DNA from: Candidatus Nomurabacteria bacterium
Lineage (GTDB): Bacteria; Patescibacteriota; Minisyncoccia; Phycocordibacterales; UBA9973
Length of the DNA stretch: 42,810 nucleotides
Direction: 5' to 3'
Assembly: GCA_943357245.1 (NCBI GenBank)
Contig: CALRGH010000004.1
Coordinates: forward strand, 1-42,810
Position numbers and translations under genes: made by a program. Each line of letters opens with the position of its first letter. Within the stretch, counting starts at the first letter, position 1. Positions 1 to 42,810 of the stretch are shown piece after piece. The notes below the pieces were generated by a model. It saw only the letters and a list, made by a program, of their open reading frames with translations. It made no database searches and was not told where the DNA came from.

Positions 1-11
1 CCCCCCCCCCC

Positions 12-170
12 GCCACTGACGCCGGATTCACCGTCCATTTCCCTCGCGCCGATATTGCCGGTGACAATGCACTCATGATCGCATTCGCCGGATTTGTGGA
101 ATGGCAGAAAAAAGAAAAGAGTCCCGATGTGGTCGGAACTCTTCGCGCAAACGGAACATTGTCACTATAA
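12..170 (+). CDS. tsaD: tRNA N6-adenosine threonylcarbamoyltransferase TsaD, C-terminal fragment
   Basis: Open frame to TAA at 168-170: ATDAGFTVHFPRADIAGDNALMIAFAGFVEWQ..., resembling the TsaD C-terminal 'TGDNAxMIAxAG' motif; truncated by the window edge. Confidence 0.75.
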   Translation, partial: ATDAGFTVHFPRADIAGDNALMIAFAGFVEWQKKEKSPDVVGTLRANGTLSL

Positions 171-220
171 ACTTTGACGATATTGTTTTTTGCTATAGAA
201 TTAGGTCAAAATAATTTCAC

Positions 221-457
221 ATGCATAAACTCACAATAAAAGAAGCCCGCACCGCAAACAAAAGGCTCATTGAAACATCGTTTGCTTTAGATGCAGAAAA
301 AAAGAAAGCGGAGACACTTTTCCGCATTGTCTCAACAGGACCTGATGATGCATGGACTTGCAATTCACAAGAGTGGGAATTACTTTTACACGAAGCGCTT
401 TATCCGCAGATTCAACCAAGCGTGATCAAGAGAGCACAAGCTGTCGTGGCAAAATAA
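221..457 (+). CDS. hypothetical protein, 78 aa
   Basis: ORF followed by terminator hairpin at ~473-503. Confidence 0.55.
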   Translation: MHKLTIKEARTANKRLIETSFALDAEKKKAETLFRIVSTGPDDAWTCNSQEWELLLHEALYPQIQPSVIKRAQAVVAK

Positions 458-472
458 TCACCGCGCAAGACA

Positions 473-503
473 AAAAAGGACGAAACTTATTTCGTCCTTT
501 TTA
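473..503 (+). terminator. intrinsic terminator
   Basis: AAAAAAGGACGAAActtaTTTCGTCCTTTTT. Confidence 0.75.
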
Positions 504-539
504 TTTTGGAAAAAATACTAAAAATGCTATATTTTGCCT

Positions 540-2720
540 ATGTATCCAGACGAAAATGTCCCCGAAATCCTGACCAAACCCTACAACCCAACAGAAACCG
601 AACAACGCATCTATGACAAATGGCTCGCCAGCGGCTTTTTTTCGCCTGAGAAAATGATTGAGGAGGGAATCATAAAAGAAGACGCAGAAACATTTACTAT
701 TGTCCTCCCTCCCCCAAATGTCACTGGCGTGCTCCATATGGGCCATGCACTCATGATTTCATGGCAAGATATTATGGCTCGTTTTGCTCGTATGCGAGGT
801 AAACGCGCACTTTGGATTCCTGGCACCGACCACGCGGCAATTGCAACCCAATCAAAAGTTGAAGCACAAATCAAAAAAGAAGAAGGAAAATCTCGTCATG
901 ATTTAGGCCGTGATGCAATGCTTGCACGTATAGATGCGTTCGCGCAATCAAGCCACGACACTATTGTTTCTCAAGTAAAAGCAATGGGCGCTTCGTGCGA
1001 TTGGTCTCGTGAGGCATTTACTATGGACGACAATCGCAATCTTGCCGTACGAACTATTTTCTCTCAAATGTATAAAGACGGTCTCATTTATCGCGGACAC
1101 CGTATTGTAAACTGGGATCCAAAAGGACAGACGACTATTGCGGATGATGAAATTGTGTACGAAGAACGCAAAGCGAAAATGTACACATTTAAATATTCAA
1201 AAGACTTCCCTATTTCCATTTCAACAACGCGCCCTGAAACAAAAATCGGTGATGTTGCAGTCGCTGTCAATCCAGAAGACACGCGCTATAGTGAATTTGT
1301 AGGCCGTGAATACGACGCCGTATTTTGTGGCGTACCGATTCATATAAAAATAATTGCAGATAAAGAAGTAGACAAAGACTTCGGCACTGGTGCACTTGGC
1401 GTAACCCCGGCACACTCTATGACTGATTGGGAAATTGCCGACCGACATGATCTTCCTCGCCCCCAAGTTATTAATGAATATGCAAAGATGATGGTTGGTG
1501 GTGAAAATTTACTTGGTAAAAAAACAACCGAGGCTCGCGAGGTGATTGTCGAATGGCTTCGCGCTGAAAACTTGTTGGAAAAAGAAGAAGAAATTGCACA
1601 AAATATTTCTACCGCAGAACGCACCGGCGGTATTATCGAACCATTGCCAAAATTGCAATGGTTTATTGCCGTAAATAAAGAAATCCCAGGACGCGGTAAA
1701 ACACTCAAAGATATCATGCGTGAACCCGTTGAGAGCGGTGCAATTAAAATCTTGCCAGACCATTTTGATAAGACCTATTTCCACTGGATCGACAATTTGC
1801 GCGACTGGTGTATTTCCAGACAAATTTGGTATGGTCATCGTATTCCTGTCTGGTATAAAGGAGATGAAGTATATTGTGGCATTGATGCACCAATTGGTGA
1901 TGGTTGGATTCAAGATGAAGACACCCTCGACACGTGGTTCTCGTCCGGCCTTTGGACATTCTCTACACTCGGCTGGCCAAACAACACGAAAGAATTAGAA
2001 ATCTATCACCCAACAACCGTGATTCAACCTGGAACCGAAATTCTTTTCTTTTGGGTTGCGCGCATGATTTTGATGACTGGCTACGCATTGGATACCATTC
2101 CATTTAAAACAGTTCTACTTAATGGAATGGTTCGCGACTCACAAGGACGGAAGTTTTCAAAATCACTTGGTAATGGCGGTGACCCAATCGAAACTGCACA
2201 AAAATACGGCGCAGATGCTATTCGTATGTATTTTGCTATTGCATCAACTCCTGGAACAGACACAAAATTATACGAAGACAAAATCAAAGGTTATAAACAC
2301 TTCGCAAACAAACTCTGGAACATCACGCGATTCGTTATGGCGCGCACCGATACTGCACATTGGACAGCAACACCTGCGTATACCGAAGCGGATCAAACAC
2401 TTCGCAATGAATTTGATGCAATCGCGCAAGATGTGACAAAAGATATCGACGCGTATCGTTTTTATCTCGCCGGAGAAAAGTTATACCACTACATCTGGTC
2501 TACATTTGCTGATACAATACTTGAAGGGAGTAAACAAATTTTGGATGGCACGGATGCAGATGCAAAACAATCACGACAAGTGTTGCTTGCAACTATTCTT
2601 CGCGACTCGATAAAATTATTGCACCCATTCATGCCATTTGTTACCGAAGAACTTTGGAGTCTTATTCCGCACCAAGATACTGATCACGAGCTCCTCATGG
2701 TTTCAAAGTGGCCAAATTAA
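540..2720 (+). CDS. valS: valine--tRNA ligase
   Basis: PPPNVTGVLHMGHAL (HIGH region) and KFSKSLGN (KMSKS); ATG 540 preferred over TTG 534 because a TATATT -10 box ends 6 nt upstream. Confidence 0.95.
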   Translation: MYPDENVPEILTKPYNPTETEQRIYDKWLASGFFSPEKMIEEGIIKEDAETFTIVLPPPNVTGVLHMGHALMISWQDIMARFARMRGKRALWIPGTDHAAIATQSKVEAQIKKEEGKSRHDLGRDAMLARIDAFAQSSHDTIVSQVKAMGASCDWSREAFTMDDNRNLAVRTIFSQMYKDGLIYRGHRIVNWDPKGQTTIADDEIVYEERKAKMYTFKYSKDFPISISTTRPETKIGDVAVAVNPEDTRYSEFVGREYDAVFCGVPIHIKIIADKEVDKDFGTGALGVTPAHSMTDWEIADRHDLPRPQVINEYAKMMVGGENLLGKKTTEAREVIVEWLRAENLLEKEEEIAQNISTAERTGGIIEPLPKLQWFIAVNKEIPGRGKTLKDIMREPVESGAIKILPDHFDKTYFHWIDNLRDWCISRQIWYGHRIPVWYKGDEVYCGIDAPIGDGWIQDEDTLDTWFSSGLWTFSTLGWPNNTKELEIYHPTTVIQPGTEILFFWVARMILMTGYALDTIPFKTVLLNGMVRDSQGRKFSKSLGNGGDPIETAQKYGADAIRMYFAIASTPGTDTKLYEDKIKGYKHFANKLWNITRFVMARTDTAHWTATPAYTEADQTLRNEFDAIAQDVTKDIDAYRFYLAGEKLYHYIWSTFADTILEGSKQILDGTDADAKQSRQVLLATILRDSIKLLHPFMPFVTEELWSLIPHQDTDHELLMVSKWPN

Positions 2721-2870
2721 ATATACCAATATACGAATGTGTGCGAATGGCACGAATATTGCGAATGGCACGACTCCCTCTCCATGATAAGGAGAGGGCT
2801 GGGGTGAGGTAAACTTATTCGTATTATTCGTAAATTAGTATTAATTCGCATATTTGTATCTTCATTCGCT

Positions 2871-3623
2871 ATGGAACGCATAACAGAACTGCTCATCAAT
2901 TCATCATACGACCCAACCAAACTCATCCTCTCGCTCGTAGGGGGATTTATTCCTGCGCTTTTGTGGCTCATGTTTTGGATGCGCGAAGATAGAGAACGTC
3001 CAGAACCAAAAGGACTTATTTTCCTCACGCTTCTCGCAGGGATGATTGCGGTTATTCCTGTGCTTCCTTTACAACGACTCGCATCACAATACATTACCGA
3101 TCAAAACAATCTCTTACCTGTACTTGTTGCCATTGAAGAAATAGTGAAATTCTTTGCTGTCTCCATTATTATTTTCCGCAACAAATTTCTCGATGAACCA
3201 GTCGACTACGCACTGTATTTCATTGTCGGCGCATTAGGCTTTGCTACCCTTGAGAATGCCCTCTTTCTCACCTACCCGATCAATATCGGCGATACAACCG
3301 TGAGCGTCCTCACGGGCAACTTGCGATTCCTTGGTGCGACACTACTACATGCAATGACGACAGGATTTGTCGGTTGTATGCTCGGTCTCGCATTTTTCAA
3401 ATCAAACAAAATGAAATTCTTTTACATCTTGGGAGGGCTTACTGTTGGTATCGTGTTGCATACTGTGTTTAATTTTTTTATAATAAAGAACAACGGTGGC
3501 GATGTGCTCACGGTGTTTGGATTTCTTTGGGTCTTCGCCGTTATCATCATGCTTCTGTTTGAAAAACTTCGTCGCATGAGTGAACCGCTCTATATTACCG
3601 ATCGCGCGTCAATCATCGTTTAA
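2871..3623 (+). CDS. PrsW-like intramembrane metalloprotease
   Basis: Multi-TM protein with EEIVKFF and conserved His in TM segments (LLHAMTTGF, GIVLHTVFNF). Confidence 0.75.
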   Translation: MERITELLINSSYDPTKLILSLVGGFIPALLWLMFWMREDRERPEPKGLIFLTLLAGMIAVIPVLPLQRLASQYITDQNNLLPVLVAIEEIVKFFAVSIIIFRNKFLDEPVDYALYFIVGALGFATLENALFLTYPINIGDTTVSVLTGNLRFLGATLLHAMTTGFVGCMLGLAFFKSNKMKFFYILGGLTVGIVLHTVFNFFIIKNNGGDVLTVFGFLWVFAVIIMLLFEKLRRMSEPLYITDRASIIV

Positions 3624-3708
3624 CAGGGTAGTAGAAGTTGGTAAGGCGCGAAGCGCGTTCCGACTGCGTATCGAAACATTACCAACTTTCACTACCCCAC
3701 TAACTTAT

Positions 3709-4182
3709 ATGCAACAAAAAAGATCATTTTTTCAAAGACTCACTGGTGGTATCCGTCTTCCTGAAAAGGACGACGAAGAAGTAGTTATTCTTGGTGGCAA
3801 TGGAAAACCGTCTCGAGACGCTATTGCCTATGAAAGCGACGAAGACGCAGAAGATGGCGAACTCACTATTGATATGTACCAGACTGCCAATGAAATCATT
3901 GTGCAGACCATGACCGCTGGTGTCCGTCCTGAAGACCTCCAAATCAACATCACGCGTGATATGGTGACTATCCGTGGCAAGCGCGAAGCAAACCGCATGA
4001 TAGATGACGGCGATTACTTTATGCGCGAATTATACTGGGGCACGTTCTCCCGAAGCATTCTCCTTCCGCAAGAAGTCGAGCCCGACCGCGCAGAAGCAAT
4101 CGAACGCAACGGTCTCCTTGTCATCAAAATCCCTAAAATCGACAAACAAAAGAAAGCAAATGTAAAAGTAAAGTCGTTATAG
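3709..4182 (+). CDS. Hsp20/alpha-crystallin family small heat shock protein
   Basis: IDMYQTANEIIVQTMTAGVRPEDLQINITRDMVTIRGKRE ... FSRSILLPQEVEPDRAEAIERNGLLVIKIPK. Confidence 0.9.
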   Translation: MQQKRSFFQRLTGGIRLPEKDDEEVVILGGNGKPSRDAIAYESDEDAEDGELTIDMYQTANEIIVQTMTAGVRPEDLQINITRDMVTIRGKREANRMIDDGDYFMRELYWGTFSRSILLPQEVEPDRAEAIERNGLLVIKIPKIDKQKKANVKVKSL

Positions 4183-4191
4183 AAAAATAAA

Positions 4192-4229
4192 ATGGCGTAC
4201 TTCTTTTAAAAGAAGTACGCCATTTAAAC
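4192..4229. terminator. bidirectional terminator between convergent genes
   Basis: Palindrome AAATGGCGTACTTCTTTTAAAAGAAGTACGCCATTT. Confidence 0.8.
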
Positions 4230-4235
4230 AACTAC

Positions 4236-4871
4236 CTACAAATAATTTACCACCCACATATAATCATATGCTTTCAAGTGATAGCCGAGACCAAACACTG
4301 AGTCAAAGTCAGACGCAGTTATGTATTCAGTAAAGTGATCATCATGTTCATCTCTATATTCGCCAAGCTCGTATTCCTTAACTTGAGTATCTAATAATCC
4401 TTTTACGGTTAAAAGATTCTCATACTCATCTTGATTTTTCTTACTCTGCTTCAGTACCTCAACTTTAGTACAGGTACGATATGGTTGTGAAGTCGGCGTA
4501 TAGTTTTCTGGAAAAACCCATGAGTAACGATGAATCTCAACCGAGTCAATTTTGCCATCATTATTCGAGTCAAAAAAGATTTTCTTTACCTGTTCTTCAT
4601 AAGTTGGACCATAGATATCGTCGTAAGTAAGTGTTCTATTTGTGTCTTTACCCAACACACGGTCTACAACAGTGAAGGTATACTTTTCCGACATTTTTTC
4701 AACATCATCAGGATAATACCAGCCATGATACGAGGAAGTAAAAAGTCTAATCTCAACTTTTGCTTTTGCTTCCTGTTTTTTAATGACGGCAACTTTTTCT
4801 TTTGGATTTGAACAGCTTGTAACACCAATTGCCACCAAGGCAATGATTGAAATTAAGATTATTTTTTTCAT
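4236..4871 (-). CDS. putative lipoprotein with one EF-hand-like loop
   Basis: MKKIILISIIALVAIGVTSCS lipobox; DSNNDGKIDSVE matches the EF-hand loop spacing. Confidence 0.6.
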   Translation of the reverse strand: MKKIILISIIALVAIGVTSCSNPKEKVAVIKKQEAKAKVEIRLFTSSYHGWYYPDDVEKMSEKYTFTVVDRVLGKDTNRTLTYDDIYGPTYEEQVKKIFFDSNNDGKIDSVEIHRYSWVFPENYTPTSQPYRTCTKVEVLKQSKKNQDEYENLLTVKGLLDTQVKEYELGEYRDEHDDHFTEYITASDFDSVFGLGYHLKAYDYMWVVNYL

Positions 4872-5114
4872 GATTTTGAGGTTTTATTGGTTATCACACA
4901 AACCATGTTTTAGTTGTTGTGATAACCAATAAATTGCCCTAAAAATCATTTTTTCAAATAACTATTTCTCTGTATACATAATAGCATAAATATAGTACGA
5001 AGTCAATATGTCCTTATTTTACCTTCCCAATACAGGATTTTCTGCTAAAATGGCTCTACTGGTTGGCTAAACCACGCAAAGCGTGGTCGCCCGACCAAAT
5101 TAATTTGGTTTAGG

Positions 5115-5185
5115 GCCCTATCGTCTAACGGTTAGGACACATCCTTCTCAAGGATGGAATCAGAGTTCGATTCTCTGTAGGGTCA
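5115..5185 (+). tRNA. tRNA-Glu (anticodon CTC)
   Basis: Cloverleaf: acceptor GGCCCTA/TAGGGTC, anticodon stem CATCC-TTCTCAA-GGATG, T-loop GTTCGATTC; CCA not encoded. Confidence 0.9.
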
Positions 5186-5192
5186 CCGGTTC

Positions 5193-5226
5193 AAAAATGA
5201 GCTCCGCATACGCGGAGCCATTTTTG
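5193..5226 (+). terminator. terminator-like hairpin after tRNA-Glu
   Basis: AAAAATGAGCTCCGCatacGCGGAGCCATTTTTG. Confidence 0.65.
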
Positions 5227-5534
5227 TTCGGTGACCCTAAGCACGCAAACTGCTTTGCGTGCGGCAGAGAATCGAAAGGCGGAGCCATGTTTTGTAGCAA
5301 CAAAACAGGTGAGCCGGGGTAGCGAAATTTTTGTTGCAACAAAAATATTCGTGACCGATTCTCTGTAGGGTCACCGCGCCAAAAAATCCCATCTGCATGG
5401 GATTTTTTGCTACGCGGTGAAGCCGGAGCGTTATGGTTCGCCGCGAACCATCGCGAGGCGGGGTCGCGAAATTTTACTTGCGTCGGCAAGTAAAATATTT
5501 GTGACACAAGATACAAAAATTATTTGTGATATTT

Positions 5535-5714
5535 CTATTTAATCGGATTCTCTCCTTTGATGATACGGATGAGGAAGAGCACAACCGCAACAACGAGCAA
5601 GATGTGAATAAACCCACCCACGACATTAAAACCAATAAACCCAACAAGCCAGAGGACAAGTAAGACGACTGCAATTGTGGTAAGTAGAAAATTATATATA
5701 CCCAGCAGTGACAT
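5535..5714 (-). CDS. small two-TM membrane protein (lmo0937-like), 59 aa
   Basis: Manual translation MSLLGIYNFLLTTIAVVLLVLWLVGFIGFNVVGGFIHILLVVAVVLFLIRIIKGENPIK*; the ORF track gives only another frame here. Confidence 0.75.
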   Translation of the reverse strand: MSLLGIYNFLLTTIAVVLLVLWLVGFIGFNVVGGFIHILLVVAVVLFLIRIIKGENPIK

Positions 5715-5868
5715 TTTAAAGAAAATGTACTACGGGGCAAGTTAGCTGATAATTGCCCTACTCTTTAAGTGTGTACCTATAAAAATGAATGTCCTAATAT
5801 GCGAATACTGAGAATAAACAAGAATCTGGATACCGAATCAAGTCCGGCGTGATACAAGAGAAGAGAAA

Positions 5869-6264
5869 TTATGTAAAATTAACCACAAAATTATACATAC
5901 CCATACCACAGACTCCTTGAAATGGTTCGCCCGCTTTTGGCGTACCGATATCAATTTCTGTCTCCCCTGTTTGCGGTAAGATTTTTTGATAATTGAGCGA
6001 TTTGATCACCAGAGATGCGGAGCAATCAAACGTGCCTCCTGTCGTCACAATCAATTTTGTCGGAATCCCCGCTTTTGCTTCTGATACTTTTGGCGAATAG
6101 CCACCTTTTGCCTCTATTCGAATATATTGCACGCCATCTTTTATCTCAACATTTTGTGCAGATTGTGTGCCCCCTTTATTTTTAAACAATGAACCACTGG
6201 TAACAATAATACCGATACCGATAACAAGCGCTAGTGTAATGATTATTGAAGCTGTTCTTTGCAT
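5869..6264 (-). CDS. cupredoxin-domain protein
   Basis: N-terminal TM anchor plus cupredoxin-like C-terminus ending CGMGMYNFVVNFT; last gene of copper cluster. Confidence 0.75.
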   Translation of the reverse strand: MQRTASIIITLALVIGIGIIVTSGSLFKNKGGTQSAQNVEIKDGVQYIRIEAKGGYSPKVSEAKAGIPTKLIVTTGGTFDCSASLVIKSLNYQKILPQTGETEIDIGTPKAGEPFQGVCGMGMYNFVVNFT

Positions 6265-6282
6265 GTGCTAATTATATCAGAA

Positions 6283-7305
6283 TTAAATATTAAATAACGG
6301 ACTAATGATACCAAGCCCTGCAAGCCCGCCGAGCAGTGCAAATAGTCCAAGTCCTATGACCACAATGCCTGCCGATTTGAAAAAGAGTGGCGCATGTTTC
6401 CCGTGGGCAAACGATGCTGACCCAAATGAGAGTAATGCGAGCACAGGCAGTGTGCCGAGCGCGAATGCACCCATAATAAGTGCTCCGCCAACAAATGAAC
6501 CACTTGATAATGCGACCACTTGCATTGACTGCGTAAATCCGCACGGCAAGAAAAAAGTTGCAAATCCAATGATAAGCGGGGTGAATGTCTTATGTTCAAT
6601 CTTTCTCAAAAAATTAAAAATTCCTGATGGTAAGGTAACCTTGTTTTTTGCAAATACATCAACAAGATTAAGTCCGAGAAGCACCATGACTAGAGATGCG
6701 AGAATGCCAAGTATCGCAGTGAAAATGAAGTTTATACCGATAGCGTTACCGATTATTCCAAGTAGTCCCCCAAGTAATACAAAACTAACAAGTCTCCCCA
6801 CGTGGAAAAGTAAGAATGTTTTTGTATCACTCTCATTGTCTTGTGAAATTTTTGCGGAAAGCGACAACACTAAACCACCCACAATCGCTAAACAACTCGA
6901 TACTGACGCAATAAGGCCAATAATAAAACTACTCGCAGGTGTTGTCGCACCTCCTATACCAAGATTGAGCACGCCAGATTTCTGTAGAATAAAAAAGAGG
7001 GCAAGAAATACGAGACCAACAGGAATCGCCTGCCAAATAACCTCATTATTTTGTTTTTCCTTGGTATGTTTTTCGGTTGAAAGTACGTATTTATGAGATT
7101 CTATTTTTGAATTTAAGATTCCAATAATTTCATCTTGATTTTTCTCATCATCTGTTTCAATTTCAACCGTTTGATTTTTCAAATTCACTTGCACTCTTTT
7201 AACAAAATCTTGCTCGCCTAAAATATCTTCGATTAAGATTTTGCATGACGCACAGTGTGTCCCCGAAACGTGAAGTGTGTATTTTTTTGTTTGTGGTGAT
7301 TTCAT
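6283..7305 (-). CDS. HMA domain fused to SafE/DsbD-like transmembrane protein
   Basis: N-terminal HCASCK heavy-metal motif then a six-TM SafE/CcdA-like region; overlaps copA by 4 nt. Confidence 0.8.
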   Translation of the reverse strand: MKSPQTKKYTLHVSGTHCASCKILIEDILGEQDFVKRVQVNLKNQTVEIETDDEKNQDEIIGILNSKIESHKYVLSTEKHTKEKQNNEVIWQAIPVGLVFLALFFILQKSGVLNLGIGGATTPASSFIIGLIASVSSCLAIVGGLVLSLSAKISQDNESDTKTFLLFHVGRLVSFVLLGGLLGIIGNAIGINFIFTAILGILASLVMVLLGLNLVDVFAKNKVTLPSGIFNFLRKIEHKTFTPLIIGFATFFLPCGFTQSMQVVALSSGSFVGGALIMGAFALGTLPVLALLSFGSASFAHGKHAPLFFKSAGIVVIGLGLFALLGGLAGLGIISPLFNI

Positions 7306-9620
7306 ATTTTCATCTTCTTAAGGCGTAGTGAATTTAATACAACGCTCACACTACTAAGTGACATGGCAAATCCTGCAAACACCGGAGAAAGCATCCAGCC
7401 AAAAATTGGGAAAAACAATCCTGCCGCAAGCGGAATACCAACGATATTATAGATGAATGCAAAGAATAAGTTTTGTTTAATACCTCGCATGGTTATTTTT
7501 GAAAGCTTGATTGCTTTGACCAGTTTTGAAATATCTCCACCCAAAAGCGTGATCCCTGCGGACTCGATAGCCACATCGGTCCCCGTACCCATAGCAATAC
7601 CCACATCTGCTTGTGCGAGTGCTGGGGCATCATTGACCCCATCTCCTGCCATAGCGACAACATGTCCTTCTAATTGCAATTCTTTTATTGTTGCCAATTT
7701 ATCTGCAGGTAATACATGCGCAACCACTGCATCAATGCCAACAAGAGAAGCCATGTAATTAGCAGCTTTTTCATCATCACCAGTCACCATAATTACTTTT
7801 ATCCCAAGCTTATGCAGATCTAGAACTGCTTGTTTTGATTCTGCTTTTATCTCGTCTGCAACCATTACGAAACCAAGTACACTCTCTTTTGTCGCTACTA
7901 TAATCGGTGTTTTTCCTTGCGCAGTATATTGTTCTACTATTGAATTATCAAAATCAAGTCCGAGTTCTTGTACGAGTTTTGCATTCCCAACAAAATATTC
8001 AACACCAGACACAATACCTTTGAGACCTTTACCCTGCAGTCCTTCAAAATTCAAGACTTCTTGTATCGGAATATGTTTATCATTTGAATAGCTTACAATA
8101 GCATGCGCAATCGGATGCTCAGATTTATTTTCAAGTGACGCAATAATGGAAATAAATGCTTCATCTTTTAATTCGGAATTATTTTTAATATCAACAAGTG
8201 TCGGTTTACCAATAGTTATCGTACCTGTTTTATCAACAATAACCGTATCTACTTTGTGCAATTTTTCAAGTGTCGCAGCATCTTTAATTAAAATTCCTTC
8301 TTTCGCGCCTTTACCAACACCAACAATAATCGCGGTAGGTGTCGCAAGTCCAAGTGCGCAAGGACAGGCGATAACGAGCACGCTGACAAACGAAACGAGT
8401 CCAAACGAGAGCGCTTGAGAAAACCCAAGTGGGCCGATACCGAACACAAGCCATGTGCCAAGCGAGACAAAAGAAATACCAAGCACAACAGGTACAAAAA
8501 TAGCAGAGATGTTGTCAGCAAGTGCCTGAATCGGCGCTTTACTGCTTTGTGCTTCTTCCACCATGTGTATGATATGTGCAAGTAATGTTTCAGCACCAAC
8601 TTTTGTCGCTTTAAACGTAAACGCGCCACTGGTATTTATTGTGCCAGCAATAACAGTGTCTCCGATCTTTTTCTGTGCGGGCATTGGTTCGCCGGTGACC
8701 ATTGATTCATCAATAAATGATGCCCCTTCTGTTATGGTGCCATCAACAGGGATTTTTGTGCCTGGTTTTACAATAATCAAATCTCCACGAACAACTTGAT
8801 CTACTGGAATTTCAAACTCTTTGCCGCCACGAATTACTAGTGCAGTTTTTGCTTGGAGATTCAGCAACTTTTCAATCGCATCGCCTGTTTTTAATTTTGA
8901 GCGTGTTTCTAAATATTTTCCAAGTGCAATAAAGGTAATGACAATAATAGTGACGTCAAAATATGTCCCTGAGACATTTGGAAATGATGCGAGTACTGTT
9001 TCTTCAAATGCACTTACGATAAAGCTATAGAGGAATGCCACCGATGTGCCAAGTCCAATAAGTGTATCCATATTTGCTTTGCCATATCGAATAAATCTAT
9101 ACAGGCCGAGGAGGTATGGTTTACCCACAACAAAAAGTACATAGGTCGCCATGATAGGAAGTAAGTGGTGAAAAAATTCTTCCCACACGAGCGGCATTTC
9201 TCTTACTACTTGCAATTGTGCAAAAATATCCCACCCCATGATAAAAACACTGAGTACCGCAAGCGGGATAGCAGTCAGTACTTTGTTTTTCATATCTCTA
9301 AGCTCAGCAAGTTTTTCTTGTTTTGTTTGAGAAAGCCCAAGATGTGCCGCGTGTTCATTGGCGCTCATCCCCATCTCATCTGCACCCATCGTATGTCCAG
9401 TTGAAACAGGCACAACAAAAGAATAGCCCAGTGGTTCTAACTTTTTGTTCAATAGATCAGGATTTGTTTTAGCTTCGTCAAATGAAATTCTGGCATTTTC
9501 TGTTCCAGGATTTACAGAAATAGATTCTACTCCGTCAATTTTTTTGACCGTCCGTTCAATAATACTAGCGCAACTTGCACAATGCATTCCTTTGATTTTA
9601 TAGACCTTTGGAGTAGTCAT
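7302..9620 (-). CDS. copA: heavy-metal (copper) translocating P-type ATPase
   Basis: HMA motif GMHCASC, CPC in TM, DKTGTIT, SEHPIAHAI, GDGVNDAPAL. Confidence 0.93.
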   Translation of the reverse strand: MTTPKVYKIKGMHCASCASIIERTVKKIDGVESISVNPGTENARISFDEAKTNPDLLNKKLEPLGYSFVVPVSTGHTMGADEMGMSANEHAAHLGLSQTKQEKLAELRDMKNKVLTAIPLAVLSVFIMGWDIFAQLQVVREMPLVWEEFFHHLLPIMATYVLFVVGKPYLLGLYRFIRYGKANMDTLIGLGTSVAFLYSFIVSAFEETVLASFPNVSGTYFDVTIIVITFIALGKYLETRSKLKTGDAIEKLLNLQAKTALVIRGGKEFEIPVDQVVRGDLIIVKPGTKIPVDGTITEGASFIDESMVTGEPMPAQKKIGDTVIAGTINTSGAFTFKATKVGAETLLAHIIHMVEEAQSSKAPIQALADNISAIFVPVVLGISFVSLGTWLVFGIGPLGFSQALSFGLVSFVSVLVIACPCALGLATPTAIIVGVGKGAKEGILIKDAATLEKLHKVDTVIVDKTGTITIGKPTLVDIKNNSELKDEAFISIIASLENKSEHPIAHAIVSYSNDKHIPIQEVLNFEGLQGKGLKGIVSGVEYFVGNAKLVQELGLDFDNSIVEQYTAQGKTPIIVATKESVLGFVMVADEIKAESKQAVLDLHKLGIKVIMVTGDDEKAANYMASLVGIDAVVAHVLPADKLATIKELQLEGHVVAMAGDGVNDAPALAQADVGIAMGTGTDVAIESAGITLLGGDISKLVKAIKLSKITMRGIKQNLFFAFIYNIVGIPLAAGLFFPIFGWMLSPVFAGFAMSLSSVSVVLNSLRLKKMKI

Positions 9621-9624
9621 ATAT

Positions 9625-9900
9625 TTATTGCATATTATAGATTTTTAAAAGCTCTTTAATCGATCCTTCTTTATCATGTTTTAATTGCTCAACAAGGCAA
9701 GATTCGAGATGCCCTTTCAAAAGCTCTTTTCGGGCACTATGTAAAAGTCCAATAACGCTGTCTAGTTGCTGTATCACCTCAGGGCAATACCGCGCATCCA
9801 CAATCATGGTAGCTACTTTGGACAAACTTCCATTTGCCATATTTACTAATTTGACCGATTTATTGCTTATTTCTCCATGTTTATGTGTATGGTGTTGCAT
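9625..9900 (-). CDS. csoR: CsoR-family metal-sensing repressor
   Basis: MQHHTHKHGEISNKSVKLVNMANGSLSKVATMIVDARYCPEVIQQLDSVIGLLHSARKELLKGHLESCL; Cys and HxxxC ligands. Confidence 0.85.
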   Translation of the reverse strand: MQHHTHKHGEISNKSVKLVNMANGSLSKVATMIVDARYCPEVIQQLDSVIGLLHSARKELLKGHLESCLVEQLKHDKEGSIKELLKIYNMQ

Positions 9901-9930
9901 ATACCCTCCAGTATAGGGTATAGGGTATTT
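9898..9930. promoter_or_regulatory. candidate CsoR operator overlapping the csoR promoter
   Basis: ATATACCCTCCAGTATAGGGTATAGGGTAT; TACCC/GGGTA dyads overlap a minus-strand TATACT box. Confidence 0.6.
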
Positions 9931-9976
9931 AAAAGTCAAGTGTATAAAATAACCACCACCGTAAATACGGTAGTGG

Positions 9977-10482
9977 TTAGTTGTTTTGTTCTCCTTTTTT
10001 TTCCTCAAAAAAAGCACGAGCGAATTTGCTCTTTCTTTTTGCAGTGTACACTTTACCAACAACAGGGATTTCTCGAAAGTGCACTTTGTGCAATACAAAC
10101 GATACTCCTTTTGTTTTGTCATTCAATCCATCATATTCGGCAATGGTACAGGTGGCGGTCGACGGAAACAATCTTTTAATCTTCCTCTTTTTTCTGAAGA
10201 CAGAAAAAGTGGTGAATACTTTTGTTATTTCTTGTATTTGATACTGCTTGTTGTTGCGTAACGGTTGCATGCCGTTGTGTAATTTCTGATGAAATCGGAC
10301 AACTCTTAAAAAGATAAAAGTCACAATAAGCGCAGTCACCATGTCTGGGTCAATATTGAAATGGTTTTTACCCCATCAGTGAACACAACAATGCAATATC
10401 CTTTTTTCTCTTGTAACGACAACTTGGAAAAATGTTTAATTCTTTCGACAACTTTTTCAATCGGTTTAGGGAACTTTTTCAT
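9977..10482 (-). pseudogene. frame-disrupted hypothetical gene (two overlapping ORFs 10482-10336 and 10342-9977)
   Basis: MKKFPKPIEKVVERIKHFSKLSLQEKKGYCIVVFTDGVKTISILTQTW* overlaps the downstream frame, whose upstream residues (...HFNIDPDMVTALIVTFIFLR) read as a continuation; one base gained at the A5 run (10365-10369) would join them. Confidence 0.4.
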
Positions 10483-10507
10483 TTGTATGGGTTTTCTCTA
10501 TTATACC

Positions 10508-10548
10508 ACAAAAGGACTGATTTGGCGAAGCCAAATCAGTCCTTTTGT
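10508..10548. terminator. perfect hairpin with GAA loop; terminator-like and part of a TGCTAC repeat element
   Basis: ACAAAAGGACTGATTTGGC-GAA-GCCAAATCAGTCCTTTTGT, 19-bp stem. Confidence 0.75.
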
Positions 10549-10627
10549 TTTTCTGTTCGGAAACCCATGCTACCTGCTACCAGTCCCCTGCTACTCCGAC
10601 CTACGTCGGAGTCCGACATAGGTCGGA

Positions 10628-12349
10628 CTATTTATCCGGCGCAATATTATAATAATTCAATAAGAAATTTGCGGTTGTTATCATCGGATCAGCAAGTGTC
10701 TGTGCGGCAAATTTTGGTCCACGTGGATTTTTGACATACATAAAGACAATAAATTTTGGACTATACGCAGGGAAATATGCAAACATCGAGTGCATATATT
10801 TATCCGCAAAATAGCCTCCTGCAGTCAAATTCGCCATCTGTGCAGTTCCTGTTTTCATCGCAATACTATGGTGGGGCACCGATACATGATATGTCTTCAT
10901 CACCCCCTCACCCACCGTGACTAGCATGTCGGTAATTTTTTCTGAAATCTCCGGTTTCCATGCAACAACTAGAGGTGCAGGATATTCAAGTGTCTTTGTA
11001 CTAAATTCATATTTTATTTCTTTGCCCACATGAGGCCATGGCAACTTACCTCCGGTACCAAGTGCAGAAAAAGCACGAATCGCTTCTATTGGCGTAAGCG
11101 CTATTCCTTGTCCGAATGCCGCATTAGCAAGCTCCACGTCACGATTACCCTCTAAGTTTGAGGTGAGACTCGCAACCTCGCCAGGCAAATCAATATCAGT
11201 TTTTTCAGCAATTTGATAACTCAATAAATATTTTTTGAATGCAGTCTTACCGAGCTTCTGTTCAACGAATACCATACCTGTGTTCAATGATTGATTGAGT
11301 ACATCTTGCATGGTCGTCCCTGGTCCGCGACCAATCTTATCGAAGTTGTTAATAGTCCGATCCCCTACTTCCACAAATCCCTTGTCCGTATACGTGGTAT
11401 CTTTGCTCACCACTCCCGCATCAAGGGCTCCCGCCATAACGAGCGGTTTGATAACGGATCCAAATTCAAACACACTTTCTACGTTTGGATTTGCGTACAC
11501 CGCTACATCTGTTTGTTTACCATATTCATTTGGATTAAATCCTGGTGTGTATGCCATAGCAAGAATTTCGCCTGTCACGGGATCCATGACAATACCACCA
11601 GCCCCGTCAGCACTCCATGTTGCTTTTGCATCCGCAAGTTCTTTTTCAAGTGTTGCCTGCACAAAAGGTTCGATGCTCGTCACCACATCACCATCGGCTT
11701 CATCATTTTCAAAAACAGTGCTTTTTATATTCGCAAATACTTCTGCAAAAAAATTCACATACAACGATTCGGCCGTGTGTGATAATACTGCTTCATACGA
11801 ACGTTCAATGCCATATCGTCCATTTTGCCCGTTGTCACTAAACCCCAAAAACCCAAGCACGTGTGATGCTAATAATTCGCCTGGATAAAACCGCCATTTA
11901 TCAACTTTTACCACTACTCCTGGCTCTTTAAGTACGCTTATTGCATCAGCTTGCTCTTTGTTTAATTTTCGAGCAACCACACGATATTGATTGGTACCAG
12001 GTACAATCTTTGCAATAAAATCTTCTCGAGATATCTGATCTGCAATATGTGGCGCGAGCTTGTCATACAATATTCCTGTATCAGCAATGCTTTTTGATTG
12101 TATTTCAACTTGAAAACCACTCGCCACTGTTGCGGTAGTAACCAACGTTCCATCTTTTTTTGTAAAATAAATGGTGCCACGATTTATGACATCAGATGCT
12201 TTTGATTGATACCGAGTATCTGCTTCATTGCGAAAATCAGAACCATGCACCACTTGTAAAAAGAAAAGTCGGACAATAATGCCCGCGCCGATGATAGTGA
12301 CAAAAATCGCCACCAATTTTATTCGTGTAGAAAAGCTATCCCATTGCAT
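10628..12349 (-). CDS. ftsI: peptidoglycan D,D-transpeptidase FtsI/PBP2-like
   Basis: GSVIKP (SxxK), SLN, KTGTAQ; follows mraZ-rsmH-ftsL-like genes. Confidence 0.9.
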   Translation of the reverse strand: MQWDSFSTRIKLVAIFVTIIGAGIIVRLFFLQVVHGSDFRNEADTRYQSKASDVINRGTIYFTKKDGTLVTTATVASGFQVEIQSKSIADTGILYDKLAPHIADQISREDFIAKIVPGTNQYRVVARKLNKEQADAISVLKEPGVVVKVDKWRFYPGELLASHVLGFLGFSDNGQNGRYGIERSYEAVLSHTAESLYVNFFAEVFANIKSTVFENDEADGDVVTSIEPFVQATLEKELADAKATWSADGAGGIVMDPVTGEILAMAYTPGFNPNEYGKQTDVAVYANPNVESVFEFGSVIKPLVMAGALDAGVVSKDTTYTDKGFVEVGDRTINNFDKIGRGPGTTMQDVLNQSLNTGMVFVEQKLGKTAFKKYLLSYQIAEKTDIDLPGEVASLTSNLEGNRDVELANAAFGQGIALTPIEAIRAFSALGTGGKLPWPHVGKEIKYEFSTKTLEYPAPLVVAWKPEISEKITDMLVTVGEGVMKTYHVSVPHHSIAMKTGTAQMANLTAGGYFADKYMHSMFAYFPAYSPKFIVFMYVKNPRGPKFAAQTLADPMITTANFLLNYYNIAPDK

Positions 12350-12353
12350 ACAA

Positions 12354-12686
12354 TTACTTCGCTTCCGTTAAGAAACCGACTTTTGATAGACGTGATGCAA
12401 AATAAACTTCTTTTGGATGAGCAAGTCCGACTGCCAGTGCCGACGCTTCATCAAGGGATTGAATTTTTGAAAGGTAACTAAGTTCGAGTCCTGAAATTTC
12501 TGATTGCACGGTTTTTTGATCTTTTTCATACGCTTTACGCGCAACAATATTTGAGGTAATCCCTGCAATAAAAAACATATAGACAATCGCAGCACTTCCC
12601 GCGAGCGCAATCGCCCCATAGAAAAGAGGTTTCCCAAATGAATGAGCTGCGGTCCCAATATGCTGTTGTACGGTATTAGTTTGCAT
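12354..12686 (-). CDS. FtsL-like single-TM protein
   Basis: Short ORF with one TM segment between rsmH and ftsI; position-based call. Confidence 0.55.
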   Translation of the reverse strand: MQTNTVQQHIGTAAHSFGKPLFYGAIALAGSAAIVYMFFIAGITSNIVARKAYEKDQKTVQSEISGLELSYLSKIQSLDEASALAVGLAHPKEVYFASRLSKVGFLTEAK

Positions 12687-13560
12687 GTGATATAAAAATA
12701 CGAAGCTTTGCACTACGCGCACGAGGGTTTGCCATTATTTCTTCCTCGGTTGCGACGATTGGTCGCTTGGTGATAATTTCTCCTTTTCCTTGATCTGCAA
12801 GCGATCGAAATGCATGCTTGACGATACGATCTTCTAAACTATGAAAAGAAATAATTGCGATGACACCGTTCTCTATTAAAAATCGTGGCGCTTCAACCAA
12901 TATTCGATTGAGGACACCGAGCTCATCATTGACTGCGATGCGAATTGCTTGAAATGTTTTTGTCGCAGGATTAATACGTCCTTTGCGCATAAATGATGGA
13001 TAACATCCAATCACTAAATCACGAAGTTCGTGTGTTGTTTTAATAGGAGCAATTGCTCTTGCTGTCACAATCGCATGTGCGATTTTTTGAGCGAAGCGCT
13101 CTTCCCCATACCCACGCAAAATACTTTCCAAACTTTCCTCTTCCCACTCATTCACCACTTTATACGCATCGACAGGAGTGTTGTCTCCCATCGTCATGCG
13201 AAGCGGACCATCTTGCATGAAAGAGAATCCTTTTTCCGCTTTGTCGAACTGGAGTGAACTCACCCCCAAATCAAGCAATATGCCTGACAAGCGATTTTTT
13301 TTCTCAATGTCGAGCACGCGTGCAATGTTACTAAAATTCTCTTTATATGCACGGAAGCGTTTACCATAATTGGTTAATCGTTTCTGTGCATAACTAAGAG
13401 CATCTTGGTCAACGTCTGTCGCAACAATTTCTATGTCGTCTCTTGAGGCAAGCAACGCCTCATCGTGACCACCAAATCCTGAAGTCCCATCAAAGATAAT
13501 TCCCGCAGGGACATCCCGAAATGCACGCACCACCTCAGCAAGTAATACCGGTGTGTGCAT
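12676..13560 (-). CDS. rsmH: 16S rRNA (cytosine1402-N4)-methyltransferase
   Basis: MHTPVLLAEVVRAF...GIIFDGTSGFGGH...GILLDLGVSSLQFD...ISFHSLEDRIVKHAF. Confidence 0.95.
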   Translation of the reverse strand: MHTPVLLAEVVRAFRDVPAGIIFDGTSGFGGHDEALLASRDDIEIVATDVDQDALSYAQKRLTNYGKRFRAYKENFSNIARVLDIEKKNRLSGILLDLGVSSLQFDKAEKGFSFMQDGPLRMTMGDNTPVDAYKVVNEWEEESLESILRGYGEERFAQKIAHAIVTARAIAPIKTTHELRDLVIGCYPSFMRKGRINPATKTFQAIRIAVNDELGVLNRILVEAPRFLIENGVIAIISFHSLEDRIVKHAFRSLADQGKGEIITKRPIVATEEEIMANPRARSAKLRIFISHAN

Positions 13561-13561
13561 A

Positions 13562-13993
13562 TTAGTTGTCCATAGACCCTAACTGTTCAGCGAGCGCATC
13601 TGCATTTTGTTCTACCTGTTTTTTGTAGGTATCCCATGTTTTTTCATCCCACAATTCGACGCGGTTGTGCACGCCGATCAGTGCGATTTTTTGTTTAAGC
13701 CCAGCATGTGCTTTGAGTAGGTCTGGAATAAGAATGCGTCCACTCGCATCTACATCCGTCTCAACCGCACGGCCGAACAAAAATCGTGCGACGCTTCGAT
13801 TGTTCGATTGAAACATCGAACTTTCCGCCAAGCGCGCAGAACGCTTTTGCCATTCGGCAACGGTAAACAAAAAGAGAGATTTATCAAATCCGGGAACGAT
13901 AATTAACTTCTTTCCCATTTCCTTGCGAAATTTTGCCGGCAGAGACAGTCGGTTTTTCTCGTCGAGCGTGTGTATGTATTCACCGATGACCAT
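13562..13993 (-). CDS. mraZ: transcriptional regulator MraZ
   Basis: MVIGEYIHTLDEKNRLSLPAKFRKEMG... with second repeat DASGRILIPDLLKAHAGL. Confidence 0.9.
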   Translation of the reverse strand: MVIGEYIHTLDEKNRLSLPAKFRKEMGKKLIIVPGFDKSLFLFTVAEWQKRSARLAESSMFQSNNRSVARFLFGRAVETDVDASGRILIPDLLKAHAGLKQKIALIGVHNRVELWDEKTWDTYKKQVEQNADALAEQLGSMDN

Positions 13994-14051
13994 AAGGCGT
14001 ATTTGCAAGTAGAGACTTAATGATGAGAGATATTTTCGACAAAAAATACCG

Positions 14052-14100
14052 TATCCCACCCAATCCCACTTGATAGTCATTGTATCCCACTATCCCCCAT
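14052..14100 (-). promoter_or_regulatory. candidate MraZ operator
   Basis: Minus strand aTGGGGGATAGTGGGATACAATGACTATCAAGTGGGATTGGGTGGGATAC: two pairs of TGGG boxes at 10-nt spacing. Confidence 0.65.
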
Positions 14101-14196
14101 TCCACCAAAACAAGTTATCCACAGAAAATGTGTTCCCGTGGTCAAAAATTGGACAAAAAATGCATATGTGGTACTATGGACAAAACTTCTATGCAA

Positions 14197-14456
14197 TGAA
14201 AAATCAACAAAAACCCCGTTCATACTGCTACATTCCTCCTTTTGCAATAAGTGAAGCCCAACAAAAAGCCGTTGCTAAAGTTGAAGAAAAACTAAAATTT
14301 CTTAATTACCTCGCAGAAAAAAAGCTCTCCGACTTGTTTTATTCAAACAAAGACGGAGAAATTACTGCAAAAATCATTGATGATTATGGTGACCTTCAGC
14401 TCACTAAAGAAGAGTACGAGGACTTAAAAAACCGTGGCTTCTTTGCTGAAGCCTAA
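14197..14456 (+). CDS. hypothetical protein
   Basis: ORF MKNQQKPRSYCYIPPFAIS..., followed by terminator. Confidence 0.6.
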
Positions 14457-14477
14457 AGATGAAAGATCTTACTAGTA

Positions 14478-14513
14478 AAATCCCCCAAGCAAAGCTTGGG
14501 GGATTTTTTTATT
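14478..14513. terminator. bidirectional terminator
   Basis: AAAATCCCCCAAGCAAAGCTTGGGGGATTTTTTT. Confidence 0.8.
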
Positions 14514-14514
14514 T

Positions 14515-14865
14515 TTATTCTTTTGGTTTAATAAACCACCCACTCTCAACCTGTTCGATAGCATATTCTTTGCCTAAACTTTCTATAAAATCAGCGCCGA
14601 TTGGCGTATTTAATACATACACTCCTTTTTGTTTAAAATTCCATTTATAACTTAAGTGAGCAAGTTGCTCTCGTGGAACAGGAACGTCTCGAAAAAGAGT
14701 CGCCTCATTTCCGTCTTCATCATCTTCAAATTTTGTATCGGCTGTCCTAAATGGTTCCAAAAAATTAACAAATTCACGATGTAATTCTGCTTTATAGCCT
14801 TCTTTTGATTCTGGTGTCGATAATTTTTCTTCTACCGATGGTGCTGTGTATATTTCTTCGTGCAT
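14515..14865 (-). CDS. hypothetical protein, 116 aa
   Basis: ORF, tightly followed upstream by the 14869 gene. Confidence 0.6.
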   Translation of the reverse strand: MHEEIYTAPSVEEKLSTPESKEGYKAELHREFVNFLEPFRTADTKFEDDEDGNEATLFRDVPVPREQLAHLSYKWNFKQKGVYVLNTPIGADFIESLGKEYAIEQVESGWFIKPKE

Positions 14866-14868
14866 ATA

Positions 14869-15642
14869 TTATCTTAAAATAGCTTGTAATTGGGACCGTG
14901 GAATTTCTATGGTAATCACCCCTGCTGCACACGCTGCGACCCGACACGGATCATAGAGGACCATGACAGCAGTATCGGTTGTATATACATTAGCATAGTT
15001 ATCTGTAGTCGGCTCTGCTCCATCAGATGAAAAATCAGCACCTAACTTTTTCTTGAGTAATGGTATCGCTTTTGCAGAAAGCACACTCAAGAAATTCGAA
15101 TCTGATTTGAAAAAGTCTTTCGTCGTCATTTTTAATCCTGTTGTTTTTGAAACAGTCACGGGCAAGGTGTAATTGTTCGGATGCGCTGCACCGGAGAAAT
15201 AATCTGAAACAGCAAATAATACCGTGAGAGTGGTACTTGTTTGTACAATGGTTTTATTATACGTCACATCAAGCGTGCTTTTTTCTGACACAAGTACTCC
15301 TTCTTCCGGAACACTATTTGTTTTAAAATCACTCACGAGCGTATCCATTGCACCTTTAATACTGGTATTTGCTTTTCCGAGTATCTCTTTTGAAAGTCCA
15401 CTAAGTACCGGATACGTAATATCAATAGTATAGGTGTCTTTATTTTCTTTTATTGTTTTATCCGAAGTCCCTGTCGTAACTACTGGTAGAGGTGTGGTTT
15501 TTTGTGTATCAGTCGTACTAGGCGTCTCAATTTTTTTCTTGGTAAATAATGGTACCACTCTATACCCAACATACAAAACAGCCGCGATAATCACGAGTGT
15601 ACTAAACATCTTCCAATAATTCTTTTTACGTGGCCGTCCCAT
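14869..15642 (-). CDS. membrane-anchored protein with DUF3298/RsiV-PdaC-like domain
   Basis: N-terminal TM; YTIDITYPVLSGLSKEILGKANTSIKGAMDTLVSDFK...YFSGAAHPNNYTLPVTVSKTTGLKMTTKDFF. Confidence 0.65.
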   Translation of the reverse strand: MGRPRKKNYWKMFSTLVIIAAVLYVGYRVVPLFTKKKIETPSTTDTQKTTPLPVVTTGTSDKTIKENKDTYTIDITYPVLSGLSKEILGKANTSIKGAMDTLVSDFKTNSVPEEGVLVSEKSTLDVTYNKTIVQTSTTLTVLFAVSDYFSGAAHPNNYTLPVTVSKTTGLKMTTKDFFKSDSNFLSVLSAKAIPLLKKKLGADFSSDGAEPTTDNYANVYTTDTAVMVLYDPCRVAACAAGVITIEIPRSQLQAILR

Positions 15643-15686
15643 AAGTTTAGTATACCCCTAGATGTATTTTAGAGGAAATCAATGCC

Positions 15687-16739
15687 TTACTGAGTCTTTT
15701 CTAAAAACCACTTCTTTTTCTCTTCTGCAATAGCTTCTTGAAGTTTTTGATACTGTCCCTTGAATATTTCATAAGAATCTTTCGAAATAACCATCTTTTT
15801 ACCGCTTTCAGCAATATATTCATACGCACCAGATTCCGTTGCTGTAGCAGACATTATTCTTTCAAGCGCTCCTTTAATTTCACGAAATCCTGAAGCATAT
15901 TCAGCAAGGGCATCTATTCGAATCCCTTTATAGTCTAATGTTCTGTCAGCTACTAACGTCTGATATTCAGCATTTTGTGCAAGTGCCTCGTAAAATTTGC
16001 GAGCATCATCACTTGACGCAAAATTCGCTACAAATCGTGTTTCTTTGCCGTCTTTGTGTACAGGAAACGTCTTTTCATTATCAATGTATTTAAATGCAAT
16101 AGGTATTTTCTTCGCACTCGCAATGGTAAATGCAATATCTCTTAATTTTTCACAATCTTGTATAGAAACATCAAAATAGATTCTTTCTTTCCCCCACTCA
16201 AATTCACCTGCGTTTTTTAATTCTTTTGCCTTATTATTTCTATATTCATTCCAAAAGAAGCCAGCATCTGTTTCTCCGTTTTTCATTCTAAACTCAGAAA
16301 AAGCGTCTCCTTCTTTTGTTTCAAGACTTTCCATTTTTGAAATACCAAGAACTTTTTTAATTTTTTCAGCATCTTCTTGAGCAGACAAGGTGCTTTCTTC
16401 TTTTTTACGAAGATACGCAATAGCCCTTGCTTTTCGTTCTTTTTCTTGGACCGTCTTTTCGGGATCCATATACTCTTTTACATCCCAAATAAAATCAAGA
16501 GATTCAGCATCCAATCCTTCATATTGTGGGGGTATAATGGCTAGTTCTTTTTGTTCAAATCCATCGTCTTTTTGTTGTTCTTTTGCAAGTAATTTTTTCT
16601 CTATAGCATCACGGAACGTACTCGGTAATCCTTGCATGACCGACTCCATTGATTCCCCTTTATCAATACGCTCGACATATTCATTTACTTTTTGTTCGGC
16701 ACCTGAGAGTTCATTCTGATTGTTTTCTGGAGAAGACAT
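15687..16739 (-). CDS. hypothetical protein, 350 aa
   Basis: Long ORF, charged, no recognised motif. Confidence 0.6.
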   Translation of the reverse strand: MSSPENNQNELSGAEQKVNEYVERIDKGESMESVMQGLPSTFRDAIEKKLLAKEQQKDDGFEQKELAIIPPQYEGLDAESLDFIWDVKEYMDPEKTVQEKERKARAIAYLRKKEESTLSAQEDAEKIKKVLGISKMESLETKEGDAFSEFRMKNGETDAGFFWNEYRNNKAKELKNAGEFEWGKERIYFDVSIQDCEKLRDIAFTIASAKKIPIAFKYIDNEKTFPVHKDGKETRFVANFASSDDARKFYEALAQNAEYQTLVADRTLDYKGIRIDALAEYASGFREIKGALERIMSATATESGAYEYIAESGKKMVISKDSYEIFKGQYQKLQEAIAEEKKKWFLEKTQ

Positions 16740-16743
16740 AATA

Positions 16744-17085
16744 CTATTTATTCGTCGTCAATTTTTTAAGCTCTTCCTGTACCTTAGACAATTCTCGTTC
16801 ATAATTCGACATTTCTGTTTTTGTTTTGTTGAGATTGCTTTCTACGTTTCGCATATCTGCTTCTCCTTTGGTAATTTCTTGTTTTTTCTTATCTACTTCT
16901 TGTTTAAGCTTGGTCACTTGCATTTCAGCGTTGCGTAACTCACCTTCCAGTTTTGTAAGTTCTTGTTTATTTTTATCTGCTGCTTGTTTTAATTTTGTCT
17001 TTTCTGATTCATTTTTTGTCGTCTCTTGACGAGCAGTTTCAATTTTTCTCTTTACCCCTTCTAATTCTTGTATTGTTACGGTCAT
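16744..17085 (-). CDS. coiled-coil protein
   Basis: Continuous K/E-rich coiled coil, adjacent to 15687-16739. Confidence 0.6.
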   Translation of the reverse strand: MTVTIQELEGVKRKIETARQETTKNESEKTKLKQAADKNKQELTKLEGELRNAEMQVTKLKQEVDKKKQEITKGEADMRNVESNLNKTKTEMSNYERELSKVQEELKKLTTNK

Positions 17086-17142
17086 GGTATTAATTCGATT
17101 ACTAATAATAAATTACCCTGTTAGTATATCATCTGCCTTATT

Positions 17143-18402
17143 TTACGCATGGTTCCCTGCCACATAGCCGGTTGTCCAGCATAATTGGAGCGAAAAGCCC
17201 CCTGTAGGACGGTTTACGTGGAGTAAGTCACCTGTCAAATAGAGATTCGGATATTTTTTTGAAGCAAATGTTCTCATGTCTATTTCCGTCACGGGTATGC
17301 CACCATCAGCGACCACCGCACGGTCATAACCCATGAGCTCTTTAACCGTAAACGGCAATGCTTTCAATGTATGCACAATAAGCTTTCGTTCTTCTTTTGA
17401 TACGCTGTGCACTTTTTTCTCTTGCAAAGATTCATCAAATAATGAAAGAATTGCGGAGGACATTCCTGGCGGCATAAACTCCTTGGCGATATTTTTAAAT
17501 GTTTTATTTTTGTGTGCATCAAAGAGCGCGAGAATTTCTTGATCCAAGACGCTAAAATCTTTTTTCGGATACACATCTATGGTGCCCGTCACCGTACCGC
17601 TATGTAATAAATCACCAATATCTTTTGCGCTATTTAAAATGAGCGGACCAGATAACCCAAAATGGGTAAATAACACATTCCCGGATTTTGAAAATTGTTT
17701 TTTGTCGTCGGCAAAAAACTGTATTTTCATATTGGATAATGTGATCCCTGCCAAACTTTTAATCCATGCGTCTTTCACGGCAATGGGCACAATAGACGGC
17801 GTCGCATCAGCAACCGTGTGACCAAGATTGCGAAGCCATGCAAATCCATCTCCCGTTGAGCCCGTTTCCGGATGCGACATACCACCCGTGGCAACAATAA
17901 AACTCTTTGCGGTATAGGTTGTACTTTTTGCAACAACACCAGTGATGACACCGCCGTCTGCAATTATTCGCTTCACCGGAGCGTCGGTGAGCACCGTCAC
18001 ATTCCCTGCTTTGCAGTATTGTTCCATTACTCGTTCAACATCAATCGCGCGTTCGGTGTGCGGAAATGCTCTGTTTCCTGCTTCAGTAATAAGTGGCAGC
18101 CCGCGCGATTCGAAAAAATCAAATGTTTCTTTGACCCCAAATTGCGCAAATGACGAATATAAAAATTGCTCCGCCTTGCCATAACGAGCGAGTAATTTGC
18201 GAATGTCAGGTTCGTTGTTGGCGATATTGCACCGTCCGCCACCAGTGATGCGCAATTTTTCGCCAAGCTTTTTATTTTTCTCGATAAGCAAGACTTTTTT
18301 GCCTCGCGCCCCTGCCGTGCCTGCCGCCATCATCCCTGCCGGCCCACCACCGATCACAATGACGTCGTACTGTGTTTCCTGTAGTTTTTCGTTTGTTGTC
18401 AT
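17143..18402 (-). CDS. NAD(P)/FAD-dependent oxidoreductase (HI0933/BaiN-like)
   Basis: VIVIGGGPAGMMAAGTAGARGKKVLLIEKNKKLGEKLRITGGGRCNIAN; C-terminal GDLLHVNRPTGGFSLQLCWTTGYVAG. Confidence 0.9.
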   Translation of the reverse strand: MTTNEKLQETQYDVIVIGGGPAGMMAAGTAGARGKKVLLIEKNKKLGEKLRITGGGRCNIANNEPDIRKLLARYGKAEQFLYSSFAQFGVKETFDFFESRGLPLITEAGNRAFPHTERAIDVERVMEQYCKAGNVTVLTDAPVKRIIADGGVITGVVAKSTTYTAKSFIVATGGMSHPETGSTGDGFAWLRNLGHTVADATPSIVPIAVKDAWIKSLAGITLSNMKIQFFADDKKQFSKSGNVLFTHFGLSGPLILNSAKDIGDLLHSGTVTGTIDVYPKKDFSVLDQEILALFDAHKNKTFKNIAKEFMPPGMSSAILSLFDESLQEKKVHSVSKEERKLIVHTLKALPFTVKELMGYDRAVVADGGIPVTEIDMRTFASKKYPNLYLTGDLLHVNRPTGGFSLQLCWTTGYVAGNHA

Positions 18403-18437
18403 TTCTTATATTAAATAATAACTAGATTTTTAAATTG

Positions 18438-18524
18438 CGGAGGGTAAGGGATTTGAACCCTTGATGAGGTTTCCCCCATACCACCTTTCCAAGGTGGCGC
18501 ACTAGACCGCTATGCGAACCCTCC
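18438..18524 (-). tRNA. tRNA-Ser (anticodon GGA)
   Basis: Acceptor GGAGGGT/ACCCTCC, anticodon arm CCACC-TTGGAAA-GGTGG, long variable arm; CCA not encoded. Confidence 0.92.
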
Positions 18525-18733
18525 TCTGCTCCCGTCCAGCGCCATCCCGACCTGGGTCGGGACAGAATAAACAGAGAGCATAGTCTAATCGTCTTGCGAC
18601 GAAAAAACAAATGCGGAAGTTTAAAAAATACCTCCACATATAAAGATCACCTGCTTCTATCATAGTCATCAAGACAATATACGCAAGTGATGAGTGTCTT
18701 CCTCTGTTTTTAAAAAAGATATATACTTTATAT

Positions 18734-19984
18734 ATGTTTACCTATATCATTTTTGAATTCATATCAGCACTTGTTGGAGGTATTGCCTTAGTGCTTATTA
18801 TTCGTTATTTATGGAATCGTGGTCATATCAAAAAAATATTCCAGCAAAAATGGATATACATTCCTCTTCTACTTTTTGTACTAGCGTTTTTTGCAGGTCT
18901 TATTGCCAATAGAACATATGCACCGAGTTTTGCAATGCCTGCGTTTATGCACTCACATGCACCAGGTGGACTCCCTGCCTATATCCCCTTTGGAAAAATA
19001 CTAGATTTCTTGCGGTATGAACATCGTTTTGAAAAAATCGCCGATATTGGTGCAGACCCAACTGAAGTGCCGACAAATGCACAAGCTCCTGACGCTGATG
19101 GTATTGTACGAATCAGCCTTACTGCACAAGAAGTCATTTCTGAAATTGCACCAGGAATTTATTTCAATTATTGGACGTACAACAAACAAGTCCCTGGACC
19201 AATGTTGCGTATTCGTGAAGGAGACACGGTAGAACTTACGCTAACAAATGACCCTTCAAGTCTTCATAATCATAATATTGATTTGCACGCAGTTACTGGT
19301 CCTGGAGGAGGGGCTGTGCTCACAAATGTCGCCCCAGGAGAGACAAAGACCTTTCGATTTAAAGCATTGAATCCTGGCTTATATGTCTACCACTGCGCAA
19401 TGCCAAATGTATCAACGCATAATTCTCATGGGCAATATGGTCTTATTCTTGTAGAACCAAAAGAAGGACTTGCTCCTGTAGATAAAGAATTTTATGTAGT
19501 GCAAGGAGAACTCTACACCGCTGGACATCTTGGAAAACGCGGACTTACGGTGTTTGATTCAAATGCACTTCTTGATGGTAATCCAAACTATGTTGTCTTC
19601 AATGGAAGAACAGAAACAACACCACGTATGCACGCAACAGTGGGAGAAAAAGTGCGCATCTATGTCGGCAATGGCGGTGTAAATCTTATTTCGTCATTCC
19701 ATGTCATTGGAGAAATATTTGATACCGTATATCCAAATGCAAGTATTAATGGAGCACTGGAACACAATACCCAAGCAACCGCAGTGCTTCCTGGTGGAGC
19801 TTCTATTGTAGAATTTACCCTTGATGTTCCTGGAAAATATCTCCTCGTCGATCACGCACTTGCTCGCATGAATAAGGGTGCGTGGGCAGTGCTCGACGTA
19901 GCAGGCCCAGAAAATAAAGATATTTTCTCTCAAGTTGAAACTGTACTCCAAAACACAACGGAAATGAAAGCTGTACACGAGTAG
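18734..19984 (+). CDS. membrane-anchored NirK-like multicopper oxidase
   Basis: HNHNIDLHAVTGPGGGAV, YVYHCAMPNVSTHNSHGQYGLILVEP, SSFHVIGEIFD, LLVDHALAR; N-terminal TM segments. Confidence 0.85.
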   Translation: MFTYIIFEFISALVGGIALVLIIRYLWNRGHIKKIFQQKWIYIPLLLFVLAFFAGLIANRTYAPSFAMPAFMHSHAPGGLPAYIPFGKILDFLRYEHRFEKIADIGADPTEVPTNAQAPDADGIVRISLTAQEVISEIAPGIYFNYWTYNKQVPGPMLRIREGDTVELTLTNDPSSLHNHNIDLHAVTGPGGGAVLTNVAPGETKTFRFKALNPGLYVYHCAMPNVSTHNSHGQYGLILVEPKEGLAPVDKEFYVVQGELYTAGHLGKRGLTVFDSNALLDGNPNYVVFNGRTETTPRMHATVGEKVRIYVGNGGVNLISSFHVIGEIFDTVYPNASINGALEHNTQATAVLPGGASIVEFTLDVPGKYLLVDHALARMNKGAWAVLDVAGPENKDIFSQVETVLQNTTEMKAVHE

Positions 19985-20046
19985 TAAAAAATAGAGAAAA
20001 ATAGCTATCTATCACCCGCGAGTACAAAAATGATACAATAATGTCC

Positions 20047-21024
20047 ATGAAAGAAACATTAGAAAACTCCCCTCCCTCAGAAGCTAAAGAAGTTCTAGAA
20101 ATTCGTCAAAAAATAGAAAGACAAGAATTATATAAGAAAATTCATTCTGAAATAGAATCTGTCGTCGTTGGAGAAAACGACAGAGACAGGGAAGGAAATT
20201 TACTGGCGCCAAATGGAGAAAAATCAAAGCTCCCGGAATTGGAGTGGAAAATGACACGCACACCGTCATTCTTAAAATTTTTTGGAAATTGGAAGGAAAA
20301 ATACAACAAAGAACAATACGATCTTTGGCTAAAGTATCAAGAAAAACAAACTTGTGAGGATTACATAAAAAGATACCAAGAGTATAAAGAAGGTAAGAAA
20401 AGTGAGTCTTTAAAGGCCTTAGAGAACGTTAGGGCAAGAGATAATAAAGAAGAGGCTCCGACATGGCTAGAATATAATTTGAAACAAATTAAAGATTGGG
20501 AAAATTTCTATCAAAAAGACATCATTCGTCTTTCTCAAAAAGTTTCAAAATTACAGGCTGAACTCATAAATTCTGGCTTTAATATACATAGCACTGATTT
20601 TGATTATACAAAAGTACTTGATGAAAACGGCGAACCTCTTTTGTTATATCGCGGAACAGACTTTACTCCGGATGAAAATGGAAAATTCATTATCCCAAAG
20701 AAAAAAATCAATGGAAACGATTTTGAAGTCGGTGTGTTTTTTGGAAATGAGGACGAAGCAAAACATCATCACGAAGGACGGAAAATCGAAGGTAAAACTT
20801 CGAATTTGTACAAAGCTTTTGTAAATGGAAGAAATTTTAGAATTTTTGATTCCAAACCCAACTATTGGGCTGATCCGAAAGATACAAAAGAGTGGCAAAA
20901 TAAATATGATGGTGTCTGGGTAAAGAAAAGTGAAAATGAAGAAACAAGAACAGACACTGGTGTTAACCTATTCGATTATATTGCCTTCAATCCTGACGAT
21001 GTGCTAATTGTCGAAGTGGAATAA
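20047..21024 (+). CDS. protein with C-terminal ADP-ribosyltransferase-like domain
   Basis: PLLLYRGT...VGVFFGNEDEAKHH...YKAFVNGRNFRIFDS...YDGVWVKK...FDYIAFNPDDVLIVE, reminiscent of polyvalent-protein ART domains; TACAAT box 7 nt upstream of ATG 20047. Confidence 0.5.
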   Translation: MKETLENSPPSEAKEVLEIRQKIERQELYKKIHSEIESVVVGENDRDREGNLLAPNGEKSKLPELEWKMTRTPSFLKFFGNWKEKYNKEQYDLWLKYQEKQTCEDYIKRYQEYKEGKKSESLKALENVRARDNKEEAPTWLEYNLKQIKDWENFYQKDIIRLSQKVSKLQAELINSGFNIHSTDFDYTKVLDENGEPLLLYRGTDFTPDENGKFIIPKKKINGNDFEVGVFFGNEDEAKHHHEGRKIEGKTSNLYKAFVNGRNFRIFDSKPNYWADPKDTKEWQNKYDGVWVKKSENEETRTDTGVNLFDYIAFNPDDVLIVEVE

Positions 21025-21026
21025 CT

Positions 21027-21902
21027 TTACTTCCCCAACAACACTTTAATCCGCTCTTCTACTGGTGGATGAGTTGCGAAGAGCGTGCGGAGAGAAGCAC
21101 TTCCCTTGCCGAACGGATTCACAATATACAGATGTGCAGTTGCGGTATTGGCATGTGCAAGCGGTGCATTGTGGACAGCGATTTTTTGGAGCGCAGATGC
21201 AAGGTGTTCCGGATGATGGGTACAAAGCGCACCAGAGGCATCCGCAAGAAATTCTCGTTTGCGCGAAATGGCGAGTTGGATAAGCGACGCGGCGATTGGG
21301 GTAATAATCGCTGCAAGTAACCCAATAATAGCAATAAATCCATTGCTACGATTATTGCCTCTTCCAAAAAACCGCATACGCAAAAATACATTTGCAAAGA
21401 TTGCAATAAATCCTGCAAGCACCACTGCGACCGTACCAATTAAAATATCTCTATTTTTAATATGAGAAAGTTCGTGTGCGAGCACGCCGTCCAATTCTTC
21501 TGGGGTCAGGATTGCAAGCAATCCTGTCGTCACCGCAATTGCTGCATGCGCTTCATTGCGACCCGTGGCAAAGGCATTGGGTGCCTCGTCTAAGATGGTG
21601 TAGACGCGAGGAGAGGTCATCTGCATCATTGTCGCAATGCGGTCTACAGACGCGATAAGCGCTTGGTGAGTAGCTTTATCTGCAGGAATAGCACCAGCAC
21701 TCTTTAATGCGATCTTGTCTGCAAACCAATAGCTCGTAATATTCATAACGAGACTAAAAGCAATGAATCCATAGAGAATGGTTGGATTGCCATACTGTTC
21801 AGCAAAGAGTTCACCAAGACCAATAATAACGATACAGAACACCGCGATAAGGACCCACGTCCGGCGGATGTTTTTGGATTGTTGAGCCATTAAATGCTTC
21901 AT
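21027..21902 (-). CDS. htpX: M48 family zinc metalloprotease HtpX
   Basis: LDGVLAHELSHIKNRDIL, EFLADASGA, THPPVEERIKVL; start may be 21890. Confidence 0.92.
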   Translation of the reverse strand: MKHLMAQQSKNIRRTWVLIAVFCIVIIGLGELFAEQYGNPTILYGFIAFSLVMNITSYWFADKIALKSAGAIPADKATHQALIASVDRIATMMQMTSPRVYTILDEAPNAFATGRNEAHAAIAVTTGLLAILTPEELDGVLAHELSHIKNRDILIGTVAVVLAGFIAIFANVFLRMRFFGRGNNRSNGFIAIIGLLAAIITPIAASLIQLAISRKREFLADASGALCTHHPEHLASALQKIAVHNAPLAHANTATAHLYIVNPFGKGSASLRTLFATHPPVEERIKVLLGK

Positions 21903-21972
21903 GTATTCATCCTATGGAAAATCAGTGTTTTTGTAAAGAAACATGACAGTATTTATACAGTACCCACAGTAC

Positions 21973-22001
21973 TTGACTTTTTATGACAAACTTGATATAA
22001 T
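21973..22001 (+). promoter_or_regulatory. near-consensus sigma70 promoter
   Basis: TTGACT-17 nt-TATAAT upstream of the small ORF at 22031. Confidence 0.8.
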
Positions 22002-22030
22002 GTGTTTCAACACAAAAAAATAGAAACCCC

Positions 22031-22207
22031 ATGAACACAAACGACCTTTTAAATCAACCAGAGGAAAACAAGATTCCGGTAACGGAAGCAGAGAAAGTTG
22101 CCCGAAACATGAAATACGATGACGACGGTTTTCGCATAGAAAACAACTTCTCAACTCAAAGTATTTCTACCCTTGGTAATATCAACGAAGAAGTACTAAA
22201 AATGTAA
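22031..22207 (+). CDS. small protein, 58 aa
   Basis: Manual translation MNTNDLLNQPEENKIPVTEAEKVARNMKYDDDGFRIENNFSTQSISTLGNINEEVLKM*; promoter and terminator flank it. Confidence 0.65.
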   Translation: MNTNDLLNQPEENKIPVTEAEKVARNMKYDDDGFRIENNFSTQSISTLGNINEEVLKM

Positions 22208-22223
22208 TCCTCTGATTACCACT

Positions 22224-22257
22224 TGACCCTCCGTATTAAATATGGAGGGTCTTTTTT
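22224..22257 (+). terminator. intrinsic terminator
   Basis: GACCCTCCgtattaaatatGGAGGGTCTTTTTTT. Confidence 0.85.
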
Positions 22258-22321
22258 TGCATATGTACGTTAATTTGACAAAATTAGAAGAAAGGTGTAT
22301 AATGGAAAAAATTAAAAAATT

Positions 22322-22711
22322 ATGGAAGAAGTGATTTTATACACAGGTCCTCAAAAAGGAGACTTTGTGAATATCCCTTCCTTTACTATGCTTTGGAATA
22401 ATGGTGCGAAGATTTATATAAAAGGAGGTAAGGCCGAAGTGTTTAAAATAAAACAAGACACAAACGGCGACCAAAAAGATCACATCATCATTATAAAACC
22501 AGATTTTGCTCTATTTAAAGATTGCACTTGTCCAATTAAATTGGATTGGGAATCTTTTTTAAAAAAGCAACAAAAAGAAATCCACAAAACATACAGGGAA
22601 GAAAAAATTGAACTCCGTTTAGAATCTGATCTGGATTCTAAATTTCTTTACAAATACCATGGTAATAAAACATTTTTAGACGAAGAAGAATGGAAACCGC
22701 CCTCTCATTAG
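22322..22711 (+). CDS. hypothetical protein, 129 aa
   Basis: ORF whose stop lies in the loop of a terminator (AACCGCCctctcattagagaaGGCGGTT). Confidence 0.6.
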   Translation: MEEVILYTGPQKGDFVNIPSFTMLWNNGAKIYIKGGKAEVFKIKQDTNGDQKDHIIIIKPDFALFKDCTCPIKLDWESFLKKQQKEIHKTYREEKIELRLESDLDSKFLYKYHGNKTFLDEEEWKPPSH

Positions 22712-22740
22712 AGAAGGCGGTTTTGATTTTTGTTTACTCC

Positions 22741-22936
22741 AAAAATCACGTCACAAAGATTATTAGGCGTAGCTTAATAATTTTGAGACGCGATTTTTTT
22801 ACCATCAAAAAATTACGTGCCAAAGATTTTTCAGCAAAGCTGGAAAATTTTAAGGCGCGATATTTTTGTTTATTCCAAAAATCACCCAGTAAAGATATTT
22901 TCGTGTAGCGAAAATATTTTGTCGGGCAAGATTTTT
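22741..22936. repeat. three tandem nested-hairpin repeats with variable stems
   Basis: Units ~22741-22800, 22806-22867, 22877-22936, each AAAAATyAC..AAAGAT[stem]..ATTTTr..CG(A)TTTTT. Confidence 0.75.
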
Positions 22937-22948
22937 TCATTGTGCATT

Positions 22949-23848
22949 TTATTCTTTCTTCTTTTTCTTTTGCAAACTTTCCCAGAGTACCAAAAGTGGT
23001 GATGCCAAAAATATTGACGAGTACGTTCCGAAGAACATTCCGGACGCAAGCATTAGTGCGAATATTTTAGTAGATGTCGGACCAAAGAATACAAGTGATA
23101 GAAGTACCAAGATGACGGTTGCTGAGGTGTTGATCGAGCGAGTAAATGTCTGATTGATACTATTCCCCACCGTTGCTTGGAATGTATCATACGCACGACT
23201 GCGGAGATTTTCACGAATACGATCAAAGACAACAATCGTATCAGAGACAGAAAGGCCAAGAATAGTCAGGAGTGCGACGACGAACAATGTATCTACATCT
23301 ACCGCATAGAGCTTAGACAAAATAACGAATATACCTGTCGGAATAACAACGTCATGCAACAGTGTCACGATAGCAATTAACCCATATGCCCACGAAGACA
23401 CAGGTTTTGATACGCGATGGAATGAATATGCAATATAAAAAACAATACCCAATATAACCGCTATCATTGCAATGATAGATTTGCGAGCTAATTCCTTGCC
23501 CACAGATGGACCAATGGTGGTAAAACTTTTTTCTGTAGCATCTGCATGCCCAACCTTGAGGGTAGTCAAGGCACTTTCACGTTCTGTTTGAGTGAGCGCA
23601 CGAGTTTTGATAACAAAACCAGTATCACCTACTGCTTGCACTGTTGGGCTTTCTATATTTGCACTTTTGAGTGCAGTAGCCACCTCAGCTTGTGTGGGCA
23701 CATTTGTTTGATACGTAACTTCAAGTTGTGAACCTCCCGTAAAATCTATTCCCCATCTGATGCCGAAAAAGGCAATAGACGCGACCGACAAAAGTACGAG
23801 TACGACAGAGATTGAGATGAATAGTTTTTTGTATTTGATGATAAACAT
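22949..23848 (-). CDS. secF: protein translocase subunit SecF
   Basis: FGIRWGIDFTGGSQLEV; SVSDTIVVFDRIREN; TRSINTS. Confidence 0.93.
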   Translation of the reverse strand: MFIIKYKKLFISISVVLVLLSVASIAFFGIRWGIDFTGGSQLEVTYQTNVPTQAEVATALKSANIESPTVQAVGDTGFVIKTRALTQTERESALTTLKVGHADATEKSFTTIGPSVGKELARKSIIAMIAVILGIVFYIAYSFHRVSKPVSSWAYGLIAIVTLLHDVVIPTGIFVILSKLYAVDVDTLFVVALLTILGLSVSDTIVVFDRIRENLRSRAYDTFQATVGNSINQTFTRSINTSATVILVLLSLVFFGPTSTKIFALMLASGMFFGTYSSIFLASPLLVLWESLQKKKKKE

Positions 23849-23853
23849 GGGTT

Positions 23854-23884
23854 TAGTTAGTAGATAGTAGTAAGTAGTTAGTAG
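23854..23884. repeat. heptamer array TAGNNAG x4
   Basis: TAGTTAG TAGATAG TAGTAAG TAGTTAG TAG. Confidence 0.8.
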
Positions 23885-23902
23885 AAAATACAAACAAAGA
23901 CT

Positions 23903-23931
23903 GCGCAAAAAACACTACGTGTTTTTTGCGC
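23903..23931 (-). terminator. hairpin containing the secD stop codon
   Basis: GCGCAAAAAACAC-GTA-GTGTTTTTTGCGC, 13-bp perfect stem. Confidence 0.75.
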
Positions 23932-25309
23932 GAGCATTAGAAAATCCACTACCAAATAAAAATGCGGTGAACTTCGTTGTTTTCTTTACATTAAGCGCAA
24001 ATAAAAATACTCGAGTGATCGTGATTGCAGATAAAAGCGCAACGAGCACACCGAGTCCGAATGCAAGCGCAAATCCTTTGATGAGTGATGTACCGAACGT
24101 ATACAAAATACACGCGGTAATAAAACTCGATGCATTTGAGTCTCGAATAGCAAACCATGCCCGCGCAAATCCTTGACGAACTGCCGTGCCAATATCTTCA
24201 CGATTTCGGCGCACTTCTTCTTTGATACGTTCAAAGATGAGTACATTCGCATCCACTGCCATACCAATAGAAATAATAAATCCTGCAATACCAGCAGCCG
24301 TGAGTGTGACAGGAATGAGTTTAAATAATGAAAGAATAATAGCTGTGTAAATACCAAGTGCAAGGACAGCAATCAATCCAGGAAGTCGATACCAAAGGAT
24401 GAGGAAGAGTGCGACAAATAGAAATCCAATAACCGCAGCGCGAGCACCTGCTTCTGTTGCTGATTGACCAAGAGCTGCACCAATTGTCTGAGTGGAGATG
24501 AGCTCAATTGGGACAGGAAGTGCGCCGGAGTTCAAACGGCCAACGAGGGTCTTTGCTTCAATTGGGGTAAATGTCCCTGTAATTGTCGCGACGCCATCTT
24601 GAATTGCTTCTTGTACGGTTGGTGTCGAAATAGGAAATCCATCCAAAAAGATCGCAATTGTCTTGCCAACATTTGCTTTGGTCATATCCGCAAAAAGCTT
24701 CGCTCCTTCTGTATTAAATTCAATCACAAGATATGGAGCACGAGTATTTGGATCAAAGGCAAGACTTGCTTGTTTTAAATACTGACCTGTAAGTTTTGTG
24801 CTGATGTAATTATTTGCAAAATCCTCTGGTGAAATGGTAATTTGTCCACCTTGTGTATCTTTTGCTGAAATTCCATTTTTAGGATTTGGGTTTTCTGTTT
24901 TAAATTCAAGTAGCGGTGTCTCACCAATCAATTTAATCGCTTGCCCAACATCAGTTACTCCTGGAAGATCTACGGTAATTCTATTCTCATTTTGGTTTGT
25001 GAATGAGGCTTGTTGTACTTGTACAAGAGGTTCTGACACACCAAACAAATTCACGCGACGTTCAATAACATCACGAAGAGAATCCATTGCAGTGCGTACA
25101 TCAGCGTCTGCAACTTTTGATATATCTGCCAAATACACGAGATGCGTGCCTCCTTTCAAATCAAGTCCTAAACGAAACGGATGTGCTTGCGTAGAAATCG
25201 TTTTTGGAATACCAGCGACCGTAATTCCAGGTTCTGATGAATACACAAAGTACGCGACAAAAATTCCCGCGAGTAATATACCAAATGCAATAAGTCGAGT
25301 TTTAATCAT
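23915..25309 (-). CDS. secD: protein translocase subunit SecD
   Basis: RLGLDLKGGTHLVY; GMAVDANVLIFERIKEE. Confidence 0.95.
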   Translation of the reverse strand: MIKTRLIAFGILLAGIFVAYFVYSSEPGITVAGIPKTISTQAHPFRLGLDLKGGTHLVYLADISKVADADVRTAMDSLRDVIERRVNLFGVSEPLVQVQQASFTNQNENRITVDLPGVTDVGQAIKLIGETPLLEFKTENPNPKNGISAKDTQGGQITISPEDFANNYISTKLTGQYLKQASLAFDPNTRAPYLVIEFNTEGAKLFADMTKANVGKTIAIFLDGFPISTPTVQEAIQDGVATITGTFTPIEAKTLVGRLNSGALPVPIELISTQTIGAALGQSATEAGARAAVIGFLFVALFLILWYRLPGLIAVLALGIYTAIILSLFKLIPVTLTAAGIAGFIISIGMAVDANVLIFERIKEEVRRNREDIGTAVRQGFARAWFAIRDSNASSFITACILYTFGTSLIKGFALAFGLGVLVALLSAITITRVFLFALNVKKTTKFTAFLFGSGFSNARAKNT

Positions 25310-25370
25310 ATGACAGAAAAATAATAGTAATCAGGACTAATGGGAGCATTGTACTTTAAACAACACGTAT

Positions 25371-25943
25371 TTACAAGCGAACCTCTGTCTGCCCATGATT
25401 GTGAAAAACCCTTATATAATATAGCCCAAATGCAATTCCCGCACCAAGTATATAGCCACCCAAAATATCAATAGGAGTGTGCACGCCCGCAATAATGCGG
25501 GCACCACCAACAAGTATAATAACTATAAAAGAAAGTACTGAAAGTCGTCGATCATGAAGTGCTGACGCTGCACCAAGCGCCATCATGCATGCGGCATGAC
25601 CTGATGGAAATGAAAATCCGGTAGCACTAAAAAGTGTTGTCACCTCTTGAAGTGCAAGAAATGGCCGTGGGTATGCAAAAAATAATTTAATAAGTGGAGC
25701 GCTGACATACGCAATAAGTCCTGAAAGACTCATGAATAAAATATCGTTTGCGACAGCGCCAACAGATGGTCGTCTGTCTTCCTTTTTTTTGATAATACCT
25801 CGCGCAAAATAAGCAAAAAGAAAAAGTACATATACTGCAGGCAAAATAATAGCGCAAAATGAAATAAAAAAATCAAGCGCCGGAAATTTCCCCGCAATGC
25901 TATTTAAAAAAAGAAATATAGAATTGTTGAGGGAGGAGATCAT
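25371..25943 (-). CDS. PAP2-family phosphatase
   Basis: KLFFAYPRPF, PSGHAACM, RIIAGVHTPIDILGG; start 25943 preferred (TATACT 7 nt upstream). Confidence 0.88.
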   Translation of the reverse strand: MISSLNNSIFLFLNSIAGKFPALDFFISFCAIILPAVYVLFLFAYFARGIIKKKEDRRPSVGAVANDILFMSLSGLIAYVSAPLIKLFFAYPRPFLALQEVTTLFSATGFSFPSGHAACMMALGAASALHDRRLSVLSFIVIILVGGARIIAGVHTPIDILGGYILGAGIAFGLYYIRVFHNHGQTEVRL

Positions 25944-26064
25944 TGAATAAAGTATAACAAGAATTGGTAGCAAGGAACACAGAACCAGCGCAAACAAAAC
26001 TCGTATTGCTTTTCTTTTGATTTAAACCCTTGCTACATGCTACCAGCACCTTGCTACATGTTTG

Positions 26065-27201
26065 CTAAATGCCCAGGAACTCATTCCGCATATCTTCTTG
26101 GTGTGCGGTGCGGGCGTGTTTGCGTGCGCTCATCAAAATACCGAGACCAATAAAAAGCATAATCATGTGTGAACCACCATAACTCATAAATGGTAGTGTA
26201 ATCCCCGTCACCGGCATGAGCCCGATGTTCATGCCGATATTGATAAGTAAATGACTCGCGATCAAAATGGCAAATCCCATCGCAAAGAGAATTTCAAAGT
26301 TAGTAGAGCCAAATCGTGCCACCCGTAAAATCCGCCACAACACAATCCCGTAGAGAATAAATAAAATAATCGCGCCCACGAATCCCCATTCTTCTGCAAA
26401 TGCAGCAAAAATAAAATCTGTCTCGTATTCCGGCAAAAATTGCAATCGTGACTGTGTACCGAAGCCAATTCCCTTCCCTATAAATTGTCCGGAGCCGACA
26501 GCAATCGTAGATTGATACGCATTGTAGCCGGTGCCACGAATGTCACTCATTGGATGAATAAAGTTTATGATGCGTGCTTTTTGATATGATGCGAACACAA
26601 AAAACCAAAGCGTGCAAAATGCGACAAGTCCAATGCCGAATACCATCAAAATATGTTTTTTTGAAATACCGGAGACAAGCACCATACCAAACCATACAAA
26701 CAAAATAATAATTGCTGACCCAAAGTCTGGTTGCAAAAAAACAAGGGCAAAAGGAATAAATGCATAGAGTGCCGAAACAAAAATATGCCGAGAATGTTTG
26801 ATCTCCACATGCCGTCGGGAAAAATATTTCGCAAGCATGAGCACAACCACAAGCTTCATGACATCAGATGGCTGGAATGAAAATCCGCCAAAATCAAACC
26901 AGCTTTGTGCTCCATTAGATACCTGCCCGAGCACAAACAAAGCTGAGAGTACCAATATGGAAAATAAATACACACCGACAAGTAGCCCGGTACGTTTCCA
27001 AAACCGAATATCAATTTGTGAGACACCAAGAAAAACAATAAAACTTACCAATATCCAAATGAGTTGCTTAGTGAGCAAATTCGCACCACTATCTGAAAAT
27101 GAGTGCATTGTCACCAAACCAAATATAAGAATAGGTGCTATAGCGGCAAGTAATACCCAATCGATATTGCTGAATTGATTTCTGAGTGTCGGCGTTTGCA
27201 T
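26065..27201 (-). CDS. rodA: FtsW/RodA/SpoVE-family protein (RodA-like)
   Basis: FLQPDFGSAIIILFVWFGMV; multi-TM; MPVTGITLPFMSYGGSHM. Confidence 0.88.
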   Translation of the reverse strand: MQTPTLRNQFSNIDWVLLAAIAPILIFGLVTMHSFSDSGANLLTKQLIWILVSFIVFLGVSQIDIRFWKRTGLLVGVYLFSILVLSALFVLGQVSNGAQSWFDFGGFSFQPSDVMKLVVVLMLAKYFSRRHVEIKHSRHIFVSALYAFIPFALVFLQPDFGSAIIILFVWFGMVLVSGISKKHILMVFGIGLVAFCTLWFFVFASYQKARIINFIHPMSDIRGTGYNAYQSTIAVGSGQFIGKGIGFGTQSRLQFLPEYETDFIFAAFAEEWGFVGAIILFILYGIVLWRILRVARFGSTNFEILFAMGFAILIASHLLINIGMNIGLMPVTGITLPFMSYGGSHMIMLFIGLGILMSARKHARTAHQEDMRNEFLGI

Positions 27202-27211
27202 AGGGACGGAA

Positions 27212-28003
27212 TTAGCGAGTTAGGGTAAATGGATTGACGCGAGGTAATACATCTTTGACACCAATTGGCATAGTGAATGGTCTCGGCCAGGTAAAGAATA
27301 CGGTCGCACTTTTATTTGCATCAAGCACATCAATATACGTCTCACTCGCGCCAACAAGTGTCCTTGCTGTGTCATAGAGCATTACCGATACTGGTACATG
27401 CGTCAGTGTATACAGCGAATTATTGGTAATGCGTGCAGTAATGCGCGCGGTTTCTCCGTTAGTAAATTCGATATTGCTAACATTCATTGATAACCCTTGT
27501 GATGCTTGCGGTGGTGTATACCAATCACCTTGATTGGTAATAGTCATTGATGCGAATTTTGGTACCTTTCCATTCACTTCAAAGCCACCGACAAAAATCG
27601 GCATGCGCGTGAGTGCAGGAATAAAAATCGTATTTGATTTTGATGCAATGAGTGTATTTGCCTCGTCATATAGTGACATGGTGTAGCTAAAATTTGGAGA
27701 CGCAAGTGCATTTCTGTTTTCAATCATCGACACTGCGCTCCAGACTTTATCGGTAACTTGAAGCGGTCGTGTCCACGTGACTTGCAGTGGTGTCACGTCG
27801 GCAATGCACATACGTGTGCATGTACCGCCGCAATCTACACCTCGTTCGCTGCCATTTTTGCGACCATCCATACATGTCTTTGTTGGAAAAATAGTACCCC
27901 AAAAAAGGAGCAAGATCGTACCAAAAATAACGACGCCTCCGCCTATCATATAGAAAAATTTTCTCCGCATACGCCATCCGGACAATGCGCCTTGGTTGAA
28001 CAT
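27212..28003 (-). CDS. hypothetical membrane-anchored protein
   Basis: N-terminal TM, Cys-rich CMDGRKNGSERGVDCGGTCTRMC, beta-rich remainder; TACAAT 6 nt upstream of ATG. Confidence 0.65.
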   Translation of the reverse strand: MFNQGALSGWRMRRKFFYMIGGGVVIFGTILLLFWGTIFPTKTCMDGRKNGSERGVDCGGTCTRMCIADVTPLQVTWTRPLQVTDKVWSAVSMIENRNALASPNFSYTMSLYDEANTLIASKSNTIFIPALTRMPIFVGGFEVNGKVPKFASMTITNQGDWYTPPQASQGLSMNVSNIEFTNGETARITARITNNSLYTLTHVPVSVMLYDTARTLVGASETYIDVLDANKSATVFFTWPRPFTMPIGVKDVLPRVNPFTLTR

Positions 28004-28019
28004 TCTTGTATTGTAACAG

Positions 28020-28055
28020 AAAATAAAAATCCGCCATATGGCGGATTTTTATTTT
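28020..28055. terminator. 36-nt perfect palindrome, terminator downstream of 5S
   Basis: AAAATAAAAATCCGCCATATGGCGGATTTTTATTTT. Confidence 0.8.
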
Positions 28056-28161
28056 TCAAGTGCTTAGTGTTGGCGACAACCTACCCCAGTAGCGAAGCTC
28101 GCGGACTCGCTTGCTACGGGGCATGCTTTTCCTATTGGAGTATTGTTTTCGATTTCATTAC

Positions 28162-28280
28162 TTAGTCTTGGCGACAACCTACTTTTCCCAAAATATTGAG
28201 TATCATCGGCTCATAGAGGCTTAACTGCTTTGTTCGGAATGGAGAAAGGTGTTTCCCTCCTGACATATCACCAAGACTAA
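28162..28280 (-). rRNA. rrf: 5S rRNA
   Basis: Terminal helix TTAGTCTTGG/CCAAGACTAA; internal CCATTCCGAAC and AGCCGATGATACT. Confidence 0.9.
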
Positions 28281-28397
28281 ATAATGAAATCTAGACAAAC
28301 TTGTCCCGTAGGATCCAATTCCTATTGGATTCCTTCGGGATCACCAACACCAAACACTCGAACGTGTTTTGGCGTCATTATTAAAGAAAGAGTAAAT

Positions 28398-28494
28398 GGT
28401 ACAAAAGTTATCAAGTTGAAAGTTATCAAGTTATAAAGAAAATACAAATGCATTTCACTTTATGACTTTACAAACTTTATGGACTTTATAACTG
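28398..28494. repeat. AAGT-unit inverted repeat, copy 1 (23S-5S spacer)
   Basis: caaaagttatcaagttgaaagttatcaagttataaagaaaatacaaatgcatttcactttatgactttacaaactttatggactttataact. Confidence 0.8.
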
Positions 28495-28854
28495 AATTAT
28501 TTAAGACTGTACAACATTGCTTGCGCAATTTGTATACGTCATTTTCACAGTTCCTAATAGGAATCGGGCAATTAGTACGTCTCGGCTGAGTACATTACTG
28601 TACGTACACCTAACGCCTATCAACGTAATCATCTCTTACGGCCCTCAAACGATATCTAATCTTGAAGGTGGCTTCCCTCTTAGATGCTTTCAGAGGTTAT
28701 CCATTCCCGACGTAGCTACCCTGCGGTCTATTTGGCAATAGAGCAGGTACACCAGAGGTCAGTTCACTCCGGTCCTCTCGTACTAGGAGCGAGTCTTCTC
28801 AAATATCAACGCCTGCAGTAGATAGGAGACCAACCTGTCTCACGCAATGGGACA

Positions 28855-28883
28855 GCTTATAGCTTTTAGCTTCTAGCTGCTAG
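28855..28883. repeat. heptamer array GCTNNTA x4 in the 3' part of the intron
   Basis: GCTTATA GCTTTTA GCTTCTA GCTGCTA G. Confidence 0.8.
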
Positions 28884-28977
28884 TTCTAAATCTACATTAG
28901 AACTCTTGGATTACTCCAAGGATCGGACTGTAACATCATCTTTTGCAAGATGGCTAACATTCAGTCTCTACGGGCGA

Positions 28978-29057
28978 GTAAGTTAAAAGTTTGTAAAGTT
29001 ATAAAGTTAAAAGTACGAATACTTTATAAACTTGATAACTTGCTACTTTATAACTTC
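28978..29057. repeat. AAGT-unit inverted repeat, copy 2 (intron P6)
   Basis: gtaagttaaaagtttgtaaagttataaagttaaaagtacgaatactttataaacttgataacttgctactttataacttc. Confidence 0.8.
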
Positions 29058-29269
29058 TTTTCCCTCGGTATTGTCCTTCATTTGCATGAATAGGATTTCA
29101 CCGAAATTAGTTAGCTGTACACACAATATTGCTACTGTGTGCCGCCGTGTGTGCACATACTGTGCACGTGGTTGTTCATCAGACTGATTCTTGTTTTACA
29201 CAAGAATCACATAACAGATTTTTCTTTTTAATAAAAGAAATAAAACTTCGATGGTTCAAACGGGTACAG

Positions 29270-29360
29270 AAGTCAAAAGTTCATCAAGTTATAAAGTTAT
29301 AAAGAAAATACAAATTGCATCTTACTTTACAAACTTTACAAACTTTCTACTTTATAACTC
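29270..29360. repeat. AAGT-unit inverted repeat, copy 3 (5' domain of the intron)
   Basis: agtcaaaagttcatcaagttataaagttataaagaaaatacaaattgcatcttactttacaaactttacaaactttctactttataact. Confidence 0.8.
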
Positions 29361-30027
29361 CTATACGGTTTGAACCCAGCTCGCGTACCTTTTTAAATGG
29401 CGAACAGCCATACCTTTGGGACCTTCTCCAGCCCCAGGATAAGGTGAGCCGACATCGAGGTGCCGAACTCCGCCGTCGATATGAACTCTTAGGCGGAACT
29501 AGCCTGTTATCCCCGGAGTAGCTTCTATCCGTTAATCTTCGACCGCATCTAATGCGAATCATCGGTTCACTAGGTTCTGCTTTCGCACCTGCTCGAGATG
29601 TACCTCTTACAGTCAAGCCAGCTTGTGCCCTTACACTATCGGCACGATTTCCATTCGCGCCTAGCTGACCTTAATAAACTCCTCCGTTACTTTTTGGGAG
29701 GATACCGCCCCAGTCAAACTACCTACCAGATACTGTTTCTGTACGTTTTTGCCGTACGGATTAGAACATGCCTTCAAAAAGAATGGTATTTCACTGACGA
29801 GTATTACAAAACCAAGATCTTGCACATAACCTCTCCCATCTATTCTACGCAGTGTAAAAACATGCTCAATATCAAGCTGTAGTAAAGCTTCCGGGGTCTT
29901 TTCGTCTATCTGCAGGTAACCGGCATCTTCACCGGTACTGTATTTTCACCGAGCTGGTCCTCGAGACAGTTCTCCAGTCATTACACCATTCGTGCGCGTC
30001 GGAACTTACCCGACAAGGTACTTCGCT

Positions 30028-30327
30028 CTTCTGTACCTAAACAAGAAGGACTCTATCTTCACCCTCTGAAGTTATAAAGTGGAAAGTTATAAAGTTTATA
30101 AAGTAGATGCATTTTGCAGTTACTTTCAACTTGATAACTTTACGAACTTTTGACTTAGTTTGGGTGCATGGCGCTGGTCTCTCGATAGCCATGTTTGGAC
30201 TCTTACTATATTTCTATAATAAAAGGTAGCTTTTGGTTTGATGTAATTTCACTATTTTAGTCAACAATTTATCTTTTTCTATAATCGGTCCTAGTCCTTC
30301 TGGAATCTTCGTAAAGAAAATTCCAGA
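30028..30327 (-). other. 300-nt insertion in 23S rRNA at about E. coli 1931; intron or intervening sequence, class unresolved
   Basis: Canonical GGUCCUAAGGU|AGCGAA is split by ~300 nt; insertion ends in G and has an S-like GAAGAUAGAGUCC, but P4-P6 were not found. Confidence 0.75.
30068..30156. repeat. AAGT-unit inverted repeat, copy 4 (second 23S insertion)
   Basis: aagttataaagtggaaagttataaagtttataaagtagatgcattttgcagttactttcaacttgataactttacgaacttttgactt. Confidence 0.8.
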
Positions 30328-30362
<35 letters not shown>

Positions 30363-31203
30363 TAGGGCTTGTATTAACCAGCTTGATATAATCGCACCAT
30401 CAATAATTAACCTTCTAGCATTGGTCAGGTGTCACCCCCTATACATACTCTTACGAGTTCGCAGGGAGCTGTGTTTTTGATAAACAGTTGCCAGAGATAC
30501 TTTCGCTGCGGCCATTTTAATAAATTAAAATGGCAAGCCTTATCCCGAAGTTACGGCTGCTTTTTTGCCGAGTTCCTTGAGGACCACTCACTCGTTCGCC
30601 TTGGTCTACTCGACCTGATCACCTGTGTCGGTTTGCGGTACGGATTCACATATATTAAGCTTAGAAACTTTTCTAGGAAGCGTGCTTTGTAAAATTACCA
30701 GTGGCGAACCACCAACTTTTCGCTCTGCTTGCATGTTGTCTATTACGACCAGCATCCGGATTTTCCTGGACACCACACTCACTCACGAACTCCAATCCAA
30801 TAAGGAGCTCTACATACTACCCTCCGTCATCTCATCGCATATATATGAAGTCATGGAATATTAACCATGTGTCCATCAGGTGCGGCTTTCGCCATCCCCT
30901 TAGGACCGACTAACCCTGAGCTGATTATCATAGCTCAGGAAACCTTGATCTTTCGGCGGAGGGGGCTCTCACCCCTCTTGCGGTTACTTGTGCCAACATT
31001 CTTACTTCGACACGCTCCACGGTGGGTTACCCCTTCCGCTTCAACGCAGAGTCGAATACTCTCCTACCGCTGCTCACATCGCGATGGACACGAAAATTTT
31101 TTCATGCGCATTGCGATGTGAACAGCCCTCAATTTCGGTACTACGTTTTAGCCCCGATTATTTGCGGTGCGAAATCTCTTGATGAGTGAGCTGTTACGCT
31201 TTC

Positions 31204-31235
<32 letters not shown>

Positions 31236-31808
31236 TCATTGTCGAAGAAATATCACCTCCTTGATTTGCACTTAACGTAGATTTTGGGACCTTAATTTGA
31301 GATCTGGGCTGTTTCCCTTTTGACGAGTGGAGCTTCGCCCCCACCGTCTGACTGCTATGTTATAACCTCTGGTATTCGGAGTTTGATAGATGTCGCGAGA
31401 TTGCTCCCTGTCGAAATCTTCCAGTGCTCTACCCCCAAAGGGATCACATAACGCTAGTCCTAAAACTATTTCGGAGAGAACCAGCTATTACCAAGTTCGA
31501 TAAGCTTTTCACTCCAACCCACAAGTCATCCGGAGACGTTGAACGATCTATCGGTTCGGTCCTCCATCACTCTTTCGAGCAACTTCAACCTGCTCATGGG
31601 TAGCTCACTTGGCTTCGGGTCTGATGAATACTACTTGTCGCGCTATTAACACTTGGTTTCCCTTCGGCTCCAGTCGTTTACAGACCTTAGCCTTGCAGTA
31701 TGCATCAACTCGTTGGCTCATTCTTCAATAGGCACGCAGTACAGGTCGCAAGCGACCTGATCTACTCCTTGTAAACATATGGTTTCAGATCTATTTCACT
31801 CCCTTCTC

Positions 31809-31853
<45 letters not shown>

Positions 31854-32729
31854 TTCTACAGATATTTAGCCTTGCCGGTTAGTTCCGGCAGATTCCTCCA
31901 AGCTATTCGTGTCTTGAAGTACTCAAGAATGACAACAAAAAAGAAAAATATATTTCGCGTACCGGGCTATCACCGTCTGTGGCTGTGCGTTCCAGCACAT
32001 TCTGCTATATATTTTTTTTGTAACTTTTCTAGTTAATACTACGTTGTCACCTTACAACCCCGAGCATCACTCGCACATCACAAAATAAATTATGATGCGT
32101 GAATGAAGCTCGGTTTGGGCTTCTTCCTTTTCGCTCGCCGCTACTTGGGAAATACATGTTTGTTTCTGTTCCTCCGGGTACTGAAATGTTTTACTTCCCC
32201 GGGTGCACCCTTTTTCAAATTCATGAAAAAGTTATTGAGGTTTACTCAATAGGGTTTCCCCATTCGGATATCTTCGGATCGAAGGTTATTAGGCACCTCC
32301 CCGAAACTTGTCGCAGCCTATCACGTCCTTCATCGCTCTGTAGAACCAAGGCATCCACCATACGCTCTTAATTTCCTATTAGGAAATGTAAAAACGACAT
32401 TCGTAAATCTGTTTACGGATTTACGCATCGTTCCTGTACACCGCTGTACAGTCTTTAATAATTCTTTGTTGTTTCGTTGCGTCATATCGCAACAAAACAA
32501 TTACCTGTGACTATTGCAAAGAGACCCCTTTTGGTAACTTTACAATAATCGATTTACCCTCCTGCATTTTTCCTGTAAAAATGTAGGAGGATTTACTCTT
32601 TCTTTAATTGACAATGTTCTGGAATTTCTGAAAACAAAAACCGCCGATTTGGCGGAAAAGAAAACACAAACGTGTTGTTTTTCCGCTTATGTTTTGGTTG
32701 GTGTTATTGGCATATTTCAGGTAGGGAGA

Positions 32730-32758
32730 GTATATACTTTTGGGAATACGAAGTCAAG
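32730..32758 (-). promoter_or_regulatory. sigma70-type promoter for the 23S-5S transcript
   Basis: Minus strand TTGACT-17 nt-TATACT, ~350 nt upstream of 23S. Confidence 0.8.
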
Positions 32759-33012
32759 CTTTTCTTCTATGGCTGGGGATAGCCATAAATCCTTGTAAAA
32801 TAAGGCCTTTAAACACCCTTCGTGGGTGTCATTCCGGGACTATCCTGGACATGCAAAATCCATGCTTAATTTTGAAAAAAGTTTTTTTGCAGCACCTTTG
32901 AAAAGCACGCATATTTTTCTGCTGAAAAATTGCTCTTCTCGCGCCGCCGCGCTGCGAAAGGCTTTTCAAAGGCGCCGCGGGAGGTTGTTTCGAACAATCA
33001 AAAAGCCCCACC

Positions 33013-33033
33013 GATAAATCGGCAGGGCTTAAT
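33013..33033 (-). terminator. terminator of the 33051-33488 gene
   Basis: AGCCCtgCCGATttATCGGtgGGGCTTTTT on the minus strand. Confidence 0.7.
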
Positions 33034-33050
33034 AAATTTTCTTACTTAAA

Positions 33051-33488
33051 TCAAATCCCTTCAGGAAATAAGGGAATCATTTTTTCGGTAAATTGCAAAT
33101 AATTTACAATTGCCTTATAAATTTCTTCCCATGTTCCATCCAACCCAGATCCATCAATTGGAGCCTGTTGCTCTTTCAGCTTCTTTACCCAGTTATTATA
33201 CTCATTTTCTGTCGGCATAATAATTGCATCTGCTTTGTCGTTTGCATAAAAAGTAGCTTGCCCATATGGCGCATCTTTTTTCGGGTCTACGGGGGTACCA
33301 TCAAATAATACTTGCATAAGGCAACCATCATCTGCAAAACTTACCATCCCGGGGTCGTTTTCTTCAAGGTTAACTTGACACCCTAACTTTTTAAATGCTT
33401 CTTTCCATTTTAATAATTCTTCAGCGGCATCCTTCGAGATGTATTTTTGCTGAAACACCAAAGGTAGTTTGGGGACTTCTATTTCCAT
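33051..33488 (-). CDS. hypothetical protein, 145 aa
   Basis: ORF followed by terminator. Confidence 0.6.
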   Translation of the reverse strand: MEIEVPKLPLVFQQKYISKDAAEELLKWKEAFKKLGCQVNLEENDPGMVSFADDGCLMQVLFDGTPVDPKKDAPYGQATFYANDKADAIIMPTENEYNNWVKKLKEQQAPIDGSGLDGTWEEIYKAIVNYLQFTEKMIPLFPEGI

Positions 33489-33572
33489 GTTTATTTTTTT
33501 AAAAATGAACTAATTTTTCTGTTTCGCTCTTTTGAGCTCATCAGTCGGAACTTCATTCCGAGACAGAAGGTG

Positions 33573-33599
33573 AGCTACTTAGTAGCTCACCTTGTATTA
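33573..33599 (-). terminator. terminator of the 33600-34016 gene
   Basis: AAGGTGAGCTACtaaGTAGCTCACCTT. Confidence 0.6.
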
Positions 33600-34016
33600 T
33601 TACACTGGTAAATTAAGCCAGTTAAAATCCCCAAAGTACACAATTACCTCTTTACTACCTCCGTCATCATATGGCTGTGTAATCGCAAAACGCTCTTTTG
33701 TTTTTACGATTCCTATTCTAAACAATATGAATTCATAACGCATTTTGTACCTTGGGTCTTTTAAACATTCTGTGTAATAATCAAAATTATTTTCATGCCT
33801 TCTTATATCCTCATGGTATTTCTCCACTAAATCTATTAGACGGCAATCAAAGCGCAGACTCTTGTTTTTACCAAAGTCTTTCAGATCGTACAATCTCCCC
33901 CCTGCTTCAATAAATTCTTTTATAATCCTCTCAGGTAGGCATTGAGTAAAATCGTGGACATTTTCACAATCATCATCTAAGTAATGATTTAGTAAAATTA
34001 CTTTTTTATCACTCAT
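33600..34016 (-). CDS. hypothetical protein, 138 aa
   Basis: ORF followed by terminator. Confidence 0.6.
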   Translation of the reverse strand: MSDKKVILLNHYLDDDCENVHDFTQCLPERIIKEFIEAGGRLYDLKDFGKNKSLRFDCRLIDLVEKYHEDIRRHENNFDYYTECLKDPRYKMRYEFILFRIGIVKTKERFAITQPYDDGGSKEVIVYFGDFNWLNLPV

Positions 34017-34156
34017 TTTTTATAAATTTAATTGGTTATCATAAATCTCTATATACCAAAAGGTCTCTGAAAACCAATCAAATCCATGTTTTAAAGAACA
34101 ATAAACAGTATAGCATATTGAAAATATTTGTCAAGATATTCTAATTCACCCTATTT

Positions 34157-35902
34157 TTATTCAAGCACAGCCTTTATTCTTCGAACTCCTTGTGATACTG
34201 CTTCCTCTTTTACAATTTTGAAATGACCGAGTTCTTTGGTATTGCCGACATGTGGACCGCCGCAGATTTCGAGTGAGTATTTATCATCGCCATCCCCCAT
34301 TTTGTAGACTTTTACTTTTTCACCATAGCGATCATCAAAGACACCGAGCGCGCCACGATTGTGCGCTTCTTCGACAGATACTTCTTCAAAACTTACCGGC
34401 AATGCATCGGCAATTTTTTCATTCACGATTGTCTCCACTGTTTTCAATTGTTCGTCGGTCATTTTATCTCCATGCGAGAAATCAAAGCGCATGCGCTCTG
34501 GGGTAATATTCGAACCTTTTTGAAATACATGATTGCCCAAGACATCGCGAAGTGCTTGCTGGAGCAAATGCGTCGCCGTGTGATACTTCGTACTCATTTC
34601 AGAATGGTCTGCTAAGCCGCCTTTGAATTTTTGTTCTGCTCCTGCACGCGACAGTGCCTGATGCTCTTTCATTTGCGCATCAAATGTTGCGCGATCAATC
34701 GTAACCCCTTTTTCTTTTGCTAATTCTTCCGTAAGTTCAATCGGAAATCCATAACTCGTCGCGAGAATAAAGGCATCTGTTCCTTTTTCAAATTCTTTCA
34801 TGCCACGCTCAAGCGTCTGACGAAATTTACTTTCTTCTTTCTCAATCTCATCTAAAACTATGCTGCAATTCGTTAGAATATTAGAATAGATTTCTTTGTA
34901 GGTTTCAATGACGGTATTTGCCAAGTGAAAAAGAGACCCATGCTTCATACCAAGCACATCTGCAAATCTAACTGCGCGACGAAGAAGTCTGCGAAGTACG
35001 TAGCCTTGATCTGTGTTGGACGGCACCACCCCATCAGCGATCAAAAACACACTTGTGCGAATATGGTCCGCAACAATTCTTCGTGCACGAATATTATCTA
35101 TATTTGAAAATTCATCGATCTTGCCTTTGATTGCTGTAAACAAATCCGTCTCATATGCTGTCTTCACTCCTTGCATCACCGCAGTAATACGTTCAAGCCC
35201 AGCACCCGTGTCGACATTTTTTTGTGCGAGCTTGCCAATGACTTTGCCCTCTTTTTTTTCGTACTCCATAAAGACATCATTCCAAATCTCGATGATCGTT
35301 TCATCTTTGCATGCTTCAATAAAATTTTCTTTTGAAAGGTCGCCGATTCCCGTGTCGGTCATATCGTAAAACATTTCTGTGTCGGGACCACATGGGCCAT
35401 TCTCCCCAGGGCTCCACCAGTTATCCTCAACACCAAGTTTATAGATTCTATGTTCAGGAATGCCAAGTGACTTCCAAATATCTTGCGACTCCGTATCTTC
35501 CGGTGCATTTACATCTCCTTCAAAAACTGTCACGTACAATCGGGAAACATCAAGACCAAGTCCTTCTTCTTTTGAAGTTAAAAATTCATAGCTCCATTTA
35601 ATTGCGTCTTCTTTGAAATACGCGCCGAGTGACCAATTGCCCATCATTTCAAAAAAGGAAAGGTGGCGATTGTCGCCGATATCGTCAAGATCTCCCGTGC
35701 GAACACATTTCTGAATGTCAGCGAGCTTGTCGCCTTTTGGATGCTGTTCTCCCAACAAATACGGCACGAGTGGTTGCATGCCGGCAGTATTAAAAAGCAC
35801 GGACGGGTCATTTTCTGGAACAAGCGACGCCGACGGCAAAATAGCGTGGCCGCGCTTTTCAAAAAAGTCTAAGAATCGTTTCCGTATATCGGCAGATGTC
35901 AT
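34157..35902 (-). CDS. alaS: alanine--tRNA ligase, short form
   Basis: MTSADIRKRFLDFFEKRGHAILPSASLVPENDPSVLFNTAGMQP; editing motifs HTATH and CGGPHV; ends shortly after CGGPHV. Confidence 0.93.
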   Translation of the reverse strand: MTSADIRKRFLDFFEKRGHAILPSASLVPENDPSVLFNTAGMQPLVPYLLGEQHPKGDKLADIQKCVRTGDLDDIGDNRHLSFFEMMGNWSLGAYFKEDAIKWSYEFLTSKEEGLGLDVSRLYVTVFEGDVNAPEDTESQDIWKSLGIPEHRIYKLGVEDNWWSPGENGPCGPDTEMFYDMTDTGIGDLSKENFIEACKDETIIEIWNDVFMEYEKKEGKVIGKLAQKNVDTGAGLERITAVMQGVKTAYETDLFTAIKGKIDEFSNIDNIRARRIVADHIRTSVFLIADGVVPSNTDQGYVLRRLLRRAVRFADVLGMKHGSLFHLANTVIETYKEIYSNILTNCSIVLDEIEKEESKFRQTLERGMKEFEKGTDAFILATSYGFPIELTEELAKEKGVTIDRATFDAQMKEHQALSRAGAEQKFKGGLADHSEMSTKYHTATHLLQQALRDVLGNHVFQKGSNITPERMRFDFSHGDKMTDEQLKTVETIVNEKIADALPVSFEEVSVEEAHNRGALGVFDDRYGEKVKVYKMGDGDDKYSLEICGGPHVGNTKELGHFKIVKEEAVSQGVRRIKAVLE

Positions 35903-35941
35903 CCCTCTAGAGTAGCAAAATTTGGGCAATAAAAAAAGCGC

Positions 35942-36067
35942 TCATGCCAAATGGAAATAAATGAGCGCTTCGGGCAAGTTAAAAAAGATAGACGACAAGA
36001 TAACGAGAGTAACAATAACAAGACCTAAAATAACAGCAACCCATGTGGCAAATGAAAGCTTTTTCAT
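35942..36067 (-). CDS. 41-aa single-TM small protein
   Basis: MKKLSFATWVAVILGLVIVTLVILSSIFFNLPEALIYFHLA*; stop lies inside the terminator AAGCGCTCAT...ATGAGCGCTTTTTTT. Confidence 0.5.
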   Translation of the reverse strand: MKKLSFATWVAVILGLVIVTLVILSSIFFNLPEALIYFHLA

Positions 36068-36140
36068 AGGTGAAAATTTCCTCTACTATACCAAAAAATA
36101 AAAGCACCGCATAGCGGTGCTTTATGTATTCTAATTAATG

Positions 36141-36305
36141 TCATACTTTTCTTCTACTCTTCCCTCTTCCTTTGGTAGCAGTTATTCTTGGGTGTTTTTT
36201 GTTCACACCAAAATTGTTTATTCCCATTGAATCTTTGAGATTAATTACCTGTGGTAAAGGTAAGAGTGTCGAGTGAATAGTTGGTTGTTTATTTTTTTTA
36301 GCCAT
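36141..36305 (-). CDS. 54-aa basic small protein
   Basis: MAKKNKQPTIHSTLLPLPQVINLKDSMGINNFGVNKKHPRITATKGRGKSRRKV*; terminator downstream. Confidence 0.45.
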   Translation of the reverse strand: MAKKNKQPTIHSTLLPLPQVINLKDSMGINNFGVNKKHPRITATKGRGKSRRKV

Positions 36306-36349
36306 AGCAAAAATGTTTTCTGTAGCATACTACAAAACACATTTCTTGA

Positions 36350-36817
36350 CTATTCTTTACCGTTCTCAGCAACAGGTGGGATTTTCTTAATTTGTTGTTC
36401 AATAAACCAAAGCGCGGTGAAAATAAATAGTGTTGCAAATGTTGCAATAATTGCAATCGGGTAAAATCCATATCCAACAGCAATACCAATTCCCGCAGCA
36501 ACCCAAATACCAGTAGCTGAGGTAAGCCCGACGAGATGGGAATTATTTTTAAAAATAATACCTGTACCTAAAAACCCAACCCCAGTAATAATAGCGGCAG
36601 CAATCTGTGTAGCAACGAAACTTGCCGGTGAATACATAGTGCCAATTGATTCCGAAATAATAATAAACATTGTCGAACCAACAGCAACAAGCGCATAGGT
36701 GCGCATCCCTGCAGTTTTGTGCGCGATAATACGCTCAGTACCGATAACCATACCGAGTAACATTGCTACTAATACTTTAATTAAAATATCAATAATATCT
36801 GGTGTGAGAAAATCCAT
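36350..36817 (-). CDS. MgtC/SapB family protein
   Basis: MLLGMVIGTERIIAHKTAGMRTYALVAVGSTMFIIISE...ITGVGFLGTGIIFK...LTSATGIWVAAGIGIAVG. Confidence 0.9.
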   Translation of the reverse strand: MDFLTPDIIDILIKVLVAMLLGMVIGTERIIAHKTAGMRTYALVAVGSTMFIIISESIGTMYSPASFVATQIAAAIITGVGFLGTGIIFKNNSHLVGLTSATGIWVAAGIGIAVGYGFYPIAIIATFATLFIFTALWFIEQQIKKIPPVAENGKE

Positions 36818-36824
36818 ATCATAA

Positions 36825-36877
36825 GTATACCCCCACACCTACTTTTACATTGTGTAAAAGTAGGTGTGGGGGTATAC
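36825..36877. repeat. perfect 25-bp inverted repeat with 3-nt loop
   Basis: GTATACCCCCACACCTACTTTTACA-TTG-TGTAAAAGTAGGTGTGGGGGTATAC. Confidence 0.9.
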
Positions 36878-36915
36878 CCTCTGTTTTTAAAATACGATTT
36901 TTATTTTCCACAGCA

Positions 36916-37974
36916 CTAGGAAACAACTCCTCCACCAACACAAATCTCTCCATCAAAAAAGACAACTGATTGACCTGGTGCGACAAGTACTGGTTGATCA
37001 AAATGAAACATGTAATTATCTTCCTGTTTCATCAAACTTCCTGAATATTGTTCTCCATGATATCGAACACACGCAGTAATTTTTTTGGTCGGAAGTGCAC
37101 CGCGAATAATAACGTTCTCAAGATTAATTTCTTTCATGCCAACCGCACTATTTTTCTCAAACGGTTGTGTCTGCGACACAATGATTGTGTTTTTCTGGAT
37201 ATCTTTTGCGATCACATAGCATGCGCCATCATCGGGATTTTTTTCGGTAATAGAAAATCCGTGACGTTCGCCAAGCGTATAGAACATTGCGCCATCGTGC
37301 GTACCTATTTTTTGTCCTTCCTCATTCAAGACATTTCCTTGTTCACTCTGTAGGTAATGTTTCAAAAAGTCTTTCATATCGAGCGGACCAAGAAAACAAA
37401 CACCTTGGCTATCTTTTTTTGCGGCAGTCATAAGTCCAGCACGCTCTGCAATTATTCTCACTTCACTCTTTTGTAAATGACCCACAGGAAAAAGCGTGTG
37501 CGCGAGATCCTCTTCAGTGAGTGTCCAGAGAAAATAAGATTGATCTTTACTTTCATCAATTCCTGTTTTTAATAGAGTATTGTCGGTGCGCGCATAGTGA
37601 CCAGTCGCAATAAAATCTGCACCGTGCTCTTTTGCAAATTGCCAAAACACCCCGAATTTTACTTCTCGATTACACATGACATCGGGGTTTGGGGTACGGC
37701 CAATTTTATATTCAGCAATCATATAATCTGCAACACCTTTTTTATATGCGTCTTCAGCATCACATTCTAAAAACGGAATGCCCAAATGAGCCGCGACGCG
37801 CATCGCGTCGCGGCGTTCATCGCGCCAGGTGCATTCTATGAACTCTGGTTGCCAGGTACGAATAAAAACCCCGACAACATTGTAATTTTGTTCGAGTAAA
37901 AGATGCGCGGCCACAGAACTGTCGACACCTCCCGAGAGCCCGACGAATACAGTTTTTTGATCACCATGATTCAT
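36916..37974 (-). CDS. mnmA: tRNA-specific 2-thiouridylase
   Basis: VFVGLSGGVDSSVAAHLL, TPNPDVMCNREVKFG, ATGHYAR, KDQSYFL. Confidence 0.94.
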   Translation of the reverse strand: MNHGDQKTVFVGLSGGVDSSVAAHLLLEQNYNVVGVFIRTWQPEFIECTWRDERRDAMRVAAHLGIPFLECDAEDAYKKGVADYMIAEYKIGRTPNPDVMCNREVKFGVFWQFAKEHGADFIATGHYARTDNTLLKTGIDESKDQSYFLWTLTEEDLAHTLFPVGHLQKSEVRIIAERAGLMTAAKKDSQGVCFLGPLDMKDFLKHYLQSEQGNVLNEEGQKIGTHDGAMFYTLGERHGFSITEKNPDDGACYVIAKDIQKNTIIVSQTQPFEKNSAVGMKEINLENVIIRGALPTKKITACVRYHGEQYSGSLMKQEDNYMFHFDQPVLVAPGQSVVFFDGEICVGGGVVS

Positions 37975-38010
37975 GTGTGTACATATAAGCATATCTCTAG
38001 ACAAAAAGAA

Positions 38011-38034
38011 AAGCCCTGATCATATCAGGGCTTT
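38011..38034 (-). terminator. terminator containing the stop codon of the upstream gene
   Basis: AAAGCCCTGATatgATCAGGGCTTTT. Confidence 0.75.
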
Positions 38035-38721
38035 AACTACTTGTACTTTTGGAATAAAAGAAATACTTCTAATTCCTTCTGTTGCGATTTTTCTGAGTCC
38101 ACTAGCAAGTGCTTTTGCTGTACACTGGTTTTGAAAATCAAAGGCGACAAACACTAATCCTTTTCCTTTGTATTTTTTCTTATCAATTGCATTTCTCCAG
38201 CTTAGTTCTGACTTCTTTAACTGAATTTTAAATTTTTTAACACAATCTCTTTCTTTACTCAGCAACAAACAATCGAAGCTTTGGTTTTTATCTTCATCTG
38301 TCGTCGCTGCTTTGAGAGAAAGATGTATAATCCCGTGCTCTTTGAGTATTTTATTACTATACTCTATAAACACTTCTTCATTACGAAGCCCTATATTATC
38401 TGTTTTGACAATAAATTCAACAATCATCTCTTTTATTTCCGCATCTGTTTGCTGTATGGTAACCCTAAAGGCAGCCCGCCCTTGTGTGCTAGAAACAAAT
38501 CCTGTCTCCTTTCCTCTAAAAGAAAGAAAGAAATCAAAATTCTTAACATGGTTGTTTTTGAGTGTCGCAAAAAACACAATTACATCCGGGTTGAGAGATT
38601 TCCCATTTTTAACATCTTTAATAAGTTTTTTTGTGTACCAAAGATTTTTTAATATTTGGTATATTCGACGACGCAAGAAAAAAGCATCGTCGTGAACGAT
38701 TTTTTTCTTTTGCTTTGCCAT
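38020..38721 (-). CDS. hypothetical protein, 233 aa
   Basis: ORF ending within a terminator. Confidence 0.6.
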   Translation of the reverse strand: MAKQKKKIVHDDAFFLRRRIYQILKNLWYTKKLIKDVKNGKSLNPDVIVFFATLKNNHVKNFDFFLSFRGKETGFVSSTQGRAAFRVTIQQTDAEIKEMIVEFIVKTDNIGLRNEEVFIEYSNKILKEHGIIHLSLKAATTDEDKNQSFDCLLLSKERDCVKKFKIQLKKSELSWRNAIDKKKYKGKGLVFVAFDFQNQCTAKALASGLRKIATEGIRSISFIPKVQVVKALI

Positions 38722-38781
38722 TGTTTTAAATTTTTTAGCACTATACCATGCAATAGTAAAACAGACAAATGTATCGAACTA

Positions 38782-39330
38782 TTAGAGCGCTAGGAGTTTT
38801 TTATAGAGTTCGTACGTCGCTCGCGCATCAGCAAGTGCGGTATGTGCTTTTTTATTTTCAATACCAAAAATAGAGCAGAGGTGATGGAGAGAAAATTTAT
38901 CAATATCTCCGCGTTTTTTTGATTTTGCAAATGCAATAGAAATAGTATCGAGCTTGTGAAAATGCATTTTATTTTGCACACTGGTGGTTGAAAATGCTTT
39001 CATGAGAAATCCATAATCAAATGGCAAATTATGCGCGACCATAATTGCACCTTCGGTTTTCTTTGCAAGTATCGTCATTGCTTCCTTGAGCGAATACGCG
39101 AATACCCAATCCGCTTCGTCGTAACCATTAACACGGAGTGCCCCTGGTTCGGCAGTTTCTATATGTTCAGGTTTTACTTTCAAATCAAGCTCTTCGAGAA
39201 TTTTATATTTTGTTACGCCATTCTCTTCTTCTTGTGACACAAGGACAAGCCCGATTTGAATTATTTCTTGTTTTTCTGGATCAAAACCAGTCGTTTCTGT
39301 ATCGATAAATGCTAAATGTTGGGTGTGCAT
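38782..39330 (-). CDS. 3'-5' exonuclease, DnaQ/DEDD-like
   Basis: LAFIDTETTGFDPEKQEIIQIG (ExoI), AHNLPFDYGFL (ExoII), AHTALADARATYEL (ExoIII). Confidence 0.88.
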   Translation of the reverse strand: MHTQHLAFIDTETTGFDPEKQEIIQIGLVLVSQEEENGVTKYKILEELDLKVKPEHIETAEPGALRVNGYDEADWVFAYSLKEAMTILAKKTEGAIMVAHNLPFDYGFLMKAFSTTSVQNKMHFHKLDTISIAFAKSKKRGDIDKFSLHHLCSIFGIENKKAHTALADARATYELYKKLLAL

Positions 39331-39341
39331 AGATAATATGT

Positions 39342-39450
39342 AGCAAGGTAAACTTAGCAGGTAGCATGGGTAGCGCAGTATTTTTGCGAAGCAAAAATAC
39401 TGCGCTATTTGTTCGAAAACCCTTGCTACTTGCTACATGCTACCAGCTAC
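39342..39450. repeat. TGCTAC-heptad palindromic element with 17-bp GAA-loop hairpin
   Basis: ATGTAGCAAGG...TAGCATGGG-TAGCGCAGTATTTTTGC-GAA-GCAAAAATACTGCGCTA-TTTGTTCGAAAACCCT-(TGCTACN)n. Confidence 0.85.
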
Positions 39451-40457
39451 TTTAGGTATAATTTTTTGTTCTGCAAATGCTCTTCGTACGTCCGAGCGTA
39501 ATGAATACTACCACGCGCATCGTGTAGATAAAACCAATACGGTGATACGTCAGGTTTAAGTGATGCTTCTATAGACGGAAGTCCAGGATTTCCTATTGGT
39601 GTCGGCGGTAATCCTTTGCGTGTGTAGGTGTTGTACGGACTATCTGTTTTTAAATCTTGAACAGTCAGGTCTTTACTTGCTTTGCCGAGTGTATACGCAA
39701 ATGTTGCATCAACTTGTAATGGCATTCCTTTCTCTAATCGTTTCCATAAAATACCAGAGACAACTGGACGTTCTTTGTCGGTAAATGCTTCCCCTTCAAT
39801 AATAGACGCCATAATAATGTGTTCTGCTTTTGTATAGTTAGACGCAGTAAACAAAGATTCTAATTTCTTAATACGTTCATCAAACATAGCTGTCATCGTA
39901 TCTACTATCTCTTGTTCTGTAACAAGAGGTGATAAAAAATACGTATCAGGAAACAAATACCCTTCTTTTGTTTTCAATAATGCACCAAGCGTTGTCTTAT
40001 TGATATCTGGATAGTTAGCGTCAAAAAGTCCTGTAATTTCTTTTGCGGTATACCCTTCCGGAATGGTAATTTTATATGATTGAAGATTTCTATTCCCCGA
40101 AGTAACACGTGACGCGAGCTCATATGCAGAGAGCGGACTATCCAAAAGATAATCCCCAGCGACGACACGACCTCGAGTATCAAGTAATAATACAAAAAAT
40201 TGAAAGAGTGTTTTTGAACGTAAATATCCTAATGCAAAAAGATCACTCCCCACTCCTTGCACTGTCGATCCTTTTTCAATTCGAAATATATCTGCTCCTG
40301 GAAATTGTGCAGAGGGTTTATTGTATTGCCAAATCATACCAATACTAACACCACCAGCAACAATAATGAGCGCAAACAAAAAAAGAAATACCCGAAGCAC
40401 GGTGTGCTTTTTTTGTTTATGTTCAAGTAATGGATAATAGTTCGGTGTATCTAACAT
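39447..40457 (-). CDS. mltG: endolytic murein transglycosylase MltG-like
   Basis: FRIEKGSTVQGVGSDL, PEGYTAKEI, ASIIEGEA, VSGILWKRLEKGMPLQVDATFAYT, SPYNTYTRKGLPPTPIGNPG. Confidence 0.93.
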   Translation of the reverse strand: MLDTPNYYPLLEHKQKKHTVLRVFLFLFALIIVAGGVSIGMIWQYNKPSAQFPGADIFRIEKGSTVQGVGSDLFALGYLRSKTLFQFFVLLLDTRGRVVAGDYLLDSPLSAYELASRVTSGNRNLQSYKITIPEGYTAKEITGLFDANYPDINKTTLGALLKTKEGYLFPDTYFLSPLVTEQEIVDTMTAMFDERIKKLESLFTASNYTKAEHIIMASIIEGEAFTDKERPVVSGILWKRLEKGMPLQVDATFAYTLGKASKDLTVQDLKTDSPYNTYTRKGLPPTPIGNPGLPSIEASLKPDVSPYWFYLHDARGSIHYARTYEEHLQNKKLYLK

Positions 40458-40584
40458 AATTATATCCCGTTAGAGACAGGTCGCGGTCGATAAACCTCTT
40501 GCTCAAATATAGTTGTGGTGGTAATAATTTTTTTCATGATGTCTTTTATATTCACATAGTCGTGACCGCGGTCGCGAGCGGGGA

Positions 40585-41847
40585 TTATATCGGCAAATTT
40601 TGCGGAGGTTCAGCTTGTTTAGAATCAATACGTGCAAAGCTTGGTGTCGATGTCGCACGATTTGGGAAATGGTAAATAGTCGCCAATTCTTCGGCGGACA
40701 AAATAAACGGCACGCGCTCATATGGCTTATTAAAATAACTACGCAACCGATACGCATTGTACATAGTTTTTTTCATTTCCAATGTCTTTTTACCAAAGGG
40801 GTCATCGATAAAATCAATAGCAACACCCACTGCATTTTGTGGTTTAAATCCGTTCATGTCTTGTGAATTGTATTGCTTCACGACACTCATCATCCCTGCA
40901 ATAATACCTGCATCAAATGCATCTTTTTTTGCAATGTATACCATACGCATACCACATTCAAATTGTATTTGCGACATTTTATGTTCAATCGCTGAAATCA
41001 CATCCCCTTGTCCTTTCGTAAGATTCAAAATAGTACCCTCTTTTTCCCCTTCAGTTTTCTTTGATGCATCTTTAATAATTTTTGCGATTTGCTCTTTGGT
41101 AATATCTTTAACTCCATTTCGCTCAAACCAATGTCCTTCTTTTGGAAATGATTTTGCCCCCGGTTTACCAGCGTTGTGTGCGCGTACTAATACTTGAAAC
41201 CACAACTGCTCCCCCTGTTTAAGTGCACCCATAAGTTCGAGCATTGGTGAAATAGGATCAATTTGCGATTCTTGATCATCTGGTTTTACGCTCTTATCTA
41301 ACCCATAATCAACATATGTTTTTATTGGATAGGGATCTTCTTTGGAAAGAGTAAATTCTGTACCCCATGTACTCCATATCGCGTTCGTGTTTTTATTAAC
41401 TTGTGGAACTAATTCTGCATAATCAGTATCTACCGGCACCACTTCTGCTGTTGGATATTGTGCGTATACTTGCGATTCTATCAACCGTCTAAATTTATCT
41501 TGCGTACGAACAAAAAAATGCAGCTCGCCACCAATAGAGCAGACTTCGAGAGAAAACCACGGCAAGACATTACCGAGCCACCATCGGTGATACCATGTAC
41601 CAACACCGCCTGTTTGATGGAGTGCATTAATAAGTACGAGCTCCATAGCTTTTGGTGTCTTCGTCACTTCTTTTGGAATACGAATTTCGAGCATCACCCA
41701 TTTCATGTTTTCAATCGCCGCAGCGTTTACATAGTCGATCCAAAATCGCCATGCAAAAACAACAAGCAGTGTCGGTATCCAGACGACTGCGGTTTTTGAT
41801 AATGCAATGTAGATAAGTGAAAGGCTTTGAAATAAAACGTCGTTCAT
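40585..41847 (-). CDS. hypothetical TM-anchored protein (large family seen in CPR)
   Basis: One N-terminal TM then globular region; possibly a DUF8128-like protein, from memory only. Confidence 0.6.
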   Translation of the reverse strand: MNDVLFQSLSLIYIALSKTAVVWIPTLLVVFAWRFWIDYVNAAAIENMKWVMLEIRIPKEVTKTPKAMELVLINALHQTGGVGTWYHRWWLGNVLPWFSLEVCSIGGELHFFVRTQDKFRRLIESQVYAQYPTAEVVPVDTDYAELVPQVNKNTNAIWSTWGTEFTLSKEDPYPIKTYVDYGLDKSVKPDDQESQIDPISPMLELMGALKQGEQLWFQVLVRAHNAGKPGAKSFPKEGHWFERNGVKDITKEQIAKIIKDASKKTEGEKEGTILNLTKGQGDVISAIEHKMSQIQFECGMRMVYIAKKDAFDAGIIAGMMSVVKQYNSQDMNGFKPQNAVGVAIDFIDDPFGKKTLEMKKTMYNAYRLRSYFNKPYERVPFILSAEELATIYHFPNRATSTPSFARIDSKQAEPPQNLPI

Positions 41848-41860
41848 GGGTATATAGAAA

Positions 41861-41941
41861 GTATACCCCCACACCTACTTTTTTAAAAATAAGTGAGAGG
41901 GATAGATGTGGGTAAAAATAAAAGTTGGTGTGGGGGTATAC
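41861..41941. repeat. second copy of the GTATACCCCCACACC inverted repeat
   Basis: Arms GTATACCCCCACACCTACTTT and AAAGTTGGTGTGGGGGTATAC (1 mismatch in 21). Confidence 0.85.
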
Positions 41942-41950
41942 TATAAAAAA

Positions 41951-42433
41951 TTATTTGAACATTACCGGCATCTGCTTCACCACAGGTTGTGCGGTATTGT
42001 TATTAGTAAACAACAATGTCGCTTTTTTATTCTTTGGTGGTGTCACAAATAATTCTAGATCAAAATACGCTGGTGCGAAGGCTCGATGTTGCACAATTGT
42101 AAGCAAATACGTATTTGAAATCACCTGCCCTTGATCGTCTAACACTTGTACGGTGCCTGCACTATTATCTTTCAAATACCAATCACATCCATTTGCATAT
42201 CCTGCAATACGAATAGGCGCAGTAACAATCGCACCTAATTGATCTTCGCGAGGATAGCCAATGATAAGCCCACACTCCCGGGGTGAAAACATAAAAATGT
42301 CACTAATTGATTTCGGCTTATCAGATGGCACTGGCGGCGTAAAACCATTTTGCTTAAAAATAAAACCGACAATCATGAGCGACAAGAAAAGCCCGAAGAC
42401 GATGAGGATAATATGTGCGAAACCTTTGTTCAT
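41951..42433 (-). CDS. hypothetical membrane-anchored protein
   Basis: MNKGFAHIILIVFGLFLSLMIVGFIF...; TGCTATACT box just upstream. Confidence 0.65.
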   Translation of the reverse strand: MNKGFAHIILIVFGLFLSLMIVGFIFKQNGFTPPVPSDKPKSISDIFMFSPRECGLIIGYPREDQLGAIVTAPIRIAGYANGCDWYLKDNSAGTVQVLDDQGQVISNTYLLTIVQHRAFAPAYFDLELFVTPPKNKKATLLFTNNNTAQPVVKQMPVMFK

Positions 42434-42459
42434 ATGGTAGATAGTATAGCAGGAAAAAT

Positions 42460-42570
42460 GTAGCAAGGAACTGGTAGTAAGTAGCATGGGAAGTGCAGGA
42501 TTTTTGCTTCGCAAAAATCCTGCACTTTGTATTCGGAAACCCTTGCTACTAGCTACCTGCTACTAGTCCC
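42460..42570. repeat. TGCTAC-heptad palindromic element with 17-bp TTC-loop hairpin
   Basis: ATGTAGCAAGGAA...GTAGCATGGG-AAGTGCAGGATTTTTGC-TTC-GCAAAAATCCTGCACTT-TGTATTCGGAAACCCT-(TGCTACN)n. Confidence 0.85.
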
Positions 42571-42573
42571 ATC

Positions 42574-42627
42574 ACAACCGTATAAAAAAATTCCCCCGAG
42601 CTCGGGGGAATTTTTTTATACGGTTGT
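42574..42627. terminator. 54-nt perfect palindrome including the 3' end of the last CDS
   Basis: ACAACCGTATAAAAAAATTCCCCCGAG|CTCGGGGGAATTTTTTTATACGGTTGT. Confidence 0.85.
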
Positions 42628-42810
42628 ATACCGTCCATCCTTCATTTTTTTGAAATATTTAGGATTTTGGAGATTAACGAGAATAGTGTTCTTTTTGAGA
42701 TATCGTTCTTTGAGTACACGTTCGACAACATCTTCTTTCGTAAGTGGACCATTCTTTTTCAAGATTTCTTTGATCACATCGCGGACAACTCCTGGCTTGT
42801 ATCCCCATTC
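42616..42810 (-). CDS. C-terminal fragment with winged-helix/HARE-HTH-like domain
   Basis: EWGYKPGVVRDVIKEILKKNGPLTKEDVVERVLKERYLKKNTILVNLQNPKYFKKMKDGRYTTV*; truncated by window edge. Confidence 0.5.
   Translation of the reverse strand, partial: EWGYKPGVVRDVIKEILKKNGPLTKEDVVERVLKERYLKKNTILVNLQNPKYFKKMKDGRYTTV

Follow-up and report, generated by a model that had tools for sequence, protein, structure and literature searches.

AAGT-unit palindromes in and beside a 23S rRNA gene very likely belong to a dispersed family of IVP-coding elements

What are the four long palindromes that lie in and next to one 23S rRNA gene, and to what kind of element do they belong? The window is an entire contig (C4, 42,810 bp); the genome to which it belongs (G000) measures 564 kb in 33 contigs. 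The original prediction described four palindromes whose arms are built of 7–9 nt AAGT units, and all four were found at the positions claimed. The rRNA genes, the palindromes (W1 to W4), and the group I introns are located as follows.

28166–28275, reverse strand: 5S rRNA gene (Rfam RF00001)
28402–28494: W1, ORF-less AAGT palindrome in the 23S–5S spacer, from folding and repeat comparison; identical in the sister genome G001
28553–32381, reverse strand: 23S rRNA gene (Rfam RF02541, 2290 bits)
28852–29372, reverse strand: probable group I intron near an E. coli ~2593-like position (RF00028, E=1.8e-7); ends approximate, by eye
28979–29058: W2, AAGT palindrome in the helix that we read as P6 of the ~L2593 group I intron, from folding and the Rfam alignment; not in G001
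29269–29361: W3, AAGT palindrome in the 5′ part of the ~L2593 group I intron, from folding; not in G001
30028–30327, reverse strand: probable group I intron at a 1931-type site, between GGUCCUAAGGU and AGCGAAG (RF00028 at 30027–30255, E=0.0013)
30067–30157: W4, AAGT palindrome in this second group I intron (L1931-type site), in inverse orientation to W1 and W3

In the sense of the rRNA, the predicted folding of each palindrome is better than that of dinucleotide-shuffled versions (z = −3.75, −3.15, −5.91, and −3.50), with only 0–1 of 200 shuffles per palindrome scoring as well. Matches of the palindromes to let-7/mir entries in Rfam are below threshold and meaningless. A stretch of 30 nt is common to W1 and W3 at 97% identity, and W2 matches W4 in inverse orientation over 38 nt at 92%. 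These between-copy repeats indicate a common origin, and they bear out the proposal that the copies are homologous.

One copy had been placed in the 23S–5S spacer, two in a group I intron, and one in a second 23S insertion. The first two placements stand, but the insertion that carries W4 (~30028–30327) also matches a group I intron, so that three copies rather than two are probably intronic. Both group I matches are under the Rfam gathering score, and their strand, site, and core elements fit. The putative catalytic core of the ~2593 intron corresponds to 28904–29212 (Rfam RF00028), whereas its ends and E. coli numbering were read by eye. The second intron appears in the LSU alignment as a 303-nt insertion, at what we take to be the classical 1931-type insertion site.

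In the Rfam group I alignment, W2 makes up the loop that closes the helix after P5. By our own reading of the helix name, this is P6 and the counterpart of Nostoc P6b, and the parallel drawn originally with the Nostoc intron is therefore anatomically close. Another side loop of the same intron (28923–28945) differs by ~44 nt between G000 and G001. The side hairpins look hypervariable within an otherwise constant intron.

An inverted-repeat search revealed that W1 sits exactly between two segments that are complementary to the 5′ flank of the 23S gene. The segments of the probable pre-23S stem are listed below.

28380–28397: outer pre-23S stem, 3′ segment (inverted repeat I16, 100%); pairs with 32591–32608 and abuts W1
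28494–28513: inner pre-23S stem, 3′ segment (inverted repeat I13, 95%); pairs with 32445–32464 and abuts W1 on its other side
32445–32464: inner pre-23S stem, 5′ segment; complement of 28494–28513
32591–32608: outer pre-23S stem, 5′ segment; complement of 28380–28397

Because of this placement, W1 would interrupt a probable pre-23S processing stem. Judged from complementarity, its host site is likely the trailer side of that stem. All four window copies probably sit in RNA that is removed, which agrees with the earlier suggestion that they occupy RNA that is spliced out or trimmed. A 22-nt segment (28063–28084) is a 95% copy of one end of the 5S gene region (28161–28182), ~100 bp away.

Variation between relatives had been anticipated, and it is seen in G001, a genome of the same genus. 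There W2 and W3 are missing and short unrelated hairpins are found instead, in an intron that is otherwise nearly identical. The inner ~52 nt of W4 are inverted between the two genomes (score 39 inverted, 20.5 direct). Seven intergenic copies are common to G000 and G001, all but one of them 95%–100% identical, and one copy is present in G001 only. Since most copies are common to the sisters at this level of identity, movement is rare, and the family is polymorphic but slow-moving. Copies that are polymorphic between G000 and G001 showed neither a target-site duplication nor a clean insertion junction; the intron tips of G001 carry other hairpins in place of the copies, with no clean empty site. 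An assembly artefact is unlikely, since the sister assembly has most copies at the same places.

Tandem TTGCTAC/ATGCTAC heptamers were observed at 26030–26075 of the window and at C9:20650–20700 of G000. At the G001 counterpart of the C9 site, an AAGT palindrome replaces the heptamers, so that a single site holds different arm families in the two genomes.

The original prediction also called for further copies in the genome. A blastn search with W3 together with a pattern search yielded 11 more two-armed ORF-less copies outside the window (n=15 for G000), as well as one further site (C1:60642–61060) whose arms are ~340 bp apart. The pattern AAGTTN2–4AAGTTN2–4AAGT matches G000 36 times, versus once for the reversed control. 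A typical arm consists of four units of 7, 8, or 9 nt; in the 15 copies there are 24 units of 7 nt, 36 of 8 nt, and 33 of 9 nt, the commonest being AAGTTATA, AAGTTTGTA, AAGTTATC, AAGTTGA, and AAGTTCATA. Predicted pairing in these copies reaches 86% at AAGT-core positions and 61% at spacer positions. The order of unit lengths, compared by eye, is unlike between the two arms (often 8-8-7-8 versus 7-9-9-8). Loops are variable among copies, and two of them contain a nested GC-rich hairpin.

Because the units are short, tandem, and degenerate, it could be proposed that replication slippage in AT-rich loops has expanded simple sequences independently at each site, giving convergent arrays with no common element. 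Slippage certainly alters unit number, as in the IVS of Coxiella, where the heptamers number two or three (PMC4990558). However, the arms occur as inverse pairs, other families of the order use the same unit vocabulary, and reversed patterns have next to no matches in most genomes. The flanks and loop sequences shared between copies refute the pure form of this hypothesis, which we regard as extremely unlikely.

Most copies occupy gaps between co-directional genes, a few nucleotides (~10 nt) from stop or start codons as judged from ORF context. Sites include rpsJ/rplC, rplC/rplD, rpsL/rpsG, atpD/atpC, yebC/ruvC, def/fmt, a position near rpsH, and one directly before rplT, where the names of neighbouring genes were read off translations with no family search. 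The rRNA setting emphasized originally thus describes the window copies, but the family is not limited to rRNA and resides mostly in operon gaps. A location ~10 nt or less from stop and start codons, in ribosomal-protein, ATP-synthase, and other operons, could also be expected of host regulatory or processing hairpins (RNase III sites, attenuators) that are selected in operons and pre-rRNA and are not mobile DNA, and the conservation of shared copies between sister genomes fits this explanation. It is nevertheless quite unlikely given the presence/absence differences and the inversion between sisters, the patchy distribution among relatives, and the fact that AAGT arms also bracket an IVP gene. 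Regulation by a copy after its insertion is possible.

The IVP gene lies at the C1 site with widely spaced arms. This site consists of an AAGT-unit arm, an ORF for a 114-aa 23S_rRNA_IVP protein, and an inverse ACTT-unit arm; with four-unit AAGT/ACTT arms on each side of the ORF, complementary ends are present. The protein (beginning MKITRFEEIIAWQKAKELT, 114 aa; C1:60690–60998) belongs to PF05635 (23S_rRNA_IVP; 113 bits, cut-off 33.8), matches PDB 2GSC (1.4e-10), and is small and basic (pI 9.3). The first arm begins where the neighbouring gene ends, at its stop codon, and at the matching end of this gene in G011, G006, and G003 the IVP element is absent. IVP is the only ORF of the C1 parent, which encodes no recognisable nuclease, transposase, or reverse transcriptase. 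The IVP/S23p ORF was reportedly described in 1993 in 23S intervening sequences, and the family is nowadays annotated in many genomes. The 2GSC structure has been described as a homopentamer of four-helix bundles, and the function of the family has been described as unknown (PMC4990558, PMC3936711).

Arms and IVP ORF form one unit, and ORF-less relatives of this unit are dispersed in the genome. The palindromes had been called a non-coding element. ORF-less copies are indeed real, but AAGT arms also bracket the 23S_rRNA_IVP gene, in an arrangement that recurs across bacteria. The four palindromes are best explained as MITE-like members, without the ORF, of a dispersed family of IVP-coding elements, and we consider this explanation very likely to be correct.

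The nearest known kind of element is the IVS element of 23S rRNA. IVSs with an S23p/23S_rRNA_IVP ORF, as in Leptospira and Coxiella, resemble the present family in their protein, in having an ORF between complementary ends, and in their location in or near 23S rRNA. In published descriptions IVSs figure as insertions in rRNA, and not as a family that is spread over the genome and includes ORF-less derivatives. Here, in contrast, the ORF-bearing full-length copy is intergenic and outside rRNA, only ORF-less copies lie in or beside the 23S gene, the arms are made of 7–9 nt AAGT units, and copies occur genome-wide. In the Coxiella IVS, tandem GACAGAT heptamers are located just upstream of the ORF (PMC4990558).

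The ORF-less copies resemble MITEs in being short, palindromic, dispersed, intergenic, and apparently derived from a longer ORF-bearing parent, which is present in G000. They differ in that the parent has IVP as its sole ORF and no transposase, no target-site duplication was found, and each end is a degenerate tandem array in place of a fixed terminal repeat.

REP/REPIN repeats with RAYT genes likewise consist of dispersed intergenic hairpins, which also flank their partner gene. If the AAGT palindromes were repeats of this type, the RAYT (Y1_Tnp) transposases of the genome could have moved them. G000 has two Y1_Tnp genes, and across genomes there is a correlation, with Y1_Tnp detected in 23 of 25 array-rich genomes compared with 182 of 297 overall (p=4e-4). 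Y1_Tnp genes carry other palindromes, however: AAGT arms flank 0 of 18 genes inspected, most of which have short near-perfect palindromes of their own, such as ACCCAGGAGGCCTTGCCTCCTGGGT. Moreover, G113 and G177, with 38 and 37 arrays, lack a detectable Y1_Tnp. The partner gene of the AAGT arms is IVP, unlike that of REP/REPIN repeats, and mobilisation by RAYT is very unlikely. The RAYT-like genes of G000 (218 aa; C6:17966–18208 and C2:26959–27192) have their own near-perfect palindromes (ACCCAGGAGGCCTTGCCTCCTGGGT and CCTGTGTGAGGCCTTGCCTCACACAGG). Palindromes of this kind flank most other Y1_Tnp genes inspected and constitute a repeat system separate from the AAGT family.

The association of AAGT arms with IVP extends beyond G000. 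An order-wide set of 297 genomes includes 30, spread over many families, that encode the subfamily closest to the C1 IVP (~100 bits or more). At least four AAGT-up/ACTT-down units were found at 24 of 25 distinct short-form genes of this subfamily, but at only 12 of 113 other IVPs and 3 of 33 other IVPs of the order. AAGTT arrays average 13.2 per genome in the 30 genomes with the subfamily, 3.3 in the 74 with other IVPs only, and 0.5 in the 193 with no IVP match. The difference between the 30 subfamily genomes and all others has a Mann–Whitney p of 7e-13, with genomes treated as independent and kinship uncorrected. The C1-IVP subfamily is coupled to AAGT arms. Without this subfamily, the correlation between arm similarity and IVP similarity is close to zero (Mantel r=0.02), and arms track IVPs only among close relatives; a general coupling of arm units to IVP phylogeny is unsupported beyond that range. 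Five genomes (G001, G007, G081, G117, and G140) are array-rich without encoding the subfamily, indicating that ORF-less copies persist, or perhaps move, without a subfamily IVP.

A resident reverse transcriptase was rejected as a requirement, since none was detected in the array-rich genomes G150, G113, G177, G136, and G268. G000 has a reverse transcriptase at C2:23109–23702 (PF00078, E=7e-23, 368-aa frame), which possibly belongs to a diversity-generating retroelement. The Avd protein of such retroelements is a reported PF05635 homologue (PMC10053308), but the AAGT/IVP element has no reverse transcriptase, and several array-rich genomes have no detectable one.

Inverted arms of tandem units are the general architecture around IVP genes. 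The two other IVP genes of G000 also have inverse short tandem-unit arms, with other units (e.g., TAGTAAATAG or TTAGCTTTTAGTGGTTAGC), and nearly all IVP genes inspected in relatives of G000 are bracketed in this way, with differing units. A scan by protein motif alone covered 84,980 species and gave 80 loci, distributed over many phyla, whose flanks mostly follow the same plan (for example, GGTTAGT units upstream and ACTAACC downstream). When the upstream flank was matched locally to the reverse complement of the downstream flank for 111 usable IVP genes, the mean score was 16.5; random loci gave a mean of 8.3, and mismatched IVP flank pairs one of 8.5. Of these genes, 65 score higher than 99% of the random control, and the other 46 have no strong inverted flank match, some being plainly degenerate. 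The tandem period in IVP arms is mostly 7, then 8. In the 23S gene of G000, a one-sided TAGC-unit array in the ~2593 intron (28858–28905, TATAGCTTTTAGCTTCTAGCTGCTAG) resembles the arms of the IVP gene at C5:28704, and may be what is left of a second arm family.

IVP genes on cyanobacterial plasmids follow the same plan with heptamer arms. Three such plasmid elements (L283, L284, and L285) lie within cas operons, twice between cas6 and cas4 and once between cas10 and cmr3. IVP genes were reported earlier in cas loci (PMC3936711), and their insertion in plasmid cas operons offers a simple reading of that report. The arrangement suggests that these elements are passengers and not CRISPR parts.

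Degenerate tandem units of ~7 nt are also typical of the Nostoc tRNA-Leu P6b, STRR, and TAACTGA repeats (PMC4476775, PMC4679880). Nostoc P6b is a stem whose two arms consist of complementary units, and it occupies the same intron helix as W2; TAACTGA repeats likewise occur in ribosomal-protein operons. The unit sequences and lengths of these three repeat families differ from those described here; the AAGT-based units of 7–9 nt do not match the Class I (TDNGATT) or Class II (NNTGAGT) units of Nostoc P6b. We know of no protein partner for any of the three families. A link between these repeats and IVP elements may be considered a lead, since heptamer arms do flank IVP genes of cyanobacteria.

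How might such an element spread? Because every window copy is in transcribed RNA, the arms probably work as RNA, folded into a long irregular hairpin with paired AAGT cores. The IVP, a small basic four-helix bundle, may bind the arms of its own subfamily; specific binding seems about as likely as not. IVP could then help the element, in its ORF-less form too, to spread in trans, although a direct role in mobility is slightly more doubtful than probable. The chemistry would be supplied by the host, because the element itself offers no recognisable enzyme for it (nuclease, transposase, or reverse transcriptase). Copies would be kept where the RNA tolerates or removes the hairpin, as in operon gaps at stop and start codons, side loops of introns, and the pre-23S processing stem.

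A broader reading can be offered tentatively, and we hold it to be somewhat less probable than not. IVP (PF05635) genes throughout bacteria would be the coding part of a widespread class of transposase-less mobile elements, with the IVP of each lineage recognising its own short-unit hairpin arms and acting in trans to spread copies that lack the ORF. The heptamer repeats without a known parent (Coxiella IVS, STRR, TAACTGA, and Nostoc P6b) would be footprints of such elements, and the IVPs of cas operons would be passengers. No published link of IVP genes to tandem-unit arms was found in a search that took in few preprints and no subscription journals.

The bracketing of IVP genes by inverse arms, the single unit type of one subfamily across many families, and the dispersal of ORF-less copies lead to a testable hypothesis for the IVP family, namely that it belongs to a mobile element whose factor is not an enzyme and probably binds nucleic acids. 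This could explain how rRNA acquires IVSs, how hairpins are swapped in intron side loops, and where several heptamer repeat families come from. If mobility driven by IVP were proven, it would represent a new class of element.
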